From: a virus
Length of the DNA stretch: 64,000 nucleotides
Virus record (IMG/VR): IMGVR_UViG_3300025030_000062
Location: 30,900-94,899 of that record
Reading direction: 5' to 3' (one strand)
Below are positions 1 to 64,000 of this stretch, piece after piece. The notes under the pieces were generated by a model. The model had not been told where the DNA came from. It saw only the letters and a list, made by a program, of their open reading frames with translations, and made no database searches. Numbering within the stretch: position 1 is the stretch's first letter; every line of letters starts with the position of its first letter. The translations under genes and the position numbers were made by a program.

Positions 1-1
1 T

Positions 2-2890
2 ATTGAAACTTTCCAGTCTTCAATGATCAAAAACGCTGCTGTTATTACCTCTATGGGCGGTGGTGTAGCTGATATTGGTAAAGCTTACCAGGAGAACAAA
101 AAGTACGCCGAAGCTGTTCAGAACGTGCTTGTTAAGATGGATGCTCACACTATAGCATCTTATAAACAACTTCAATTGATGAATGACGCCTTTGTTAATC
201 AAGGTGTGTTCATTGACATTAATAACAAGAAACAACTTCAGGGTTATCAGAACACTGCTAACGCCTTGGCTACTATTTCTGCTGGTATGTCAAACCCTGA
301 TATGCAGTTCAGCCAGGAAATACGCGGCCTGCTGAACGGTGAAGATAAGCCTACTAACATGCTGTTCAGGCAATTGAAGGCCATTGATCCGCTCTTGAAG
401 GATCACTTGGCTGATTGGAAGAAGATTGCTGCTGAAACCGGTAATGCGGGTTACGTGCTTGAGAAGCTTGGGCCGCTGCTTGTTGGTTATGCTGCTGCGT
501 CCGGTGATATTGATTCGCTTTGGACTACTGTTAAATCTACCATGAGCACTATCAGGGATGAAGTGCTGCGTGGTGGATTGAAAGAAGGGTTTGAAGAGAT
601 AGTTGTTCAGATGAAGGAGATTGCTAAGCAAGCAAATGATAACAAAGAAAAGATTCAAGCAATGCTTAAAGATGGCTTCGGTTGGGCTAAAGTAGCAGCA
701 GAGTACTTATGGAATGTGGGCAAAGCGGCTGCTTATCTCGCTGAGCCTGCAATTTGGTTAGGTATATCTGCTGGTATTATTAAAGTAGCTACGTCTATGA
801 CAACGCTTACTTCTGAAATTACTTTAGCTACTGCTGGTTTGAACATATTGGTTGCTGGTTTGATTGCGGCTGCTGCTTATACAGGTAAAGAATATTTTAA
901 AGCTGAAGAAATGGAGTCGCGGCTTAATAATATTAAATCAATGTCGGTTGATGGTACTAAAGGTTCGCTTGCTGCTGGTTTGCAGCGTGAACGAGTAGAT
1001 CGTCTTACTACAACTGATTTAGAAAAGATTCTTAAGTCTAATCCTTTAGCTTCTGATGCAGAAATTGCAGAGTGGGTCAAAGCTGGTGCGATTAAGAAGT
1101 CTTCGTTAGGGGATAAAGGTGACGCTGCTACTATTCTAGGCTCTGTTGGTTTATCTGTAGACCAAAGAGCTATAGAAGCAATGAAAGATGACGCTATTGC
1201 CGCTAAAGCGCCTAAGATTCCTAAAGCGCCGAAAGGCGGCGGTGACGTTACTGATCTTAAAAACAACGCTACATCTGCTGACAATGCATATCTTGCTTAC
1301 TCCAAAGCGTTTGATGAAAGAGTTGCGACGCAAACTGAGATTGCTAACAACAATCTTATTGAGATTAACCGTCAAAGTTACGAATGGGGCTTGATTGACC
1401 TTAAGACTTACTTGAATGAGAAAGCAAGACTTACCGAGTCTTCGCTTCAAGCTGACGTTGAGGCTAAAAGAAGTGAACTTAAAGATGCCGAAACTCATCA
1501 GAAAGAGGCATATTCTAAAGAAATAACTAACAAAAAAGGTGTTAGGAACTTTGACGCTGAAGCTTTAGCACAAACTAAAGCTGATACTAAAGTAGAGCAA
1601 GCTCAAAAGGCGCTTATTGAGGTTGAAGGAAAGCTTGCTGATACTAAGATTAAGAATGCTGATTCTGGAAAGCTTGCTACTATAACTTCTATTCGCGGTT
1701 ATCAGGAAGAACGAATCGCTTTCCTTGAAATGCAGAACGATTTCACAGGTGCTACTGCGATTCGTAAGAAGCTGATGGAAGAAGATGTTCGCAGACTCCA
1801 GATGGTGGCTGATACTTATAGTGAGAATGATGAAATAAGATTAGTTGCTATTGCTGCACTTGCGGCTGCTAAAGCTTTGGATGCTAATGATACCGATGTT
1901 GCTATTTATAAACAGACTGAAGGTTATAAACAGCTTCAGATTCAAATTCTTGAGATGACTGGACAGTATGAAAAAGCTGCTATTGCAAGGCGTGCTTTTG
2001 AACAGTCTAGCCCCACTTACAATAACTTAACACCTGAAGAACAAGCAGAGCGCGATAAGCTTTCCGCTTTTGATGTGTCGCAAGGTCAAGCGAAAGATAA
2101 GCAACGTATTTGGGATAACGCTTCTAAAATGCAATCGGCTTTTGGCGGTGCTAACTACGGCTCTCAGATTGCTGGTATTGATAGCGAATACGATGCAGAA
2201 AGTCAGAAGTTGCGTGATACGTATGCAACACAGCTTATTGACAAGAAAAAGTTCGACGAAGAAATGCTTCAACTTGATAAGCAATACGCGGCTCAGAAAG
2301 CAGCGTTAGGTCTGTCTATTGTTGAAAATTCTTTAAACATCGCAAAGCAAGGTTTTGCTGATAGTAAGGCAATGCAAGTTGTTATCTTAGCAATGGAAAC
2401 TTCAATTGCAATTGCAAGAATAATGATGAATTCTGCTGTTGCTAAGAGCGCAGCAATCGCATCTGCTCAGATGGCTGGTCCTTTAAGTCCTGCAATGGAA
2501 GCTGCTGCGATATCGCGTATTAGTGCTTACGAAGCAATGTCAATCGGCTTAGTTATGGCCGGTGGCGCGATCCAGGGAATGCAAATCGCAGGAGGCCGCG
2601 CCAACGGTGGATCGGTAATCGCGGGTCAAACTTACGTTGTCAACGAAAATCGTGCGTCTCAGGGTCCAGAATACTTTACTCCCGGTGTAAATGGTGTTAT
2701 AACACCGGCTAGCAAGCTTGGTGGCTCTACTTACGCGCCGGTTTATAACATTGATGCTCGTAACTCTACATTAAATGAGCAACAGATTACTTCAATAGTT
2801 AAAAGAGCGAACGAAACAACCAAAGCTGAAATACTTAATTCAATGAATCGTGGTGGAGAGTTTGCACTTGCTTCAGGGAGGGTACGTTGA
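2..2890 (+). CDS. Tail tape measure protein (5' end outside the window)
   Basis: The reading frame is open from base 2, so the gene is cut by the window edge; the first internal ATG is at 23. At least 955 residues are visible. Tape measure proteins fill the tail tube during assembly, set tail length, and help DNA entry. Seen here: hydrophobic segments around residues 235-295, long Ala/Lys/Glu-rich probably coiled-coil stretches (about 430-800), and a C-terminal region with GGRANGGSVIAGQTYVVNEN followed by PEYFTPG, the usual end of lambda-like tape measures. It is the largest gene before the minor tail genes, as expected, and its TGA overlaps the TTG start of the next gene. Confidence 0.92.
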   Translation: METFQSSMIKNAAVITSMGGGVADIGKAYQENKKYAEAVQNVLVKMDAHTIASYKQLQLMNDAFVNQGVFIDINNKKQLQGYQNTANALATISAGMSNPDMQFSQEIRGLLNGEDKPTNMLFRQLKAIDPLLKDHLADWKKIAAETGNAGYVLEKLGPLLVGYAAASGDIDSLWTTVKSTMSTIRDEVLRGGLKEGFEEIVVQMKEIAKQANDNKEKIQAMLKDGFGWAKVAAEYLWNVGKAAAYLAEPAIWLGISAGIIKVATSMTTLTSEITLATAGLNILVAGLIAAAAYTGKEYFKAEEMESRLNNIKSMSVDGTKGSLAAGLQRERVDRLTTTDLEKILKSNPLASDAEIAEWVKAGAIKKSSLGDKGDAATILGSVGLSVDQRAIEAMKDDAIAAKAPKIPKAPKGGGDVTDLKNNATSADNAYLAYSKAFDERVATQTEIANNNLIEINRQSYEWGLIDLKTYLNEKARLTESSLQADVEAKRSELKDAETHQKEAYSKEITNKKGVRNFDAEALAQTKADTKVEQAQKALIEVEGKLADTKIKNADSGKLATITSIRGYQEERIAFLEMQNDFTGATAIRKKLMEEDVRRLQMVADTYSENDEIRLVAIAALAAAKALDANDTDVAIYKQTEGYKQLQIQILEMTGQYEKAAIARRAFEQSSPTYNNLTPEEQAERDKLSAFDVSQGQAKDKQRIWDNASKMQSAFGGANYGSQIAGIDSEYDAESQKLRDTYATQLIDKKKFDEEMLQLDKQYAAQKAALGLSIVENSLNIAKQGFADSKAMQVVILAMETSIAIARIMMNSAVAKSAAIASAQMAGPLSPAMEAAAISRISAYEAMSIGLVMAGGAIQGMQIAGGRANGGSVIAGQTYVVNENRASQGPEYFTPGVNGVITPASKLGGSTYAPVYNIDARNSTLNEQQITSIVKRANETTKAEILNSMNRGGEFALASGRVR

Positions 2891-3495
2891 CCATACTAAG
2901 TTTGCCCACATTTAGTAGAACAGCACCGTCCTTTCAGACATTTTCATTGATGCCTAATACGGCTAGTTTCACTTCTCCGCTCAACGGTGCAGTTCAGACT
3001 TCTGAACTTCCTGGTGCAAGGTGGGTGTCAACATTTGGTTGGAATGGTTTGACTGATTTAGATGTTCGTATTTTGAAAGCATGGCTCAACAAGCTCTCAG
3101 GGCGAGCAGGCCGCTTCTACCTCACCGACTATACGCACAAAACACCGTCAGGAACGGCCCAAGGTTCGCCTGTAGTCAACGGGGCGAGCCAGACAGGTCG
3201 TACCCTTGTCACGTCAGGATGGACGCCAAATCAGACCGCCTTGCTCCTTCCTGGCGATTATTTTAGTGTTGGCTCTCAGCTTTGCGTGATTACCGAAACT
3301 GCTTCGGCTGACGGTAGTGGTAATGCTACGCTGACTTTTGAACCTCCGCTTAGGTTAAGTCCTAGCAATGCGCTTACTGTCGTAACCGCTTCCCCTAAAT
3401 GTATAATGATGCTTGAAGATGATAAACAAGACAACTTTCCGTTTCAGGAAAAGAATAACTCTTCCGTCTCAATCAAATGCTTGGAGATGTTCTAA
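2887..3495 (+). CDS. Minor tail (distal tail-like) protein
   Basis: A 202-residue protein directly after the tape measure, the position of the first tail-tip proteins in siphoviruses. The TTG start at 2887 overlaps the upstream TGA and follows an AGGGAGGG ribosome binding site; an ATG at 2949 is the alternative but has a weaker site. The middle part (GRFYLTDYTHKTP followed by several short beta strands) resembles tail proteins that join the tail tube to the tip. No catalytic motif is visible. The role comes mainly from gene order. Confidence 0.72.
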   Translation: MTILSLPTFSRTAPSFQTFSLMPNTASFTSPLNGAVQTSELPGARWVSTFGWNGLTDLDVRILKAWLNKLSGRAGRFYLTDYTHKTPSGTAQGSPVVNGASQTGRTLVTSGWTPNQTALLLPGDYFSVGSQLCVITETASADGSGNATLTFEPPLRLSPSNALTVVTASPKCIMMLEDDKQDNFPFQEKNNSSVSIKCLEMF

Positions 3496-4578
3496 GTGCG
3501 AAGCTTAACTGCATCAGCGAAAAACGCATTTTCACAACTGAACTTTCCATCTTTGGCTCTAGTTGAACTAGACTTTGCTGATGGGTTTGTGAGAGTTTGT
3601 AATGCTGCTTATACTTTTAATTGGGATTCGAAGGGCAATTTAATTACAGATACTGAAGCTCTTTCTTCTCATACTTTATATACGGTAGGTTTGTCGTCTG
3701 AAATAACTGATTTAGGTTCTAGTATTTCAAACGGCGTTGCTCATGTTTATTTTTCTCGTACCGGTACAAGCGGCTCTGATCGAAGAATAAGAACATCAAA
3801 TGGAAGTTATTCTATATCAGTTGATAAGACTCAAGTTTCCACGCTCACATTTGATTTTAAACAAGTACAGGGTTTTGTTGATTTTTATGCACTAGGTTCT
3901 GCTGTTGACGATCAAGCTAATTCACACTCCCGAATTTTTACGATTGCTTCAAACGGAACAATAACCGCTTATTCAGGGTGCTTGATTTCGGATCAAATTG
4001 TTCTTGAAAATGGATTTACACGCATTTCTGTGAAGATTCCAGCTTCTTTTTGGACAGGTTCGGGTGCAACTTTTTATATTTTTGTAGGTGGTGGTTGGAC
4101 TACTGTTGAGACAAAAGAATATTACTACACTAATCCGACGTTTGTTCAAGACGGAACTCAGTGGCTCGGTATCGGTACGCTAGGTTCAATTGAAGCAATT
4201 ACTGAAGGAACTGCGTTACAAATGTACGGTTGTCAATTAACTCTTTCTGGTATTCCTCCTGAAGTTATCAGTGAGGCATTTACCCAAACTTATCAGGGCC
4301 GTTCTGCTACAATCTGGCTTGCACCTTTGACCGAAGATTATGTTATAATTGCCGATCCTGTTGTAGTGTTCAAAGGTAGAATGGATACAATGGATATTGC
4401 TTTAGGTGAGACTTGTACTGTAACCGTTAGTGTTGAAAGTCGCCTTGTTGATTGGGAGCGTCCTAGAATTAGACGTTTTAACGATGAAGATCAGCGTAGC
4501 GAATATCCGAATGATCGTGGATTTAGATATGTTGATCAGATGATACAGAAAGATTTGAAATGGAACCGGAGTAATTAA
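3496..4578 (+). CDS. Minor tail protein with an inserted carbohydrate-binding-like domain
   Basis: GTG start one base after the previous stop; 360 residues. The two ends (FVRVCNAAYTFNWD near residue 35, then WLGIGTLGSIEAITEG and YQGRSATIWLAPLT near 225-275) read as one tail-tip domain of about 200 residues, normally continuous in related phages. Here roughly residues 50-220 are inserted between them. The insert is Ser/Thr/Gly-rich and has the pattern of a jelly-roll carbohydrate-binding module. Probably a virion tail-tip protein whose insert decorates the surface and contacts host glycans. The tail assignment is good; the role of the insert is inference. Confidence 0.7.
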   Translation: MRSLTASAKNAFSQLNFPSLALVELDFADGFVRVCNAAYTFNWDSKGNLITDTEALSSHTLYTVGLSSEITDLGSSISNGVAHVYFSRTGTSGSDRRIRTSNGSYSISVDKTQVSTLTFDFKQVQGFVDFYALGSAVDDQANSHSRIFTIASNGTITAYSGCLISDQIVLENGFTRISVKIPASFWTGSGATFYIFVGGGWTTVETKEYYYTNPTFVQDGTQWLGIGTLGSIEAITEGTALQMYGCQLTLSGIPPEVISEAFTQTYQGRSATIWLAPLTEDYVIIADPVVVFKGRMDTMDIALGETCTVTVSVESRLVDWERPRIRRFNDEDQRSEYPNDRGFRYVDQMIQKDLKWNRSN

Positions 4579-4983
4579 ATGAGACATCAAGATTGGCCTA
4601 AAAGGTTTAATGCTTTGGTTCAATCAGCTTCAAACAGGCCTTTTGTGTGGGGAAAACACGATTGCTGCTTGTTTGCAGCTGATGTTGTTTATGAATTAAC
4701 TGGTATTGATCATGCTCAGTTTTTGCGCGGTAGATATAAAACTCATCTAGGTGCAGCCAGAATTGTAAAGAAACTAGGTGGTGTTAAAGCTATTGCTGTA
4801 AATGCTCTAGGTGATGAAATTCAGCCGTTGTTAGCCCAAAGAGGTGACATTGTGCTTATAAAAACTAAAGAGTTTGGTGATACTTTGGCTGTGTGTGCCG
4901 GTGAATACTGCCTTGCACCTGGATATGATGGCTTAGCTAAGGTTTCTATTAAAGAAGCTGTTGATGCGTGGAGGGTTGTTTAA
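4579..4983 (+). CDS. NlpC/P60-like tail assembly protein (DUF6950-like)
   Basis: 134 residues, ATG start. The motif PFVWGKHDCCLFAADVV (residues about 21-37) is the Cys-centred active-site region typical of small NlpC/P60-like tail proteins that sit just before protein J. A GD-containing strand follows (AQRGDIVLI). Such proteins may cut peptidoglycan cross-bridges or act in tip assembly. The gene is translationally coupled: its TAA overlaps the ATG of the next gene (TAATG), and the GGAGGG ribosome binding site of that gene lies inside this one. Confidence 0.75.
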   Translation: MRHQDWPKRFNALVQSASNRPFVWGKHDCCLFAADVVYELTGIDHAQFLRGRYKTHLGAARIVKKLGGVKAIAVNALGDEIQPLLAQRGDIVLIKTKEFGDTLAVCAGEYCLAPGYDGLAKVSIKEAVDAWRVV

Positions 4984-7900
4984 TGCCTCCTTTAGCGGCG
5001 GCTGTTGCTGCTTATCTATCAGTTTCTACAGCAATGGCATATATGGTAATAGTCAGTGCTGTTCTGACGCTAGCCTCTGTAGCTTACTCAGCTTATATGA
5101 TGGCTACAATGGAAGCGCCTGCTCAACCTGACGCTTCTAAACGCTTGCAAACTGTGCGTTCATCTGTACAGCCTCATAGGGTTATCTACGGCGAGTGCAT
5201 GACAAGCGGGGTGCTCGTCTATGCTCAGACTCATTCAATTGATCCTTCTACTGGCGAACTGGACAACGAAGGTGAGAACAAATACATATCACTAGTTGTT
5301 GCTTTTACTGGTCATGAAGTTGAAGAAATAAAAGAAGTTTGGTTTAACGATAAAATTTCTTCAGATTCTGTGTTCATTAAACATGTTAATGCTGTTCCGG
5401 CTGAAGGATATTTTGTAGGAGGTAGTGATTCTGATCCTATAGGAACTTTTGTCGAAACTAAAGCCGCTATTCCTGAACACGATGAAGTTTACGCTACTGT
5501 TTTCAAATACACTGGTACTGCAACTCAAGAAGCAAATGATTTTCTTATAAGTCTTCCGGCTAAACCTTCTAATATTGTTTCTAAAAACCCAACGTCAGGT
5601 TTAAATGATCTAGTTATTAATAATTTTGATGGTTCTCCTTTAGGTCCTTATAATCAGCAAGGAATGTGTTCTATAACTTTAACTGTTACTGATACAGACC
5701 CTTCAGGCGATACAGTTAGTTGGGTTCAAGATATCTATACTTCAGAAGGACTGGTAGCAAATAACGCTTCTGGTACGTTTGTAATGCCTGGACCTGATAC
5801 AGCAATTTCATTGGCTAATGGAATTGTTTTATGGTTCGGTTCTTATGACGGTAGCGGAAACGGCATTAGAAACAATACAGGTCACAGTATCGGTCAAATT
5901 TGGGAAATTCGAGCCTTTGACGGCGCTCCTTGGACTTCGGAATGCAGATTACAAGGAAGATCGTATGTTGTCGCTACTTTGGAGTACAGTGATAAAGCAT
6001 TTCCTACAGGCTTGCCTAATATCAAAGCTTTGATAAAAGGTAACAATCAAATTTATGATCCTCGTACTGATACAACAGGTTATAGTGACAATTGGGCTTT
6101 GTGCGTTCGTGATTATCTTACAAAACCTTATGGTTTAAATGCGCCTGTTTCTGATATTAATGAAACAACTGCTATTGCAGCGGCTAACATTTGTGATGAA
6201 TCTATTGAACTTGCTAATAGCGGTAGTCAGAATCGTTATACTATAAACGGTTCATTCACTTTAGATAAAACGCCTACCTCTATCATGAACGAGATTTTAG
6301 CTACTGCTTACGGGGCTATTACTTGGACGCAAGGACAGTACAGAATCCTTCCAGCAGCGTTTTACGCGCCTGATTTGACGTTTCATGGCATGAATGCCAG
6401 CGTACCAGGGCTGACTGAATCTGATCTAAGAGGGCAACTTAAGGTTCGTCCTGCGCCGTCATTGAAAGATAAATTTAATGCCGTTAAAGGAACTTACGTT
6501 TCGCCTGAAACTTGGCAAATGGTGGACTTTCCTAAAGTTGGCAATGAGTTTTATCAGGATCAAGACGGTTATGAAATAGTAAAAGATGTTCAACTTACTT
6601 ACGTTACCAATTCTGTTAGAGCGCAGCGTATTGCTAAAATAATGCTTGAGAAAAGCAGACAAGGAATAATGGTTGATTTCCCTGCTAAATGGTCTGCATT
6701 TCCTTTAGCGGTGGGCGACGTTGTTCCTATTACCATTGCAAAACTCGGTTGGGATCAAAAGCTTTTTACTATAAGAGACTGGAAAATGCATTCTGAAGGA
6801 GGCGTTGACCTTAGTTTACAGGAAGAAGCTGAAGAGTGCTATGATTGGAATTTTGGCGAGGAAACAACTACTGATTTAGCGCAAGATACCTTATTGCCCG
6901 ATCCTAGATACGTTTCATTAGTTACAGGATTGGTGGTAGGAGAAGAGTTATACGCTACCAATGTGGGCAGCATTGTTAAGTCTCGTGTAATTTTAACTTG
7001 GAACAACATGGGACTTAGACAATACGAAGCTAATTACAAACCTTCTAATAATACTATTTGGACTCCACTTCCTTTAACTTTGGATACAACTTGTGTTGTT
7101 GATGATACGATTCCCGGAACTTATAATTTTAGAGTTAGAGGAATGAACTTTTTAGGCGTATGGGGTGATTGGTCAACTATTAGTTATTTGGTGAAAGGCA
7201 AACTTGCTCCACCTCCTAATGTTGATAGCTTTTTGATCACACCTCAACAAGACGGTACTAGAACACTAAGTTGGCTGATGCATAACGCTCCTTTAGACTT
7301 GGCTGGTTGGAGAATTAAGTTTAGACGTGGCACTGATGCTGGTTTGTGGTCTACTATGACTGCTTTGCATAGCGGTTTGCTGATATCTTCTCCTTTTGAA
7401 AGTAATCAATTGTCGGCAGGTGATTATGTTTTCGGCATTGTTGCTGTTGATACAACTGGTAACGAATCACTAAATCCGCTCTATATTCAAACTACGCTTC
7501 CTGATCCCCGAATGACAAATGTGTGGACATCATCTTTGAATATGGATGGAGATTGGCCTGGAATAAAGATAAACTGTTATGTAAATAGTGAAGGTGCTTT
7601 AGAAGCAAACGATATTTCTTCTTGGAATACAATACCTGCAACCTGGGCTGAATGGACTAGATGGAATTGGAATTCTTTTACAAGCTTTGTTTATGAAACT
7701 TCGTCTATAGATTTAGGTCATTCTTTATATTTTACACCTCAAGTCACAGCCTTTGGAGTAGGAAATATAACAATAGAAATGATTACTTCTTTGGACAATT
7801 CTTCTTGGAATAGTTGGAGTGTTTTAGAAAAAACGCAAGCTCGCTATGTTAAGTTTAAAGCGTCTGTAATTAGCAATGACGCTGAGTTATTTATTAACTT

Positions 7901-8717
7901 ATTTGCAAATTCAAGAGAATTTAACAACGCAACTTGGGCCAAAGCGCGCAGCTCTATTACGACCAATGCCGCTACCGCTCCTGACGGTACTGTTACCGCT
8001 GAAAAGCTAATTGCTGATACACAAGTAGAGCTTGCACATCATGTAAATCAGAGTGTTTCAGTCACTGCTGGAACATCGTACATTTTGGATGTGTGTGCAA
8101 AAGCCGGAGAATATCAGTATTTAGCGTTGCAGTTTTTGAACACTAACGGAGCATACGCAGGCAGTTTGGCTTATTTTGATTTATTGGCAGGAACGTTCAC
8201 AAACTCTTCGTGTGATGCAGCGGGAATTGAGAATTTAGGTGACGGATGGTATCGCTGTTGGGCATCAGAAACAGCGATAGCAACCGTATCCGGTCTTCAC
8301 TTGATAATGGTATGTAAGGATTATGCTGATGTATCTTTTACTGGCGACGGTACATCCGGGATATTTATATGGAACGGTCAACTACAAGTAAAACCATCTT
8401 CTGTTAGTACAACCAATCTGATAAATCTGTCTGAACTATCTGCGTACTTGATAGTAAAGCCGGTAATTGAAGAAGTTAACGATTTACCAACATCAAGTTT
8501 GACTGGTTCGTATCGTATTGGAACCGGTGATGTTAGAATTCCTCTAACTGGTGATTATGATATCTTGAATCAGGTAAGTGTTACACTGCAAAATGTTGGG
8601 CCTGGGTGGAGTTGGCAGTTAATTGACAAAGATACGACATTAGGACCGCGGATTAAGATATTTGACGGACTTGCTGCTGCGGACTGTAATATCGATGCTT
8701 ATATTAAAGGGGTTTGA
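4983..8717 (+). CDS. Tail tip / host specificity protein J-like
   Basis: 1244 residues from ATG 4983; an in-frame GTG at 4968 is less likely because the GGAGGG site fits the ATG. A hydrophobic N-terminus (residues 5-45) is followed by a long central region like phage tip attachment proteins (TVRSSVQPHRVIYGE; then the SAFPLAVGDVVPITIAKLGW region), two fibronectin type III-like domains (about 665-850, with APPPNVDSF) and, near 980-1150, a carbohydrate-binding-like module (NATWAKARSSITTNAATAP). It should form the central tip and help recognise the host surface. The C-terminal modules are probably host-range determinants. Confidence 0.87.
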   Translation: MPPLAAAVAAYLSVSTAMAYMVIVSAVLTLASVAYSAYMMATMEAPAQPDASKRLQTVRSSVQPHRVIYGECMTSGVLVYAQTHSIDPSTGELDNEGENKYISLVVAFTGHEVEEIKEVWFNDKISSDSVFIKHVNAVPAEGYFVGGSDSDPIGTFVETKAAIPEHDEVYATVFKYTGTATQEANDFLISLPAKPSNIVSKNPTSGLNDLVINNFDGSPLGPYNQQGMCSITLTVTDTDPSGDTVSWVQDIYTSEGLVANNASGTFVMPGPDTAISLANGIVLWFGSYDGSGNGIRNNTGHSIGQIWEIRAFDGAPWTSECRLQGRSYVVATLEYSDKAFPTGLPNIKALIKGNNQIYDPRTDTTGYSDNWALCVRDYLTKPYGLNAPVSDINETTAIAAANICDESIELANSGSQNRYTINGSFTLDKTPTSIMNEILATAYGAITWTQGQYRILPAAFYAPDLTFHGMNASVPGLTESDLRGQLKVRPAPSLKDKFNAVKGTYVSPETWQMVDFPKVGNEFYQDQDGYEIVKDVQLTYVTNSVRAQRIAKIMLEKSRQGIMVDFPAKWSAFPLAVGDVVPITIAKLGWDQKLFTIRDWKMHSEGGVDLSLQEEAEECYDWNFGEETTTDLAQDTLLPDPRYVSLVTGLVVGEELYATNVGSIVKSRVILTWNNMGLRQYEANYKPSNNTIWTPLPLTLDTTCVVDDTIPGTYNFRVRGMNFLGVWGDWSTISYLVKGKLAPPPNVDSFLITPQQDGTRTLSWLMHNAPLDLAGWRIKFRRGTDAGLWSTMTALHSGLLISSPFESNQLSAGDYVFGIVAVDTTGNESLNPLYIQTTLPDPRMTNVWTSSLNMDGDWPGIKINCYVNSEGALEANDISSWNTIPATWAEWTRWNWNSFTSFVYETSSIDLGHSLYFTPQVTAFGVGNITIEMITSLDNSSWNSWSVLEKTQARYVKFKASVISNDAELFINLFANSREFNNATWAKARSSITTNAATAPDGTVTAEKLIADTQVELAHHVNQSVSVTAGTSYILDVCAKAGEYQYLALQFLNTNGAYAGSLAYFDLLAGTFTNSSCDAAGIENLGDGWYRCWASETAIATVSGLHLIMVCKDYADVSFTGDGTSGIFIWNGQLQVKPSSVSTTNLINLSELSAYLIVKPVIEEVNDLPTSSLTGSYRIGTGDVRIPLTGDYDILNQVSVTLQNVGPGWSWQLIDKDTTLGPRIKIFDGLAAADCNIDAYIKGV

Positions 8718-9919
8718 TGATGGAAGAACTTAATATAGGAACAGTTGAAGGGGATGGAACAGGTGATACTTTTTACGATTTGATGCTGAAAACTAAGGAT
8801 AACTTTGTTGAAATAGCTAATGATTTAAACGGTATTGTGAATGTTCGTAATTTTGGTGCAGTATGTAATGGAGTGACCGATGATACTACTGCGGTGCAAG
8901 ATGCTTTAGATGCATCGTTGTACGTGTTAATTTCAGGATGGTGTAAGATTTCAGCTTCTCTCACATTGCGTGAAGGTCATCGTATTTTTGGGATTTGCCC
9001 GTTAACTTCAGGATTTATAAAAACTAATTTTAACGGCCCTGTGTTGTTAGGTGTTGATACAGATTGGGTTTATCTTGCTGATTTTGGGATAGACGGTCCT
9101 GGTCAGTGGACTGGAACCGGAAATAAAGGTATTGATATTCATGTTAACTCCCAAGAAATATTAACTAACCTAACTGTTAGAAATGTTCATCTTAGATATC
9201 TTAATGACATATCGCTGTACGTAGGCACTGGGGCTTTTTGTACTTATGACCAAGTTAAAGTTTTTCAGGGCGGTTATGCTGGGATTTATATAGATGGTGG
9301 CGATGGTCATACTTTCATTAGTCCAAGTGTGCGAGACATTATTTTGGGAGTTTATTTACATGGGCCTACGACTGTTAACGTAATCGGTGCTTATGTAGAA
9401 CAAGCAGGGTTAGGTTTTTGGTTGGATGGTGCTAATGCTGTTACGATAAGCGGAAGTGGTGTAGAGGCGAATATTAATAGGTCTACTGACTTCCCTGGTA
9501 GAAGTTATCGAATCTCCGGTGGGGAAGGCAACAGTATTATTTCAGGTATGTCAAGGCAGGACACTATTGGTGCAGCAGCTGCTGCAAATGCTCAACACTT
9601 ATTGATTGATGATAATGCTTCACGAACTACTATATTAAGTTTTCGCAAGGTTAATTCTGCTACATACATCCCTACTACAGAAGTCGATGTTTCGGGAGCT
9701 TTAGATACTGTTTTAATGGGGCCTCATAATTTTGATCCTTCAAAGGTCGTAGGCGGGGCAAAGTTTGGTGATTATGGCACTACAGCTTTTCCTCCATCAT
9801 CAACAACTCCTGTTTTAAATGGTCAGATGGTTTTTGAATTAACCTCTAACACTTCGTTGACGATAAAAGTAAAAGGTTCGGATAGCGTAGTAAGATCGAC
9901 AATTCTAACTTTGTCTTAA
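8717..9919 (+). CDS. Tailspike/tail fibre with pectate-lyase-like beta-helix
   Basis: 400 residues; the ATG at 8717 overlaps the preceding TGA (TGATG), and a TTG and a second ATG are adjacent. The sequence NVRNFGAVCNGVTDDTTAVQDAL (read in two parts around residue 43) is the hallmark entry strand of the pectate_lyase_3 fold of tailspikes. Repeated short strands with Asn/Gly turns follow (about 90-290), then a small C-terminal beta domain. It probably binds or degrades capsular or O-antigen polysaccharide. No catalytic residues can be assigned by eye. Confidence 0.8.
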   Translation: MMEELNIGTVEGDGTGDTFYDLMLKTKDNFVEIANDLNGIVNVRNFGAVCNGVTDDTTAVQDALDASLYVLISGWCKISASLTLREGHRIFGICPLTSGFIKTNFNGPVLLGVDTDWVYLADFGIDGPGQWTGTGNKGIDIHVNSQEILTNLTVRNVHLRYLNDISLYVGTGAFCTYDQVKVFQGGYAGIYIDGGDGHTFISPSVRDIILGVYLHGPTTVNVIGAYVEQAGLGFWLDGANAVTISGSGVEANINRSTDFPGRSYRISGGEGNSIISGMSRQDTIGAAAAANAQHLLIDDNASRTTILSFRKVNSATYIPTTEVDVSGALDTVLMGPHNFDPSKVVGGAKFGDYGTTAFPPSSTTPVLNGQMVFELTSNTSLTIKVKGSDSVVRSTILTLS

Positions 9920-9929
9920 GGAGAATAAA

Positions 9930-11867
9930 ATGGACCCTCTTCAGCCGATACCCACAACTAACCTAGATGCAGGTAGTGATAGCCCTTTATCCGCTCAGAC
10001 TGATTTACTTGAGGTTGTTCAGCGAATGAATGGTATAGGACTTGTACCTTGTTCGCAATATGGAACGCTAAATCAAGCTGTTATTGCAATCGGGTCTTTG
10101 AAGCGAACATTAGCTTACGGGGCTGATGTTACAGTTTCTGCTAATATTACAATTCCTTCTAATATTGAATTGTTACCTTACAACGATGCTGTTATTAATC
10201 ATTCTACTTATACAATTTCGTATTCAGGTAGCACTGAAAGATGGAACATGAGTAAAAAATTCAACGGTACAGGAGCTATTACTGGATTTAGCGAGGTTCG
10301 CCCTGAATGGTTTGGGGCAAAAGGCGATGACTCTACTGATGACCGACAGGCGTTTATTTGTGCAGCTGCTTCTGGTGGTGAAATAGTTTTAAGAAGCAAA
10401 ACTTATTGGGTGAGCAGTAATATTCCAGTAACCGGCATTTTGCGAATAAGGGGTGTTGGAGAAAATTCTTCTATTCGGTGCAACGGATACGCGTTTACAG
10501 TTACCAACGGTCATTATTCTCATTTGGATAATTTCGCGTTTTTGGCTCCTACTGGCGCGTATATGGTAAACAGATGGGCTGCTAACGGTGATTGGCTCGG
10601 TACACCTGTTTACGGATATAATTTGACTGAAGGTTATCAAATGACCGGGAATGATCCTGAATGGGAAGGGTTGACAGCGCCTCAAAAGACGTATGTAGTC
10701 ACCGGAATTAAGTTCATTACGTCTAACAAAGTTAAAGTTTCGCGCATATACGGGCGATTTGTGAGTTTGTGGCTAAGTGATAGTAACGATTCTTCAGTGG
10801 AGCGTTGCAGGTTTCATGGTGGAGCTACCACTTACGGAGGTATTTATTTTGGGGCTACCGCTGCTACAAAATTACAAGGAAATAAAGCTCACGGCAATAC
10901 GGTCATGTATTCATCTAATTGCGGGATAACTTATGAAGGTCAAGATGGAATAAGCATTACAGGAAACACAATCAGAATGTGTGGTGAATCTGGCATTAAA
11001 CAGATGCAGAATACTTACTCTAGTCTGTATTCGTTAGTATCGGATAATATCAGTAATTCTAACTATTATGACGGCATAGATTTATTAACCAACTTTCCCG
11101 TTACAGGTTCGGCTTCTCCGTCAGCTTGTGTTGTAAGCAACTGTGCTAAAAACAATAGATTGTCGGGTATTAATATAGAAGGTACTGGAAATTTAATACA
11201 AGGAGGTGTTATCTCAGGTAATGGTGCTTTTGGAATATGGGGTATTGTGTCATACTCTACGATCATGGGCGTAATGTTACCTAATAATAATAAAATCGCT
11301 ACGGCCGGATACGCTTCTTTGTATGTAGAAGGTAATAACAATACAATAGCAACTAACAGCATAAATAATACTGCCGCTGGTTATTTAGTAAACAACTGCA
11401 TGTTTGTTAAGGGTAATAATAATAAGTATTACAATAACGATTTGTATACCAGTAATACTACGTCCCTTTATGTAGAAGGAACTAATAACATCGGTTGGGC
11501 CAATAAAGGGCTAAAAGCGGTTAACGGAACCTCTCTTGATAGGTATAACCGGCTTATAGTTGATAATATGGAGCAAGCAGGTGATGATGTGGGTATTGAC
11601 TTTGTAGTGAGATGGGGTATGCGAAAACCTACAGGTAGTATTAAGTCATTGTTGACTAATGGTGTTCCTGGTAGCGAATATTCCAATATGTATTTTTATA
11701 CATTAGGTAACGGTACTGAAATCAATCCTCTTATTTTAGGCGGTGACGGTTATATTAGTATGCCAGCTATGCCTGTTTATGCCGATAATGCAGCTGCTGT
11801 TGCTGGTGGCAGAGCAGCGGGTAACTTGTATCGAACTGCCGCAGGGGATTTGCGAATAGTGTATTAA
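9930..11867 (+). CDS. Tailspike with right-handed parallel beta-helix
   Basis: 645 residues, ATG 9930 with an AAGGAGA site. An N-terminal segment of about 110 residues probably anchors to the virion. VRPEWFGAKGDDSTDDRQAF (about residue 120) opens a beta-helix rich in NN, GN and SN turns (about 150-520), as in NosD/pectate-lyase-like depolymerases. The C-terminus ends RAAGNLYRTAAGDLRIVY, a tail peptide common on phage tail fibres. It is the second spike in tandem; likely surface-polysaccharide binding or cleavage. Confidence 0.8.
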   Translation: MDPLQPIPTTNLDAGSDSPLSAQTDLLEVVQRMNGIGLVPCSQYGTLNQAVIAIGSLKRTLAYGADVTVSANITIPSNIELLPYNDAVINHSTYTISYSGSTERWNMSKKFNGTGAITGFSEVRPEWFGAKGDDSTDDRQAFICAAASGGEIVLRSKTYWVSSNIPVTGILRIRGVGENSSIRCNGYAFTVTNGHYSHLDNFAFLAPTGAYMVNRWAANGDWLGTPVYGYNLTEGYQMTGNDPEWEGLTAPQKTYVVTGIKFITSNKVKVSRIYGRFVSLWLSDSNDSSVERCRFHGGATTYGGIYFGATAATKLQGNKAHGNTVMYSSNCGITYEGQDGISITGNTIRMCGESGIKQMQNTYSSLYSLVSDNISNSNYYDGIDLLTNFPVTGSASPSACVVSNCAKNNRLSGINIEGTGNLIQGGVISGNGAFGIWGIVSYSTIMGVMLPNNNKIATAGYASLYVEGNNNTIATNSINNTAAGYLVNNCMFVKGNNNKYYNNDLYTSNTTSLYVEGTNNIGWANKGLKAVNGTSLDRYNRLIVDNMEQAGDDVGIDFVVRWGMRKPTGSIKSLLTNGVPGSEYSNMYFYTLGNGTEINPLILGGDGYISMPAMPVYADNAAAVAGGRAAGNLYRTAAGDLRIVY

Positions 11868-11882
11868 ATATTTTTAACCTTC

Positions 11883-11911
11883 TTGACTTGAGAACTTTTT
11901 AACTATATTAT
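11883..11911 (+). promoter_or_regulatory. Sigma70-like promoter for the distal tail-fibre genes
   Basis: TTGACT at 11883-11888, a 17-bp spacer, then TATTAT at 11906-11911. It lies in the only sizeable gap of the tail module, just before the gene at 11941. The spacer holds AACTTTTT, a feature shared with other candidate promoters in this window. It would let the fibre genes be expressed independently of the tail operon. Confidence 0.65.
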
Positions 11912-11940
11912 GTGCCGCGAGAAGGGAATTAGGAGCGCCT

Positions 11941-12285
11941 ATGCCAGCACTTGAACACGATGTAACAATAGAGCAAGGCGCTGATTTTCAGCGGGAATAC
12001 ACCGTTACTAACCTTGACGGTTCAAACGTAACCGATTTAGGTTCGTTTCAATTCAGCGGTCAACTCAGAACTAATTACGGAACACTGGTAGCTGATTTTA
12101 CAATTACACCTACTAGTGTTAAAACCGTACTTGCTGCGTTAACTGCCGCTCAGACGACTTTAGCAAAAGCTTCAACTTGTTATTCCCACAATTATGACAT
12201 AGAAGGTGTTTCACCTCAAGGTATTGTTTATCGTATAGCAAAAGTACGCGCTAAAATTTCAGCAGAACAAACTAAAACAGCTTAG
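11941..12285 (+). CDS. Small tail-associated protein, baseplate/fibre-like
   Basis: 114 residues with a clear AGGAG site. The N-terminal pattern IEQGADFQREYTVTNLDGS is typical of small beta-sandwich proteins encoded beside tail fibres and baseplates in many phages. It is mostly beta strand and has no enzyme motif. Likely a structural or connector protein of the host-binding apparatus; the exact role is not recognisable. Confidence 0.55.
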   Translation: MPALEHDVTIEQGADFQREYTVTNLDGSNVTDLGSFQFSGQLRTNYGTLVADFTITPTSVKTVLAALTAAQTTLAKASTCYSHNYDIEGVSPQGIVYRIAKVRAKISAEQTKTA

Positions 12286-12326
12286 GCTAAGAACTTAAGC
12301 TCTCAGTTCACAAAGGAGAACTAACA

Positions 12327-12734
12327 ATGGCTAACAATCTTAAACTCAGTAACGCAACGGTAGATGTTCAGGGTGATGCAACTGCAACTCTGTTCGACAA
12401 CGGTTATCTTCGTATCTATGATGGTAGTCAGGCTGCAACTGCTGATACCGCCGTAGGCGCACAGGTTCTGCTTGCCGAGCTTCGTTTTGCGGCTACCGCA
12501 ATGAGTTCCAGCACTAACGGTGTGCTTACTGCTGCTGCGCTTACCGCTGATTCTTCGGCCAATGCTACCGGTACCGCCTCTTGGTATCGTTGCCTGAAGT
12601 CTGACGGTACTACGGTTATTTGTGACGGCTCTGTGGGTACTTCTGCTGCTGATCTTATCCTTAACTCTGTTGCTATTAGTTCCGGCGCAGCTGTTTCGGT
12701 TTCCTCGTTCACTCACACTATTCCTAAAGCGTAA
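12327..12734 (+). CDS. Small Ala/Ser/Thr-rich structural protein near the tail fibres
   Basis: 135 residues, ATG after AAAGGAGA. Composition is strongly Ala/Ser/Thr with alternating beta patterns (TLFDNGYLRIYDGSQ near residue 22) and no signal peptide. Similar short proteins sit beside tail-fibre genes in siphoviruses and may be fibre or decoration components. Function unknown. Confidence 0.55.
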   Translation: MANNLKLSNATVDVQGDATATLFDNGYLRIYDGSQAATADTAVGAQVLLAELRFAATAMSSSTNGVLTAAALTADSSANATGTASWYRCLKSDGTTVICDGSVGTSAADLILNSVAISSGAAVSVSSFTHTIPKA

Positions 12735-12743
12735 GGAGCTGTT

Positions 12744-14402
12744 ATGGCGCTCCACCATCTAACTGAATACAACGTCGATGGTGGAGCTTGGATACAGGCT
12801 TACGCCGACGAAGAAGCAGGGCCGGGGAAGTCGCTTGTTATTAGCGGCTTAGCGCCTGGAACCTACCAAGTCAGACTCAGGATCACTCCCTTAACCGGGG
12901 GTGGTCCTGCTGTCGTTTCTAACCCTGTTGAAGTGGTTATTACACAAGACGTTGTAAATCAAACCCAAATCAAACAAATTCAAGCCATTGAATCTGCTTT
13001 ACAGTTTATCGCTTCAGGTGCTCAAGTGGCGGCTGTTCAGGTAGGTTCTGTGCTTGGTTCAATGTTATTCTCTGGTGTCGTTGAACAAACTCAGCCAATT
13101 CAGGTTGAACTTTCGTCTGCTTCTGGTGTTAATACAGGTGATTTGGCAGAAACTCAGATTGTTCAAAGCAATAGTTCTACTGGCTTACTTGAATTTGTTG
13201 GCGTAGTTGATAATTATCAAACATTGCAAAGTTCGGTTATTAACAGTATTGTTGAGTTTATGGGTACTTCTGTTCAAACTCAAACAGTACAGTCTGAAGC
13301 AATTTCAGGCGGCGATGTTATAACCGGTAGTGTGTTGGCCTCACAGGTCATTCAGGCTAATAACATTGCAGCAATTATTGAGTTTGTAGGTAGTGCAGCA
13401 ATTCAACAGCTTGCTCAAAATGAATTGGTTGAAGGCGAACAGTCTGTTCCAATTTCAGGTACAGTTGTTGTGAATCAAGCAGTGCAGAATGAAGCTAACT
13501 CTGCTACGTTAGTGTTCTATGCGACTTCGGAACAGAATCAATCTGTGCAGAGTGAAGTGAATAGTGGAACATTGTCCTTTAGCGGTAGTATTACAGAGAG
13601 CCAAATAAAGCAGATTGAAGCTATTAGCGCAAGTGTTAGCGAACCGTCACCCGCCCAAGTGACAGGACTCTCGGTATCCAACTCCCCCGCCCAACTCACT
13701 GCCACATGGGCTGACCTTTCCGACGAGACTAGCTATGAGCTGTTCTACTCGACCGACCCCGACCTGGACGAGACCACGGACGGTCTGACGGGTTACGTTA
13801 GCACGGTTGCCTATCCCTCGGCTCCAACTTCCGCCGTTTCTGGGCACATCACAGGGATTTCGGTGGGACAACTGGCGTACACGCTTAACGGGATGTTAAC
13901 GGCAGGGGTCACCTACTATGTCAGGGTGGCTGGCAGAAACGCCGCTGGGCTTGGAACGCTTTCTGCCGCCGCTGCTGCGTCTCTCAATTATTACACGCAA
14001 GGTTGGGAGGCTGGAGTTGACACAGATGGGTTGATTGCTGTAGCAGGCGGGGGGCATACAGGAGATTGGTTTGGGGTCAAGGCTGGGGACCACGTAAGTA
14101 ATCAGTATACTGTAGCTTTTACAAAAACACTCACCGTAGCTGATGGAACTGGCGAGTTTTACTATTCAATAGAGGTTGAGCATAGCTCCACAGAGATCAG
14201 GGTGTACCAAGGTGCTACTTTACTACATGCTGAGAACTCAATCAATGACAATACCTGGCATAAGATGGAATTTGTGACAGCTTCGGAGAGTGATGTAGAA
14301 ATCAAAATAGGTAGAGTATCTGGTGCGTATGACTATGGTGGGGGCGACATCGGTTCGTCTGCTAGTATGAGCATAGATGATGTAAAGATAAGGATACCGT
14401 GA
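12744..14402 (+). CDS. Repetitive tail fibre protein, N-terminal part (repeat region + FN3 + lectin-like end)
   Basis: 552 residues. Residues about 70-300 hold around ten repeats of 21-23 residues with the pattern xxxQxxQxxxxSxxLxFxGxx (for example EQNQSVQSEVNSGTLSFSGS). A fibronectin type III-like domain follows (about 305-410) and then a jelly-roll, lectin-like C-terminus (about 415-552). Base composition rises sharply in GC from about 13640, where the repeats end. The TGA overlaps the ATG of the next gene, which carries more of the same 21-residue repeats at its far end. Likely a long fibre shaft plus adhesive head. Confidence 0.68.
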   Translation: MALHHLTEYNVDGGAWIQAYADEEAGPGKSLVISGLAPGTYQVRLRITPLTGGGPAVVSNPVEVVITQDVVNQTQIKQIQAIESALQFIASGAQVAAVQVGSVLGSMLFSGVVEQTQPIQVELSSASGVNTGDLAETQIVQSNSSTGLLEFVGVVDNYQTLQSSVINSIVEFMGTSVQTQTVQSEAISGGDVITGSVLASQVIQANNIAAIIEFVGSAAIQQLAQNELVEGEQSVPISGTVVVNQAVQNEANSATLVFYATSEQNQSVQSEVNSGTLSFSGSITESQIKQIEAISASVSEPSPAQVTGLSVSNSPAQLTATWADLSDETSYELFYSTDPDLDETTDGLTGYVSTVAYPSAPTSAVSGHITGISVGQLAYTLNGMLTAGVTYYVRVAGRNAAGLGTLSAAAAASLNYYTQGWEAGVDTDGLIAVAGGGHTGDWFGVKAGDHVSNQYTVAFTKTLTVADGTGEFYYSIEVEHSSTEIRVYQGATLLHAENSINDNTWHKMEFVTASESDVEIKIGRVSGAYDYGGGDIGSSASMSIDDVKIRIP

Positions 14403-17350
14403 TGCTAGTCATCTATTGTTCCCCCAACGGTATCGGGGATGGGCAACTGACCAGTCCTTGCTCATTTCTAGCCGCGAAGCAGATGGTTATCGACTCCGCT
14501 CATGATGGCGACATCGTGGTACGTATGTTTGGGGGCGTCTACGAATTTGACGCCACGGTGACGTTTACCTCCGCCGACTCGGGAAAGAATGGTCATAAGG
14601 TATATTGGGTGGCCCATGATCCAGCTAATCCACCGGTTATCTCCGGCGGCAGAGCTATAACTGGTTGGGAGCTGGATACTAGCGCAAGGGCGACTGGTAA
14701 GAATATCTGGAAGGCTCCAGTCCACGTGGACGCAGCCAAAAATTTTTGCGTCAATGACCACCAAGCGAAGATAACCAGCAGGTTTGTGCAGCCTCAATAC
14801 ACTATACCTTACATCGATGGCTTACACGAATTCATCTTCACCATAAACGACGCCTCGTTCCCGGAACTGTCACGTCCCACAGATGCCTCGCTTTGTGTCT
14901 GGACCATGGTATGGAGCAGATCGACAGCAGCTCTCACAACATATAGCAGATCGGGAGACGTGACCACGTTCCGGGTGGACCGGGGCTTCTCCACCAATAT
15001 TGCGGAGAACGTGGACGGGATAGACGAAAACGTCCCTCTTGATGCCGCCAACCGCACAGCCATAGAAAATGCTTTCGAGTTTCTTTCCGCTGACACCAAA
15101 GGGTATGGCTACATAGACACCACCGATCACGTGGCCTACTACGTACCTCTGGACGGCGAGGACATGACTCAGGCGACAGCCCATGCAGGTATCCGGGAGA
15201 AAGCCTTAACCTTGAATGGGGCAGTGGGTGTCTTCTTTGGCGGAGTGCAGTTTGCCCACACTAAATGGAATCCTTCGGCGTGGTTTGGGGGAGTGGGAAA
15301 CCCTACCGTGCCACTTGACGGGCCTCTCTGGGCGGAACTGTTCTTTGAGTTAGGTTACACGGCTGATCTTATGCCACCTGCTGTTGTGGAATGTAGATAT
15401 TCGGAACATATTGGATTTCAGAACTGCCGTATTAAACACGGCGGCGGCGACGGTTTGGCAATTCTTGAGGGGTCCAAACACGTAGACCTGAGACATTCCT
15501 TAGTGACCGAGATATCTTCCAATGGCATTACTGTGGGAACACGCCTCAGCACCACCCCTCAGACATCTGACCAGGTTAGTTTCATAGCAATTGCGGATAA
15601 TATCGTCACTAAAACCGGTTATGGCTATCTCGGTGCTCTCTCCATCTTCACAACTGTTATGGACCACGTGACTATACTTCGTAACGAGGTATCTTACGCA
15701 CCGTACAGTGGGATTGGATGGGGCCAGGGCGGGCCGGTCTGTTATACCAACAACATCGAAATAGCCTACAACAAGATACATCATATATTTGACCACCCCA
15801 CCATAGCTGACGGCGGGGCCATATATGGCAATAGTCAAACGGATGCTGTGGCTATCCATGACAATTACCTGTACGACAACTTTGCCATCTCGGAATATCA
15901 GTTCGGAAATGCGTTGTATTTCGATGAAGATGCATCTGGCGTCACCTACTACAACAACGTCATAGTAGAATCAGCCGCCATCGCAGCCATAGCGCCTGTG
16001 GGGGAGCACGTCTGGCTGGGCGGAAACAGCGCGGGGGTGATAGCGTACAACAACTATGCCTCGAACCATATGATCCTTAACTGGCCTCCGTGGGTAGGGG
16101 AAGTTCCGACCGCCGACGAGGCTATCCAATTAACGGGTATTGATCCCGCAAACTGGCCTGTGGCAGCACGCAACATTGCTCTTGCCTCCGGCCCGTCGCC
16201 ACTGCCGGAAGTCAGTTTGTTTATCCTTCCCGATTCCGCCACTACCCTAACCGTCCCTGCCACTTCGTTCACCGCCACGGACGATGTGGCCGTGACAGGC
16301 TACTTGATAACCGAGAGCAGCACCCCGCCGCTAGTTACCGATCCGGGGTGGAGCGCGACTGCACCAACAGAGTTTACTTTCGCAGGTTACGGCAACCGCA
16401 CCGCATGGGCCTGGGTTAAGGATGGCGATGACAACGTGTCGGCGGGGGTGAGTGCGAGCACAACTATAACTTCATCGCCTTATACAATAGCTTTTGCTCA
16501 ACAACCAACAATTCAATATATCGTTGATGATATCGTAACATTAAGCTATGATACTATTACTTTAGGTGCTGAACAAGTTCAAAGTATTCAAACTCAAGTC
16601 ACAACAGCAACTCAAAGCTTTATTGGAACTTTAGCACAATCGCAAGCTAAACAAACTGAAGCTGTTGTAAGCTTGCAAAGTATTGCGGGTTATGTTGCCA
16701 CAACTCAAGCTAAACAATCCGTTACAATAGCAGGAACACCACAATTTAACGGAGTTATTGCCCACAATCAACCTATACAAATAACACAAGCTTCAACTCA
16801 ACAAACTATAACAGGCTCAGTTACAACAGTTCAACCAATAGCTTCACAAACAGCAAACGGTTCTTCAGCCGCTGAGCCGACATTAGCTTTCGGCCAACAG
16901 CCTGTTTTCAGCAACGGTATTATTTATTACGGCACTGAGGATTTATTTGCTGGTTTTGAAGGTACGATAATTCAACTTACGCCGGTTCAGCAGCAGATAG
17001 TTGAAGCAAGCTTAGGATTTACCGGAACCGTCGCTGAAAGCCAGAAATCAGCCGCTCAGAATGCCCTAGGGAGCCAAGTTTTTACCGGAGCCTTATCAGG
17101 GTATCAGCTAATTCAGGAGCAAGCGGCCTTGGCGCTGCCTGAAGCCGTAACGCAAGCGCAGCCGACTCAGCAGCAAGCAGTAATTAGCACTTTGAGCTTT
17201 ATGGGAGTTGTGAGCCAAGGTCAAGCGGTTCAATTGCAGCGGATTACCAGGATTGCTGAAGCTTTAGACTTGAAGATTAGCGTTCGTGATCCATTAACGT
17301 TGAAGATTTCTGTTCGTGATCCATTACAGCTTAAGATAACAGTGAATTAA
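14402..17350 (+). CDS. Large beta-helix tail fibre protein with C-terminal Q-rich repeats
   Basis: 982 residues from ATG 14402 (TGATG overlap); a GTG one codon upstream is also possible. Residues 1-about 620 form a GC-rich right-handed beta-helix resembling bacterial polysaccharide lyases/glycosidases (YCSPNGIGDGQLTSPCSFL at the start, later strands with NN/GN turns), then an Ig-like domain (about 600-690). From about 16480 the DNA returns to AT-rich sequence and the protein to 21-residue repeats (AQSQAKQTEAVVSLQSIAGY). The end has three LKI(S/T)V(R/N) repeats. A depolymerase-type fibre; the enzymatic part looks acquired from bacteria. Confidence 0.68.
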   Translation: MLVIYCSPNGIGDGQLTSPCSFLAAKQMVIDSAHDGDIVVRMFGGVYEFDATVTFTSADSGKNGHKVYWVAHDPANPPVISGGRAITGWELDTSARATGKNIWKAPVHVDAAKNFCVNDHQAKITSRFVQPQYTIPYIDGLHEFIFTINDASFPELSRPTDASLCVWTMVWSRSTAALTTYSRSGDVTTFRVDRGFSTNIAENVDGIDENVPLDAANRTAIENAFEFLSADTKGYGYIDTTDHVAYYVPLDGEDMTQATAHAGIREKALTLNGAVGVFFGGVQFAHTKWNPSAWFGGVGNPTVPLDGPLWAELFFELGYTADLMPPAVVECRYSEHIGFQNCRIKHGGGDGLAILEGSKHVDLRHSLVTEISSNGITVGTRLSTTPQTSDQVSFIAIADNIVTKTGYGYLGALSIFTTVMDHVTILRNEVSYAPYSGIGWGQGGPVCYTNNIEIAYNKIHHIFDHPTIADGGAIYGNSQTDAVAIHDNYLYDNFAISEYQFGNALYFDEDASGVTYYNNVIVESAAIAAIAPVGEHVWLGGNSAGVIAYNNYASNHMILNWPPWVGEVPTADEAIQLTGIDPANWPVAARNIALASGPSPLPEVSLFILPDSATTLTVPATSFTATDDVAVTGYLITESSTPPLVTDPGWSATAPTEFTFAGYGNRTAWAWVKDGDDNVSAGVSASTTITSSPYTIAFAQQPTIQYIVDDIVTLSYDTITLGAEQVQSIQTQVTTATQSFIGTLAQSQAKQTEAVVSLQSIAGYVATTQAKQSVTIAGTPQFNGVIAHNQPIQITQASTQQTITGSVTTVQPIASQTANGSSAAEPTLAFGQQPVFSNGIIYYGTEDLFAGFEGTIIQLTPVQQQIVEASLGFTGTVAESQKSAAQNALGSQVFTGALSGYQLIQEQAALALPEAVTQAQPTQQQAVISTLSFMGVVSQGQAVQLQRITRIAEALDLKISVRDPLTLKISVRDPLQLKITVN

Positions 17351-17386
17351 ACTAAAGCCCTCGCTAAGCATTAGGAGGGCTTTAGT
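17351..17386. terminator. Bidirectional hairpin terminator between convergent modules
   Basis: ACTAAAGCCCTC (17351-17362) pairs perfectly with GAGGGCTTTAGT (17375-17386) around a 12-base loop. It starts at the stop codon of the last tail gene and ends at the stop of the first leftward gene, so it can stop transcription from both sides. Confidence 0.85.
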
Positions 17387-17665
17387 TTATGCAAAGTATT
17401 CGCCTTTCTCGTAGAACATTTCTCCCTCATATTGTCCTGCGCCATTGGACGGAAACTGTATTGCTGTTGGATCGCAAATGCTTCCGTCAGGTCTAACTGT
17501 CCACCAATGAGGTTGTGGTTCATCGTCCCAAACAGGACAAACATAATAACCCCAAACCAAAGCTAATGTAGCGTCGTTTTGCACTGCTTTGTTTGAGTAT
17601 TCGAAGCATTTGCCAGTGAAGAACAACGCTTCTGGTAGTACAATTCCGTTGTCATTTATTAGCAA
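17387..17665 (-). CDS. Phage protein of the PHWW family (paralogue of the 28638-28991 product)
   Basis: 92 residues, TTG start at 17665 with an AGGAG site; no ATG fits. It has the pattern GYYxCPVW, PQPHWWTVRPDGSICDPT and QFPSNGAGxYE. The protein at 28638-28991 shares GHYHCPLW, QPHWWTTRQDGTVYDPT and QFSSKGIGEY, so the two are duplicates. This kind of small protein is common in phages and has no known function. It is the last gene of the leftward replication operon, after the polymerase. Confidence 0.7.
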   Translation of the reverse strand: MLINDNGIVLPEALFFTGKCFEYSNKAVQNDATLALVWGYYVCPVWDDEPQPHWWTVRPDGSICDPTAIQFPSNGAGQYEGEMFYEKGEYFA

Positions 17666-17674
17666 AGCTTACTC

Positions 17675-19726
17675 CTAAAAGAACTTGATTTGTTGCTCAC
17701 GTTTGTAAAACCCAATATCGAAAAGTATGCCGTTAGTAATGCTTATATACTTCTCGTAATCAACATCCGTAGGAAACTCTTCAGGTAAATCCATACAAGG
17801 TCTACCGCCTTCTGAATTTGCTACTTTGTTACCGTTAGAAATGTAGCTTATACAGCCTTGCTGATATTTAGCGTAATAATATCTTACAACCTTGCCTAAG
17901 TAAAAACCATCTTTCTCAGCACCGCCTTTTACGTTCATAAGTGAAATAAACCGTCTGATATCAGTACAACTTTTAATAGTTTCCTCTACAGGTATATTGT
18001 GGGTAAGCAAAGCTATTACTGCGTCAGAACAAACTAAATGTTGCGGGTTTTTAGATAACACGCTATTTAAAGCTGAACCGCGTTCGGCGTAGCGGCCTTT
18101 GACCTTACAACCCATTCTATCGTCAAAGAATTCAGCCTTAGCATCACCTTTCTCCTTAATTGCGAGATAATTGTTAACATCAGCTGAATATATGGCTTTA
18201 TAGCGCGTTTCTTCTGTTTCAAAACCAGTTTCTTGTTCCCATTGTTTAATAACTTGAAGTAGTTCGTCATACTTTTCAACAGGACATTTCATTACTATTC
18301 CATCTGTATTTCCAGACACTACAGGTATGCCTACAAGTTCGATCATTTCAATTAGCATTAATAACGAAAGTTGACCAGTAAGCGTTACTGTGATCATAAG
18401 CTTCGGTGAATAGAAACGCGAATATTTAGAACCTAAAAGACCGAATCCTGCATTGATTACAATTTTCTTGGAATCTGTTTCAACCTTAGCTTTCTTCAAC
18501 TCAGCTTTTATAGTTTGGTTCTGTTCTATTATCTTTTTAAGCTTGCCGACTTTATCTTTAGCATCTAACCTTTGTCTAACAATCGAACTGTAAACTGTAA
18601 GAAAGGGAAGACCCATGTTTTCAGGAAACAATTTCAGATTCAGAACTATATTAGGATAAAAGCTTGCAGCGTCAACGTCAAGAAGCAACACTTCTTCAGT
18701 AGCCACATGAGATGCGGAACTTTCAGTGCTATGAAGACCGCCTATCGTTAAGTTGTAATTCGATATTCCTATTGATAATTGCAAATTATCAATGCTTTGT
18801 GGAATTAAAACTTTACCTGTATCTCTTACTACAAATTCGGCATCGCGTACAACTTCAAGCATATGCTGCAATACCGGAGTTTTGTATTTAATAAAGCCGG
18901 GAATGTCATATTTGAAAGTAGTTCCAGGTTCAACTGTTTGACGTTTAGGATTGCGTCCGGTGATTTTAGCAACTTCTGAACACACGACAGTTTCCGAAAT
19001 CTGTGCGTCACCTTTCGATCTTAAATCCATTCCGTAATAAAGACTAAGTTCTGCTCTAAGTTCCAATTGTGGGCACAATTCTTTAAGCAAAAGCGAAGTA
19101 CATTCAAGATCGTTTATGCAATAAAGGCGTACTGTATCACGCTGAGCTTGAGTTAGATAAGTGTTAGGATTATAAGGAAGGTCTTGCAATCTAGGTGCAT
19201 GTAAACGTCCAGCGTATGTTTTCAAAGAAGCCGAAAGAGGGGCTACTTCAATAAGGTCGATATGGTTGATTTTGCCGCATTTGAATGAATATGCTTGTTC
19301 AATATCTCTTATGCGCCAATTACCTTTAATTATAAAATCAGTTACGTTTTTAAGTGCCTCGTTATTAGCACCTTGGAGCGCAAGCCATAATAAGGGTAAG
19401 TCGAAATTAGCTGAGTTAAAACCTACATGACATCCATTGTGCAATAGCCAAAGCAACTTGTGTTTATCAAAATCTTTTTCAGGAGTTCGTTCGAAATAAA
19501 CAACTTGTTTAGTGGCGTAGCATTGAAAAGCTGCTAGGAAATACCCCGGATAAATTTCAAGGTCGTAAACAAACACGTTTCCTTTTGCTTCGTATAACTT
19601 TTCATCTGTAAATTCAGTAAAGTTTATTTCTTTACGCTCTAATGCAACTGTTAGTGTTTTACCTTGTCTTTTAATAGGAACAAGTTCTTCATCGGTAAAG
19701 AACTTGTTAGGAGCTAATCGGTTCAT
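17675..19726 (-). CDS. Family B DNA polymerase with 3'-5' exonuclease
   Basis: 683 residues; ATG 19726 is preferred over TTG 19732 because the AAAGGAG site is 6-7 bases before it. Exonuclease motifs: VYDLEIYPG (Exo I, about residue 52), GFNSANFDLPLL (Exo II) and YCINDLECT (Exo III). Polymerase motifs: DVDAASFYPN (A), KIVINAGFGLLGSKYSRFY (B) and SGNTDGIVM (C, TD instead of the usual YGDTD). It is short for the family but complete. It replicates the phage genome. The last residues QQIKFF resemble a sliding-clamp-binding motif. A homing endonuclease gene overlaps its start by 20 bases. Confidence 0.93.
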   Translation of the reverse strand: MNRLAPNKFFTDEELVPIKRQGKTLTVALERKEINFTEFTDEKLYEAKGNVFVYDLEIYPGYFLAAFQCYATKQVVYFERTPEKDFDKHKLLWLLHNGCHVGFNSANFDLPLLWLALQGANNEALKNVTDFIIKGNWRIRDIEQAYSFKCGKINHIDLIEVAPLSASLKTYAGRLHAPRLQDLPYNPNTYLTQAQRDTVRLYCINDLECTSLLLKELCPQLELRAELSLYYGMDLRSKGDAQISETVVCSEVAKITGRNPKRQTVEPGTTFKYDIPGFIKYKTPVLQHMLEVVRDAEFVVRDTGKVLIPQSIDNLQLSIGISNYNLTIGGLHSTESSASHVATEEVLLLDVDAASFYPNIVLNLKLFPENMGLPFLTVYSSIVRQRLDAKDKVGKLKKIIEQNQTIKAELKKAKVETDSKKIVINAGFGLLGSKYSRFYSPKLMITVTLTGQLSLLMLIEMIELVGIPVVSGNTDGIVMKCPVEKYDELLQVIKQWEQETGFETEETRYKAIYSADVNNYLAIKEKGDAKAEFFDDRMGCKVKGRYAERGSALNSVLSKNPQHLVCSDAVIALLTHNIPVEETIKSCTDIRRFISLMNVKGGAEKDGFYLGKVVRYYYAKYQQGCISYISNGNKVANSEGGRPCMDLPEEFPTDVDYEKYISITNGILFDIGFYKREQQIKFF

Positions 19727-20516
19727 AATCAACTCCTTTATTGTCTCTATTTCCTTTGCTAACGTTGCAACCTAAGTGCGCAAGCTGAACGTTTTCCGCG
19801 CAGTGCAACCCGCCTTTAGATAAAGGAATTATATGGTCGATTGAAGGGGATAATGGATTTGGAAACTTAAAACTAACATCAACTTGTTTGCCACATAGTT
19901 TGCAGATAAATCCATCACGTTCGTAAATTTTATTGTGATTTATGTTTTCAACGAATTGAGCTTTACGTTTAGCTCTACGTTCAGCGGAATATTGCGCGAA
20001 CTTTAAAGCATTAGCGATTCTATAGTTCTTACCTTTAGTTTTAATCTTATCAGGATGTTTAGCACAAAATCTTTTTTCTTTAGCTTTAACTTTTTCAGGG
20101 TTTTCTTTATTCCATTTTACAATTCCGGCTTTTACTTTTTCTTTGTTTTCATCTCTATACTTTTTAGCTTGCGCTCTGGATTTTTCTGGATTTTCTTTTC
20201 TATATTTTTTACTATATTCTGAAGCATAATTTGGATTCAGTTCTCTATAACGTTTGTTGCGTTCGTTATACTCTTCGAGTTTATTCAATCTACGTTCTCT
20301 TGCTTTGACTGAACATTCTTCTTTATTAAGTTCGTAATGTTTTTTACGGTATTGTTTTAATTTTTCTTTATTATTTTCTCTATGCTTCTTTGCTTTTTCT
20401 GCATTGCGAATTTTACATTTTTCACATACAGTTATTCCTGGCAAAGCTTCGTTTTTGCATCTGGTACATTTACGAAATACTAATTCAACTACTGGAATAT
20501 CTTCGATTTTGAACAT
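19707..20516 (-). CDS. HNH homing endonuclease upstream of the polymerase gene
   Basis: 269 residues. A Cys4-type finger lies near the N-terminus (CTRCKNEALPGITVCEKC), then a very basic, repetitive region (KKYRxENPEKxxAxxKKYRD units, about 60-180), then the HNH nuclease: CKLCGKQVDV, SIDHIIPLSKGG, NVQLAHLGCN (about 205-260). The 3' end overlaps the polymerase start. Such selfish enzymes cut alleles lacking them and spread by repair. It begins FKIEDIPVVE, a peptide also seen in three other proteins of this window. Confidence 0.85.
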   Translation of the reverse strand: MFKIEDIPVVELVFRKCTRCKNEALPGITVCEKCKIRNAEKAKKHRENNKEKLKQYRKKHYELNKEECSVKARERRLNKLEEYNERNKRYRELNPNYASEYSKKYRKENPEKSRAQAKKYRDENKEKVKAGIVKWNKENPEKVKAKEKRFCAKHPDKIKTKGKNYRIANALKFAQYSAERRAKRKAQFVENINHNKIYERDGFICKLCGKQVDVSFKFPNPLSPSIDHIIPLSKGGLHCAENVQLAHLGCNVSKGNRDNKGVDYEPISS

Positions 20517-20533
20517 AAAGCGCCTCTTTTGAA

Positions 20534-20737
20534 TTAAATTGAAAGTTTAACTGGACTTAAATAGTTGTATAGAGTTACAATTTTGTCAGAACCTGAATCT
20601 TTATCATTACCTCTTTGTAAAAATGAACGCAGCCATTCTACTTGTAATCCGGTATCTATGGCTATTTGAGTTAGTTTTAAACTAATATGTCTATTTTTTA
20701 GTAATGACCAAGTTTTAAGACGAAGTTCTATATTCAT
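20534..20737 (-). CDS. Small helix-turn-helix-like protein (paralogue of the 41523-41717 product)
   Basis: 67 residues, ATG with AAAGGAGAA. The core LTQIAIDTGLQVEWLRSFLQ, then KIVTLYNYLSP, matches LLDIAIATGLSFYWLQSFLK and KVETLYNYLSP in the gene at 41523. The order of helices suggests a Cro-like DNA-binding fold: two helices around an AxxTGL turn, then a recognition helix. Possibly a transcriptional regulator. A terminator-like hairpin lies directly upstream (20760-20796). Confidence 0.65.
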   Translation of the reverse strand: MNIELRLKTWSLLKNRHISLKLTQIAIDTGLQVEWLRSFLQRGNDKDSGSDKIVTLYNYLSPVKLSI

Positions 20738-20759
20738 AAATATTCTCCTTTAAAATGAA

Positions 20760-20796
20760 ACTGAGGCGTATCCTAGCATAAACAGGACGCCTCAGT
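20760..20796 (-). terminator. Hairpin terminator or attenuator
   Basis: ACTGAGGCGT (20760-20769) and ACGCCTCAGT (20787-20796) form a perfect 10-bp stem; on the minus strand the stem is followed by TTTCATTTT. It separates the clamp-like gene from the small regulator-like gene and the polymerase block, so it may reduce read-through into the polymerase genes. Confidence 0.6.
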
Positions 20797-20841
20797 CAAT
20801 GAGATTTTACTGATATTGATGAAAAGTTACGTTAAAATATT

Positions 20842-21885
20842 TTAAGCACGAACCCCCATTAAAGCCCCGCGCACCTTAATGCTATTTGCTTCACCAAAGA
20901 ACATAGCGTAGTTATTAGAATAGAAATCAACAACCTTAATACAACTTTCAATACGTTTCAATTGCTTGATGTTAAAGCAAGGACCGAAATGTATTCCAGG
21001 TACATCGAACACAGCACCTTCGCCCTTGTCTCTATGTGATTGCAAGCAGTTCTCGCCAAAGTACACATTACCTGATTTGCTGAACGGCTCAATAGCAACT
21101 AGAGCTTTATAAAAGCCTATAGGTAGCGGTTGCGGATTACAAGCTACGTTTAAGATATTGTCAATGTTAGGATAAGCTTCTTCGTAAAGCTGCGTTTTGA
21201 CCCATGAGTTATCGTCGTAGAAAAAGGTAACAGAGTTGTTAGAAAATCCTAATTCCTTGAGCGATTTATCGGTGTCGAGCACAGCTGAGATGAATGACTT
21301 TGGCAACAAGAGGGTAGGCAGGTTCATACCGTGCCATACTTCCATGATTACAACAGCATCAGTGCTGATTAGAGAATTCTGACGCAACAATACAGAGCCA
21401 AGGATGACTTTCTTGGCGTCTTCTTTGCTGAAGGGTGCTGCGATATCCATTCCTGCCTTAATCGCGTCAGAAACGGCAGCACAGGGCGCGTCCGGTGCGA
21501 ATCCCGGCGACTCTTCCGGTAAACAAGGAATCGCGGCTGAGAACTTGTCTGCTTTAACAAAAAGCTTGCCAGGATCAACCTGAGTCATGGCAAACTCGGT
21601 AGGACAGTTGCGAATAGCCTCAAGCAGATGCATGATATGCGGCCTAGAGTTCAAATCAACATCAGTCCTAATGCCAGCTGAGATGACGTTGTTTGAAGCT
21701 GTCAATCGTCCGTTATTAAAGCAACAATGTTGTTGTTGGGGCGTACCTGATTTATCAAAGACAACGGAGATAAATTCAAGTTCCTCAAACAGCTTGACAG
21801 AGCGGTTAGCTTTCGGCTTTTGAGTCTTAGTTTGCTTGACTGGCTTAGGCTGCTTAATTGATTTGGAGATAACTCTAGCTGGCAT
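20842..21885 (-). CDS. Sliding clamp-like protein (DnaN-like)
   Basis: 347 residues, close to the usual beta-clamp length of about 370. After a basic N-terminus (KPxKQTKTQKPKANRS) come weak clamp-like features: CCFNNGRLTASNNVISAG, SISTDAV-type strand (LISTDAVVIMEVWHG), LLLPKSFISAVL, QLYEEAYPNIDNIL (like the EGxFPDY loop), and an end of GALMGVRA where clamps have MPMRL. It would hold the polymerase on DNA. It sits in the same leftward block as PolB. Similarity is distant, so a structure prediction would be decisive. Confidence 0.6.
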   Translation of the reverse strand: MPARVISKSIKQPKPVKQTKTQKPKANRSVKLFEELEFISVVFDKSGTPQQQHCCFNNGRLTASNNVISAGIRTDVDLNSRPHIMHLLEAIRNCPTEFAMTQVDPGKLFVKADKFSAAIPCLPEESPGFAPDAPCAAVSDAIKAGMDIAAPFSKEDAKKVILGSVLLRQNSLISTDAVVIMEVWHGMNLPTLLLPKSFISAVLDTDKSLKELGFSNNSVTFFYDDNSWVKTQLYEEAYPNIDNILNVACNPQPLPIGFYKALVAIEPFSKSGNVYFGENCLQSHRDKGEGAVFDVPGIHFGPCFNIKQLKRIESCIKVVDFYSNNYAMFFGEANSIKVRGALMGVRA

Positions 21886-21894
21886 TTTAATACC

Positions 21895-22131
21895 TCACAG
21901 GTTGCGTAGCAAATCGGTTTTGTCAATCAAACGCCGTAACAAGATAGCAATATTGCTTCCACATAAACAACCGCGATCAACTTGTTCAACATGTGTAGTA
22001 TTACTTACTCTGAATCTATCACCTCTCCAAGTGAACCTAATTGCGTCAGGTTCACTTACATCTATATCTTTAATTTGCTCAGGATAAGGAAGTGACGTAA
22101 TAACAAGTTCAAGAAGTTCTTCGTTTTTCAT
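21895..22131 (-). CDS. Hypothetical protein, 78 aa
   Basis: ATG 22131 with AAGGAGA. Acidic N-terminus (NEELLELVITSLP), then a beta pattern (AIRFTWRGDRFRVSN). The GDRFRVSN strand is like those of small phage modulators, but I do not recognise the family. The start overlaps the stop of the upstream gene by four bases, so the two are translationally coupled. Confidence 0.7.
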   Translation of the reverse strand: MKNEELLELVITSLPYPEQIKDIDVSEPDAIRFTWRGDRFRVSNTTHVEQVDRGCLCGSNIAILLRRLIDKTDLLRNL

Positions 22132-22361
22132 ATAAAATCTCCTTCAATCAAAGCTTCAGTTGCGATACAAACAGGGCAATCACAGTTCTTGTTGCTTACG
22201 CCAAGTCCGTTACATTCGCAATCGCGGTCTGTTATGCGTTCTAGGGCGATTTTGTAGATAGAGAGTTTAGCAGCCATCGATTTATACTCTTCAACTGTTC
22301 TAGCGGTCATTGAGCGCATAGGAGGTTGACCGTTGATTTCTAATGTTTCTTCTAAATCCAT
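22128..22361 (-). CDS. Hypothetical protein with C-terminal Cys cluster, 77 aa
   Basis: ATG 22361. The N-terminal half is helical (TVEEYKSMAAKLSIYKIALERI). The second half has DCECNGLG, then CDCPVC, a probable zinc site. Function not recognised. The end overlaps the next gene by four bases. Confidence 0.7.
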   Translation of the reverse strand: MDLEETLEINGQPPMRSMTARTVEEYKSMAAKLSIYKIALERITDRDCECNGLGVSNKNCDCPVCIATEALIEGDFI

Positions 22362-22525
22362 TGCCTAACCTCCTTCGGCCTATCAGACACATCTTCGCCA
22401 TTAGCAAGCTTATGTTTGTAAATCTTATACAAGCTGTCGCTTACTACCCATTTGGGGATCATCGGACCTAGTTCGCAATCCATACATTGTTCAGCAAGAT
22501 ATTGCCCACAATTTGTACAGTTCAT
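22352..22525 (-). CDS. Small zinc-finger-like protein, 57 aa
   Basis: The start at ATG 22525 is chosen because it overlaps the previous stop (ATGA) and has GGAGG nine bases upstream; an in-frame TTG at 22543 would add six residues. CTNCGQYLAEQCMDC forms a CxxC-x6-CxxC zinc knuckle at the N-terminus. Function unknown. Confidence 0.65.
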   Translation of the reverse strand: MNCTNCGQYLAEQCMDCELGPMIPKWVVSDSLYKIYKHKLANGEDVSDRPKEVRQWI

Positions 22526-22827
22526 TCTAAACATCCTCCGCAAAGGTCACAAACTTTGTTCTCAGTGTCGCACATCTCAGCATCTTCGTCGTGTAACTCA
22601 GGATCAACCATTTCAACAACCTTGTTAAGCTCAGCGGCAGCTGCTTCGTATTTGGCTTTAGCAAGGTCGTAAGCAGCTTGAGCTTCAGTTTTCAGGAAAG
22701 CGTGCGCTTCGGTCCAGGTGTTGAACCATTTACACCACTTAGTATTAATAGCTCCAAATCCATAATTAAATTCTTCCTTAACTATTTCAGGCGTGTAAGT
22801 CCCAAGCATTGCGCCGTACTTTATCAT
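22522..22827 (-). CDS. Hypothetical protein with C-terminal CxxC, 101 aa
   Basis: ATG 22827 with GGAGAA. Contains an Ala-rich amphipathic helix (FLKTEAQAAYDLAKAKYEAA, about 48-67) and a C-terminal CDLCGGC metal-binding-like end. Not recognised. First gene of an overlapping run of four small genes leading to the clamp-like gene. Confidence 0.68.
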   Translation of the reverse strand: MIKYGAMLGTYTPEIVKEEFNYGFGAINTKWCKWFNTWTEAHAFLKTEAQAAYDLAKAKYEAAAAELNKVVEMVDPELHDEDAEMCDTENKVCDLCGGCLE

Positions 22828-22855
22828 TTCATTTCTCCGCTAGAGGGAACTAGAG

Positions 22856-23284
22856 TTAAATTAGAAACAAGTATTCGGAGTGATCTCTTGCGTGATGCAA
22901 TGCACAATACCACTTAACCTCAAGAGGTTTGCTGTAGTCTTCGTGGTGCGCCAATACAGGCGTAGCTCCGCAAATTTCACAAGGTAATTTTATTAATTTG
23001 CCTGTTTTAACGGCATATTGGACGGCTCTATGCGCTTCGTGCTTTTCAGGATTACGTCTGCGCCAATCAGCAGTTCTCTCAGTTTTGTTCTCTTTACGTT
23101 TAGGGTCTTCCCGATAGCGTCTCGTATCATATTCTCTAACACTATCGTTGTTAATGCGATGAACTCTGACATCTTTCTTAGTACAATCTTTACACTTATT
23201 AAGATGACCGTCTCCCATTTGAGGATGTTTGTAGAATTCGGAAAGCGGTAGATGCCTATTACATTTAAAGCATGTCTTGCGCAT
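22856..23284 (-). CDS. HNH-type endonuclease with zinc ribbon
   Basis: 142 residues from ATG 23284 (GAGAGGT site); a longer in-frame start at 23329 would overlap the upstream gene. N-terminal CFKCNRHLPLSEF and CKDC form a zinc ribbon. The nuclease part is CEICGATPVLAHHEDYSKP, then CALHHARDH (about 105-135). It is free-standing, basic in the middle, and probably another homing-type enzyme. Confidence 0.75.
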   Translation of the reverse strand: MRKTCFKCNRHLPLSEFYKHPQMGDGHLNKCKDCTKKDVRVHRINNDSVREYDTRRYREDPKRKENKTERTADWRRRNPEKHEAHRAVQYAVKTGKLIKLPCEICGATPVLAHHEDYSKPLEVKWYCALHHARDHSEYLFLI

Positions 23285-23294
23285 AATTAACCTC

Positions 23295-23555
23295 TCAAAA
23301 GGGACATTCCGCGTAACTCCAATCACCACAAGCCTTAACTATTATCCTAACAGGAGGTCTAGCATTAAAAGCTTTACATAATTCAGCTTGTTCATCAAAT
23401 TTCTCGCAATTTAAACACGAACGCATGTTCTTGTCAAGGATATCTATCACTTGAATGCATAATTGATCAGCCAGCTTGTTAATTGCTTCTTGTCTTGATA
23501 CGTATGTATTGTGGGAACGGTCATGCATTTCGGTTGCTGTCATTCCTTCGCTCAT
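23295..23555 (-). CDS. Hypothetical protein with Cys motif, 86 aa
   Basis: ATG 23555, AAGGAGC site. Contains RSCLNCEKFDEQAELC, then ACGDWSYAECPF at the C-terminus, a four-to-five Cys pattern suggesting a metal-binding fold. Four-base overlap with the upstream gene. Function unknown. Confidence 0.68.
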   Translation of the reverse strand: MSEGMTATEMHDRSHNTYVSRQEAINKLADQLCIQVIDILDKNMRSCLNCEKFDEQAELCKAFNARPPVRIIVKACGDWSYAECPF

Positions 23556-23824
23556 AATTGCTCCTTCGTGGGTCGGTAGTTCGTAATTAGGTGCTCTAAG
23601 ACTTGATCAAAGGTTTCATTCTCAAGAGTTAAAATTGAGATTGGCTTAACCGTGCCTGCGAAAGTCTTAAGTCTATATTCAACCACATCAACTTTAGGGT
23701 AAGTATGAAATTCGACAACACCAGGCTCAGGTTCATTTAATACAAGAACTCTTAAGTATGTCCCGTTAATCATGACCCGTTGACCATCCAGTGGTCCGCC
23801 TACGCACATGTAGCCTTTCAACAT
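23552..23824 (-). CDS. GGPLDGQ-family small phage protein, 90 aa
   Basis: ATG 23824. The N-terminus MCVGGPLDGQRVMING is a recurrent phage signature of unknown role. The shorter gene at 23992-24147 begins with the same signature (LLCIGGPLDNQEVEF), so the two are diverged paralogues separated by one tiny gene. Rich in beta strands (VVEFHTYPKVDVVEYRL). Confidence 0.68.
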   Translation of the reverse strand: MLKGYMCVGGPLDGQRVMINGTYLRVLVLNEPEPGVVEFHTYPKVDVVEYRLKTFAGTVKPISILTLENETFDQVLEHLITNYRPTKEQL

Positions 23825-23860
23825 AATATCCTCTCCAATCGCTCCATATCCGAACGAGCG

Positions 23861-23995
23861 TTATTTAAGAAATCCCAAGGTTCCGTTAGGGCAAGGTATC
23901 CAAGCTGTACCAATAACTTGCTCAACGTAGTACATGCCTTTAATCTTCCTGATTCTAAGCTTCTTGCTCTTAGAATACTCAATACCTTCTTTCAT
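23861..23995 (-). CDS. Hypothetical protein, 44 aa
   Basis: Starts at ATG 23995, overlapping the stop of the upstream gene (ATGA). Very basic N-terminus (YSKSKKLRIRKIKGMYYVEQ), then AWIPCPNGTLGFLK. The pattern reads like a small beta-barrel or RNA-binding peptide. Not recognised. Confidence 0.58.
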   Translation of the reverse strand: MKEGIEYSKSKKLRIRKIKGMYYVEQVIGTAWIPCPNGTLGFLK

Positions 23996-24147
23996 ATTGC
24001 CAAACCTCGCATTACAAATTTATTCAGTTCTTTGTCGAGAATGTAAGTGTAAGTACGGCAATTAATAGAAGAGGTGAACGAGCTTATTTCAGAACTAAAC
24101 TCAACTTCTTGATTGTCAAGTGGACCGCCTATGCAGAGTAGTTTCAT
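23992..24147 (-). CDS. Short GGPLDNQ-family protein, 51 aa
   Basis: ATG 24147 with an AGGAG site. Begins KLLCIGGPLDNQEVEF and ends with short beta strands (CRTYTYILDKELNKFVMRG). Truncated paralogue of the protein at 23552-23824. Function unknown. Confidence 0.62.
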   Translation of the reverse strand: MKLLCIGGPLDNQEVEFSSEISSFTSSINCRTYTYILDKELNKFVMRGLAI

Positions 24148-24159
24148 TTGTTGGCTCCT

Positions 24160-24804
24160 TTATTCAGCTATAAACACGCAGAGTTTGTTATTAACAGTTT
24201 CGGTTCTTAGTTCAGGAATCACAGTACCTATAAAGCCGCGCAAGCACGATTTTGCACTAGATAAACTGCTATAATGATGGTCAAGCACCTTAATAAGTTC
24301 GTTGAATTCAACTCCTGGTTTAGCGCGTACTAGATTAACCAACTCTCGGCAAGTACGTTTGAAAGGAGTCCATTGACCACCTTTACTCGATCCCGCCTCG
24401 CAAAACGTTTTCTGTTCTTCGTGCAATTTCAGCAAGTGCGGTTTGCGATTGAGTTTAGGTTTAACGCTTTCTTCAACTAAATCTCTATCTATTTCAATCC
24501 TAATAACACCAATTCCGTAATCTTTGCACACATTCTTAGCTAAACCTCTGTAGCCTGCTGATTTCCAAGGAACTGCTACTGAACTGTAATGGCAATGTCT
24601 ACGCCAATTGTAAGCTTGTTCGATAACAGGAAAGCCAAATGAAAGCTTAGCTTCAATTGCCCATTGAATCTTGTCGCGGGTAGCAACGATATCAACTCTA
24701 CCACCTGGACCTTCAACCTCTTGATAGATCGTCCAGCCCCATTCCTGAAGGTTCTTTATCAAGCATTGAGCTAGTTCTTGTTCGGTTATTTTAGGTTGTT
24801 TCAT
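24160..24804 (-). CDS. PD-(D/E)XK-like nuclease or restriction-endonuclease-fold protein
   Basis: 214 residues, ATG 24804. Residues about 33-55 carry GGRVDIVATRDKIQWAIEAK: an Asp followed by ExK at the spacing of the PD-(D/E)XK nuclease core. A helix and strand with HCHYSSVAVP, then GVIRIEI, follow, as in Mrr/VRR-type folds. The C-terminal half (FKRTCRELVNLVRAKPGVEF) looks like a winged helix. Probably a DNA-processing nuclease in replication or recombination; substrate unknown. Confidence 0.6.
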   Translation of the reverse strand: MKQPKITEQELAQCLIKNLQEWGWTIYQEVEGPGGRVDIVATRDKIQWAIEAKLSFGFPVIEQAYNWRRHCHYSSVAVPWKSAGYRGLAKNVCKDYGIGVIRIEIDRDLVEESVKPKLNRKPHLLKLHEEQKTFCEAGSSKGGQWTPFKRTCRELVNLVRAKPGVEFNELIKVLDHHYSSLSSAKSCLRGFIGTVIPELRTETVNNKLCVFIAE

Positions 24805-24813
24805 ATTGTTCCT

Positions 24814-25050
24814 TTACACAAATTCAATTTCAGTTTCAAAGGGAATTGTGCAGCCGTTAGTTAGTTCAGGTCCGAATACATGCATAACTTCATGCATTTG
24901 CATTTTAAATCTTCCGTCGCGTTGCAAATACATTTCAACGTAAGGCGACGGGTCAAGTCCTAGTTCTTTGTAATACTTATTAAATATCTCTTCGCCGCGC
25001 TTAGTTACTTTTATCAAAACTTGGTCATTAACGTTAAATCTCACGCTCAT
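24814..25050 (-). CDS. Hypothetical protein, 78 aa
   Basis: ATG 25050, overlapping the previous stop by four bases. Predicted beta-rich start (VRFNVNDQVLIKVTKRGEE) and an acidic end. The opening strands and KRGEEI helix resemble small phage proteins that recur in replication clusters, but function is unknown. Confidence 0.66.
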   Translation of the reverse strand: MSVRFNVNDQVLIKVTKRGEEIFNKYYKELGLDPSPYVEMYLQRDGRFKMQMHEVMHVFGPELTNGCTIPFETEIEFV

Positions 25051-25343
25051 TGTTCAGTCTCCTTTAACGCCGTAGCTAGATACTCAGACTTAATTTCAAG
25101 TATCTCAGCTTCTAACTCTTTAACTTTCTCTTTCAACTCTTTGTTAATATAGTCAAGTTCTCGAATCTGATCTTCCTTGCAACTAATCTGATTCTGAAGA
25201 TCATCCCATTCCTCAGAGCAATTACCTTCAAGCACCTCAATAACTCGCAATACAGCTTCATCAGTTATCGTGTGCTTGTAAGCTTCAAGCCAATCTTTTA
25301 CGTCTTCGTAAGTTTCAATTAAAGCTTCGTCGCGCCTAGACAT
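25047..25343 (-). CDS. Coiled-coil hypothetical protein, 98 aa
   Basis: ATG 25343. Strongly acidic and helical; residues about 45-95 form a heptad-like coiled coil (LQNQISCKEDQIRELDYINK and on to ELEAEILEIK). Likely an oligomerising small protein. No family recognised. Confidence 0.66.
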   Translation of the reverse strand: MSRRDEALIETYEDVKDWLEAYKHTITDEAVLRVIEVLEGNCSEEWDDLQNQISCKEDQIRELDYINKELKEKVKELEAEILEIKSEYLATALKETEQ

Positions 25344-25347
25344 TACA

Positions 25348-26016
25348 CTACCTCCCTATTTCCACGTTAGCCGGAATAACCCTTTGCAGTTCACCAGCAA
25401 GCAGATATCTAACAAGCTGTTCTATATCAGAAGTACTCACTTCAGCTTCTTTAATAGCGTTGTACTCAGCATCGGTAAAGGAAAGAGTGATTGCAGTAGG
25501 CGCTTTAGGAGGGTGAAGCAGTTTTGCAAGAGTATCTTTAGGCATAATTTCCTCGCTAGGTGTTTGGTTAAAGACGAATAAAGGACGATTCTTAATTTCA
25601 CACACGCTGCATCTCGGTCCTGCTCCGCGTACATTAACAGTACATCTTTCGCTGTTTTCAAGCATTGCTTCACATTGTTTACTTATTTTCATATTTTCCT
25701 CCAAAGTTTCAATAGCTCCCAAAGAGCATTGTCTATTTAGAAGCACTACAGGATCAATAACCTCTCCGCATAGTGGACATTGCCAAGCGTCAAAGTGTCT
25801 TACAAAGTCATAAAATCTTTCCTGGCGCATAGGCGCTTTGCAGCGAGGACATTTCATTATTCTTCCTTGATAAACTTCGCAAAGTTGAGCATTCATCATC
25901 CTGATATTATCAGACTCACATAACCCTTCTTCGTCCATGCAAACGTATCTCTTGGTTAACTTGTAAGTAACACAGTCGATCATTAAAGCAGCAGGTCTTT
26001 CAGTGTCAGCAAACAA
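25348..26016 (-). CDS. Zinc-ribbon-rich hypothetical protein
   Basis: Up to 222 residues. The start is uncertain: TTG 26016 has no good site, while ATG 25983 gives 211 residues. Zinc ribbons: MKCPRCKAPM with WQCPLCGE (about 54-85), and CSVC with upstream Cys (about 135-140). The C-terminal 60 residues look like a ribbon-helix or small helical domain (ITLSFTDAEYNAIKEAEVST). May bind nucleic acid. It follows the macro-domain gene. Confidence 0.6.
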   Translation of the reverse strand: MFADTERPAALMIDCVTYKLTKRYVCMDEEGLCESDNIRMMNAQLCEVYQGRIMKCPRCKAPMRQERFYDFVRHFDAWQCPLCGEVIDPVVLLNRQCSLGAIETLEENMKISKQCEAMLENSERCTVNVRGAGPRCSVCEIKNRPLFVFNQTPSEEIMPKDTLAKLLHPPKAPTAITLSFTDAEYNAIKEAEVSTSDIEQLVRYLLAGELQRVIPANVEIGR

Positions 26017-26042
26017 ATCAGTTAGCTTAATAGGGTTTTCAT

Positions 26043-26492
26043 TTACCTCTCATAGTTATAAACATGAATATCAATTTGATGCTCGTTGCTAACATGTTCA
26101 AGAATCTGTAACACTATATTCCAATCACCACCAGCGTTATTGCAGCCCATTCCTAGCGGCAAGCCAAGCTTAAAAGGTTGTTGCAATTGCTCTGCTAAGG
26201 AATGTAAAGCATTGTGAAGTGCATCATAATCTGTATAGCGTTTATCCCTACCGTAGCGAAATTGGCCGTACAAGTGAGTTACCTTCTTGCTCCCTAGTTC
26301 ATGACCTATCAAGCACGTTCCAAGGCGCTCGTTTACAGGCCTTTTGTCTTCGAAGTAGGGTAGACATGCCCTTGGAAAGAGTTTACTGATTCTGAGGGCA
26401 ATTCCGGCTCCCATTTTCGCTTGACAGTTGACTTGGTGAGCGATCACCGTGCAGTCACTGGCTAGAAGGTCTTCGTTGTGGTAGATGATCAT
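26043..26492 (-). CDS. Macro domain protein (ADP-ribose binding/hydrolysis)
   Basis: 149 residues, one macro domain. Seen: VIAHQVNCQAKMGAGIAL (residues about 16-33, the Asn and Gly-rich ADP-ribose loop), KVTHLYGQ, and LPLGMGCNNAGGDWNIV (about 108-124, second ligand loop). Macro domains bind ADP-ribose, or hydrolyse ADP-ribose-1''-phosphate or protein/nucleic-acid ADP-ribose. In a phage this could reverse ADP-ribosylation used by host defence or salvage NAD-derived metabolites. The role is inference. Confidence 0.85.
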   Translation of the reverse strand: MIIYHNEDLLASDCTVIAHQVNCQAKMGAGIALRISKLFPRACLPYFEDKRPVNERLGTCLIGHELGSKKVTHLYGQFRYGRDKRYTDYDALHNALHSLAEQLQQPFKLGLPLGMGCNNAGGDWNIVLQILEHVSNEHQIDIHVYNYER

Positions 26493-26680
26493 ACCAGCTT
26501 CTCAATTTGTTCGATAATCTCTTCAAGAGCAAAGCAAACATCACAAATATAATTAACTTCTCTATCACATTTGCATTGTTTATCGTTGCTATAACTGTAG
26601 ATTATTTCAAGAATTTGCTTTTTAGCCGCGTTATATCCTTCGTTGCAAGCTCTAACTTCTATCTGTTGTTTACTAAACAT
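26489..26680 (-). CDS. Hypothetical protein with Cys pair, 63 aa
   Basis: ATG 26680 with GGAGGT. CKCDREVNYICDVC in the middle forms a zinc-like CxC-x7-CxxC site, flanked by helices (ALEEIIEQIEKLV). Overlaps its neighbours on both sides (26489-26492 and 26659-26680). Unknown function. Confidence 0.66.
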   Translation of the reverse strand: MFSKQQIEVRACNEGYNAAKKQILEIIYSYSNDKQCKCDREVNYICDVCFALEEIIEQIEKLV

Positions 26681-26889
26681 ATTACCTCCTTACCCAACCT
26701 CTCACACAACTCAACAGCCTCCTGTTCGCTGAACTCACCTGAACCAGCGGCAACCAATGTTACAGGACCGACGCAAATGGACTTAATTGAAGCATCACAA
26801 CCTCTCAACTGTTCGAACAGTAGTATTTGATTCTTAGCAAACTGTTTGGTATTCATGTTAAGGTACTTGTACTCAACAAGCTCACTCAT
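26659..26889 (-). CDS. Hypothetical protein, 76 aa
   Basis: ATG 26889, AAAGGAG site. Helical start (NTKQFAKNQILLFEQL), then a Gly-rich turn (LVAAGSGEFSEQEAVEL). The coding end overlaps the next gene by 22 bases. Not recognised; directly downstream of the helicase. Confidence 0.66.
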   Translation of the reverse strand: MSELVEYKYLNMNTKQFAKNQILLFEQLRGCDASIKSICVGPVTLVAAGSGEFSEQEAVELCERLGKEVICLVNNR

Positions 26890-26905
26890 TTATGTCTCCT
26901 TTGAG

Positions 26906-28618
26906 TTAATCCCACTCAACACCAGTAACTTCATAATACTGACCGGTTTTCATTACCTTGATTCGCTTTGGCACACGTAACTGAGATACGTAAAGTAAAG
27001 CTTCGTCAGTGCTAGTAGGCGGTTCTGATGCATGGCGTTGACGCCACCAGTTTTTGAATCTTGTTAGAGCAAATCCCTTGTGTTGTGGGCATTGCCACTC
27101 TGAAAACTTTTGCAGTCCTGAGTAATACGAAACTTTGATACTAGGTTCTGAGCCAATCTTAGTATGCTTGTGGTAGATAACCCTTGTTACTTCTTTGATT
27201 TCTTCTGTTGGAACTTCACCGGCAAGCACAGGTGCTGTTCCTGATGTACTAAGTAACTTTGTTTTGAATATAAACTCTGCGCCACAACCTTCATCAGAAC
27301 GATATGGTTTACCGCCGCAATAACGAGCTGAAGGATGGTTGTATATTCCACATATAACACCATCATGAACAGCTTCGCATGTTTTGATTGGCATTTCACC
27401 AACCTTATCACCTTTCTTGCGAGGTAAACGTGGATCATTTATTGGACCCAACCGCTTAGTGTTCGCTGCGAAGTCTAAAATACGACAATTTCGCTTAGTA
27501 TATTCGAATCCTGCTATGTACTGTTCAGGATTATTGCAATCATAAGGTCTAGTTCCCCTTCCGTATTTCTGAACATGGTTGCCGGTTGAAACGGTAGGGT
27601 AAAGATCAATAATCATGTCAATTGGAGGGTGATCAAACCCTTTAACAAGAACCTTGTAGCCAACCAATGCTTTAATCTTAGCCGTTTTAAATGCTTCGAG
27701 CCGTTCCTTACGTTGTTCCTTGGTGATCTTCGAATGAACAAATGTAGCAGATATGCCTAAGCTTTGAAGCATTTCGGCAATGTGTTCGCAATGTTCTACA
27801 CCTGAAGCGAAAACTAACCAGCAATGTCTGTTATCTTCATAGCCAATCTGAACCGACTCGCGCAGTGCTGCAAAGGTAATTTCTTGTTTATCAACAGCTT
27901 TTTGCAATGTACCTTGAGCGAAATCACCTTTGCTCATGCCCACATTAGAAACATCCAACTCAAAGGATGTGGGGCGCGCTATCGGCGGCGACAAGTATCC
28001 TTCTGCAATAAGCCTGTTGAACGGGTGAAGCTGTGTAATGTCAAAGCAAACGTCATCAAATAGCCTGTTATCGCCCTCAGTGAGCAATCCTTGACCCATT
28101 CTGTAGATCGTCGCGCTAAGACCAACTACGCGAAGGTTTGGATTAATTTCGTTCATCTGACTAACTATTTGACGATAACCTGTTTCTTCATCAGGAGAAA
28201 CACCCTGAACTTCGTCTATGATGATAATGTGACGAAACCCGAACGCTGGAATATTGTTTCTAACGCTACCTAGCGAACCAAAGATAATAGGATAAGCTAT
28301 TTCCTTTTTATCTAATCCTGCGCAATAAACACCAGCAGGAGCATTAGGCCAAAGCTGAAGAAGTTTCTTATGGTTCTGTTCAACTAGCTCTTGACTATCT
28401 ACCAATTGCATGATTCGCATATGTGGAAAGTAGCTAAGCAATAACTGGATTAGACCAGCTATTACAATCGCTTTGCCACTACCTGTGGGCATGGCTGCGA
28501 TTGTGTTTCCTGTCTCATTTTCATAGAGATAATTCAAGAAAGCATAAATGCATTCAATTTGATAGTCACGCGGAACTAACGCTGGTTTTTCAAATGAAGT
28601 TCTTTCTGAAGCTGACAT
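26906..28618 (-). CDS. Superfamily 2 DNA/RNA helicase
   Basis: 570 residues. Motifs in order: RDYQIECI (Q-motif-like, about 17), MPTGSGKA (I, about 43), IIIDEVQG (II, DEVQ), GLSAT (III), LVFASGVEHCEHIAEML (IV), VLVKGFDHPP (V), and QKYGRGTRP (VI). A zinc-ribbon-like Cys cluster follows (CEAVHDGVIC, YCGGKPY) and a C-terminal DUF-like tail. It unwinds DNA or branched intermediates during replication or recombination, like phage UvsW or type III/RecG-like helicases. Confidence 0.92.
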   Translation of the reverse strand: MSASERTSFEKPALVPRDYQIECIYAFLNYLYENETGNTIAAMPTGSGKAIVIAGLIQLLLSYFPHMRIMQLVDSQELVEQNHKKLLQLWPNAPAGVYCAGLDKKEIAYPIIFGSLGSVRNNIPAFGFRHIIIIDEVQGVSPDEETGYRQIVSQMNEINPNLRVVGLSATIYRMGQGLLTEGDNRLFDDVCFDITQLHPFNRLIAEGYLSPPIARPTSFELDVSNVGMSKGDFAQGTLQKAVDKQEITFAALRESVQIGYEDNRHCWLVFASGVEHCEHIAEMLQSLGISATFVHSKITKEQRKERLEAFKTAKIKALVGYKVLVKGFDHPPIDMIIDLYPTVSTGNHVQKYGRGTRPYDCNNPEQYIAGFEYTKRNCRILDFAANTKRLGPINDPRLPRKKGDKVGEMPIKTCEAVHDGVICGIYNHPSARYCGGKPYRSDEGCGAEFIFKTKLLSTSGTAPVLAGEVPTEEIKEVTRVIYHKHTKIGSEPSIKVSYYSGLQKFSEWQCPQHKGFALTRFKNWWRQRHASEPPTSTDEALLYVSQLRVPKRIKVMKTGQYYEVTGVEWD

Positions 28619-28637
28619 GTTTAGCCTTTAAATGAAG

Positions 28638-28991
28638 TTAAATCCCAACACACCGACAAACGCACTCGCCTGAACAGAAAGCAAAGTTACCATAAAACGT
28701 AGCGTCATCTTCATGAACTTCTTTACCGCATTGCTCGCAACTAACAGTTCCATTGAACGGAACGTATTCGCCGATACCTTTAGAGGAAAACTGGTTCTTA
28801 GTAGGGTCATAAACAGTACCGTCCTGGCGCGTAGTCCACCAATGCGGCTGCTTGCCCCAAAGAGGACAGTGATAGTGACCGCGAACCAAAGTAAGGCTAG
28901 GATCGGCTGCTACGGCTGCTTCTGACATCTCCTTGCACTTGCCGCGATACTTTAAGTAGTCGTTTAGTTCAGTGGCGTTTAGTTCAGTCAT
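28638..28991 (-). CDS. PHWW-family protein with C-terminal zinc ribbon
   Basis: 117 residues; ATG 28991 is chosen because of the GAGGTG site and ATGA overlap with the upstream gene; a longer in-frame ORF would start at 29027. The N-terminal 75 residues are homologous to the protein at 17387 (GHYHCPLW, QPHWWTTRQDGTVYDPT). The C-terminal 40 residues add CEQCGKEV, then CSGECVCRC, a zinc ribbon absent from the paralogue. Role unknown. Confidence 0.72.
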   Translation of the reverse strand: MTELNATELNDYLKYRGKCKEMSEAAVAADPSLTLVRGHYHCPLWGKQPHWWTTRQDGTVYDPTKNQFSSKGIGEYVPFNGTVSCEQCGKEVHEDDATFYGNFAFCSGECVCRCVGI

Positions 28992-29215
28992 TTCAACACC
29001 TCGCCTACAACTACGCCGCATTTGCATTGTGCTTTAGGTCTATGATCCAGTTCACGGTAGAGTTTAAGCAGACAGTAAATACAAAGATCATCTACATAAC
29101 TAATTTCAACTTTAACTTTCTTGTATTGTCTGCTAGCATCAGACTTGAATTCCTGGTTAGCGTTAGTGTCTGTTGTAATCTCAGTATCGCAAATATCGCA
29201 AAAGCGTTTAATCAT
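28988..29215 (-). CDS. Small zinc-binding hypothetical protein, 75 aa
   Basis: ATG 29215 with AAGGAG. CDICDTEI near the N-terminus, CIYCLLKLY in the middle and CKCG near the end give three Cys pairs. Probably a zinc-stabilised small protein. Coupled by ATGA to the next gene. Confidence 0.67.
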   Translation of the reverse strand: MIKRFCDICDTEITTDTNANQEFKSDASRQYKKVKVEISYVDDLCIYCLLKLYRELDHRPKAQCKCGVVVGEVLK

Positions 29216-29216
29216 C

Positions 29217-29408
29217 TCAGTTCTCCTTTATGATGTGTTTACCAAAGCTAACTAGCATCAGCGCAATACGCATTTCATCTTCGCTCATAAGGCTAAGTTC
29301 CTCAACAGAAAGCTCACCCTTAGAAGCTTTAAGGCTTCTTTCTCCTAAAGGGCTACCAAGGAATTCGACAACTTCAACAAGCATTTGGTTGAGCTTTTCG
29401 TTCATCAT
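29217..29408 (-). CDS. Hypothetical helical protein, 63 aa
   Basis: Starts at ATG 29408 or the adjacent ATG 29405; the stop of the upstream small gene overlaps both. Mostly helical (LNQMLVEVVEFLGS) and acidic. Function unknown. Confidence 0.63.
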   Translation of the reverse strand: MMNEKLNQMLVEVVEFLGSPLGERSLKASKGELSVEELSLMSEDEMRIALMLVSFGKHIIKEN

Positions 29409-29533
29409 TCCTTCACCTCAGACATAAGGTTATCTAACTCAAGCAAGCGTAGAAACGTTTCAGGCGTATCTTCACCTTTAGTGATAGTTTCTTCGATAGC
29501 TTTCAGTTCTTCGTATATTTCGGTGCGGGTCAT
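29405..29533 (-). CDS. Hypothetical protein, 42 aa
   Basis: ATG 29533 with GGAGAA. Highly acidic helical peptide (TEIYEELKAIEETITKGED) ending SEVKE, with its stop TGA overlapping the next ATG pair. The strong ribosome site and coupling support it as a real gene. Unknown role. Confidence 0.58.
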   Translation of the reverse strand: MTRTEIYEELKAIEETITKGEDTPETFLRLLELDNLMSEVKE

Positions 29534-29535
29534 GT

Positions 29536-29844
29536 TTAGTTCTCCTTACAAGCCGGTGCCGCGTGATAAACAGGTCGATCTGCACCACCAGCGGCTGAAC
29601 ATGCTCGACAACAAACTGTGTCAAACGGTACGCACTCGCTAACACCTTCCCATTCTCTTTCAAGATCATCAATCAATTCTTCAGCGGAATGAGCACCGTA
29701 TGCTTGTTCTTCATTATCTTCATCCTTAACAGTTAAATCCCAACCACCAGTTTCATATTTAATTGCGGGATTGTAAGTAAGACTGATGATTTGCAAGCCT
29801 AGTTCTTTGCATTTTTGTTCAATCTTGTTTCGGTTGCTTACCAT
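29536..29844 (-). CDS. Hypothetical protein, 102 aa
   Basis: ATG 29844 with GGAGGT. Mixed alpha/beta start (LGLQIISLTYNPAIKYETGG), then CVPFDTVCCRACS and a Cys near the end. Function unknown. Ends three bases before the start of the next small gene. Confidence 0.66.
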   Translation of the reverse strand: MVSNRNKIEQKCKELGLQIISLTYNPAIKYETGGWDLTVKDEDNEEQAYGAHSAEELIDDLEREWEGVSECVPFDTVCCRACSAAGGADRPVYHAAPACKEN

Positions 29845-29858
29845 TCTTAACCTCCTAT

Positions 29859-30392
29859 TTAATTAAAACTACGACTAATCTTAGGAACGTCTACAGGACT
29901 CGGTTTTTCTTTCTGGCTGGCTTGTATTTCTTCCTTTGTCAACACAGGAATAGCATCGCCTTTCAGTCTACGAATGTCAAAGTCACAGAACTCAATAGCA
30001 GCACCAGTTTTCTCTAGCTTGCCGCTAGGCTGAACATCGACATGAACGCAACCGCTTATATGCAGGCACAAAGACACGGCAGTTCCAGTAAAACCGGTAG
30101 CGATGTCAGTAACCTGAGTACCTAACACATTCAGCGGCAAATCAGGTTCGGGTATCCTAGTTCCACCTTCAAGGCGTTCTTCAACAACCCATATCTTTTT
30201 GACAGGATGACCGGTTTCAGGGTTAATACCTTGCGGTTGAAACAGGTAAAGGCGGTTGTTGTTAATTTCAACTTGCATGTGAGTAACCATACCTTTAGAG
30301 CCGGTTGCCTTTTCAAACACAATAGAGCCGAGTTCAATCATTTGTTTCTCCTTTACGTGAATAGGTGCGGGGTTATATGCATTAGTTGTCAT
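29859..30392 (-). CDS. Hypothetical protein with tandem KOW/SH3-like repeats, 177 aa
   Basis: Starts at ATG 30392 (TAAGGAG site); a longer in-frame ORF from 30422 is less likely. It contains two similar beta-barrel-like units: GSIVFEKATGSKGMVTHMQV (about 22) and GTQVTDIATGFTGTAVSLCL (about 90), each a short pattern found in phage proteins that keep SH3-like barrels. Possibly a nucleic-acid-binding adaptor. Downstream of the Cas4-like nuclease. Confidence 0.65.
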   Translation of the reverse strand: MTTNAYNPAPIHVKEKQMIELGSIVFEKATGSKGMVTHMQVEINNNRLYLFQPQGINPETGHPVKKIWVVEERLEGGTRIPEPDLPLNVLGTQVTDIATGFTGTAVSLCLHISGCVHVDVQPSGKLEKTGAAIEFCDFDIRRLKGDAIPVLTKEEIQASQKEKPSPVDVPKISRSFN

Positions 30393-30403
30393 TCGGTTAC
30401 TCC

Positions 30404-31411
30404 TTAAATGATAGATTCCCACATACTACAAGCATTAGGTATAGCTTCCTTCGGTACTATAGCATTCCATTGTTCACAGAACCAATTAGCATCTTCGACA
30501 GGTCTGCATTTGATACAACTACGACAATTGACATCAGCAGGTTCGTTAAAGAAGCAAGGATTACGATGATCACAATAAGTACATTCAAAGAACGCAGGAC
30601 TCATGCTAATACCACTCGGCGGCGTTTGAGAAAAGATTATCATCCCCGCTTTGCGTTCCAAGGCCTCACCTAGCGCGTGATCTAGCTTAAGCACTTCGAT
30701 ATGCAATTCATCATCGTTCTTGTTCACAGCCATGTAAATACCGTAGTTCAAGTTCAGCTTATACCCGTAAATTGACATTTGCCGATAGTGCTGAGCTTTC
30801 TTTACCTGCATTCCCTTAGCTACAAGTTCATCAAAGTTCTTACCTTTCTTGCCAACTCCGTTAGTCTTAAATTCGTCCAAGAAAACAACATCTTCGCTAA
30901 TACCGTATTGTGCGGGTAACGTACACATTCCATCAATAGAGCCGCCGAAATGACCTTGACAGGCTGATATACGAATTTGCCGCTTCCCTTTGTCTAGGAT
31001 TACTCCGCGTTTCTCAGCTTCAACTTCGTGAACAGCAATACCTTCAACAAGATCAGCTTCAATGGCTTGGTTAGGGTTAGCATAAAAATATTCGTCACTA
31101 GGAGCATGATAAAAAAGCACCTTATCAAACATCGTAACCTTGCAACCAATCCCCTCAAGGTAACTCACAAAGCGAGGTTCTTCAAAGTGACCGCGCTGAA
31201 ACAGCCGATATTGCCTACCGTCATGAACAGTGTGCTTAATCCAGCGAAAGCTGTACCATAAATGGCGGCAACAGTCGTGACCGATTAAGCTAGCTCCAAG
31301 ATGCGAACGCGGCCCTTCGTTGTAGCGTTTGACACAATAATCATCAATATCAGACTTAATGCGCCGTGCTAGTGCCGGTAGTGCGCCTGGGGATTCGAGG
31401 TTGAGGGTCAT
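30404..31411 (-). CDS. Cas4/RecB-like PD-(D/E)XK exonuclease
   Basis: 335 residues. Nuclease features: GGSIDGM (about 157, metal-binding Asp), VVFLDEFKTNG (about 178, DEFK with ExK), KKAQHYRQMSIYGYKL (the QxxxY motif region), and a C-terminal Cys cluster (CTYCDHRNPC, then CRSCIKC) like the iron-sulfur-binding cluster of Cas4/AddB-type nucleases. Probably processes DNA ends in recombination-dependent replication, in the same block as the Sak4-like ATPase and ssDNA-binding protein. Confidence 0.82.
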   Translation of the reverse strand: MTLNLESPGALPALARRIKSDIDDYCVKRYNEGPRSHLGASLIGHDCCRHLWYSFRWIKHTVHDGRQYRLFQRGHFEEPRFVSYLEGIGCKVTMFDKVLFYHAPSDEYFYANPNQAIEADLVEGIAVHEVEAEKRGVILDKGKRQIRISACQGHFGGSIDGMCTLPAQYGISEDVVFLDEFKTNGVGKKGKNFDELVAKGMQVKKAQHYRQMSIYGYKLNLNYGIYMAVNKNDDELHIEVLKLDHALGEALERKAGMIIFSQTPPSGISMSPAFFECTYCDHRNPCFFNEPADVNCRSCIKCRPVEDANWFCEQWNAIVPKEAIPNACSMWESII

Positions 31412-31587
31412 TTACTCACCGGTTCAATAAAGCGAACGTCTGTAGTTTCAATATCGGTGACTATATACTGCTTACCTTCCATTTGACTAACATCAGTCCA
31501 GCGAATGTTAAGCGCATAAATAACAACACCATGCTTCGCAGCAATGTTCTCTAAACAAGTAGCAAGTTCCTCGTTGATGCTGTTCAT
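31408..31587 (-). CDS. Hypothetical protein, 59 aa
   Basis: ATG 31587 with AAAGGAG; stop overlaps the nuclease start (ATGA). Pattern: helix (NEELATCLENIAAKHG), then beta strands (VVIYALNIRWTD, KQYIVTDIETTDVRF). Looks like a small alpha/beta accessory protein coupled to the nuclease. Confidence 0.65.
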   Translation of the reverse strand: MNSINEELATCLENIAAKHGVVIYALNIRWTDVSQMEGKQYIVTDIETTDVRFIEPVSK

Positions 31588-31748
31588 CCTTTACTCCTTT
31601 CCAGCCCAACCAAAGCAAGCGCAATTGGACCGTTCTCGTAGCTATCAACAAGCTCGTTCAGCTTGGTAACACATTCGTTAATTGCAGCTTGATCTTCAGG
31701 AGACATCATTGAAATAGCGCCTTTGAGCATTAGGATTTGGTTTTGCAT
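31584..31748 (-). CDS. Hypothetical protein, 54 aa
   Basis: ATG 31748 chosen for its GGAG eight bases upstream; another in-frame ATG lies two codons earlier. Helical protein (GAISMMSPEDQAAINECVTK) resembling small phage proteins with a PEDQ turn. Overlaps the upstream gene by 19 bases and the downstream gene by four. Confidence 0.62.
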   Translation of the reverse strand: MQNQILMLKGAISMMSPEDQAAINECVTKLNELVDSYENGPIALALVGLERSKG

Positions 31749-31927
31749 TTGCATTCTCCGTTTTCCATGTTGTTAGCCAATTGTCGTAACGCCGCTATTA
31801 TGTTAGCAGCGTAGCCTGAATTCGTGCGTTCGTTAGTATTCGTGTCATATAAAGCAACACAAATAAGATTTGAATCTTTGCATTTGTAAAGATCAAGAGC
31901 CAGTTCTTTACCTTTAAGGTTGATCAC
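31730..31927 (-). CDS. Hypothetical protein, 65 aa
   Basis: GTG start at 31927 following GGAGGG. Alpha/beta pattern (GKELALDLYKCKDSNLICV) with helix (AANIIAALRQLANNM) and Cys-containing C-terminus. Unknown. The GTG lies just after the upstream TAA. Confidence 0.64.
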   Translation of the reverse strand: MINLKGKELALDLYKCKDSNLICVALYDTNTNERTNSGYAANIIAALRQLANNMENGECKCKTKS

Positions 31928-31929
31928 GT

Positions 31930-32094
31930 TTAACCCTCCTCAATAGGAACCCAACCGTCGCCAATACTGTAAGCAAGGTCAAGTTCTTCTATGGTATGAC
32001 CTCTAGGAATCTTTACTTTGATGCTAAATCCTTCACACTGAATATAAACTTCTTCAGTCCACATTTCAGATTGATGATAGGTAGGCGTTTGCAT
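31930..32094 (-). CDS. Hypothetical protein, 54 aa
   Basis: ATG 32094 preceded by GAAGGAGGG. Beta-rich (EEVYIQCEGFSIKVKIPRG), then TIEELDLAYSIGDGWVPIEE. Acidic. Its end (EEG, encoded GAGGAGGGT) also forms the ribosome binding site of the next gene. Confidence 0.64.
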   Translation of the reverse strand: MQTPTYHQSEMWTEEVYIQCEGFSIKVKIPRGHTIEELDLAYSIGDGWVPIEEG

Positions 32095-32096
32095 CC

Positions 32097-32309
32097 TCAA
32101 CCCTCCTTCAAAAGTTTAGCCAACTCAGTCTCAGCAATCTTAACTTCAGCCTTGTTAGCTTGACGAATCAGAACAGTTTCACCTTTGTTAATAGCGTGTC
32201 TGATAAACTGCCAATCGCGCCTACCGCCTTTGGTATCGTAGAATTCACCGATACGCGAGCCGCTTTCCTGGTAGTATTTCGGGCCTAGGTAGAAGAGTTC
32301 TATTGACAT
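32097..32309 (-). CDS. Hypothetical protein, 70 aa
   Basis: ATG 32309. Motifs: LFYLGPKYYQESGSRIGEF, DWQFIRHAINKGETVLIRQ, AEVKIAETELAKLL. The arrangement (strand, helix, strand, helix) suggests a compact alpha/beta fold. Overlaps the upstream gene by ten bases. Unknown. Confidence 0.65.
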   Translation of the reverse strand: MSIELFYLGPKYYQESGSRIGEFYDTKGGRRDWQFIRHAINKGETVLIRQANKAEVKIAETELAKLLKEG

Positions 32310-32479
32310 ATCAAACCCCGCTTAAGCATTTCAGCTTCAAACACTTTAACCATTTCGGCGCAATATTCAACGCCGAATCTCCCAGCTTTGCTTGCTGCTC
32401 CATCAGGTAAGAAAGAGTTTCGAGCTTCAACTAAGCGTATATCACCTAGCTCGGATATCTTAACTTTATTGATCTTCAT
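32300..32479 (-). CDS. Hypothetical protein, 59 aa
   Basis: ATG 32479, overlapping the upstream TGA (ATGA), with GAAAGG upstream. Contains LVEARNSFLPDGAASKAGRF and a helical end (CAEMVKVFEAEMLKRG). Not recognised. Confidence 0.62.
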   Translation of the reverse strand: MKINKVKISELGDIRLVEARNSFLPDGAASKAGRFGVEYCAEMVKVFEAEMLKRGLICQ

Positions 32480-32640
32480 TCAGCTTTCCTTTCTTGCAAC
32501 TTCACAACCGCTAACACTTCATCGTCGCTGACATAATAGCAAGCCGAAATGTGTTCACCTAGTTGAATACCGTCTTTAACATATACGTTATAAATTGAGC
32601 CATCAGCATCGCGCTTAACTATCATGAATTCGGCTTCCAT
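32476..32640 (-). CDS. Hypothetical protein, 54 aa
   Basis: ATG 32640 with GGAGGCAATGCG upstream. Beta-hairpin start (EFMIVKRDADGSIYNVYVKD) and a helical C-terminus. Coupled by ATGA to the next gene. Unknown. Confidence 0.62.
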   Translation of the reverse strand: MEAEFMIVKRDADGSIYNVYVKDGIQLGEHISACYYVSDDEVLAVVKLQERKAE

Positions 32641-32669
32641 CGCATTGCCTCCTTATAATTGTGGGTAAA

Positions 32670-33038
32670 TTAATGATCAGGTTCGGCGTTTTCATCAATT
32701 CGAGCACCTTCAGGCAAAGCGATATCATCAAATTGCTCAGCAAACGCACAAGCTTCCTGATAAGTTTCAGCAGTAGGACAAGCACCGTCATGTTCATCCA
32801 TCCACATGACACAAAGACCATCTAAAGCATTCTGCAAAGGGCAATCATTACAACCAACTTCGTCATTACCGGCAAATTCAGGATTTTCAACTTTCATTCG
32901 GTTTCTCCTTTGGGGGTTAAAGTAGCCTACTGGAATTGGTTCAAGGTCAGGAGCGCCACATTCTCTGCACTCAGTAGCATCAGCGTCGTTATCAGCTTCA
33001 CACCATTCGCAAACTTTAAAGTCAATTTCCGGTTGCAT
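32670..33038 (-). CDS. Zinc-ribbon protein, with an internal start for the CPTAETYQ domain
   Basis: The frame is open for 122 residues from ATG 33038: a zinc ribbon (CEWCEADNDADATECREC), then a linker, then MKVENPEF...CNDCPL...CPTAETYQEA. The codon for that internal Met (32897) has a perfect AAAGGAG seven bases upstream, so a 75-residue product (32670-32897) is almost certainly made. The gene at 41176-41340 is a free-standing paralogue of this second half (VENP, CNNCPL, CPTAETYQ). A fusion, or two proteins from one frame. Function unknown. Confidence 0.68.
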   Translation of the reverse strand: MQPEIDFKVCEWCEADNDADATECRECGAPDLEPIPVGYFNPQRRNRMKVENPEFAGNDEVGCNDCPLQNALDGLCVMWMDEHDGACPTAETYQEACAFAEQFDDIALPEGARIDENAEPDH

Positions 33039-33393
33039 AACTTCTCCGCTCCTTCATCTTAAACTTTTGCCCCTCAGTACAAGGACCGCAATGTTCGCCA
33101 AGCTCGCTATCTTCTCGCATATAATGACAATTACCACAACTGAGTTGTGTAGGATCAATTTGTTTATAAGTTTCTTCGCGTTCTTTAGGAGGTGAGTTTA
33201 ATACTAACAGTTCACGTTCGCAGGTTTTGCAACAGGTTGTTCGTGTTTTATAATCGTTTAAGCTTTCTTTGGGTTTTCGGAAGAATCTAATGCAGCAACT
33301 AGGGGCTTCACAAACTTTACCAGGATCAGGCATACGGCGGGAGTGAGTTAATGCAGGGGAAACACCTTCGCGGATCGTTTGGAGCAAACTCAT
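33022..33393 (-). CDS. Zinc-binding hypothetical protein, 123 aa
   Basis: ATG 33393 with AAGGAGGA. Several Cys clusters: CEAPSCCIRFF (about 28), CCKTCERE (about 54), CGNC and CGPC (about 85-105), suggesting two zinc sites. The CEAPSCxxxFF pattern is seen in small phage regulatory or nucleic-acid-binding proteins. First gene after the promoter at 33458-33486. Confidence 0.66.
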   Translation of the reverse strand: MSLLQTIREGVSPALTHSRRMPDPGKVCEAPSCCIRFFRKPKESLNDYKTRTTCCKTCERELLVLNSPPKEREETYKQIDPTQLSCGNCHYMREDSELGEHCGPCTEGQKFKMKERRSYATGN

Positions 33394-33457
33394 GCAAAGT
33401 CCTCCTTAAATTAAATATCAGAACAAGGTCATCAGGTGATTCGTCAGAACGAGTTCA

Positions 33458-33486
33458 TTTATACTTCATCCAAAAGTTCATTTCAA
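33458..33486 (-). promoter_or_regulatory. Sigma70-like promoter for the leftward genes from 33393
   Basis: On the minus strand TTGAAA (33486-33481), a 17-bp spacer, and TATAAA (33463-33458). The spacer contains AACTTTTGG, as in other candidate promoters of this phage. It lies in a 220-bp gap upstream of the gene starting at 33393. Confidence 0.65.
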
Positions 33487-33551
33487 GCAAAATGTTTGAT
33501 TAGTTGTGTTATAATTTGCTAATAGATTGCTGAAGGATATTTGCCCACAAT

Positions 33552-33620
33552 TAAGTAAGGCTAACAAAGAAGCAGCGCGAGGCCGAAACCTCACGCTACC
33601 GATTTTGCTAGCCTTACTTA
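33552..33620 (-). terminator. Nested hairpin after the ssDNA-binding protein gene
   Basis: TAAGTAAGGCTA (33552-33563) pairs perfectly with TAGCCTTACTTA (33609-33620), enclosing a second GC-rich stem (GAGG/CCTC with flanking GCG/CGC). The outer arm contains the stop codon of the ssDNA-binding protein. There is no clear T-run, so it may be a weak terminator or an mRNA 3'-end stabiliser. Confidence 0.5.
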
Positions 33621-34303
33621 CCGGCCCAAGGAGGAGCAGCTGCACCAGCGGCAGGCTGCGGAGCTGCCCAAGTCGGTTGAGCCGGGGCTGCGGGTGCTGC
33701 GCCGTTCCAAGCAGGAGCGGCAGGCGCAGCAGGTTGAGCCTGAGCCGGTGCGGGAGCAGCGCCCCATGCAGGAGCCGCCTGCTGAGGCGCGGCAGGCTGT
33801 ACGGGAGCCTGGGGCGCTTGCTGCGGCGGGGCGGGAGGGGCTGGGGCGGCTGCGGGGCCAGCACCATTGGACTTGCCAGGATCAGAACCGTCCATGTGTT
33901 TGACACCTTTAATCTCTGTCATGTCGGCGTCGTCCGCGTTAGCTTTCTTTTGCAGTCCTACTACACCACGGAAAGGCTGATTATGAAGCTGAGAAGAATC
34001 AACAGCGTCAGGATTGTTGCAAACATGACAGAGCGCGGAAAGTTGTCGCGCTGCAATTTCAACGGTTTTGGCATTTTCGTTGAAAAGGTTAATGCGGTAC
34101 TTTCCTTCCTGTCCAGTGTGCTCGCCTTCGATAATGCGAACGTTCAGTTCAAGATAACCGTTATTTGCGTTACCTTTGGATGCTTTCATTTCGGAAGCGG
34201 TAATGACCATAGGCCATCCATCAGAAGACGAAATGGGAAGCTGTGAGAAATTACCCTGCGGTGCTACGGTGCGTGCGGAAAAACCTTGTGGAAACTGAGC
34301 CAT
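33614..34303 (-). CDS. Single-stranded DNA-binding protein (DUF669-like)
   Basis: 229 residues from ATG 34303, which overlaps the upstream stop (TAATG); a longer in-frame ORF from 34348 is less likely. The N-terminal 140 residues form the DUF669-type OB-like domain: DGWPMVITASEMKAS, NNGYLELNVRIIEGEHTGQ, RQLSALCHVCN. The C-terminal 85 residues are an Ala/Pro/Gln-rich disordered tail, as in SSB proteins, ending PPWAGK. It should coat single-stranded DNA at the replication fork. The tail is GC-rich compared with its neighbours. Confidence 0.78.
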   Translation of the reverse strand: MAQFPQGFSARTVAPQGNFSQLPISSSDGWPMVITASEMKASKGNANNGYLELNVRIIEGEHTGQEGKYRINLFNENAKTVEIAARQLSALCHVCNNPDAVDSSQLHNQPFRGVVGLQKKANADDADMTEIKGVKHMDGSDPGKSNGAGPAAAPAPPAPPQQAPQAPVQPAAPQQAAPAWGAAPAPAQAQPAAPAAPAWNGAAPAAPAQPTWAAPQPAAGAAAPPWAGK

Positions 34304-35055
34304 TACATTACTCCTTCTGTTGTGGGTTGAGGTTGCGGCCAAGGCCATACTACCGATTTTAGATGTTGAATTATTGCTCGATCCCTCCTTATCTCTTCAA
34401 TGTCGTTAAGTTTAGCAAACTCTCCGAAAAACTTAATTGCTGCGTCATTGTAAGCTATTGCTGCGTCAACAGCGTTATCAAATGTTCCCAACCAATTTAT
34501 TTTACCGTTGAAAGTTATTTTAGCATTATATTTGCCTAGTGATAAGCCAACACCTTTTATACCGGTCACGTTATCTTTATGTGTGTTTCTGTTAAAACTG
34601 TTTTCTTGATTTGTGCAAGGTCTTAAATTTTCTTTACTGTTGTTTAATTTATTTCTGTCAATATGATCATATTGTATCCTATTTCCCATAATAACATGAT
34701 GAATCTTTCCCATTTTATGATGCGCTACATATCCTTTAGTTTGTAACGACCATTTAATTTTGGAAATTTTTGGAATATCTTCAGTGTCTACTATGGTTCT
34801 TTCAATTACCTCACCTTTTCTATTATATAAAAACATAAATGATAATTTACCATCTATTGGTTCAAATTCGTTAGGTGTAAATCTAGTACGAGAAAGAATT
34901 TTACCGTGCTTCTTGAATTGTTGAAAATGATTATAACAGAATCCGATTCCATAGTATTCGAGATTACATCCTTCAACCTTGCAAGGTTCAGTATGTTTTC
35001 TAGGACGTTTCTGAACAGCAACATCTTGTATGATAAACTCTTCAGAAACGTCCAT
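34303..35055 (-). CDS. HNH-AP2 homing endonuclease upstream of the ssDNA-binding protein
   Basis: 250 residues. N-terminal CKVEGCNLEYYGIGFCYNHF (zinc finger), central nuclease IQYDHIDRNKLNNSKENLRP and NQENSFNR (about 128-160), then an AP2-like DNA-binding domain (GIKGVGLSLGKYNAKITFNG, about 168-215). The stop TAA overlaps the ATG of the ssDNA-binding protein by one base. Starts with EEFIIQDVAVQ, similar to peptides in other proteins of this window. Confidence 0.85.
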   Translation of the reverse strand: MDVSEEFIIQDVAVQKRPRKHTEPCKVEGCNLEYYGIGFCYNHFQQFKKHGKILSRTRFTPNEFEPIDGKLSFMFLYNRKGEVIERTIVDTEDIPKISKIKWSLQTKGYVAHHKMGKIHHVIMGNRIQYDHIDRNKLNNSKENLRPCTNQENSFNRNTHKDNVTGIKGVGLSLGKYNAKITFNGKINWLGTFDNAVDAAIAYNDAAIKFFGEFAKLNDIEEIRRDRAIIQHLKSVVWPWPQPQPTTEGVM

Positions 35056-35095
35056 TCTTCATTACTCCTTGTGTTTGGTGTGATACTGCTTGTGG

Positions 35096-35317
35096 TTAAG
35101 TGTGCTCAATAACGTAATCAATCGCGTCCTGAACAGTAGTAATCTTCTCAGCTTCTTCATCAGGAATATCAATTTCAAACTCTTCCTCTATCTCCATAAT
35201 TAGTTCCACTGTGTCGAGCGAATCAGCACCAAGCTCTTCAAAGGTCTGATCGTTCCTTACTTCTTCAACGCCAAGAGTGTCTTCAACAATTTCTTTTACT
35301 TTTGCTTCAATACTCAC
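35096..35317 (-). CDS. acpP: Acyl carrier protein
   Basis: 73 residues, the exact length and composition of bacterial ACP. Residues [10 protein letters not shown] (about 34-43) contain the Ser that receives 4'-phosphopantetheine; before it is [10 protein letters not shown] and after it [16 protein letters not shown], all canonical. Very acidic. In bacteria ACP carries growing fatty acids and supplies acyl groups. In a phage it could redirect lipid metabolism, modify a virion or host protein, or feed an acylation reaction. It is coupled (ATGA-like overlap) to the gene at 35314. Confidence 0.9.
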
Positions 35318-35535
35318 TTTGCTTCCTCCTTTAGTAGTTCCTCAATCCTAAGAACTGAGATTTGTATATCATCTTCGAGAATCATTACTTTGTTAGGTAG
35401 AATTGGTTTAATACTTAACCTTAACCTCTCATACTGTTCATCGCGCAAATGGCCTTTCAGCCTAAGCACAACAATATCATCAGGCTTAAGTGAAAGAATT
35501 TGACCGTCAATAAACTCAATTTCTTTGAATTCCAT
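35314..35535 (-). CDS. Hypothetical protein coupled to ACP, 73 aa
   Basis: ATG 35535 with AAAGGAGAA. Beta-rich: [21 protein letters not shown], then [21 protein letters not shown]. The pattern ([10 protein letters not shown]) resembles small barrel proteins. Its stop overlaps the ACP start by four bases, so the two are co-translated and may work together. Unknown function; possibly an ACP partner. Confidence 0.66.
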
Positions 35536-35559
35536 TTACTTCTCCTTTTAGTTGAAAGC

Positions 35560-35703
35560 TTCAATGCCTAAGCACAGCCTTCCGGCGTTCAATCCGTCAC
35601 GTCGCCGCCCGATGGAAAATGCGCGGAGGGAAGCACGCGCCCCGCTAAAACGCAGCGAACGTTTCAGACTCTAACCCTTTCTATACGGAGGTGTTCTAGC
35701 GGG
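35560..35703 (-). ncRNA. GC-rich structured leader or small RNA upstream of the ACP pair
   Basis: About 145 bases without an ORF, much richer in GC than the surroundings. As minus-strand RNA it can form: CCCGCTA (35703-35697) with TAGCGGG (35647-35641) enclosing an AAACG/CGTTT hairpin; GCGCG/CGCGC (near 35640-35621) with a 10-base loop; CGGCG/CGCCG (near 35609-35583); and GCTT/AAGC close to the ribosome site. It lies in the 5' leader of the 35535 gene and ACP. It matches no riboswitch I recognise. Confidence 0.4.
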
Positions 35704-35704
35704 T

Positions 35705-35896
35705 TTAAATCATACCTTTAGCAATCTGGCTAGCTCTACGAGCTATTTCCCTAGCGCCTTGGTGCGGCGAATACTTTGAGGTTCTGATACGTTTGGTGCT
35801 GAAAGCAATTGCTCTAGCCGATCTTTCATTTACGCCGCGTGCGATAAGCTCTTTGAAGAAAGCACCGATACTACCGAGTCGAAATTCTGTGTTCAT
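35705..35896 (-). CDS. Basic hypothetical protein, 63 aa
   Basis: ATG 35896 with AAGGAGGA. Strongly basic and helical: GAFFKELIARGVNERSARA and IARRASQIAKGM. Probably nucleic-acid binding. It ends just before the structured leader. Confidence 0.64.
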   Translation of the reverse strand: MNTEFRLGSIGAFFKELIARGVNERSARAIAFSTKRIRTSKYSPHQGAREIARRASQIAKGMI

Positions 35897-35925
35897 CCTT
35901 AATCCTCCTTTAATGTGGGTAAAAG

Positions 35926-36768
35926 TTATGCTTCCCGATTGAATACATCAATGCCACTGGCTGAGTAAATGGCTTGAGCTAAGTAATTCCAGGGCTGCTC
36001 TTTAGCTATGGAGATTTCACCTTTGATACCGAACCTATTACCAGCTACGTAAGCAGGAGTACGCTCAAGACCCATAATACGACCTTTATTTGCGCTGATG
36101 CCTTGAGTGAAACTTTCACTAGCTTTACTTACGAACATTGGTTCATGTAAGAAGCCTACGATGTCGGCCCATTGACAAAGTATCTCGCGCTTGCCGTAGT
36201 TCTTATTGTCTTTAGGTGAATGAAGAAGCAAATCCCAACAGTTGAACTCACCGGCTGAAGGATCAAGCATCTTAGAAGCAAATACGTGGCAAGTTATCAC
36301 AATATTAATTCCACCGTGAATAGCAAGATCATCAAGCGAGCGAAGGAAGCTAACGAACAAAGCATTTGCGTAATCGTAAGCTTTACCATAACCACCTAAT
36401 GCGCTGTTCATAGTAATACCTTTTTTGTTGCCTACTGTCCAGCCTGGATCAGCTTGAAGAGTTTTATCATGAATCAACGCTTCCAATGAAGTAGCTGAAT
36501 CAAGCACAAGTGTTTTGAACTTGAACTGTTTCTTCTGAGCAGCGGCTGTAATTTCAGCTATAAGCCCTGTTGCTTCATCAAAAGTCTTGAGCATAGGTGT
36601 CTTATTAACTGAAATACCAATGTAACCAGTTTCAAGAGGAACAAGCAATGCACCAGGAGCATTACAAGCGGTTGTGGTCTTTCCTAGTTTCTCTTGGCCG
36701 CTGATCACAACCCTTATTCCAGTTTGTGTAACCGCGCTGTGACTCACCTGTTGAAGAAAGTTACTCAT
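35926..36768 (-). CDS. Sak4-like RecA-fold ATPase (recombination)
   Basis: 280 residues. Walker A is SGQEKLGKTTT (about 23-33), Walker B FKTLVLDSATSLE (about 83-95), then a Ser/Thr/Asn sensor (NIVITCHVF, about 155). It is the phage AAA_24/Sak4 class: a RecA-like core without an N-terminal domain, acting in single-strand annealing or strand exchange with the phage SSB. Near the SSB, ligase and Cas4-like genes. Four-base overlap with the upstream zinc-ribbon gene. Confidence 0.85.
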   Translation of the reverse strand: MSNFLQQVSHSAVTQTGIRVVISGQEKLGKTTTACNAPGALLVPLETGYIGISVNKTPMLKTFDEATGLIAEITAAAQKKQFKFKTLVLDSATSLEALIHDKTLQADPGWTVGNKKGITMNSALGGYGKAYDYANALFVSFLRSLDDLAIHGGINIVITCHVFASKMLDPSAGEFNCWDLLLHSPKDNKNYGKREILCQWADIVGFLHEPMFVSKASESFTQGISANKGRIMGLERTPAYVAGNRFGIKGEISIAKEQPWNYLAQAIYSASGIDVFNREA

Positions 36769-36911
36769 TTATACTCCTTGAACTTAAACCAGGAATCTGT
36801 TCTCACTCGTTTACATTTCGGACATTGCACCTTAACTGTAGTAATCTTACCTATCGTTTGCTTGGTGTTCGGTACTTGGTTCATTGGTATCAAACAGCTT
36901 GAGCATTTCAT
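36765..36911 (-). CDS. Zinc-ribbon micro-protein, 48 aa
   Basis: ATG 36911; stop overlaps the ATG of the Sak4-like gene (ATGA). CSSCLIPM at the start and QCPKCKRV in the middle form a classical four-Cys ribbon. Very basic. Could bind nucleic acid or support the ATPase. Confidence 0.6.
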   Translation of the reverse strand: MKCSSCLIPMNQVPNTKQTIGKITTVKVQCPKCKRVRTDSWFKFKEYK

Positions 36912-36923
36912 CGTAACTAACCG

Positions 36924-37193
36924 TTAGACCGTAATGCAACACAACCCATGTTCAGGTCCAGACCATTTTCCTTTCCACATTTCAAGTTTGGCACAATGCA
37001 AAGTTGCGTTCTGTGTTACATTTCCACGCCAACCGGGAGGAATGAATAGACATGCTTCTCTAAAATTGCTATTCGGATTAGTGAATATCTGAACTATTGC
37101 TAAAACACTAGTACCGTCAGGCGTAAGTCCTGTGTAAAAGAAATCACCGTCTTCTTTCGGTGGATTAATACGCCATTCATATTTTCTTGTCAC
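36924..37193 (-). CDS. Hypothetical protein, 89 aa
   Basis: GTG 37193 after GAGGTG is the best start; a longer ORF to 37301 overlaps the membrane protein gene. Starts RKYEWRINPPKEDGDFFYTG and has ACLFIPPGWRG and CAKLEMWKGKWSGP. Aromatic- and Cys-containing. Not recognised. Confidence 0.6.
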   Translation of the reverse strand: MTRKYEWRINPPKEDGDFFYTGLTPDGTSVLAIVQIFTNPNSNFREACLFIPPGWRGNVTQNATLHCAKLEMWKGKWSGPEHGLCCITV

Positions 37194-37212
37194 TAAACAC
37201 CTCGTTCTTCCA

Positions 37213-37416
37213 TTACAGATACCCCATAACAGCACCAAGCGGCGGCATGAAGATACCAATGATTCGCAAAATAATTTGACTGTTGAGCGCGTTAAAGTCA
37301 AGAGGAATTAACTTAACAATGTTCATAACCCAACCGCAACTACCGCCGACTGCAATAGCGAAAACGAACAGAATTAAGCCGTACTCGAATGGCGTGTATC
37401 CTTTGTTGTAGCGCAT
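37213..37416 (-). CDS. Small membrane protein, 67 aa
   Basis: ATG 37416 with AAGGAGGT. Two hydrophobic segments: YGLILFVFAIAVGGSCGWVM (about 12-31) and ILRIIGIFMPPLGAVMGYL (about 49-67). Probably inserts in the inner membrane. The unusual position beside ligase and recombinase genes does not suggest a lysis role. Confidence 0.65.
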   Translation of the reverse strand: MRYNKGYTPFEYGLILFVFAIAVGGSCGWVMNIVKLIPLDFNALNSQIILRIIGIFMPPLGAVMGYL

Positions 37417-37427
37417 TTGTTACCTCC

Positions 37428-37528
37428 TTAAGATTGACCTTTCTTAATCTCAGCAAGCAGCACAGCCAGGGTGCAATCAGTAGCCGTCTTGTCATCACGC
37501 CAGCGCCGGAACCTTTATAGTAAAGCAA
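37428..37528 (-). pseudogene. Small frame-disrupted ORF after the ligase gene
   Basis: The ligase reading frame continues after its TAA for 28 codons (ending GTDxTLAVLLAEIKKGQS-like sequence: ATDCTLAVLLAEIKKGQS) to a TAA just before the next ribosome site, but has no start codon. A second frame from TTG 37528 gives YYKGSGAG. A one-base deletion near 37500 would join them as YYKGSGAWRDDKTATDCTLA, which reads like a natural small phage protein. A real frameshift or an assembly error. Confidence 0.35.
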
Positions 37529-38459
37529 GCTGCTCGGATGTCATGTCAGAAGGATCACGGAAAGCTTTGAAAACTAAAATTCTAGGCTTGTCAACACATC
37601 CGATTTCTTGATATTTGAAAGTTGCTATTTTGTCAACAAATTCTTTTTGATTTTCCCAAATATATTTAGCCTCGGCGTGAGTCAACTTACCGCAACCTAG
37701 TTTAAAATCGCCCCATTTCTTGTTTCTGACAAGAAATTTACCTAAAGTGTTAGCAGGAACCATACCTTCTTGTGATTGACTGCGTTTGGCGTATCCTAAT
37801 TCATTTTGAATTGATTCGTTCGTATTCATCATGCGTTCTTCAAAACCAACTATGATACACTCTTCGTCTACAAAAGGTTTACGTTTTAACAATTCTTGAC
37901 CTTTAAGCGTACTTCTGCCAAACTTATATTTACCTGTCAACTCACGAATCATAATACCTTCATAACCGTCAGACAAGGCTTGTTCTTCAAAAGCTAACAG
38001 TTCTGTCAAGTTATTACAAACAACTTGAGGTAGAAGTTTTATAAACGAAGGAATTAGATCAGCGTTTACTGAAAAACAACTGTGCAAATAACCGTATCGC
38101 TGGTTAAAAGAGCGTTCATCATTCCAATTGTCAAATACCCACATTGTGAAGTTAGGTGTTCCTGAAGAATTCATAATTGCCGAGCTAACCAAATTAAACG
38201 GATGTGTACCAGGAATTTGAGGCTTTTCGATGTCAGTAAGTAAAAGTTCAGAATCAAATCCTTCAAAACAGTTCAAGTAAGGATCGTTGGTTATGGAGTT
38301 AAATATGTGAGCGTTTCTAATGTCCTTAAGAGTGTTAGACAACGGTTTGCCGTCTTTAATTACGCAGCGAATGCCGTCAAGTTTAAGCGAAGCTGCTAAA
38401 GGGAAGCGTAATTGACTTAGATGTTTATCTTCACAGGTTTCTGCTTTCATAGGTTTCAT
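37515..38459 (-). CDS. ATP-dependent DNA ligase
   Basis: 314 residues, the size of minimal phage ligases. Motif I is SLKLDGIRC (about residue 25, nucleophilic Lys in KLDGIR), motif IIIa/IV FEGFDSELLL and DGYEGIMIRE, motif V ELLKRKPF. An OB-like C-terminus follows (YAKRSQSQEGMVPANTLGKF). It seals nicks in phage DNA. The last residues EQLALL resemble a sliding-clamp-binding peptide. A broken HNH gene overlaps its start by 29 bases. Confidence 0.92.
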   Translation of the reverse strand: MKPMKAETCEDKHLSQLRFPLAASLKLDGIRCVIKDGKPLSNTLKDIRNAHIFNSITNDPYLNCFEGFDSELLLTDIEKPQIPGTHPFNLVSSAIMNSSGTPNFTMWVFDNWNDERSFNQRYGYLHSCFSVNADLIPSFIKLLPQVVCNNLTELLAFEEQALSDGYEGIMIRELTGKYKFGRSTLKGQELLKRKPFVDEECIIVGFEERMMNTNESIQNELGYAKRSQSQEGMVPANTLGKFLVRNKKWGDFKLGCGKLTHAEAKYIWENQKEFVDKIATFKYQEIGCVDKPRILVFKAFRDPSDMTSEQLALL

Positions 38460-39013
38460 TTAGAATAATCCTTTGCTCAATGTGGTTTTCTTTAGGCTGA
38501 TTATCTGCGAACTCTTTGAAATATAGTAATTCGGCTTTTCTTCGTTCTTCAATGGCGTCTTCTATGTTTTTAAAGAATCCTAAATGAATTTGCTTTTTAT
38601 TACAAGAAATATAAGCACGATATGAGTCTCTGGCTTTGTAAAAGCTAACTCCACTTACTCTTGTTTTGCTATTGTTAGGCGTTTTCCTGTTTCTACAATT
38701 TTGCGCTTTAGTACATATTCTAAGGTTTTCACGCCGATTGTCCAAAGTGTTTCTATCAATATGATCAACAACCATAAATTCTGTAACATCCATTATGAAT
38801 CTATGTAGAAGAATTAATTCGTTTTGCTCGGTTCTGCATCTGACATACAATATCCCTTTATTGCGGTGTATATACCAACTTTCTTTCTTAACTTTTTCAA
38901 CATTCTTCAAGTGAAATTAAAACTCTATTGCTTTCACTCCAATCCCTAAAGTATATAACTAGTACAGCGTGATCTTCTTTTATTAAAATTTCATTAGGTG
39001 GCTTTCTAGGCAT
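38431..39013 (-). pseudogene. HNH-AP2 homing endonuclease, split by a frameshift
   Basis: Two ORFs read as one protein: 38897-39013 (ATG 39013, KPPNEILIKEDHAVLVIYF then NRVLISLEEC) and 38431-38910 (TTG start, VEKVKKESWYIHRNKG, nuclease MVVDHIDRNTLDNRRENLR, AP2-like SGVSFYKARDSYRAYISC). They overlap by 14 bases in different frames. Removing one base near 38900-38905 gives a continuous SLENVEKVKKESWY, as in other enzymes of this class. Either inactivated, a programmed frameshift, or a sequence error. The 3' end overlaps the ligase start. Confidence 0.7.
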
Positions 39014-39089
39014 TTTTAATTCCTTTGTTGTATCTATTTACAACTCACCTTATACAGAAGTTAATTCAGAGAGTCAAGGGATTCTAAAG

Positions 39090-39764
39090 TTAATTTATAC
39101 TATTAATTCGACCACAACAACGCGGTCCTTCGCTGCAAACACCTTTCGTTACACAAGAGGGACCAAGCTTTGCAAACGTAACCGGCGCAACAGGTTTAAC
39201 AAGCTTATTTACAGTTTCAAAGAGTTCTTTAATCTCCCATTGAGCATGATTACATTCCCGCAAACCGCAAGCATGGTGAATTTCCCTTGCGTTCATCGTA
39301 ACGATAATCTTAGTTTCGCAAGCGTTAGGAGCAATAAACCTAGCGTCTTCAGCAGGAATACCGGCGTTAATAAGAATGTTATAAAATTCACACAAATCGG
39401 CCATTTTGTGTTCAAAAGCTTCGAACATTTCAGGCAAAGCTCGAATAGACGGTGGGATTATATAATTAAATCCATTATTAAATGTAACGTATCTTTGTGA
39501 TTGCTGGCTAAAGCTCGCATGTCTGAATCTGACAAGTTGATGGCTCAACGCTCTCGACACACCTTCAATAGCAAACGTAAAAGAAGCGTGTTCCAGACAG
39601 CTTGTATGCCCACAATTAATGATCTTCTCAATTAGCTTAGCATCGCTCGCTTCGTTAACAAAATCCCAATTGTCGCCAACAAAGCCTTCAGCGTAGCACT
39701 GCCTCGCCGCCGTTGCTATTACGTGATCAGGATCAGGAGTATATGCTTTAAGGAGTACGTTCAT
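39090..39764 (-). CDS. thyX: Flavin-dependent thymidylate synthase
   Basis: 224 residues from ATG 39764 (AGAGGTGA site). The ThyX signature RFRHASFSQQSQRYV lies at about residue 69-83, after RALSHQLV; later ARFIAPNACETKIIVTMNAREIHH and CGLRECNHAQWEI are typical. It makes dTMP from dUMP with FAD, NADPH and methylene-folate, increasing thymidylate for phage DNA. Directly downstream of the MazG-like gene, so nucleotide metabolism genes are paired. Confidence 0.93.
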   Translation of the reverse strand: MNVLLKAYTPDPDHVIATAARQCYAEGFVGDNWDFVNEASDAKLIEKIINCGHTSCLEHASFTFAIEGVSRALSHQLVRFRHASFSQQSQRYVTFNNGFNYIIPPSIRALPEMFEAFEHKMADLCEFYNILINAGIPAEDARFIAPNACETKIIVTMNAREIHHACGLRECNHAQWEIKELFETVNKLVKPVAPVTFAKLGPSCVTKGVCSEGPRCCGRINSIN

Positions 39765-39771
39765 TTCGTTA

Positions 39772-40701
39772 TCACCTCTTGGCCCAATCAGGCAGTTCAT
39801 AATTTGTTTGAGCCTCAATAAACTTAGCAGCCGCTATCTGAAGATAGTGACATCCTTTCATAAAGTCCAACATTTCTTGTCCAGGGCGCTGATTCTTGCC
39901 GAAGCGGTTAGCGTATTTCTTACTTTGTTCAATACAGTATTCAATGCTCCAATCTGTAGCTTGATCTTCACCTTTATCTTTGTACTGAGGAATTGTATAG
40001 TTTTCAATATGATCTGCCACCTTATAAGCAAATTCAAGCCATTCTGCCGTGCGAATGCCTTTGTACTGCTGTTCACTTGTGGGCAATACTCGCTTACTAT
40101 CTTTAGCAGCTTCAATGATATCGTCGGCAAGTTGTTCAGTGTTAGGATAGGTAATTGTGCTGTTTATTACATCTTCGTAAGGAAGAGAACTGGTTTTATG
40201 ATTAAAAGGTTTGTGATTACGAGGTTTAGAAGATAGGTTTTCAGCAACAGACTGAGCGACATTAACAGATATCTTTTCATTCAGCGGAACCTGCGTTGCT
40301 AATCCAGTTATGAATTGAGGTTTCTCCAACAACTCCCTCTCAGCAACAACATCACGATTAATAGCAGCTTCCGAGCTAAACTTAGCAGGGTAGCGCAGCT
40401 TCAACTTGTTGATGTTGAGGGTTAGGACTTCGTTCATTGTAGTTTTAAGTTCATTTAATGCAAGAGCGATATACCACGAACAATCGCTCAATTCCTCTTT
40501 CGCATTAACTACATCAAGAGCTTTTCCGTAGTAGATGTGCTTTTTGATCATATCAACGAACTCGCCAGCTTCGGTAGCAAGACCCATCGCAGCATGTTGA
40601 AGTCTAGCGCATTTGATCATTCTAGCGTAAAGTTCTGCATCGTATTTACAATCCGTATTCATTGCGTGTTCAACGTAGTTCTCTGAGGTAATCTGTTCCA
40701 A
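39772..40701 (-). CDS. MazG-like nucleotide pyrophosphohydrolase with a C-terminal extra domain
   Basis: 309 residues, TTG start 40701 with GGAG nine bases before; ATG 40662 would shorten it. Residues about 30-105: GLATEAGEFVDMIKKH and NAKEELSDCSWYIALALNEL, the ExxE and ExxD metal-binding motifs of MazG/all-alpha NTP pyrophosphatases. After a low-complexity linker (about 130-195), residues 200-309 form another domain (GIRTAEWLEFAYKVADHIEN, then KKYANRFGKNQRPGQEML) that I do not recognise. It may hydrolyse (d)NTPs or alarmone-type nucleotides. Confidence 0.8.
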   Translation of the reverse strand: MEQITSENYVEHAMNTDCKYDAELYARMIKCARLQHAAMGLATEAGEFVDMIKKHIYYGKALDVVNAKEELSDCSWYIALALNELKTTMNEVLTLNINKLKLRYPAKFSSEAAINRDVVAERELLEKPQFITGLATQVPLNEKISVNVAQSVAENLSSKPRNHKPFNHKTSSLPYEDVINSTITYPNTEQLADDIIEAAKDSKRVLPTSEQQYKGIRTAEWLEFAYKVADHIENYTIPQYKDKGEDQATDWSIEYCIEQSKKYANRFGKNQRPGQEMLDFMKGCHYLQIAAAKFIEAQTNYELPDWAKR

Positions 40702-40715
40702 AGTTTAGTTCTCCT

Positions 40716-40793
40716 TTAAAATATTATTAAGGTTATTAGCATTCCTGTTATCATTCCAAATATAAATATTGCAGACACAAGTTGTTTATCCAT
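40716..40793 (-). CDS. Membrane micro-peptide, 25 aa
   Basis: ATG 40793 overlaps the stop of the upstream gene (TAATG). One hydrophobic helix, SAIFIFGMITGMLITLIIF, with a charged N-terminus (MDKQ). Similar single-helix micro-genes occur at 59108 and 61100. Could act at the membrane. Weak ribosome site, so translation relies on coupling. Confidence 0.5.
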   Translation of the reverse strand: MDKQLVSAIFIFGMITGMLITLIIF

Positions 40794-41005
40794 TACTTTA
40801 AACCCCTCCAAACAACAAAGCACTTAGCCGCCAAAGTAATCAGTTCCTGCTTCATTTGAGCAACGTTCTTCTTTTCAGCAGCAGTTTCAACCGCTTCAAA
40901 TTGCTCAAGCAAAAGGTCAACTTTCTCTTTGTTGGTAAAGTTGTGATAAGAAGTGTCGGTTTCTTCCATCATCTCAGAGACGAAGTACATGCTATCAACG
41001 CTCAT
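40793..41005 (-). CDS. Hypothetical protein, 70 aa
   Basis: ATG 41005, overlapping the upstream gene by 11 bases. Acidic N-terminus, then a long helix (LLLEQFEAVETAAEKKNVAQ) and a C-terminal helix with CFVVWRGL. Unknown function. Confidence 0.64.
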   Translation of the reverse strand: MSVDSMYFVSEMMEETDTSYHNFTNKEKVDLLLEQFEAVETAAEKKNVAQMKQELITLAAKCFVVWRGLK

Positions 41006-41183
41006 ACAGCACCTTGCTCAATGCGTCGGTAACGCGTGCAATAACTTTACTGTCGCGTTGTTTGAGAGCGTCAACTATTAGGGATTGCAAAGCGGCTCTG
41101 GATTGACCACGATCATGATAACGTCTTTCTGTCCAGGCGTTAATAACGTTGAGAGCAATTTCATCTAAGGCAGGATTAGCCAT
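40995..41183 (-). CDS. Hypothetical protein, 62 aa
   Basis: ATG 41183. Helical (ALDEIALNVINAWTERRYHD), Arg-rich end. Not recognised. Overlaps both neighbours. Confidence 0.63.
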   Translation of the reverse strand: MANPALDEIALNVINAWTERRYHDRGQSRAALQSLIVDALKQRDSKVIARVTDALSKVLYER

Positions 41184-41340
41184 TAGTCACCTCTTCAGCG
41201 AGCTTAACGGCGTCTTGATAAGTTTCGGCGGTGGGGCAATTAAACTTAAAGCAATATTTCAGTTCAAGTTCATATAACGGGCAATTGTTGCAATCATCTA
41301 AGCGCCCATTACTGTCATAGGCTGGATTCTCAACTCTCAC
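41176..41340 (-). CDS. CPTAETYQ-family small protein, 54 aa
   Basis: GTG start 41340 after GGAGGG. Pattern VRVENPAYDS, CNNCPLYEL, NCPTAETYQDAVKLAEE. Free-standing paralogue of the C-terminal half of the 32670-33038 product. The four Cys suggest zinc or a disulfide-free metal site. First gene of the long leftward operon, next to the divergent promoter region. Confidence 0.65.
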   Translation of the reverse strand: MRVENPAYDSNGRLDDCNNCPLYELELKYCFKFNCPTAETYQDAVKLAEEVTNG

Positions 41341-41401
41341 AACAGCCCTCCTTTAATGTTAATTTAAGTTAATTTTGCTGGTTCGGTTCGACGTGACCGG
41401 A

Positions 41402-41452
41402 CATTAGCTTGAAACGAGTACAATTGTCAAGGAAAACTTTTAGGTGTCAAAT
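41402..41452. promoter_or_regulatory. Divergent promoter/operator region
   Basis: Between the leftward operon (start 41340) and the rightward operon (start 41523). Rightward: TTGTCA (41424-41429), 17-bp spacer with AAAACTTTT, TCAAAT (41447-41452). Leftward: two perfect TTGACA boxes on the minus strand (41430-41425 and 41450-41445), of which the first has TAATGT 18 bp away. The repeated TGTCAA (41425 and 41445, 20 bp apart) could be an operator for the small helix-turn-helix-like protein encoded next to it. Confidence 0.5.
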
Positions 41453-41522
41453 TAAATTAAAACTTGCATTGAGATACCTCTTTGTGGTAGCTTTCCGACC
41501 AAATCAGCACAGGAGGTTTGGC

Positions 41523-41717
41523 TTGCTACGTGAAAAAACTCTAACTTTACTCAAAGAACGTTCGTCTAATATCAAGCTGTTAGATATAGCTATTGCGACA
41601 GGTCTTAGCTTCTATTGGCTTCAGTCCTTTTTAAAAAACGGACATGATTCTGATCCTGGTGTTGATAAAGTCGAAACTCTTTATAATTATCTCAGCCCTA
41701 AAAAGCTGAAATGTTAA
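41523..41717 (+). CDS. Small helix-turn-helix-like regulator
   Basis: 64 residues from TTG 41523, six bases after AGGAGG; a longer in-frame ORF upstream lacks a site. Core LLDIAIATGLSFYWLQSFLK, then KVETLYNYLSP, homologous to the protein at 20534-20737. Position is that of a Cro-like regulator: first gene of one of two divergent operons. It may bind the 41402-41452 region. Function is inference from fold pattern and place. Confidence 0.65.
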   Translation: MLREKTLTLLKERSSNIKLLDIAIATGLSFYWLQSFLKNGHDSDPGVDKVETLYNYLSPKKLKC

Positions 41718-41732
41718 CAAAGGAGAACCGTA

Positions 41733-42089
41733 TTGGAACTGCTATTCGAGCAAGCCGAAACTGTGCCTGAACCAGAACAGTGCAAAGGTCTAGTCTTTCG
41801 CGGCTACAACTCAACCTTTAAATCCGGTAATCATGTGGGCAGGCATCAAGGTATTAAATTGCTTAAGAGGCAATCATGCCCTGGGTGCGAGAAGTGTTAT
41901 TTCTTACTAGATTTTGTTAGTGAAGATATTTATTGCGGTTCTCTTGAAATGCCCGAAATTGAGAACGGTGAGCTTTATTCGATTGAAGTAGTTGTTGATG
42001 GAAGAGATTGGGAAACCGGTTACGTTGATGATTGTCATGCTCGCGTTTATAAAATTGAATCTGATTTCATCGGGTCGGTTAAGCCCTAA
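41733..42089 (+). CDS. Hypothetical protein, 118 aa
   Basis: TTG start after AAAGGAGAA. Residues about 33-58: HQGIKLLKRQSCPGCEKCYF, with CPGCEKC as a metal or redox-like motif; the rest is beta-rich (GELYSIEVVVDGRDWETGYV). Similar proteins occur beside phage helicases. Not recognised beyond that. Confidence 0.65.
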   Translation: MELLFEQAETVPEPEQCKGLVFRGYNSTFKSGNHVGRHQGIKLLKRQSCPGCEKCYFLLDFVSEDIYCGSLEMPEIENGELYSIEVVVDGRDWETGYVDDCHARVYKIESDFIGSVKP

Positions 42090-42122
42090 ATTCCAAATTA
42101 TCAGCCAAACAGGAGGCATAAT

Positions 42123-43397
42123 TTGAATACTCAAGAACGCTTAGAAGCTGCTTACCGTGAAAATCCTTCTATTGGTCGCAAACTACTAGCTAAAGCTGCT
42201 AAATGCAGCCTCGGTCCAGCTCAGAGGTTCTTGGAGAAGAAAAGAGGAATTAAGCCTAGAACTAAAGTTAAAACTGAAACTGAACACAAAGATGAAGTAA
42301 ACACCTTATTTAACAAAGACGCAGCAGAAGTTACGGTTAACTCGTTACGTGTAATATCCCTTGATGATGCTTTACGTATATCAAAAGTAGACCTTTCTCT
42401 TTATGAGGTTGATAGATACGTTGTCAACGCCTGGGAAGTAACTATTAAAGGTGATAACGGACCTGAACAAGCAACGAACCATCAAGTTAAGGTTTGGCTC
42501 AAGCGTTTACATCCTGCGATTACCGCTTTCAGCAGACTGATTGAACAAGTTGAATCGCGTCCTGCTTGCGCCAGGGATCATGCACCACTACCCGAATTAG
42601 TCGATCCTCATATGTTAGAAATTTCTCTAATGGATCATCATTTTGGCAAGCTGGCTTGGCGGGGCGAAACCGGCGACGATTACGATCTTAAAATAGCTCA
42701 GCGAATCTATCAGGCTGCTGTGAGAGACTTGTTAGCTCGCGCTAAAGGCTACAACATAGGCAAAATACTCTTTCCAGTGGGTCAGGACTTCTTTAACATT
42801 GACAACAACGCAAACACTACTACAGGCGGCACAGCTCAAGATTCAGATGGTCGGCTTGCTAAAATCTTTGAAATAGGCTGTAATGCAGTAATTGATGCAA
42901 TTGATTACTGCTCACAGGTTGCTGAAGTTGAAGTTATCTACGTTCCTGGTAATCACGACTACACTACCAGCTATTACCTCGTTAAATATCTACAAGCTTG
43001 GTATCGTAACTGTGAACGTGTAAGTATTAATGCTGTACCCACAAGCAGAAAGTATATCAAGTACGGTGTTAACCTGCTCGGCTTTAGTCACGGCTGTGAT
43101 GAAAAGCGCGATTCGTTGCCGCTTATTATGCTCAGTGAATGCAGAGATATGATCCAGGATGTTAAGCACTTTGAATTTCACACTGGTCATTTGCATATGA
43201 AGCGCGAAACTAAGTATGTTGCCGGTGATAGCTTCGGGCCTGTGATAGTTCGCATATTACCTTCGTTGTGTGGCACTGATGCCTATCATTATAAAAAGGG
43301 CTACACGGAAGGTAGGAAGAGTGCTGAAGCTTATCTTTGGAGTGAAATGAACGGCTTTGTTGCGTTGTTTAACGTTTATGCGAGGAATTATGAATAG
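42123..43397 (+). CDS. Metallophosphoesterase (calcineurin-like, SbcD/Mre11-type)
   Basis: 424 residues, TTG start with AGGAGG. N-terminal winged-helix-like part (about 1-60). Metal-binding motifs: ISLMDHHFGK (D-H, about 165), PVGQDFFNIDNN (about 220), VPGNHDY (GNHD, about 279), FHTGHLHM (GHLH, about 358). Likely a nuclease acting on DNA ends or hairpins, or a phosphodiesterase. In an operon with the methyltransferase and primase-helicase. Confidence 0.8.
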   Translation: MNTQERLEAAYRENPSIGRKLLAKAAKCSLGPAQRFLEKKRGIKPRTKVKTETEHKDEVNTLFNKDAAEVTVNSLRVISLDDALRISKVDLSLYEVDRYVVNAWEVTIKGDNGPEQATNHQVKVWLKRLHPAITAFSRLIEQVESRPACARDHAPLPELVDPHMLEISLMDHHFGKLAWRGETGDDYDLKIAQRIYQAAVRDLLARAKGYNIGKILFPVGQDFFNIDNNANTTTGGTAQDSDGRLAKIFEIGCNAVIDAIDYCSQVAEVEVIYVPGNHDYTTSYYLVKYLQAWYRNCERVSINAVPTSRKYIKYGVNLLGFSHGCDEKRDSLPLIMLSECRDMIQDVKHFEFHTGHLHMKRETKYVAGDSFGPVIVRILPSLCGTDAYHYKKGYTEGRKSAEAYLWSEMNGFVALFNVYARNYE

Positions 43398-43728
43398 TCT
43401 GCCTACTTACGAAGTTAAAATCTTTGTCGGATTGCGTATTGGTTATAGTAAGATGATAAATAACTTTCAAACTGTGATTAATATTTGTCAAAACTATTGC
43501 AACGAAGTGTGTCTTTGCGTCACCGTTACTCCGACGACTTTTGTTTATGTAAACGGTAATGAGCCTGGAGCTATAATCGGTTTAATCAACTATCCGCGCT
43601 TTCCGTCTACTGAAGAAGATGTTTGCAATAAAGCAATTAAACTCGCTGAAATTTTGAAAGAAGAACTTCAGCAACAACGAGTTAGTGTTATGACTCCTAC
43701 TGAAAGTATTATGATCGGTGAAAGCTAA
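43390..43728 (+). CDS. Hypothetical protein, 112 aa
   Basis: ATG 43390 overlaps the phosphoesterase stop and follows GAGGA. Alpha/beta pattern: YEVKIFVGLRIGYSKM, CLCVTVTPTTFVYVNG, then an acidic helix (EDVCNKAIKLAEILKEEL). The form resembles small phage proteins of the nucleotidyl- or ATP-grasp-adjacent kind, but no family can be named. Confidence 0.66.
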   Translation: MNSLPTYEVKIFVGLRIGYSKMINNFQTVINICQNYCNEVCLCVTVTPTTFVYVNGNEPGAIIGLINYPRFPSTEEDVCNKAIKLAEILKEELQQQRVSVMTPTESIMIGES

Positions 43729-43904
43729 TGAACGAAGCTAATGTAGAGAAAATAGATTATCCTTTTGCTTTATTTCCAGTAAGAACATGTTCGGGTAAAC
43801 TTGTTTGGCTTAAAAGAGTCAAACGTAAATGGTATTGGATAGGATATGCAATAGATGATTTGGTAGGTCATTCCCCTTACATCATTTATTACGAGGAACT
43901 TTGA
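43728..43904 (+). CDS. Hypothetical protein, 58 aa
   Basis: ATG 43728 overlaps the previous TAA (TAATG). Contains CSGKLVWLKRVKRKWYWIGY, rich in Trp/Lys, then SPYIIYYEEL. Beta-barrel-like, basic. Unknown. Confidence 0.62.
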   Translation: MNEANVEKIDYPFALFPVRTCSGKLVWLKRVKRKWYWIGYAIDDLVGHSPYIIYYEEL

Positions 43905-44041
43905 TGGAATTTATAATTGAGGACATACCGGTAATAGAGGCTTCAGTAACGCCTAAATTTCAGCACATTTCTCAAGTAAATGATGAATTTTATGGCGCAA
44001 CCACTGAACAAAAGCGTATAAGCTCTTTGCTGGTGGAGTGA
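43904..44041 (+). CDS. Hypothetical protein with N-terminal FIIEDIPV peptide, 45 aa
   Basis: ATG 43904 overlaps the previous TGA (TGATG). Begins EFIIEDIPVIEASVTP, like the start of two homing endonucleases and the end of the methyltransferase in this window; the rest is FQHISQVNDEFYG. Too short for a fold; perhaps a docking peptide or a remnant. Unknown. Confidence 0.58.
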   Translation: MEFIIEDIPVIEASVTPKFQHISQVNDEFYGATTEQKRISSLLVE

Positions 44042-44259
44042 CTAACCTGGACTGGCGTCAGGCTAAAGGCTTAAAAGCTATCAATCAGGATTGGTGTAAT
44101 CTTTATTACGCTCACCTTTGGGATTATTACATTTGGGAGAATCCACATTTACTTGAGGTGCTGAAAGCTGCTTCGGGGTTGAGTGATATGTTTGGTCAGG
44201 TCGGGCATTGCTGTCAAGCTACTGAACTTTGGCGCATAAGAAATAAGGAGTTAATTTAA
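44038..44259 (+). CDS. Hypothetical protein, 73 aa
   Basis: GTG 44038 with GGTGG. Contains DWRQAKGLKAINQDWCNLYY, DYYIWENPHLLE, and a C-terminal helix with CCQATELWRI. The GNWR/YxxWExP pattern is not one I recognise. Its TAA overlaps the methyltransferase ATG. Confidence 0.64.
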   Translation: MTNLDWRQAKGLKAINQDWCNLYYAHLWDYYIWENPHLLEVLKAASGLSDMFGQVGHCCQATELWRIRNKELI

Positions 44260-45107
44260 TGCTTTTCCAAGATATTAAAAACGGAAGATTCTATTTAGGC
44301 GATTGTCTTGAGGTAATGAAAGAGATTCCTGATGGTGTAATTGATATGATTCTTTGTGATCTGCCTTATGGAACTACTGCTTGTAAGTGGGATACTATTA
44401 TTCCGTTTAATCTGCTTTGGGAACAGTATGAAAGGATTATTAAGCCGAATGGGGCTATTGTACTTACAGCTAGTCAGCCTTTTACGAGTGCGTTAGTTAT
44501 GAGTAATGTTAGCTTGTTTAAATATGAATTGATATGGGAAAAGAGCAGAGCTTCTAATTTTGTTCATGCTAAGTATCAACCTTTAAAAGCCCATGAAAAC
44601 ATAATAGTTTTTAGTAAAGCGGCTGCTGCTCAAGGTACTAAGAACCCTATGTGTTATTACCCGCAGCACTCAAAAGGGAAACCTTACATAAAAGGAAAAG
44701 GTCATCAAGATAACCAGCATTTAGCAGGAGGTATGACTAAAAGCGAAACGATACAAGGTGTTAATGTCACAGGTGACAGAACGCCAAGAAGTGTTTCATA
44801 TTTCAGCAGCGATTCGGATAAGCAGCAGCGGGGTCTTCATCCAACCCAAAAGCCAGTAGCTTTATTCGAGTACCTAATCAAGACCTACACCAACGAAGGT
44901 GAACTTGTATTAGACAATTGCGCCGGATCAGGCACAACAGCTATAGCTTGTGAGAACACTAATCGTAGTTGGGTTTGTATTGAAAAAGAAGAAGAGTACG
45001 CTAACAAAGCTGTTGATAGAATATTAAATCACAATGTTCAACCGCAACAAATTCTAGCTCAAGAACCAGAAACCTTTGTTATTGAAGATGTTGCTGTGAA
45101 CGATTAG
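44259..45107 (+). CDS. DNA methyltransferase (N4-cytosine/N6-adenine type)
   Basis: 282 residues. Catalytic motif CDLPYGT (about residue 33, DPPY class), a target region in the middle (about 85-185), and the AdoMet site DNCAGSGTTAIACENTNR (about 218-235, FxGxG class) near the end, so the beta-type order. Also HPTQKPVALFEYLI, as usual. It methylates specific sites, probably to protect phage DNA from host restriction; no partner nuclease is adjacent. The C-terminus ETFVIEDVAVND carries the shared FIIEDIPV-like peptide. Confidence 0.9.
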   Translation: MLFQDIKNGRFYLGDCLEVMKEIPDGVIDMILCDLPYGTTACKWDTIIPFNLLWEQYERIIKPNGAIVLTASQPFTSALVMSNVSLFKYELIWEKSRASNFVHAKYQPLKAHENIIVFSKAAAAQGTKNPMCYYPQHSKGKPYIKGKGHQDNQHLAGGMTKSETIQGVNVTGDRTPRSVSYFSSDSDKQQRGLHPTQKPVALFEYLIKTYTNEGELVLDNCAGSGTTAIACENTNRSWVCIEKEEEYANKAVDRILNHNVQPQQILAQEPETFVIEDVAVND

Positions 45108-45155
45108 CCTTTCTTTGCTTCATACTGTTACAATTTCATTTCAAAGAGGGCTAAA

Positions 45156-47747
45156 TTGGACAAACAACTACCGAATAACCTCATTGACTATAATTTGCTG
45201 TTCAATATCCCTCTTGAGTTGCGGTTGCTTAATCAGTGGGTGGTTTGGGCGTATGAATTTGACGCAATGGGTAAGCTCACTAAAGTTCTCAAAAACCCGC
45301 ATAATCCTGAATACAACGCTAGCGTAAGCAAGTCTTCTACATGGTCTAGTTTCGAGCATGTGTTTAACGTTGCCCGTAGCCGTAACATGTTGGTCGGTTT
45401 TGTTATAACGGCTGATTGCGGTTATTGCTGCATTGATATGGATAATGCTTATGAAAAGAACGAAGATGGTACGCTGAAATTTAGCGATCCTGTTGCTATT
45501 CAAAAGAAGCAAACATTTATAGCTGAAAAGTTCAACAGCTATCAAGAAATTTCACCTTCAGGTTTTGGTCTTCACATTTGGATTAAAGCAAGCGTTCCTA
45601 ATGGACGTAAACGCGAAGGCGTAGAAATCTATCCAGGTGGCCGCTTCATGTCATTCACCGGAAATGTATTCAACAACGTTTCTATTGGTGATTACAATGA
45701 CCTTGCTAATCAACTCTGGCAGGAAATGGGTAAAGAGCAGAAGTCTGTCGCAACCGACATTACCGGTTTAACTAAACCTCAATCAATAGAAGATCAAGAA
45801 ATACTTCGTATTGCAAGCACAGCCGCTAACGGAGATAAGTTCATTGAGTTGTACGAAGGACGTTGGCAAAACATGTACCCTAGCCAGTCCGAAGCAGATC
45901 AAGCATTAATGAATTTCATTTGCTTCTATACGCAAAACGTTGAACAGGTTAAACGAATATTTCTTGCTTCAGCATTAGGTAAAACAATTGGCCGTAAAGC
46001 TAAACCGGAGAACTACCTAATGCACGAAAGATACGGACTCGTGCCAAAAGCTTTTGATAAGACCTTGCCCACATTAAACATTGATACTCTTCGTAACAAC
46101 CTTGAGGATCAACTTGCTATTACCCGAACCTCAAATTGTGGGCAACCTGAGACATCAAACCCTGTGCCAGCCGTCCAAGTTCCTAGCACCGGCAACCTAG
46201 CGCCTTTTTGCCCATACCCTAGTAACCCCCAAGCGGAAAACGGCCTTTCTAGGGCAAATTTGGAGGCCGTTTTCTGCCCTATCGCGCCTGTTCAGCCGGT
46301 TCAGCCGGTTCAGACCGTCGTGCCTGCTCTGCCGGTCCAAGCTCCTGTTTCTGTTCCTCAGACACATATAGAAAACGTTATATCTGAAACTCTGAATACT
46401 TCTGCCGTGACCGTCCCTCCTGGCATCATCGGTGAAATCGCACGCTTCATTCACGACGCTGCACCGCGCCCTGTACCTGAGATTGCTATTGTTGCTGCAT
46501 TAGGACTAATGGCTGGTGTTTGCGGTAGAGCTTATAACGTTTCAGGTACGGGTTTGAATCAATACATATTCCTATTAGCTCAGACAGGTAGAGGAAAAGA
46601 AGCTATCAGTTCCGGCATTTCAACTCTTATGAACGCTGTGTATAAGACTGTGCCGAATGCTAAGAGGTTTATCGGTCCTGCTAAGATTGCTTCTTCTCCT
46701 GCGTTGATGAAATATATTACCAAAAACTCTAAAAGCTTCGTTTCGATCATGGGCGAGTTTGCTGATACGCTGAAAAAGATGTCAAATGGTAGCAAGGATA
46801 CTAACAAGCAAGACTTGCGTATTGATATGCTTGACCTGTTCAATAAATCCGGTCATGGTAACGTTTTAGGAAGTTTGATCTATTCTGACAAAGATAAAAG
46901 CACTGAAGTAATCACAGCTCCCGCGTTCTCTGTTATCGGTGAATCGACTAACGATAAGTTTTATGAGCATTTGAGCAAAGAAATGATCCTTGAAGGCTTG
47001 TTGCCGCGCTTTAACATCATTGAATATCATGGCGATAGACCGCCGCTGAACAAAGCTCATAAGAGCGTCAAACCTTCTTCTCAGCTTGTTGATTACTTTA
47101 GTTCTATTTGTGCTTATTGCGATCAGCTTAACAACGGCGATCAGGTATTAAATGTGCAGTTCTCTATTGAAGCTGAAATTGAATTTGATAAATTTGATAA
47201 GCTTTGTGACTGGAAAATCAATACTGAAATTGGCGCGTTCAGGGAGCTTTGGAACAGAGCGCATATAAAAGCATTGAAGCTTGCCGCACTCCTAGCTGTA
47301 GGTGTTAATTACATTAATCCTATTATTGATATTGAATGTACCAATTGGGCTATCAATCTAGTGAGGAAAGATATTGAGAACATTCTTTCTAAGTTCGAAA
47401 CAGGCGAAGTTGGCGCAATAAACGTGCAGAATGAGCAGATAGTTGAAGTAAAGAAAGCGTTGAAGAGTTACGTTACTAAAGAATGGAGTCAGGTTCAAAG
47501 CTATTCCGGCGCTACGTTGTCTACCTGGAACCAACGGATCATCCCGCACAGCTACGTATCAGCCATATGCAGAACCAAGACCCCGTTTAAAACTGACCGC
47601 CTAGGCCCGATACCGGCGTTGAATATGGTGATAAAGTCAATGCTTGAATGTGGGGATATAGTTGAACTTACGCCAATTGATAAACGCAATAAAGGCTTGA
47701 GTGGGGCGGCCAAAATGTACATGATTGTTAACTTTATGGGAATGTAG
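45156..47747 (+). CDS. Primase-helicase: N-terminal primase-like and C-terminal DUF3987
   Basis: 863 residues, TTG start after AAAGAGGG. N-terminal about 240 residues: QWVVWAYEFD, CGYCCIDMDNA, FGLHIWIKASVPNGRKREGV, EIYPGGRFMSFTGN, the pattern of archaeo-eukaryotic-type primase/NrS-1-like domains (DxD, His region). A Pro/Val/Gln-rich linker (about 325-415) follows. C-terminal DUF3987: ALGLMAGVCGRAYNVSG, QTGRGKEAISSGISTL (Walker A-like) and later FSVIGES. It primes and may unwind DNA. Last gene before a terminator. Confidence 0.86.
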   Translation: MDKQLPNNLIDYNLLFNIPLELRLLNQWVVWAYEFDAMGKLTKVLKNPHNPEYNASVSKSSTWSSFEHVFNVARSRNMLVGFVITADCGYCCIDMDNAYEKNEDGTLKFSDPVAIQKKQTFIAEKFNSYQEISPSGFGLHIWIKASVPNGRKREGVEIYPGGRFMSFTGNVFNNVSIGDYNDLANQLWQEMGKEQKSVATDITGLTKPQSIEDQEILRIASTAANGDKFIELYEGRWQNMYPSQSEADQALMNFICFYTQNVEQVKRIFLASALGKTIGRKAKPENYLMHERYGLVPKAFDKTLPTLNIDTLRNNLEDQLAITRTSNCGQPETSNPVPAVQVPSTGNLAPFCPYPSNPQAENGLSRANLEAVFCPIAPVQPVQPVQTVVPALPVQAPVSVPQTHIENVISETLNTSAVTVPPGIIGEIARFIHDAAPRPVPEIAIVAALGLMAGVCGRAYNVSGTGLNQYIFLLAQTGRGKEAISSGISTLMNAVYKTVPNAKRFIGPAKIASSPALMKYITKNSKSFVSIMGEFADTLKKMSNGSKDTNKQDLRIDMLDLFNKSGHGNVLGSLIYSDKDKSTEVITAPAFSVIGESTNDKFYEHLSKEMILEGLLPRFNIIEYHGDRPPLNKAHKSVKPSSQLVDYFSSICAYCDQLNNGDQVLNVQFSIEAEIEFDKFDKLCDWKINTEIGAFRELWNRAHIKALKLAALLAVGVNYINPIIDIECTNWAINLVRKDIENILSKFETGEVGAINVQNEQIVEVKKALKSYVTKEWSQVQSYSGATLSTWNQRIIPHSYVSAICRTKTPFKTDRLGPIPALNMVIKSMLECGDIVELTPIDKRNKGLSGAAKMYMIVNFMGM

Positions 47748-47765
47748 CGTAGCGGTTTAGACACA

Positions 47766-47801
47766 ACAAAGCCCTCCTTGAATCACTCAGGAGGGCTTTG
47801 T
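47766..47801. terminator. Bidirectional terminator
   Basis: ACAAAGCCCTCCT (47766-47778) and AGGAGGGCTTTGT (47789-47801) form a perfect 13-bp stem around a 10-base loop, followed by TTGCTTT. It separates the rightward primase-helicase operon from the leftward accessory genes. Confidence 0.88.
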
Positions 47802-47806
47802 TTGCT

Positions 47807-47965
47807 TTACGGTTGATAACTAAGAATATTCACAATTTGTTCTTTCAACTTTTTCAAATCATTAACATAGGTTTCTGTGAATTTAGGGTCTTCCTGCTCA
47901 ACTTCAATGATTTGGAAAGCTGCTTCAAGAACACTTCTAAGAGTTACATCCATTTCTACTTTCAT
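47807..47965 (-). CDS. Hypothetical protein, 52 aa
   Basis: ATG 47965 with AAAGGAGGAA. Helical protein: LRSVLEAAFQIIEVEQED, then a second helix (VNDLKKLKEQIVNIL). Last gene of the leftward accessory operon. Unknown. Confidence 0.63.
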   Translation of the reverse strand: MKVEMDVTLRSVLEAAFQIIEVEQEDPKFTETYVNDLKKLKEQIVNILSYQP

Positions 47966-47989
47966 TTCACTTCCTCCTTTAAGTTAAAG

Positions 47990-48454
47990 TTAGTACAACG
48001 AATTCACATTGACAGTATTCACCAGCAAGTTCTTACGCCTAACGCTAAAGCTAATTTCGTCCCAAATTATATCATCAATCAGCGTACAAGTACAGTCTTT
48101 AAAGTTACGGCGACAGAAAGTAATGAACGCTGATTCTTTGTTGTTAAAGCAGAAGAAATCATCTTTAGTGAGCTTTGCAAGGTTGAATTCACTCATGACA
48201 TCACGGCGAAGTGTTTCTATTGTAGGAACTAGATCAGCGTCAATCTCAATACCTAAAGCAGCTTCAAGATCAGCTTTCATATCGTTCAGGAACGTAGCGC
48301 CGTCTTCAGCGTGCCAAATAGCAAAGGAGAATATGCTAAACTTAGTAAAGCTTCCTTGCTCAATAAATCGCTTTACCTTGTCAGCGTTGATGATTGTCGG
48401 ATTCTCCCAGGTTTTGATTACAGTTCCTTCTAGGTCTAGGAATAGAATGTTCAT
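47990..48454 (-). CDS. HAD-like phosphatase/hydrolase
   Basis: 154 residues. Motif I is ILFLDLEGTVI (residues 3-13), with Asp-x-Glu instead of the usual DxD; motif II-like strand FSIFSFAIWH; later a TLIDDIIWD segment (about 127-135) with DD like motif IV. Probably a small phosphatase, perhaps a nucleotide or sugar phosphatase. The D-to-E change may lower or alter activity. Confidence 0.72.
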   Translation of the reverse strand: MNILFLDLEGTVIKTWENPTIINADKVKRFIEQGSFTKFSIFSFAIWHAEDGATFLNDMKADLEAALGIEIDADLVPTIETLRRDVMSEFNLAKLTKDDFFCFNNKESAFITFCRRNFKDCTCTLIDDIIWDEISFSVRRKNLLVNTVNVNSLY

Positions 48455-48458
48455 TCAG

Positions 48459-48611
48459 TTACTCCTTTTTGTAGTTTCCTGAACTTGAAAGCCGCGAAGA
48501 TATACACTTAGCGCACAAGTTAAATTTTAATTCAAATTCAATCTTAGATATTTCAGAACGTATAAAAAGCTTATGAAAGCCAAGTTTTGCTCCACAATCC
48601 TTACAGGTCAT
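48459..48611 (-). CDS. Zinc-ribbon micro-protein, 50 aa
   Basis: ATG 48611. CKDCGAKLG at the N-terminus and CAKCISSR (about 33-40) form a zinc ribbon flanking a basic strand-rich middle. Follows the coiled-coil gene. Unknown. Confidence 0.58.
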   Translation of the reverse strand: MTCKDCGAKLGFHKLFIRSEISKIEFELKFNLCAKCISSRLSSSGNYKKE

Positions 48612-48977
48612 TTAATCATCCCTCCTACAATAGCACGGAAGTTCTTTAGTTCCGCAAGATGTGCAATACTCACGAAATACGTCTAAGCGTTCTTCGTCGC
48701 TGAGCAGCGAAAGCAGATGGTGAATTGTAGCTATAATTGAAGCGTTCGGGCCAATATTAGGATTAGGACGAATACGGCTGTTCGCCGCAAGAGCTTTATC
48801 CTTCTGCTCAAGGTGAATTCTAAAACGCACTATATCCGTCCTAAGTTCGTCTCGTTCTTCTTTGACATCAGCAAGCTCATTCTTCAATCTACAAATAGTG
48901 CAATTCTGCTTATCATAATGAGAGTGATTACCTTGATGCTTTTCGCATAAATGTTCACCTTCTAAAGCTTTGCTCAT
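48612..48977 (-). CDS. Coiled-coil protein with zinc-like ends, 121 aa
   Basis: ATG 48977 with AAGGAGGA. N-terminal CEKHQGNHSHYDKQNC, a coiled coil (LKNELADVKEERDELRTD, about 31-60), and a C-terminal CTSCGTKELPCYC. Likely oligomeric. Function unknown. Confidence 0.66.
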   Translation of the reverse strand: MSKALEGEHLCEKHQGNHSHYDKQNCTICRLKNELADVKEERDELRTDIVRFRIHLEQKDKALAANSRIRPNPNIGPNASIIATIHHLLSLLSDEERLDVFREYCTSCGTKELPCYCRRDD

Positions 48978-48996
48978 TTAATCCTCCTTAAAGTAA

Positions 48997-49308
48997 TTAG
49001 CAATGCACCCCAACACAGCCTTTACCATCATTAGCTCTATTAGGCGCAGATTTAGTCAACTTACTAGCTTCCCATTTATCTAAAATCTTACGATATTGCT
49101 CGGTCTTGGAAAAGCTACCGGCGGCAGATTTGTTGTCAATATTAACTCGCACAGCGCCATTGCTACCTAGGAACACGTATCTGACATGAATAATACTATC
49201 TGACACAAACGTTAGTGCAAACAGCCTGTAATTCGTGTTTTTGTACGGCATCTTTTTGTATCCCATTGCCAGGAAATAAGCCTCGAAACGTTCAAGCAAC
49301 TTTTTCAT
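48997..49308 (-). CDS. Hypothetical protein, 103 aa
   Basis: ATG 49308, AAGGAG site. Beta-rich centre: YRLFALTFVSDSIIHVRYVF and GAVRVNIDNKS, then a Lys-rich helix. Follows the candidate promoter at 49367. Not recognised. Confidence 0.65.
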   Translation of the reverse strand: MKKLLERFEAYFLAMGYKKMPYKNTNYRLFALTFVSDSIIHVRYVFLGSNGAVRVNIDNKSAAGSFSKTEQYRKILDKWEASKLTKSAPNRANDGKGCVGVHC

Positions 49309-49341
49309 TTCTTACTCCTTTCAGGCGGCAATTAACCGCAG

Positions 49342-49422
49342 TTAAGAACTCCTACAGCGTGCTAGCATAATACCACATTCAGCCAAAAGTTCAAGCGTTT
49401 GGCTACATTTTAATTTCAGCAT
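49342..49422 (-). CDS. Micro-ORF, 26 aa, ending in a CTTAACTG element
   Basis: ATG 49422 with CAGGAGAG. Product LKLKCSQTLELLAECGIMLA plus a short basic tail. The stop codon is inside the CTTAACTG element (49339-49346), as in several neighbours. The same stretch also contains a possible promoter, so either reading may be right. Confidence 0.4.
   Translation of the reverse strand: MLKLKCSQTLELLAECGIMLARCRSS
49367..49394 (-). promoter_or_regulatory. Possible sigma70-like promoter
   Basis: Minus strand TTGAAC (49394-49389), 16-bp spacer, TATTAT (49372-49367). The spacer starts TTTTGGCTGAA, near-identical to the 33458 promoter region (TGAACTTTTGG). An inverted repeat AGCCAAA (49381-49387)/TTTGGCT (49398-49404) surrounds the -35 and could be an operator. 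It overlaps the 26-aa ORF. Confidence 0.45.
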
Positions 49423-49483
49423 TAAACTCTCCTGTTTCATTTAAGTGAGCAATTGACGGCAGTTAAGGGTTGAGCGGCGGCAG

Positions 49484-49678
49484 TTAAGCGTCTTTACAAA
49501 AGCGGGACCAGTAAAGCATTTCCAAAAGCTGCATACCGCCAACTTCATAAATAACATGAGGTTTGTATACAATAAACTTTCTACATCCGACATTGAAGAA
49601 TGTGAACGGCTTACAATTTCTATGATCGTTAATTGCTTTGCTTACCTTAGCAGCATAGCCGGTGTTTTGCGTTATCAT
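49484..49678 (-). CDS. Hypothetical protein, 64 aa
   Basis: ATG 49678. Alpha/beta pattern (GYAAKVSKAINDHRNCKPFT, then FIVYKPHVIYEVGGMQLLEM). The stop codon lies within a CTTAACTG element (GCT TAA CTG), followed by a second element 21 bp away. Fourth in the run after the QGGE micro-genes. Confidence 0.65.
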   Translation of the reverse strand: MITQNTGYAAKVSKAINDHRNCKPFTFFNVGCRKFIVYKPHVIYEVGGMQLLEMLYWSRFCKDA

Positions 49679-49830
49679 TACTCACCTCCTTGATTCGCCC
49701 ATTGCTGTAAGGTTATTGCAACTTTCTTACCTTCGCCATAGCTAACCCATATCCAAGGTAAGTGTAATGCTTCGCGCCAGCAAGCTTGAAGATAGCGCCG
49801 ATAAGCTTCGGTTGCCTGATATTCCCGCAC
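49678..49830 (-). CDS. QGGE micro-protein A, 50 aa
   Basis: GTG 49830 with GGAGGTGA directly upstream. Helical/aromatic (YQATEAYRRYLQACWREALH), then GEGKKVAITLQQWANQGGE. The C-terminus is shared with the next two genes (WANQGGE, WVNQGGE, WLNQGGE); the codons for QGGE (CAA GGA GGT GAG) are the ribosome site of the next gene. Unknown role. Confidence 0.6.
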   Translation of the reverse strand: MREYQATEAYRRYLQACWREALHLPWIWVSYGEGKKVAITLQQWANQGGE

Positions 49831-49970
49831 TATTCACCTCCCTGATTAACCCACTCTTCAAGTGTAATGATACACGGCGTAATAACAGGTTCGCTAAACA
49901 TAAACTTAAGCTCAACTTCATAGTAAACAATTACGCAATTTGCGGTTGCTACGTATTCAATTGTTCGCAT
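49830..49970 (-). CDS. QGGE micro-protein B, 46 aa
   Basis: ATG 49970. Strand-rich (RTIEYVATANCVIVYYEVEL), then PCIITLEEWVNQGGE. TAG overlaps the GTG of gene A (TAGTG), and CAG GGA GGT GAA acts as its ribosome site. Tandem duplicate with divergent N-terminus. Confidence 0.6.
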   Translation of the reverse strand: MRTIEYVATANCVIVYYEVELKFMFSEPVITPCIITLEEWVNQGGE

Positions 49971-50113
49971 TATTCACCGCCTTGGTTCAACCATTCTTCA
50001 ACTTCAATAATTGCAATTCTATGAACATACTTGTCTAAAGGAATAACTACAAAAGGCAGTCCATCTTTACGATTTTTAGACATGCTGGCTAACCCGCGCC
50101 AAGTTGTAATCAT
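49970..50113 (-). CDS. QGGE micro-protein C, 47 aa
   Basis: ATG 50113. TTWRGLASMSKNRKDGLPFV, then HRIAIIEVEEWLNQGGE. TAA overlaps the ATG of gene B. The N-terminal part looks like a short regulatory or RNA-binding peptide; its relation to A and B is clear only at the C-terminus. Confidence 0.6.
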   Translation of the reverse strand: MITTWRGLASMSKNRKDGLPFVVIPLDKYVHRIAIIEVEEWLNQGGE

Positions 50114-50337
50114 CACTCCAACACCTCCCTAACCCAAATTCGTTGACCGCTTGCCGATGTGCCGAATGACATAGCGCCAGGGCTTTCTGTTCTACCGTAA
50201 TACGTTACATCATCGGGAAACTTGGCTATCATAAACTTCTTAAGCGCGGCGTGCATTGATCCGGCTGTAACGATTAATTCAGTTTTCTGCTTATTGCTGT
50301 TGCCGTGATATAGTGATATTTTGAAGGTTCTGGTCAT
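50113..50337 (-). CDS. Hypothetical protein, 74 aa
   Basis: ATG 50337. Begins RTFKISLYHGNSNKQKTELI, a beta hairpin, then a helix (SMHAALKKFMIAKF) and VTYYGRTES. The alpha/beta pattern is like small phage proteins of unknown role. Its end overlaps the ATG of QGGE gene C by one base. Confidence 0.64.
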   Translation of the reverse strand: MTRTFKISLYHGNSNKQKTELIVTAGSMHAALKKFMIAKFPDDVTYYGRTESPGAMSFGTSASGQRIWVREVLE

Positions 50338-50339
50338 TG

Positions 50340-50522
50340 TTAAACCCTTTCTATTAGCTTATTATTCTTGCCGTAAATTCGCTTCATGCTTTCTTTAAGT
50401 GCATTATACCCACAATATTTACAGTGAAAGTAGTTCAGCATGAATTCATCACCTCGCCGCTTGGTAACTATTTCAATGATGCTGTGAAAGTCAAAGAAAC
50501 ATTTGAGGTGCTGAAGTGTCAT
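50340..50522 (-). CDS. Small Cys-containing protein, 60 aa
   Basis: ATG 50522 with GAAGGAG; an internal ATG (LNYFHCKYCGYN) after GAGGTGA would give a shorter product. CKYCGYNALKESMKRIYG is a half zinc finger. Overlaps the upstream gene by four bases. Unknown. Confidence 0.58.
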   Translation of the reverse strand: MTLQHLKCFFDFHSIIEIVTKRRGDEFMLNYFHCKYCGYNALKESMKRIYGKNNKLIERV

Positions 50523-51130
50523 ACAAACTCCTTCGCAGTAACAACATCAGCTTGTCTAATTCGGCCATAGTAAGCAGTTATGTCATGAAGATGCTGGAGC
50601 TGTTTAACATGATCATTACAAGCGCCGATTTTAAGCTGAATACGATTAGGTTCATTTTCACGGTAATCAAGCCTAGCTCCTTGCTCAAACCAACTAAGGA
50701 TTTCTTCACCTTCTGCCTTGCTTGCTACAAAAGCCGATATATTGTTCAGGTATGCGTTAGCCCTAGGTTCGCGTAATTTCGTGCCGCAAACAAAGCAGCA
50801 AGGAACCATATCAAGCCCTATACCTCTTGACCTGAAAGCTAAAGATGTTCCTTTCTCTACATCTTCGCACCTAATTTCATATTCAAATATTTCTTTCTTG
50901 GAATCAGCCAAAGCAACCAAACCGCAAGTAAGCAATCCTTCAACATGATCAACGCGCTCTTTCCAGCCAGGATAACCATGCTGAATGTCATTGATAGTTC
51001 CTCGCGCTTTACAAATTTCATTTCTTACAACTTCAATGATTTCACTCAGTGGCTTGCTGAAGTCAGTTCCAAAGATAGGTTTGGCTCTGTATCGTTCGGC
51101 GTCGGCTTTCTGTTTCTCATGATCAAACAT
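50519..51130 (-). CDS. Hypothetical protein, 203 aa
   Basis: ATG 51130 with AAGGAGAA. N-terminal helical part with GYPGWKERVDHVEGLL, a CCFVCGTKL Cys motif (about 110), and a C-terminal helical part (KQLQHLHDITAYYGRI). The largest unknown in this stretch. Possibly a metal-binding structural or regulatory protein. Between two coupled small genes. Confidence 0.66.
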   Translation of the reverse strand: MFDHEKQKADAERYRAKPIFGTDFSKPLSEIIEVVRNEICKARGTINDIQHGYPGWKERVDHVEGLLTCGLVALADSKKEIFEYEIRCEDVEKGTSLAFRSRGIGLDMVPCCFVCGTKLREPRANAYLNNISAFVASKAEGEEILSWFEQGARLDYRENEPNRIQLKIGACNDHVKQLQHLHDITAYYGRIRQADVVTAKEFV

Positions 51131-51186
51131 AACTTTCTCCTTATATTGTGGGCAATCTAAAGCAGTTAAGTAGCAATCGGCGGCAG

Positions 51187-51354
51187 TTAAGCGTCAAACC
51201 TGCTAATTATTTCTTTGATCTTTCGTAAATCTTCACCGCTAGCCCATTGACCTAATTCAACTAACAAGTTAGTCATTTCGGTGTAAGTAGGCAAGTTTTC
51301 AGTTCTAAGCCATGCGTCACAGCATTCTATCACGTAAGCCTTTTCAATTGTCAT
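51187..51354 (-). CDS. Hypothetical protein, 55 aa
   Basis: ATG 51354. Helical: EKAYVIECCDAWLRTENLPT, then VELGQWASGEDLRKIKEII. Its stop is inside a CTTAACTG element (GCT TAA CTG), with the partner element 21 bp on. Overlaps the upstream gene by four bases. Unknown. Confidence 0.63.
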   Translation of the reverse strand: MTIEKAYVIECCDAWLRTENLPTYTEMTNLLVELGQWASGEDLRKIKEIISRFDA

Positions 51355-51761
51355 GCTAACCTCCCTGTTGAAGCTAAAACAGCCGCCAACATGCTATCGA
51401 AATACCTCGTAACTTGCCTAACAACCTTATCCTCATTACTCAGTTGCTTGATATCGCGCCAATTCAATTTCTCCCTCTTGCTACCGGTCCAGTAGCCAGC
51501 AATAGAGCCGTCTAATGTAAGGTCGCTAATGCTACCGTCCGTATTCTTGACAGAATAAATCAAGAATATGGTATGTCCTGGATCATTATGAATGATGTGA
51601 TTCGGCCAGTTGTCAGGACCGGAACCAAGCGCGAAAGATACGATCAGGGACGGCCTATTTTCGTTTTCTAGCGTGCTTACCTTGAAGTGCAGGTACGAGT
51701 CAGGGAAGCGAGCTTTGATGACCGCTGAGAGCCTATTTTGGAGCGTTTCTAGGGTTTGCAT
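51351..51761 (-). CDS. Hypothetical protein, 136 aa
   Basis: ATG 51761 with GGAGGT. Beta-rich (SLIVSFALGSGPDNWPNHII, HTIFLIYSVKNTDGS), then a Trp-containing turn (YWTGSKREKLNWRD) and a helical end. Alpha/beta. Not recognised. Downstream of an HNH enzyme. Confidence 0.66.
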   Translation of the reverse strand: MQTLETLQNRLSAVIKARFPDSYLHFKVSTLENENRPSLIVSFALGSGPDNWPNHIIHNDPGHTIFLIYSVKNTDGSISDLTLDGSIAGYWTGSKREKLNWRDIKQLSNEDKVVRQVTRYFDSMLAAVLASTGRLA

Positions 51762-51775
51762 GGTTTAGACCTCCT

Positions 51776-52315
51776 TTATTCGCTGTAAGGTTTGTCCATT
51801 TCAGAACAGGACAGATATTCACTTCTAAAGAACGTAATAGCACGCTCGGCTTCTTCAATTGTGTCAAAATAACCTAAATGATGATTTCCGTTATCATGAC
51901 CAACTACTCTAAACTTTCTACCTACCGGATAAATACCTCTTATTCCAGTTTTACTATTTTTATTCGCACCTGCTCTATTTTCAGCATTTTGCTTACTTGT
52001 TATCAAACGCAAATTATCTCTAGTGTTGTCTAAAGAATTACAGTTTTTATGATCTATCTTAAATTCTTTAGTATTCGGATTATATAAAATTAAAGTATGT
52101 AGCAACACTAAAGTTCCACAACCATCTTCACACTTAAAAGCTCGTGCATAATAGTTACCATGATTTAGCATAACTCCGATTGTAGACCATTCTGATAATC
52201 TATCAAAATCACAAATATCAATAATAACAGTATGTTTTACTTTGTTACGCTGTACTACTTCAATAAAACATTTGTCATCTTCAAAATAAAAATCATTACT
52301 TATCATAACATCCAT
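51776..52315 (-). CDS. HNH-AP2 homing endonuclease
   Basis: 179 residues. N-terminal beta part (ISNDFYFEDDKCFIEVVQRN), nuclease FKIDHKNCNSLDNTRDNLRL with SKQNAENR (about 90-120), AP2-like module GIRGIYPVGRKFRVVGHDNG (about 128-160). Same class as the enzymes at 34303 and 38431. Free-standing upstream of a small gene. Confidence 0.85.
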   Translation of the reverse strand: MDVMISNDFYFEDDKCFIEVVQRNKVKHTVIIDICDFDRLSEWSTIGVMLNHGNYYARAFKCEDGCGTLVLLHTLILYNPNTKEFKIDHKNCNSLDNTRDNLRLITSKQNAENRAGANKNSKTGIRGIYPVGRKFRVVGHDNGNHHLGYFDTIEEAERAITFFRSEYLSCSEMDKPYSE

Positions 52316-52321
52316 TCCTTT

Positions 52322-52498
52322 TTACTTAGCAATGTAGCAGTTAACGCCAATAGTTACCGGCTTACCCTCAATCATAACGTCAGTAACCTTGTTACCATGA
52401 GTGCTAGCAACAACCTTAGTTTTACCGGATGTTGAGAGCGTAGGCTTTTGCAGTTCGATAGTGATTACCAGATTGTTACCTTTGATTTCTGCTTTCAT
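52322..52498 (-). CDS. Hypothetical beta-rich protein, 58 aa
   Basis: ATG 52498 with GGAGAA. KAEIKGNNLVITIELQKPT, then TKVVASTHGNKVTDV and YIAK. A five-stranded-looking small barrel, of the kind widespread in phage accessory regions. Unknown. Confidence 0.63.
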   Translation of the reverse strand: MKAEIKGNNLVITIELQKPTLSTSGKTKVVASTHGNKVTDVMIEGKPVTIGVNCYIAK

Positions 52499-52550
52499 TT
52501 TAGTTTCTCCTTTAGGTAAGTGGTGACAGTTAAGCGGTGAAGAGGGACAG

Positions 52551-52706
52551 TTAAGCTAACAATTTGTCAGGCACAAAAGACAACACAAACTCTTCAAACG
52601 TTTCATTCCATTGGTTCTTGTTGTCAAGACTGCCATATCTTTCAATCCAACCGAGCTTGTAATATTCAAAGTATCACTCTAGTTTAGTTCCTTTGTATTT
52701 GTTCAT
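52551..52706 (-). pseudogene. Small gene with an in-frame TGA (read-through or broken)
   Basis: ATG 52706 with AAAGGAGA opens a 51-codon frame whose 11th codon is TGA (52676-52674), between NKYKGTKLE and YFEYYKLGWIERYGSLDN; the stop at the natural end lies in a CTTAACTG element. Reading TGA as Trp gives EWYFEYYKLGW. Other genes here end with TGA, so the code is not altered. Nonsense mutation, programmed read-through, or sequence error. Confidence 0.55.
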
Positions 52707-52707
52707 T

Positions 52708-53052
52708 TTATTCTCCTTTCGCTTTAGCGATAGCTTCAATAGCTTTATTGTAGTCACCAATAAAGCTATTGTGTAATTCCTTAGCTGAATAAGCTTCGCC
52801 GTTATCAGCCGCATTTATGATATCAGATAACGCTTTGCTACAAAGCTCTAACGCTTCCAAAAGTTCAGGAGCAGCGACTATAAGCCTTGCGTTAGCTTCG
52901 CCGAGGTGCGCCCAAGGAAAAATTTCAGCTATTTTGTTGCAATGTTTATCAGTTACAACAATCTGTTCACCGTTACCGTCAATACCAGAACGAATTGCGT
53001 AATTCCAAGGTTTAGGCGAAACAGTTTCTTCAATGTTAGGAAAGCGGCTCAT
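52708..53052 (-). CDS. Hypothetical protein (ANARLIVAAPELLEALE type), 114 aa
   Basis: ATG 53052 with GGAGGT. The segment LGEANARLIVAAPELLEALE (about 50-69) is a signature of a common family of short phage proteins of unknown function; the N-terminal half is beta-rich, the rest helical. No known activity. Confidence 0.72.
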   Translation of the reverse strand: MSRFPNIEETVSPKPWNYAIRSGIDGNGEQIVVTDKHCNKIAEIFPWAHLGEANARLIVAAPELLEALELCSKALSDIINAADNGEAYSAKELHNSFIGDYNKAIEAIAKAKGE

Positions 53053-53106
53053 TGTGTTACCTCCTGTTTAGTCAATCGGTTGCAGTTAAGTAGAAAGTGA
53101 GAGCAG

Positions 53107-53379
53107 TTAAGCCGTTTCCTTATCCAGCATACGCTTAACATTATCCCGCTCAATAGTCAAGTTAGCGCGGTTATCATAATGTTCCCTAATCTGGTAGTCT
53201 ACCTCGTTGAACAGCTTCATGAAACGGTCATACATAGCTTTAGGGATAACTACAGTTTCGTAGTCAACTTTAGCCTCTTGAATCAGGCTAGCAGGAACGT
53301 GATAGTAAGCCGGAACGCCGTTAATCTCACAAGACACTTCAGCCTTATCAACAATCTTTTGCAGTATTCTCTTATCCAT
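53107..53379 (-). CDS. Hypothetical protein, 90 aa
   Basis: ATG 53379. Helical (LQKIVDKAEVSCEINGVPAY), then VVIPKAMYDRFMKLFNEVDY. Stop within a CTTAACTG element (GCT TAA CTG), partner 21 bp on. Unknown. Confidence 0.65.
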   Translation of the reverse strand: MDKRILQKIVDKAEVSCEINGVPAYYHVPASLIQEAKVDYETVVIPKAMYDRFMKLFNEVDYQIREHYDNRANLTIERDNVKRMLDKETA

Positions 53380-53390
53380 TTTAGGCTCCT

Positions 53391-53696
53391 TTATTGAATG
53401 TTCAACAGCTTGCAGTTATCAACATAAGCTTGTGCTGATTCTCTAGTGTAGAACGCTTTGTGTTTGTTGTAGGTGTTAGGGATAATATTGCAATCATTGA
53501 GAGAAATTTTAAAGCTTTCTGTATCAACAAAAACACCTGTTAAAGCTTTGCTTAATTGAATAACGTAAGATGAACTTTTGATACACTCTTCTCTGATAAA
53601 ACTACTTTTGCTTAAAGCAAGTGCTATAAATATTGACATTCCCGGCTTAACCTCTTCAACGGTCATTATCTGGTCCAAGCTGAATATCGCACTCAT
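53391..53696 (-). CDS. Hypothetical protein, 101 aa
   Basis: ATG 53696, AGGAGG. Contains MTVEEVKPGMSIFIALALSK and KHKAFYTRESAQAYVDNCKL; the last part is like a small modulator with an AxxYVxN turn. Beta/alpha. Unknown. Confidence 0.63.
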   Translation of the reverse strand: MSAIFSLDQIMTVEEVKPGMSIFIALALSKSSFIREECIKSSSYVIQLSKALTGVFVDTESFKISLNDCNIIPNTYNKHKAFYTRESAQAYVDNCKLLNIQ

Positions 53697-53715
53697 TCTC
53701 TAACCCTCCTTTCAA

Positions 53716-54054
53716 CTAGCTATTTGCCCACAATTGAGCACATTCAGGACAACGTTCAATCAACAGTTCTAGCGATAATTCTTGATCAACTTTAACCTCT
53801 TGCTGTTCAACTGGCAGATAGCTAAAGTCAGGCTGTTCAAGCGGCAACATATGATTGTAACCTCTAGCTAGCATTTCATCGGCCAATTCATCATGCCTAG
53901 CTTTGTATGATCCAGGCTCAATAGAGTTAACCGCTATGCGTCCTGTTATGGAGTGTTTCTTTTGCCAGTTATGTAGGAATTTGTGATGCTCATTATGTTC
54001 TCCTAATAAATGCTGTCTGCACATCACTTTAGGGTCTAGCAGCCACATTCGCAT
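53716..54054 (-). CDS. Pyrimidine-dimer DNA glycosylase / endonuclease V-like (DenV-type)
   Basis: 112 residues. The N-terminus RMWLLDPKVMCRQHLLGEHN, then HKFLHNWQKKHSITGRIAVN and SYKARHDELADEMLARGYNH, is the pattern of the DenV/Pyr_excise type carried by many phages. T4 DenV cuts at UV pyrimidine dimers through its N-terminal residue, and this protein keeps the short start and the basic helices. It protects or repairs phage DNA, or may act in a related repair step. The C-terminal CPECAQLWA pair is an addition. Confidence 0.7.
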   Translation of the reverse strand: MRMWLLDPKVMCRQHLLGEHNEHHKFLHNWQKKHSITGRIAVNSIEPGSYKARHDELADEMLARGYNHMLPLEQPDFSYLPVEQQEVKVDQELSLELLIERCPECAQLWANS

Positions 54055-54104
54055 TTCAGGCTCCTTTAGTCAAAGGTTAGCAGTTAAGAGTCAAACACCG
54101 ACAG

Positions 54105-54452
54105 TTAACAGTAAATCAATCCATCATCACCGACATAAAGGTCAACTTCACCGAAAGCCTTGCTAGCTTCCGTTAGCCGTTCACCTACTTCTTTCGGCCA
54201 ATCACCATCCCAAAATCCCGCACCGTGACCGTTACGAGTAAGCCAGAAGTCATGTCCAGCTTGGCTAGGATCATCAACTATATCATTCCAGTTTTCAGCC
54301 TGAAACTTAGCACAATCGGCTTTCATTTGATTTAGGCATTTCTCGCTAATATCGTAAATGCTGTAATCATCGTCAAGTGGTTCGCCGTTATCATCTGTTG
54401 AGGACCACAAAGCGGTTACTATGTATTGAGTTGTGAATATGTCTAAGTTCAT
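54105..54452 (-). CDS. Hypothetical protein, 115 aa
   Basis: ATG 54452. DLFTTQYIVTALWSSTDDNG, then DPSQAGHDFWLTRNGHGAGF and EVDLYVGDDGLIYC. The acidic, aromatic-rich, Gly-rich pattern (WLTRNGHGAGFWD) is one seen in a conserved phage protein family of unknown role. Stop inside a CTTAACTG-type element (CTGTTAACTG), partner 21 bp on. Confidence 0.7.
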   Translation of the reverse strand: MNLDIFTTQYIVTALWSSTDDNGEPLDDDYSIYDISEKCLNQMKADCAKFQAENWNDIVDDPSQAGHDFWLTRNGHGAGFWDGDWPKEVGERLTEASKAFGEVDLYVGDDGLIYC

Positions 54453-54467
54453 GGTTTGTTATCTCCT

Positions 54468-54734
54468 TTATTGTGGGCAGACTGACTCTTTGTAGTAGTC
54501 AGTATAACCTTTAGTTTCAAGGTAAATTTCTCTGACAAGCTTTGTTATTTCTTCAGGTTGTTCACATTCGCTATCAAGGCCGATACAAGCTATACCGTTA
54601 ATATGTAAACCTAAGAACGTATCTTTATGCGGCATTCCGTCTAAACAAAGTGTTCCTGCTGCAAAGTAAATTGCTCCTTTAGGCTTTATTTCTTTGTTAA
54701 GTATTTTCTTAACTACTTTCCAATATACAGTCAT
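54468..54734 (-). CDS. Hypothetical protein, 88 aa
   Basis: ATG 54734 with AAAGGAGA; a longer in-frame ORF exists from 54767. VYWKVVKKILNKEIKPKGAI, then LCLDGMPHKDTFLGLHINGI, EEITKLVREIYLETKGYTDY. Not recognised. Confidence 0.62.
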   Translation of the reverse strand: MTVYWKVVKKILNKEIKPKGAIYFAAGTLCLDGMPHKDTFLGLHINGIACIGLDSECEQPEEITKLVREIYLETKGYTDYYKESVCPQ

Positions 54735-54797
54735 AGCACTATCTCCTTTTATTAGCTGATTCGTCAACAGTTAATAGTTAACAGTTAAGCCTTAACC

Positions 54798-55103
54798 CTA
54801 AGCAACCTTCTTAGAATTAATCGCTCTAACCCTAGCATCAAAATGAAGCGTACTAAAGCGATTAATTACTTCCAGGTTGTAACCTAAGCTTTCCAGTTCC
54901 CTCTTAAGCGGCATATATTCATCTTCTCTTGCTCTAACGGTAACACTAGAAAGGCTAACGCTTGCGCTAGAATGCTGGCCCATATGCATGTAACTAAGGC
55001 ATGTGCAATAATCGTTAGTTCCTGGCAGTTCAGGGAATAGTGCTATTACTTCGCCAGTATCTTTGAACTTGCGAAAGATTACTTTGGTGATAGATGCTTT
55101 CAT
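54798..55103 (-). CDS. Hypothetical protein, 101 aa
   Basis: ATG 55103 with AAAGGAG. KVIFRKFKDTGEVIALFPEL, then CTCLSYMHMGQHSSASVSLS and NLEVINRFSTLHFDARV. The pattern is that of a recurrent phage protein with mixed alpha/beta fold and no assigned role. Stop TAG lies just before two CTTAACTG-like elements. Confidence 0.7.
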   Translation of the reverse strand: MKASITKVIFRKFKDTGEVIALFPELPGTNDYCTCLSYMHMGQHSSASVSLSSVTVRAREDEYMPLKRELESLGYNLEVINRFSTLHFDARVRAINSKKVA

Positions 55104-55117
55104 GGCTCAATTCTCCT

Positions 55118-55312
55118 TTATTTATTCAACGGTAATTGTTCGATAGCTTCAATGAAATAAGTCGGTTCTTGGCCGTTCATGTAATCATTCCATTCATCGT
55201 CGCTAGCCATTGTTTCAGCTATTACTTCAGCTTCTTTTTCATTGCAAGCTAGTACTTCATAGCTTTTGGTAAACGATACCGTTCTGGTTACTTCTACTGT
55301 ATAAATTTTCAT
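55118..55312 (-). CDS. Hypothetical protein, 64 aa
   Basis: ATG 55312. KIYTVEVTRTVSFTKSYEVL, then CNEKEAEVIAETMASDDEWN. Beta-alpha, acidic. Such small acidic proteins often bind host enzymes, but nothing specific is visible. Confidence 0.65.
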   Translation of the reverse strand: MKIYTVEVTRTVSFTKSYEVLACNEKEAEVIAETMASDDEWNDYMNGQEPTYFIEAIEQLPLNK

Positions 55313-55383
55313 TTGTTTATCTCCTTTATATTGTTAAAGTTGAAAGCAAAGCCAGTTAAGGCAAGCGTTAGCAGTTAAGCAAT

Positions 55384-55839
55384 CTATTTGCACATCCTTT
55401 CACCTTTCATAAACTTGCAAAGGTTTTCAGCTTGCCGTTGTGACTTACAATTGGCGTATATTGAGTCATCATGACAAACGGAATATGTATAACCTTGTTC
55501 CTTGCTTTCGGTAACGGTCCATTCGCCTACTGTAAAGCTTTCATGCTTATACAGAAAGCGTTTTGTTTCTACGTCCTGAATAGCAACAATGCAATGATCA
55601 AGTAAGCCTGAACCGCCTAAAGAACGTACATTGTTGACTATTAGCGGAATAGGCTTAATGCCGGTACTCTTGCCGATAGTGCCAATTATGTCATATTCAT
55701 CTTCCCAGGATTTACCCGTTTCAGTGTCGCCATAGTAAAGCCTAACTCTTTGCTCTCTTCTAGCGTTAAGCGTAGTTAGCCATTGTTTGACCGTTTCGTT
55801 AGTTCTATCGTTAAAGTTAAACTCTTTATCGTTTCTCAT
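55384..55839 (-). CDS. Hypothetical protein, 151 aa
   Basis: ATG 55839. Contains WLTTLNARREQRVRLYYGDT, DEYDIIGTIGKSTGIKPIPL, SGLLDHCIVAIQ, and a Cys-containing end (NLCKFMKGERMCK). Alpha/beta, resembling a small DNA- or metabolite-binding protein. Stop TAG is two codons before a CTTAACTG element that also gives an in-frame TAA. Confidence 0.66.
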   Translation of the reverse strand: MRNDKEFNFNDRTNETVKQWLTTLNARREQRVRLYYGDTETGKSWEDEYDIIGTIGKSTGIKPIPLIVNNVRSLGGSGLLDHCIVAIQDVETKRFLYKHESFTVGEWTVTESKEQGYTYSVCHDDSIYANCKSQRQAENLCKFMKGERMCK

Positions 55840-55930
55840 TCCGGTATCTCCTTAGTAGTTAGTCAGTCCTTGACAGTTTAGTTAGTCAATCCTTGACAGT
55901 TAACAACTCGAAACAGTTAAGAGTTAGCAA

Positions 55931-56182
55931 TTAATCGTGATAGCAGTTAGCAAACCTAGGCAATCCCGTTACCTTTTGCCATTCCCGAATGAAAGCTAAA
56001 GCATACCTCTTGCGCGGGAATTCACCGGCAATAAAGCCTTGGTAATCGCTGTTACCCTCTAAAACCTCATAGAACTGTTTGCCGTTTTCATGCCAATTCT
56101 TAGCCAAGAAACAGCCTTTAATGGCGTTATGTTTCAGGTATTGAGTTCTAAGGCACTCGGAAACAGTTATAGCGTTTATCAT
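55931..56182 (-). CDS. Hypothetical protein, 83 aa
   Basis: ATG 56182 has the AAAGGAG site; a longer in-frame ORF starts at 56209. NAIKGCFLAKNWHENGKQFY, then FPRKRYALAFIREWQKVTGL. Basic, alpha/beta. Unknown. Confidence 0.63.
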   Translation of the reverse strand: MINAITVSECLRTQYLKHNAIKGCFLAKNWHENGKQFYEVLEGNSDYQGFIAGEFPRKRYALAFIREWQKVTGLPRFANCYHD

Positions 56183-56219
56183 GGCTTCAGGCTCCTTTAG
56201 TGTGGACAAAGGCTAGCGG

Positions 56220-56360
56220 TTAAAAACCCACCACGTTATCATTAGCTATCAAGTTTCTACAATCCCATTTTCTTAACTCATTTGGAGCGGTATCGTTCCA
56301 TAAAATCCGCTGTTCATCCCATATAAGATCGTCAATGATTTGATCGATTGTTTTACTCAT
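56220..56360 (-). CDS. Hypothetical protein, 46 aa
   Basis: ATG 56360 with GGAGTG. TIDQIIDDLIWDEQRILWND, then LRKWDCRNLIANDN. Helical and acidic. Unknown. Confidence 0.57.
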   Translation of the reverse strand: MSKTIDQIIDDLIWDEQRILWNDTAPNELRKWDCRNLIANDNVVGF

Positions 56361-56427
56361 TGTTTGCACTCCTTTATAGTTTGCCCACAAATAGGCAACA
56401 AGAAACAGTTAAGGCAAAGCTCGACAG

Positions 56428-56580
56428 TTAAGCGTTAGCCGGTCTAAGCCGTTCCAAGATCATGTGAATTTCCCCTTGCCTATCCATTGACAAGTTACGA
56501 AAAGCATCTTTGTTGCCGTTCTTTAGCATGTTAATTTCTTTCCTGGTTAGTTCAGCTGATAAGCGTTTGAAGTATCCCAT
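56428..56580 (-). CDS. Hypothetical protein, 50 aa
   Basis: ATG 56580 with AAGGAG. GYFKRLSAELTRKEINMLKN, then DAFRNLSMDRQGEIHMILER. Basic helical peptide. Stop in a CTTAACTG element (GCT TAA CTG), second copy 19 bp on. Confidence 0.6.
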   Translation of the reverse strand: MGYFKRLSAELTRKEINMLKNGNKDAFRNLSMDRQGEIHMILERLRPANA

Positions 56581-56604
56581 TGTCTTAGGCTCCTTTAGAT
56601 AAAG

Positions 56605-56757
56605 TTAGTTAACAGCTTTAAGTTTATTTACCATTTCTTTAGCATCGTTAAATATCGAATTTACCCAATTATCTTTAATCGGCATTCTGTCGCCTTTAAA
56701 ACATTGTAATTCAATTAACCTTTCTAGCATTCTTACAATCTCGTTGTTATCGCACAT
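56605..56757 (-). CDS. Hypothetical protein, 50 aa
   Basis: ATG 56757 with AAAGGAG. NEIVRMLERLIELQCFKGDR, then WVNSIFNDAKEMVNKLK. Two helices, like a small dimeric regulator. Unknown. Confidence 0.58.
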   Translation of the reverse strand: MCDNNEIVRMLERLIELQCFKGDRMPIKDNWVNSIFNDAKEMVNKLKAVN

Positions 56758-56783
56758 TTTAAAGGCTCCTTTAGAAAGTTAGG

Positions 56784-56999
56784 TTATTCGGCTCGATTGT
56801 CTTTAACTTCAAACTTAAACAGCTTGCCGTTTTCAAATGGACCAACAAGAGATTTGATCACAACAAGCTGGCTTGTATCGTCAAAGCGATAAACCGTTCT
56901 TTCTTCATTGTTACACTTGGTTGTTACTTGCTTAAAACCGTTAACGTTAAAAGCTATGCAATCTTTCACTTTGTTATATTCGTCGCGTGCTAGGCTCAT
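56784..56999 (-). CDS. Hypothetical protein, 71 aa
   Basis: ATG 56999 with AAGGAGG. DEYNKVKDCIAFNVNGFKQV, then strands (ERTVYRFDDTSQLVVIKSLV). Alpha/beta. Unknown. Confidence 0.64.
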   Translation of the reverse strand: MSLARDEYNKVKDCIAFNVNGFKQVTTKCNNEERTVYRFDDTSQLVVIKSLVGPFENGKLFKFEVKDNRAE

Positions 57000-57084
57000 T
57001 TTAAACCTCCTTAAATCCCTGGTTAATGGCCCACTATCACTTTGCCGGTAACTTGCCGTTTAAACGGTATCCTTAAGCCTTAAA

Positions 57085-57477
57085 CTAATACTCTTGCTCG
57101 TTGTAATTATCAGCTATCTCTTGCCAGTCAATAGCGCCGATAGTCCAGCTTTCAAGTTTAAGCTTTCTAGCTTGAAACGTCGCTTTAACTCTGCTAGCTA
57201 AAACTTTATCGCCAGCTTTGCGAATAGCCGAAATAGTCTCATAGCTAGGCTGATCTTGCTCTAATAACCATGCTGCATTCCACGTTCTGCTATTCGTCCA
57301 TCCTTCATAAATTTCATCGACAGAAACAGCTTTAACAAGCTTATCATGTGGGCATTCTTCAGTATCACCAAATTGAAAGGCTTTGCCTAAGTAATACTCT
57401 TTTGCGCCTTTCAAGTCAGTATTCAGGCTAGTTACTATTTCGTTTCCATCGGCGAACTTAATTTTAAATGTTTTCAT
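57085..57477 (-). CDS. Hypothetical protein, 130 aa
   Basis: ATG 57477. N-terminal KTFKIKFADGNEIVTSLNTD domain, then EIYEGWTNSRTWNAAWLLEQ and a helical end (TFQARKLKLESWTIGAIDWQ). The GWTNSRTWNAAWLL segment is a signature I have seen in phage accessory proteins of unknown role (a region of tRNA/antirestriction-type neighbours). Possible regulatory or anti-host role only by context. Confidence 0.7.
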   Translation of the reverse strand: MKTFKIKFADGNEIVTSLNTDLKGAKEYYLGKAFQFGDTEECPHDKLVKAVSVDEIYEGWTNSRTWNAAWLLEQDQPSYETISAIRKAGDKVLASRVKATFQARKLKLESWTIGAIDWQEIADNYNEQEY

Positions 57478-57534
57478 CGTCGTTATCTCCTTTAAATTGG
57501 CAAGCTGTGACAGTTAAGAGGCAAGGTAAAACAG

Positions 57535-57714
57535 TTAAATATAGTAAATAGCTCCTTCCCTTTTAAAATAACCAGCTTCATTATTATTGTCTGGTTCACC
57601 TTTAAAACATCTAAATATCTTAACAAGTTTACCCTCATGTGTTACAAAGCGAGAATAAAGCTTATAACCGTTTTCTCTTTTCTCTATTTCTTTCCAATTA
57701 GTTTTACGTTCCAT
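57535..57714 (-). CDS. Hypothetical protein, 59 aa
   Basis: ATG 57714 with AAAGGAGA. ERKTNWKEIEKRENGYKLYS, then VKIFRCFKGEPDNNNE. Basic start, beta-rich. Stop TAA lies in a TTTAACTG element; partner element 21 bp on. Confidence 0.6.
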   Translation of the reverse strand: MERKTNWKEIEKRENGYKLYSRFVTHEGKLVKIFRCFKGEPDNNNEAGYFKREGAIYYI

Positions 57715-57754
57715 TTCGTACTCTCCTTTTAACCGTTAGTTTCTTGCTACTTCG

Positions 57755-57784
57755 CTGCATAGCTTAAAAGTTAAGTTAAGCTAT
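57755..57784. repeat. Perfect 11-bp inverted repeat
   Basis: GCATAGCTTAA (57755-57765) and TTAAGCTATGC (57774-57784), 8-base loop, in a 108-bp gap between two leftward genes. No T-run, so an operator or RNA hairpin rather than a terminator. Confidence 0.6.
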
Positions 57785-57821
57785 GCAAGGTAATAGCATG
57801 AAAGCTTGTTAGGCTTTGAGC

Positions 57822-58106
57822 TTATAAATCCTTTTCCCTGGTTACATCGGAAACGGTAAAGTAAAACTTATTTCTGTTATCCCTTTGGAGCTGGCAAAAC
57901 TCGTTATATTCAATTCCTTCAAAATATCCCTTATTTTGGAGCATAGTAAATGCCGTTTGCTGGTACGTATCACCATAGCCGTAATGTTTACCCGAATTAC
58001 CCAAATATACACCGTCAACAGTAACTGATACAGAATGATATGTATTGCCATATGATTTTTGAAACCATCGTTTGCCGTCAATTATAATCATGTTAAATGC
58101 TTTCAT
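57822..58106 (-). CDS. Hypothetical protein, 94 aa
   Basis: ATG 58106, AAGGAGA. IIIDGKRWFQKSYGNTYHSV, then GYGDTYQQTAFTMLQNKGYF. Aromatic-rich, beta-alpha; the GNTYHSVxV strand pattern is typical of small conserved phage proteins of unknown role. Confidence 0.66.
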   Translation of the reverse strand: MKAFNMIIIDGKRWFQKSYGNTYHSVSVTVDGVYLGNSGKHYGYGDTYQQTAFTMLQNKGYFEGIEYNEFCQLQRDNRNKFYFTVSDVTREKDL

Positions 58107-58151
58107 TTGTCCTATCTCCTTATTACTCGTTAGTTGCGCCGAAATGCTGGT

Positions 58152-58322
58152 TTAAATGTCTCGTTTAGTGCCGCGCGATACCTTGATATCAAAATCGTAT
58201 TTATCAGACTCTTTGATCCTGGCAATGAGCATATTTTCAATCTCTTGCTCAGTTAGTTCAAAACCGTTAGCAATGTGATTAAGCTTGATACTGATTTTAG
58301 CGTTATACGTTTTAACTCTCAT
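58152..58322 (-). CDS. Hypothetical protein, 56 aa
   Basis: ATG 58322. RVKTYNAKISIKLNHIANGF, then TEQEIENMLIARIKESDKYD and IKVSRGTK. Basic, beta-alpha-beta. Unknown. Confidence 0.6.
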   Translation of the reverse strand: MRVKTYNAKISIKLNHIANGFELTEQEIENMLIARIKESDKYDFDIKVSRGTKRDI

Positions 58323-58374
58323 TTTAATTACTCCTATAGTTGAAAGTAGCGACAGTTAAAGCAACAAGTGACAG

Positions 58375-58755
58375 TTAAGCAACTTCAGTATTCAATGCAC
58401 CGTCAAAGCATTCTGCTATGTAATCTTTGATATCATTTCTATCCTTACCAGTAACACGGATAGTAAAGCCAAAAGCTAATACCGGTTTAACGATTACTTC
58501 ATGTTGCGTCCAGCCATCGTAAAAGCCTGATTCATCCATATGATGAAATTCGGTGAAGAAAACGAGCTTTTCAGGAGTTGATTTATCAAACTCGAAACGT
58601 GTACCACAATCAAACCCTGAACCGCTTGGGAAGTGTTCTTTTACTATGTTTTCAATCGTTTCCGTGTGCCGGTCAAACCATTCACGGTTATTCGATTTTT
58701 CGCAATTGATACGAGCTTGGAAACTGCTAGCGATTTGCTGATATGCCTTTTTCAT
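58375..58755 (-). CDS. Hypothetical protein, 126 aa
   Basis: ATG 58755 with GGAGAT. NNREWFDRHTETIENIVKEH, then a beta-rich centre (GTRFEFDKSTPEKLVFFTEF, HHMDESGFYDGWTQHEVIVK) and NDIKDYIAECFDGAL. Typical of a conserved phage protein with unknown role. Stop inside CTTAACTG (GCT TAA CTG), partner 19 bp on. Confidence 0.7.
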   Translation of the reverse strand: MKKAYQQIASSFQARINCEKSNNREWFDRHTETIENIVKEHFPSGSGFDCGTRFEFDKSTPEKLVFFTEFHHMDESGFYDGWTQHEVIVKPVLAFGFTIRVTGKDRNDIKDYIAECFDGALNTEVA

Positions 58756-58840
58756 CTGTTTATCTCCTATCGGTTAAGGGTAAGGTAAGGCTAGCCGTGT
58801 TACTTGCCATTGTAGGGCATTCTAGGGCGTCAAATATCGG

Positions 58841-59077
58841 CTAATTTGCCGTGTCCAGCTGGATAATCCCGGTTATCGGCTGTGAACGGCTAAAACTGTC
58901 ACCTTTGCGTATCTGATAAGCTTCGTATATCGGACGCCTTACACCGTTAAAGCTAATAGCGTCTCGTTTCATCGTTTTAAGGTTATTCCTACCGTCAAGA
59001 ATAACTATTGCTCTATCTCCTAAAGCTTCAGCCAATTTGCCGGATAAATCTTTGTTGTAGTATTGAACGTATACCAT
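58841..59077 (-). CDS. Hypothetical protein, 78 aa
   Basis: ATG 59077 with AAGGAGC. VQYYNKDLSGKLAEALGDRA, then IVILDGRNNLKTMKRDAISF and an end that has GDSFSRSQPITGII. Alpha/beta, possibly a small fold of the NRPS-like or antitoxin type. Not recognised. Confidence 0.64.
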   Translation of the reverse strand: MVYVQYYNKDLSGKLAEALGDRAIVILDGRNNLKTMKRDAISFNGVRRPIYEAYQIRKGDSFSRSQPITGIIQLDTAN

Positions 59078-59107
59078 GGCAAGCTCCTTTCTTATTGTGA
59101 GAAACAG

Positions 59108-59209
59108 TTACAAGCAAAATGCTATAACTGAAACAAGATAACTAACGCCGATAGTTAAAGCTAATGCTATGCCGGTTAATGCTATATCGGTTATTGTTTC
59201 AATGCTCAT
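59108..59209 (-). CDS. Membrane micro-peptide, 33 aa
   Basis: ATG 59209, overlapping the upstream TGA (ATGA). IALTGIALALTIGVSYLVSV is a single transmembrane helix after a short polar start. Its stop reads TAACTG, a variant of the shared gene-end element. Confidence 0.52.
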   Translation of the reverse strand: MSIETITDIALTGIALALTIGVSYLVSVIAFCL

Positions 59210-59439
59210 TGGCTAGGCTCCTTTACATTCTCAAATTCAATTCCGCTTTCTAATCGCATTCCCCTTTTAGTTAACTTGTGAAGATTGACAATTTTAAGCA
59301 TATACTCAAAATTATGACCGCTTCCGGCTCCATAAGAGCCAATCCAACTATAGCAAACTTTACCATTACTCGTTATGTATTGCTTTATTCTCATTGCTTC
59401 AATTCCGCTTTTAGTTACGTAGACTGATATAACTTGCAT
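59206..59439 (-). CDS. Hypothetical protein, 77 aa
   Basis: ATG 59439 with AAAGGAGA; a longer in-frame ORF starts at 59469. QVISVYVTKSGIEAMRIKQY, then GSYGAGSGHNFEYMLKIVNL. Gly-rich turn in an alpha/beta protein; unknown. Confidence 0.63.
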   Translation of the reverse strand: MQVISVYVTKSGIEAMRIKQYITSNGKVCYSWIGSYGAGSGHNFEYMLKIVNLHKLTKRGMRLESGIEFENVKEPSQ

Positions 59440-59528
59440 ACTATCTCCTTTCACACGTTTTGTTGACACTTCACATTAGCTTTACTATGAGTTGCAAAGC
59501 TAATGTATAGGAGCAACTAAACAAAAGC

Positions 59529-59972
59529 TTACGATATAGTTATTTTATATGCCGCTTTATTATAGCGCCGTTTTGCCTCTTTTTTGGTAAGTGTAAGCGG
59601 ATAACTATCTAAATTCATCCATCCAAAATAATCACCAATAGCACGCCATGCAAATGCACGTTCTACCGGATCAGATGATACAAATTGATTAAGCAAGTCT
59701 AAGCTATCCGTTCCGATAAATGATGCTACACTTTCAAGTTTATCGGCAAACCATACAGGTAATTCAGGATGAAATTTGTTATCGGAAAGAATGCCGTTTT
59801 TAAAGGTGCAATCCTCTAAAATAGCGCGGTAAACTTCGCGCGTATCCGCTTCAAATAGTTCCATTTCCGGCGGATACGCGCCAGTAGTATCAACAAAAAT
59901 CCATAATCCGCCATACTCTAAAGGTGTAGCATCTCCAATTTGTGCTATGCATTTCCATATTGGTTGACTCAT
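59529..59972 (-). CDS. Hypothetical protein, 147 aa
   Basis: ATG 59972 with AAAGGAGA. WKCIAQIGDATPLEYGGLWI, then TREVYRAILEDCTFKNGILS, VASFIGTDSLDLLNQFVSSD and a basic C-terminus (LTKKEAKRRYNKAAY). Resembles conserved phage proteins with a DLLNQF segment. Function unknown. Confidence 0.7.
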   Translation of the reverse strand: MSQPIWKCIAQIGDATPLEYGGLWIFVDTTGAYPPEMELFEADTREVYRAILEDCTFKNGILSDNKFHPELPVWFADKLESVASFIGTDSLDLLNQFVSSDPVERAFAWRAIGDYFGWMNLDSYPLTLTKKEAKRRYNKAAYKITIS

Positions 59973-59991
59973 TGCTGTATCTCCTTTATAG

Positions 59992-60126
59992 TTAAATGTT
60001 ATGAACCAGATTAAACCCTAGCATCCTAGAATATTTGACAAGGTTGTAAAGCTTTCTGAAATGCAAGCTGATGCCGTTAACTGTTAAGTTGTATCCATTG
60101 TTTGTTTTGCTGATTTGAGCTTGCAT
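59992..60126 (-). CDS. Hypothetical protein, 44 aa
   Basis: ATG 60126 with AAAGGAGGT. AQISKTNNGYNLTVNGISLH, then RKLYNLVKYSRMLGF. Small beta-hairpin plus helix. Unknown. Confidence 0.58.
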   Translation of the reverse strand: MQAQISKTNNGYNLTVNGISLHFRKLYNLVKYSRMLGFNLVHNI

Positions 60127-60145
60127 GGTAGAACCTCCTTTTATC

Positions 60146-60391
60146 TCAGTTAAAATCTATTTGCCTAATCACCTTGTAAACGTTGCGTTTCTTTTTCTTA
60201 TCGAATTCAACAAACTGAGACAGTAAAGCATATTCGGTATGCAAACCTTTATTGTCTCTTCTAGCCTTATAAATTCGCATTAGGCGCAAAGCATTTCTTT
60301 CGCTGTTAACTGTGCTACCTGCTACATGGTTTTTATGGCAGATAAGATCGATACTATACTCGTTATAGCGGTTAATACCTTTCCATTTCAT
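60146..60391 (-). CDS. Hypothetical protein, 81 aa
   Basis: ATG 60391 with AAGGAGC; a longer in-frame ORF starts at 60418. Basic: NRYNEYSIDLICHKNHVAGS, then ALRLMRIYKARRDNKGL and FDKKKKRNVYKVIRQIDFN. Probably nucleic-acid-interacting. Unknown. Confidence 0.62.
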   Translation of the reverse strand: MKWKGINRYNEYSIDLICHKNHVAGSTVNSERNALRLMRIYKARRDNKGLHTEYALLSQFVEFDKKKKRNVYKVIRQIDFN

Positions 60392-60420
60392 AATCCAGCT
60401 CCTTATTGTTATCCCCACAA

Positions 60421-60567
60421 TTACAGCGACAGTAAAGCCAAGTTTCCGCTATTGATCGAAACGTTTTCAACGTTGCCAAAGATACTAGAGTAAATCACGG
60501 AAACGTCGTCAAGGTCTAAGCCGGTTACTTCAGCGATTAAGATATACATTTCGTCTTTGGTATACAT
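60421..60567 (-). CDS. Hypothetical protein, 48 aa
   Basis: ATG 60567 with AAAGGAGA. TKDEMYILIAEVTGLDLDDV, then SIFGNVENVSINSGNLALL. Acidic, helical. Unknown. Confidence 0.58.
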   Translation of the reverse strand: MYTKDEMYILIAEVTGLDLDDVSVIYSSIFGNVENVSINSGNLALLSL

Positions 60568-60579
60568 GACATTTCTCCT

Positions 60580-60792
60580 TTATTTACCATTCTCAATATC
60601 TTCAGCCAGCAAACCATTTAGCAATTCCGATATCTCGTTAGAATATGCGCCAGAAACGCAAAATATAGCCTCATTGTAGGCACTCAAACAGCCGATGTGA
60701 TACTCTCTCTCAATGTTTGCATTTGCCCGGCTAAAAGCCATTTTTGCGCTTTCTGTGAGTAATTGGAGTTGCTGTTTTTTGGATAGTTTCAT
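60580..60792 (-). CDS. Hypothetical protein, 70 aa
   Basis: ATG 60792. Basic start (KLSKKQQLQLLTESAKMAFS), then YNEAIFCVSGAYSNEISELL. Helical. Unknown. Confidence 0.63.
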   Translation of the reverse strand: MKLSKKQQLQLLTESAKMAFSRANANIEREYHIGCLSAYNEAIFCVSGAYSNEISELLNGLLAEDIENGK

Positions 60793-60796
60793 TTGT

Positions 60797-60955
60797 TTAG
60801 GCTCCTATCTCGATAGATTTAACTTCCCATTTCAGGATAGCTAAATCTTGACGCAAGTTGTTAGTAGTTAACGTTTCAAATACTTCAAACTTGTATTCGC
60901 GGTCAAATTTATCTTTGCTTGTCTGGAGTCTGGTTATTCTGTAAGTTGTTTTCAT
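60797..60955 (-). CDS. Hypothetical protein, 52 aa
   Basis: ATG 60955 with GGAGTG; a longer in-frame ORF to 61051 has no good site. TYRITRLQTSKDKFDREYKF, then LAILKWEVKSIEIGA. Strand-rich, basic. Unknown. Confidence 0.57.
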   Translation of the reverse strand: MKTTYRITRLQTSKDKFDREYKFEVFETLTTNNLRQDLAILKWEVKSIEIGA

Positions 60956-60959
60956 TTGT

Positions 60960-61100
60960 CTACACTCCTTCACTAGCAACAGGGAAATGGATAGCTTCAC
61001 CTTCAAGATTACAAGGTGTATAGGTACTGTTAGCTTCACCGAAATTAACAAGAGTTATACCGTCACAGTCAACAATGTAGTACCAGTAAGGATTAATCAT
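60960..61100 (-). CDS. Hypothetical protein, 46 aa
   Basis: ATG 61100 overlaps the stop of the upstream micro-gene (TAATG). YWYYIVDCDGITLVNFGEAN, then CNLEGEAIHFPVASE. Beta-rich, two Cys. Unknown. Confidence 0.57.
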   Translation of the reverse strand: MINPYWYYIVDCDGITLVNFGEANSTYTPCNLEGEAIHFPVASEGV

Positions 61101-61177
61101 TATTTCATTCTCCCAATTACCACAACGGAAACAAACATTAGTAACGGTATGAAATGTGCGAAGTTATCGAATAGCAT
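61100..61177 (-). CDS. Membrane micro-peptide, 25 aa
   Basis: ATG 61177 after AGGAGCC. FAHFIPLLMFVSVVVIG is one transmembrane helix, ending RMK. Couples into the next gene (TAATG). Third such micro-gene in the window. Confidence 0.5.
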   Translation of the reverse strand: MLFDNFAHFIPLLMFVSVVVIGRMK

Positions 61178-61190
61178 TTTGTTAGGCTCC

Positions 61191-61421
61191 TTAAGATGCA
61201 AACATGTAAACAGAATGCGGATCAATGCAAGCTAACATTTCACCGTCAAGAAGTATCTTTGCAAACTTGCGCAGTCCAGCGTTTTCTTTATACAGGGAAT
61301 ATGAAAAGAATACCTTTGCGCCGTAATTGCTAATTTCAGCGAATTCATTAACTCGTTTAACATTCCAAAAACCAGTGATAACGGTATCAGTTAATCCTAT
61401 GTTTCCGAAAGATTCAAACAT
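61191..61421 (-). CDS. Hypothetical protein, 76 aa
   Basis: ATG 61421 with GGAGC. FESFGNIGLTDTVITGFWNV, then ISNYGAKVFFSYSLYKENAG and a helix (GLRKFAKILL). Alpha/beta. Its transcript enters here after the hairpin at 61441-61504. Confidence 0.63.
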   Translation of the reverse strand: MFESFGNIGLTDTVITGFWNVKRVNEFAEISNYGAKVFFSYSLYKENAGLRKFAKILLDGEMLACIDPHSVYMFAS

Positions 61422-61440
61422 ATCAAGCTCCTTCACTCGG

Positions 61441-61504
61441 TTATTTACTACACTCTATCGCTAGCACTAAACAGGTTAATGCTAGCTAAGATAGGAGTAA
61501 ATAA
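61441..61504 (-). terminator. Long inverted repeat / RNA hairpin between early genes
   Basis: Nested arms: TTATTTAC (61441-61448) with GTAAATAA (61497-61504), CTATC (61455-61459) with GATAG (61490-61494), GCTAGCA (61460-61466) with TGCTAGC (61480-61486). As RNA a 64-base hairpin with small bulges, directly after the stop of the 43-aa gene. Could be an attenuator or a processing site. Confidence 0.5.
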
Positions 61505-61636
61505 TTATCTCTTGCAATAAACTTTATTAGAAGCTTCTACTGCAAACAATTCGCCGTCAATATCGCTTTCAGTAGCTACACGAATAGCATTAGCACGAAG
61601 CATTTTTAAGAATTCGTGAGAAGTTAACATTTTCAT
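61505..61636 (-). CDS. Hypothetical protein, 43 aa
   Basis: ATG 61636 (second ATG two codons on), weak AAGGTGA site. LTSHEFLKMLRANAIRVATE, then DIDGELFAVEASNKVYCKR. The first gene of the leftward accessory operon, downstream of a candidate promoter. Unknown. Confidence 0.55.
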   Translation of the reverse strand: MKMLTSHEFLKMLRANAIRVATESDIDGELFAVEASNKVYCKR

Positions 61637-62621
61637 AATTTCACCTTTATCCTTATCATGAATTTAGCAGATGATTCCTTTTAGCATAGGTCAATACCAT
61701 TGTCCAGCATATATTTTAAAATTATTTCTATCAAGCTTTGCTGTTCAAAACTTGCACAATTCCAGGCAAGCTCATTTGATCCGCTAACGGCTCCTTCACA
61801 GCTTCAGCAAAGCTCCTTCACTCTATGTAATCGCGTAGCAATCACAATGCCAAATAACAGCCTTTACCGTAAACTTTCTTCATTTCTCTAACAATTCTCC
61901 TTATTGGCTGATTAAAGCCGTTTTAGCTCCCATTTTAGCCAATCTTCCGTTTTAAGGTACCTAAAATCAGTTATCCACAACTTTATCCACAACTTCAAAT
62001 TTCAGCCTTATTTCAATAGTTTAGTTAACTTTTGCTTGTTGATAACTCACTTCAGGATATTGCCTTAATACCGTGATAAGCATTAAACCCCATAACCGAT
62101 TTAAACAGCATCCTTGCTCGTTTAAAGCTATAATGCAATCTTTCATATGTCTATCATTTCAGCCAATAACGGTATACTAGATATAGTGGTTCATTTGATC
62201 TATACCGCTATATCTAGGCGTTACATTTTGGAACAATTTAGGCTCGTTTCCGGCCAATGTTTCCATAGTGCAAAGGTAAGGTTTAATTCTATACCAGTTT
62301 GATAGAGTTTGATTGTTCATTGCTTTGATAGGGAATTGTTTAACGGTAACTGACTAGACAACTCCATTAACCGTTAGTTCATTTGTTTACTTGATTATTG
62401 AATTTGATATATGCGGAAAGTTGAATGTATCCAGGCAAATTAGGATCGGCGTTAGCTCCTCTCGATCCTGTTCAGCTGTTGACGAATTGCCCACAATTGG
62501 AGCGTGCACCGTCTCGTTTCTAGCTATGTCTATTTGTGGGCAATGCTAGCGTATAGGGTAAGGGATTAGGACCGGCTGTAAGGCCATTTAGGACGCTGAT
62601 TATCGATGTTATAGACGCGAC
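61637..62621. other. Gene-free region with DnaA boxes and inverted repeats; candidate replication origin
   Basis: No credible gene in nearly 1 kb. Two perfect DnaA boxes TTATCCACA at 61971-61979 and 61983-61991, 12 bp apart in the same orientation, and a third TGTTGATAA (62037-62045, TTATCAACA on the minus strand, one mismatch). Perfect 10-bp inverted repeat CTAGATATAG (62177-62186)/CTATATCTAG (62208-62217), and TAACGGT (62341-62347)/ACCGTTA (62370-62376). Surroundings are AT-rich. DnaA boxes bind the host initiator, so host-dependent initiation is likely. Two TGCCCACA-type octamers at 62488 and 62535. Confidence 0.55.
61721..61748 (-). promoter_or_regulatory. Candidate leftward early promoter
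   Basis: Minus strand TTGAAC (61748-61743), 16-bp spacer, AATAAT (61726-61721). It lies 85 bp upstream of the first gene of the accessory operon. Moderate matches only. Confidence 0.4.
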
Positions 62622-62650
62622 AAAGGCCACTCTAACTGCTAGTGGCCTTT
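62622..62650. terminator. Hairpin terminator
   Basis: AAAGGCCACT (62622-62631) and AGTGGCCTTT (62641-62650), perfect 10-bp stem, 9-base loop. Ends the single leftward gene 62676-63059 and isolates the candidate origin. Confidence 0.75.
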
Positions 62651-62675
62651 TGGCTGTATCTGGTATCGGTGAAGG

Positions 62676-63059
62676 TTAGTTTATACTTGCTTGATAGTAA
62701 TAACCAGAACCTTTCTTTTCATCGTAAAATGTGAATTCGCATATCTCGTTAAACATTGTACCGTCAAAGTTTAGAATGTAAGTCTGATAATCAAGCGGTT
62801 TACATTTGGAAATTTCACTCTTTGCGCCGTCCATTTCACATTCTGATTCTATAGCGCGTCCATGATTATATTCAAAGTCAACAAAGCTTTTAATGCCGTT
62901 TTTCTTGCTAACACTTATGTTATAAATGCTCGTTGGATTTTCAAAGGATTCACGTTCAATATCAAAGCTAAAACCTTTCGCTTCACATGCCGCTTTGACG
63001 TAGGAAAAGAACTGAGCCAAGCTAACATTGTTTCTCGTAATTTCTATTTCAGCTTTCAT
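62676..63059 (-). CDS. Hypothetical protein with its own promoter and terminator, 127 aa
   Basis: ATG 63059 with AAAAGGAGC; a longer in-frame ORF starts at 63077. KAEIEITRNNVSLAQFFSYV, then KAACEAKGFSFDIERESFEN, IKSFVDFEYNHGRAIESECE. Alpha/beta, acidic. Resembles small conserved phage proteins. Being monocistronic with a strong promoter next to the candidate origin suggests an early, strongly expressed role. Function unknown. Confidence 0.66.
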   Translation of the reverse strand: MKAEIEITRNNVSLAQFFSYVKAACEAKGFSFDIERESFENPTSIYNISVSKKNGIKSFVDFEYNHGRAIESECEMDGAKSEISKCKPLDYQTYILNFDGTMFNEICEFTFYDEKKGSGYYYQASIN

Positions 63060-63100
63060 ATTAGCTCCTTTTAACATATTAAATTAACCTTTCGCCGTAA

Positions 63101-63128
63101 CTTATATCATTTCAATGACGCTTGTCAA
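63101..63128 (-). promoter_or_regulatory. Strong sigma70-like promoter for the 62676-63059 gene
   Basis: Minus strand TTGACA (63128-63123), 16-bp spacer, TATAAG (63106-63101), about 42 bp upstream of the start codon. Confidence 0.65.
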
Positions 63129-63129
63129 T

Positions 63130-64000
63130 CGTTAAAGTTTCATTTCTCGCATTACTCGTTACACGTCTTGTTGCCTCATTCCGTTGCTCGTTGCCGGTCA
63201 TCCGCTTGCCGGTCATCCGCTTGCCGTCTCCTATCCCTCATACGGTCATGTGCTCCATTGCCGTCTAGCACGTCTCCTTTGCCGGTCCATACCGTTAGCT
63301 TGCCATGCTCCTTTACGCCGTCTCTAGGTCATCCTAGAGGCTCGTTTATCGCTTCTCTTGCCGTGTCTCGATAGATCGACCGTTCGGCCAGCTGGTAAGG
63401 CTCCTTTGATCCAGGCTAACACCTTGTTGCCATTCATTGGCTCATTACACTCCTTCACCTGATACCACTACCAAGCTCGTTAGCGCAATCATGCAAGCAA
63501 TCATGCTTATAGGCTCGTTGTCCAGCTCGTTGTGCTACTCCATAAGCTAATCCCATTGTCCAGCTCGTTAGTCAATACCGTCTCGTTGCCGTTCATACTC
63601 TCATTTCCCCACAATACAGCCGTTCCATACTTTGATCCGTCAACAGCTTGCCGTCTCACTCTTGCTTGTTGCTTCGATTAACTCATTACTTCAGCCGGTC
63701 TACTCCTTCAACTCAACAGCTCCATTGTCTTGTCTACTTCCATTACTTCGCCCATTACTCAATCCATTACTCATTGTTTATTACATCCAATAACACGCCG
63801 TAACTCTTTAATATCGTTCATGTTTTGCTACCGTTAAGTATCTTGTTATCAGATTGTCTCTACTCACTGAGTAACCTGGAGCACTCGAAATTTCCTAGTC
63901 ATTCCGCATACTTAGGGAAACTGAGTACCTGGTCTACTCACTACTGAGTAACCGTACCACTCCCCCGTCGAAAAACCTTTGGAGTTCTCGCTAGTTAGAC
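63130..64000. repeat. Non-coding, repeat-rich right end
   Basis: No credible gene. The + strand is pyrimidine-rich and filled with short repeated words (GCCGTCTC, CTCGTT, CATTACT). Tandem 15-bp repeat TTGCCGGTCATCCGC at 63191-63205 and 63206-63220, with a partial third copy. CTACTCACTGAGTAACC (63860-63876) recurs as CTACTCACTACTGAGTAACC (63934-63953), both containing inverted ACTCA/TGAGT. Could be a terminal, packaging or regulatory region; the window ends inside it. Confidence 0.5.

Follow-up and report, generated by a model that had tools for sequence, protein, structure and literature searches.

A conserved element with three DnaA-type boxes as a candidate replication origin in an undescribed phage

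A putative protein-binding site, conserved in a distant relative and with a core of three DnaA-type boxes in a fixed geometry, lies at about 61942-62160 of the phage DNA analysed here. It is surrounded by an extensive region, for the most part non-coding, with the leftward early genes on one side and the rightward genes on the other. To judge from the sequence comparison with this relative, the element is very probably functional. The explanation that we prefer, and to which we give somewhat less than an even chance, is that of a replication origin opened by host DnaA: host DnaA would bind the boxes and help to open the DNA or to load a helicase, the first round of phage replication would begin at the element, and the B-family polymerase, clamp, primase-helicase and SSB of the phage would take over afterwards. 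The weights given to this and to the other explanations are judgements and were not computed.

The window (that is, the whole stretch of 64,000 nucleotides) corresponds to nt 30,900-94,899 of a virus contig of 94,899 bp, which is classed as linear. Its left part carries the tail genes, which are followed by genes for a B-family DNA polymerase, a sliding clamp, a helicase, a Cas4-type exonuclease, an SSB, and a Sak4 annealing protein; also encoded there are a ligase, MazG, ThyX, a repair exonuclease, a methyltransferase, and a primase-helicase. A long series of small leftward genes reaches ~61.6 kb. The remainder of the contig (L003 and L004) encodes, on the plus strand, RtcB, the terminase, the portal, a protease, and the capsid. 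All of the query proteins of the contig are less than 60% identical to those of annotated phages, and the phage is therefore undescribed. The nearest annotated relative of its major capsid protein (L004:4751-5971) is found in Streptomyces phage Chymera (48%), while its replication proteins point to phages of Proteobacteria, which suggests a mosaic genome.

The first-pass annotation had described two copies of TTATCCACA 12 bp apart, together with an opposite-strand TTATCAACA within 75 bp, in a gene-free and AT-rich setting. The coordinates of the three boxes, all of which fall within 75 bp, were confirmed, and they are given here with their counterparts in the relative, L039:

61971-61979, plus strand: box 1, TTATCCACA, a perfect DnaA R1/R4-type box; L039 has TTGTCAACA
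61983-61991, plus strand: box 2, TTATCCACA, starting 12 bp past the start of box 1; L039 has TTATCAACA
62037-62045, minus strand: box 3, an inverted TTATCAACA with one mismatch, 54 bp after box 2; identical in L039 and lying inside TGTTGATAACTCA

The surroundings are indeed gene-free, in that the DNA between ~61.64 and 62.68 kb contains merely short, probably spurious ORFs, and they are AT-rich to a modest degree (61960-62220 has a GC content of 34.1% versus 41.5% for the contig).

The whole 94,899-bp contig contains only two copies of TTATCCACA, both at this site, and this number is in itself unremarkable: chance alone should give ~0.84 in a genome of such length, and at least two arise in 14 of 100 shufflings of the window. 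It is the clustering that goes beyond chance, since 300 order-3 Markov genomes contained neither a pair within 100 bp nor a group of three TTATCMACA sequences within that distance. Boxes 1 and 2 are perfect tandem copies of a 12-bp unit (TTATCCACAACT x2.1) and may derive from a single duplication; the argument from chance therefore has to allow for one such event, and the independent evidence is that of conservation. The idea that TTATCAACA is a genome-wide motif of the phage was rejected, its count being that expected from word composition. A reading of the boxes as promoter or terminator was also dropped, no strong match overlapping them, and an Rfam search gave no match.

L039 comes from a 42.7-kb IMG/VR contig that was found among the contigs encoding a related RtcB, and it shares the neighbouring genes too. 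To its left lie homologues of the leftward genes found between 58152 and 60792 in the window, to its right lie homologues of the rightward genes found from contig nt 1085 onward, and between these two sets are ~2.8 kb without evident genes. Joining the ends of our contig gives the gene order of L039, so the two flanks look like a single divergent region; it is on this gene order that the joining, which we infer, is based. In the window's phage, the region thus joined is interrupted by one ORF of 133 aa. The parts of the region that are recognisably conserved are these:

61942-62052, plus strand: conserved non-coding element holding all three boxes, 72% identical to L039:4201-4310
62094-62106, plus strand: conserved block AACCGATTTAAAC, 57 bp past the start of box 3 in both phages
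62129-62151, plus strand: conserved TATAAT and TCATATGT motifs, at a fixed distance in both phages

The match between 61942-62052 and L039 4201-4310 has an E-value of 2e-6 (2e-8 in a regional search), and its local alignment score of 55 compares with at most 35 in 500 shuffles, while the other intergenic DNA of the divergent region is mostly unrecognisable between the two phages. The box spacings of 12 and 54 bp are equal in both, and when the sequences are compared in the register of the boxes, identity is 89% over the 27 box positions as against 44% over the positions between them. In addition, CTAAAATCA, which precedes box 1, is kept at the same distance in L039. Spacing and box identity thus indicate, within two genomes, that the geometry of the boxes is under selection, and its persistence in a distant relative means that a genuine cis element is well supported. 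The main weakness of the evidence from conservation is this number of genomes: in scans of viral and genome contigs, only the contig of L039 proved to contain a true relative of the element, and searches of annotated phages and plasmids gave no DNA homologues beyond ~20-40 bp. An exact 23-bp copy of the tandem-box stretch is present in Streptomyces phage Byblos (L233:3003-3023, an unannotated record). A box tandem in L027 lies within an ORF matching primase and was set aside as probably due to chance.

The surrounding DNA has several further features:

61631-61730, no strand: low-stability DNA, the least stable 100 bp within 61440-62676, 240-340 bp to the left of box 1
62177-62217, no strand: inverted repeat with exact arms CTAGATATAG and CTATATCTAG at 62177-62186 and 62208-62217
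62486-62544, no strand: second inverted repeat, with 16-nt arms at 88%
62676-63077, leftward: orphan ORF of 133 aa without family matches
contig nt 1-230 (L003:1-230): the least stable DNA of the contig, 21% GC, ~2 kb from the boxes

The first inverted repeat is as perfect as had been claimed, and its arms extend to 14 nt at 93% with a folding z-score of -4.1. It was sought in L039 and is not kept there; it therefore probably lies outside the core element. The candidate origin proposed by the first-pass annotation is well supported as a real cis element by the geometry shared with L039. The low-stability stretch could possibly serve as an unwinding element: only 0.55% of the windows of the contig are less stable, and L039 has such a stretch in a similar place, at 3922. 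Cumulative GC skew, which had been put forward as a check, has its minimum at contig nt 183, a distance of ~2.2 kb from the boxes once the two ends of the contig are connected. The position of the boxes, at a divergent gene boundary near this minimum, makes an origin plausible; however, skew follows gene direction, and the minimum is thus not independent evidence for an origin. Another divergent region, at 40.6-41.5 kb, was considered as an alternative origin and rejected, no iterons being found. Beyond contig nt 1-230 are a promoter-like TTGACT-17-TAGGAT and a purine-rich stretch. The 133-aa ORF is accompanied by a sequence strongly resembling a promoter (TTGACA-16-TATAAG, at 63128), and just downstream of the ORF, at ~62627-62652, is a hairpin of terminator type.

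As to what binds the boxes, the DnaA box consensus of E. coli is TTWTNCACA (PMC5835720), a consensus that may not be that of the hosts of these phages and that is fitted by two of the three boxes here and by none of the three in L039. The departure is due to an A at position 6, which is present in box 3 and in all of the L039 boxes, that is, in four of the six instances. A search for DnaA domains in the phage, run with positive controls, found none, and none of the scanned phage proteins could be assigned to a known initiator family. Binding by host DnaA is likely but uncertain, because every L039 box misses the E. coli consensus at position 6. Such binding is made plausible by the two perfect boxes and by the absence of a recognised phage DnaA, with the L039 boxes counting the other way; the earlier proposed mechanism of DnaA recruitment appears reasonable but over-specific.

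This conserved cis element with DnaA-type boxes belongs to a known kind, represented by the T5-type phages (Tequintavirus / Demerecviridae), which likewise encode replication proteins of their own. The boxes of T5 sit in a 10-kb terminal repeat with the pre-early genes A1/A2, and both T5 and oldekolle have boxes at two places, one between divergent pre-early genes and the other farther on in the terminal repeat. In the gene-free stretch that separates the divergent early genes of oldekolle, TTATCCACA occurs as two 12-bp tandem pairs, and beyond it lies a TTATCAACA/TTATCCACA pair; T5 and the Vibrio phages Ceto and pVp-1 have both the TTATCCACA and the TTATCAACA forms. Like the T5-type phages, the phage studied here has DnaA boxes of both forms mixed together in non-coding early DNA. 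It differs from T5 in the type of its identified replication genes and in that no terminal repeat has been reported. The contig is listed in IMG/VR as lacking end repeats, although assembly can collapse a repeat; in L039 the region is internal. Searches without a positive control gave no match to T5 A1 or A2. A motif beside the boxes that is shared with oldekolle, TTTAAGN4CTAAAA, was attributed to coincidence since T5 itself lacks it.

The replication modules of Septimatrevirus, Kilunavirus, and Lokivirus (phage 73, KL1, and Halfdan) comprise a similar set of genes, for polymerase, clamp, helicase, exonuclease, SSB, Sak4, MazG, and primase. These three have no DnaA-box cluster, and their genomes are about half the size. 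Such a cluster is absent from all five of the checked phages with homologous replication genes, so the replication module itself needs none. Another viral contig, L246, whose helicase and Cas4 genes are related, has at 3744-3813 a DnaA-box cluster of its own that includes TGTTGATAACTCA. With bacterial oriC and with DnaA-dependent plasmid or phage origins, of which P1 oriR is an example, the element shares clustered boxes, AT-rich surroundings, and a position near the GC-skew minimum; it differs from them in having just three candidate boxes, one of them off consensus, and no recognised adjacent initiator gene.

The case for an origin is therefore made by the clustering, the geometry shared with L039, and the same divergent region in both genomes, as well as by the skew minimum, the low-stability DNA near box 1, the lack of a DnaA domain in the phage, the T5-type phages with boxes in their divergent early region, and the role that boxes of this type generally play. 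Against it are counted the A at position 6, the five box-less phages, the distance of the least stable DNA, the conservation in two genomes, and the dependence of skew on gene direction. More specifically, a three-box origin in a phage with its own B-family polymerase and primase-helicase replisome, opened either by DnaA of the host or by a protein of the phage with a DnaA-like preference (position 6 being C or A), on a replication module that was without such boxes in the other phages checked, seems rather doubtful to us.

Two other explanations are serious rivals. Bound host DnaA might serve early control, either as a transcription switch at the divergent promoters or, as has been proposed for T5, as a pause or stop in DNA entry. 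In the passages on the injection-stop signal of T5, this signal comprises repeats, palindromes, and DnaA boxes, and no origin is mapped there to the boxes (PMC13250531); that the published boxes of T5 are assigned in those passages to injection stop rather than to a mapped origin counts against the origin reading. The boxes of the present phage likewise lie in non-coding DNA together with inverted repeats and early genes, as T5-type injection stop would have it, and the position of the T5 and oldekolle boxes, between divergent pre-early genes and in the terminal repeat, favours early control as well. Nevertheless, given that IMG/VR reports no terminal repeat, that the uncontrolled searches gave no A1/A2 match, and that no sigma-70-like promoter overlaps the boxes, we place this explanation on the unlikely side. 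Alternatively, the protein that binds the boxes could come from the phage itself, as an initiator or regulator with a preference for TTRTCMACA; the match of the boxes to the DnaA box would then be partly convergent. Four of six instances with A at position 6 would fit such a protein, as would the many early proteins without a family match and the lack of a clear enrichment of TTATCAACA around TTATCCACA tandems at loci in phage contigs picked for the tandem alone. It is nonetheless unlikely, since two of the boxes are letter-perfect and have the 12-bp spacing that is common in the box arrays of many other viral contigs (selected by this pattern, with no frequency estimate), both box forms are mixed in T5-type phages, and no known initiator family was recognised.

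A decoy that titrates DnaA off the host origin, and so restrains host replication in the manner of datA, is improbable. Perfect boxes in a cluster would fit it, and datA itself has two consensus boxes and four with one misfit (PMC5835720); yet three boxes per genome are few, and a decoy would need neither the fixed 54-bp spacing nor the conserved flanking blocks. It is very improbable that a chance match was enlarged by 12-bp tandem duplication: the number of TTATCCACA copies expected in such a genome and the perfect tandem would allow it, but the three-box geometry persists in distant L039, where the tandem units are no longer identical.

A compact and conserved element with DnaA-type boxes provides a defined place for asking whether phages of this kind depend on host DnaA; the literature searched contained no mapped origin for phages with this class of polymerase and primase. 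Its conservation suggests that DnaA boxes are kept by selection in phages that have their own replisome, which bears on the unexplained boxes of T5.

The last 0.9 kb of the window (63100-64000) has a purine-rich minus strand, no evident genes, and a GC skew of -0.295. This stretch contains about ten Shine-Dalgarno-like heptamers, AA[CGT]GAGC (GCTC[ACG]TT on the plus strand), compared to about one per kb elsewhere.
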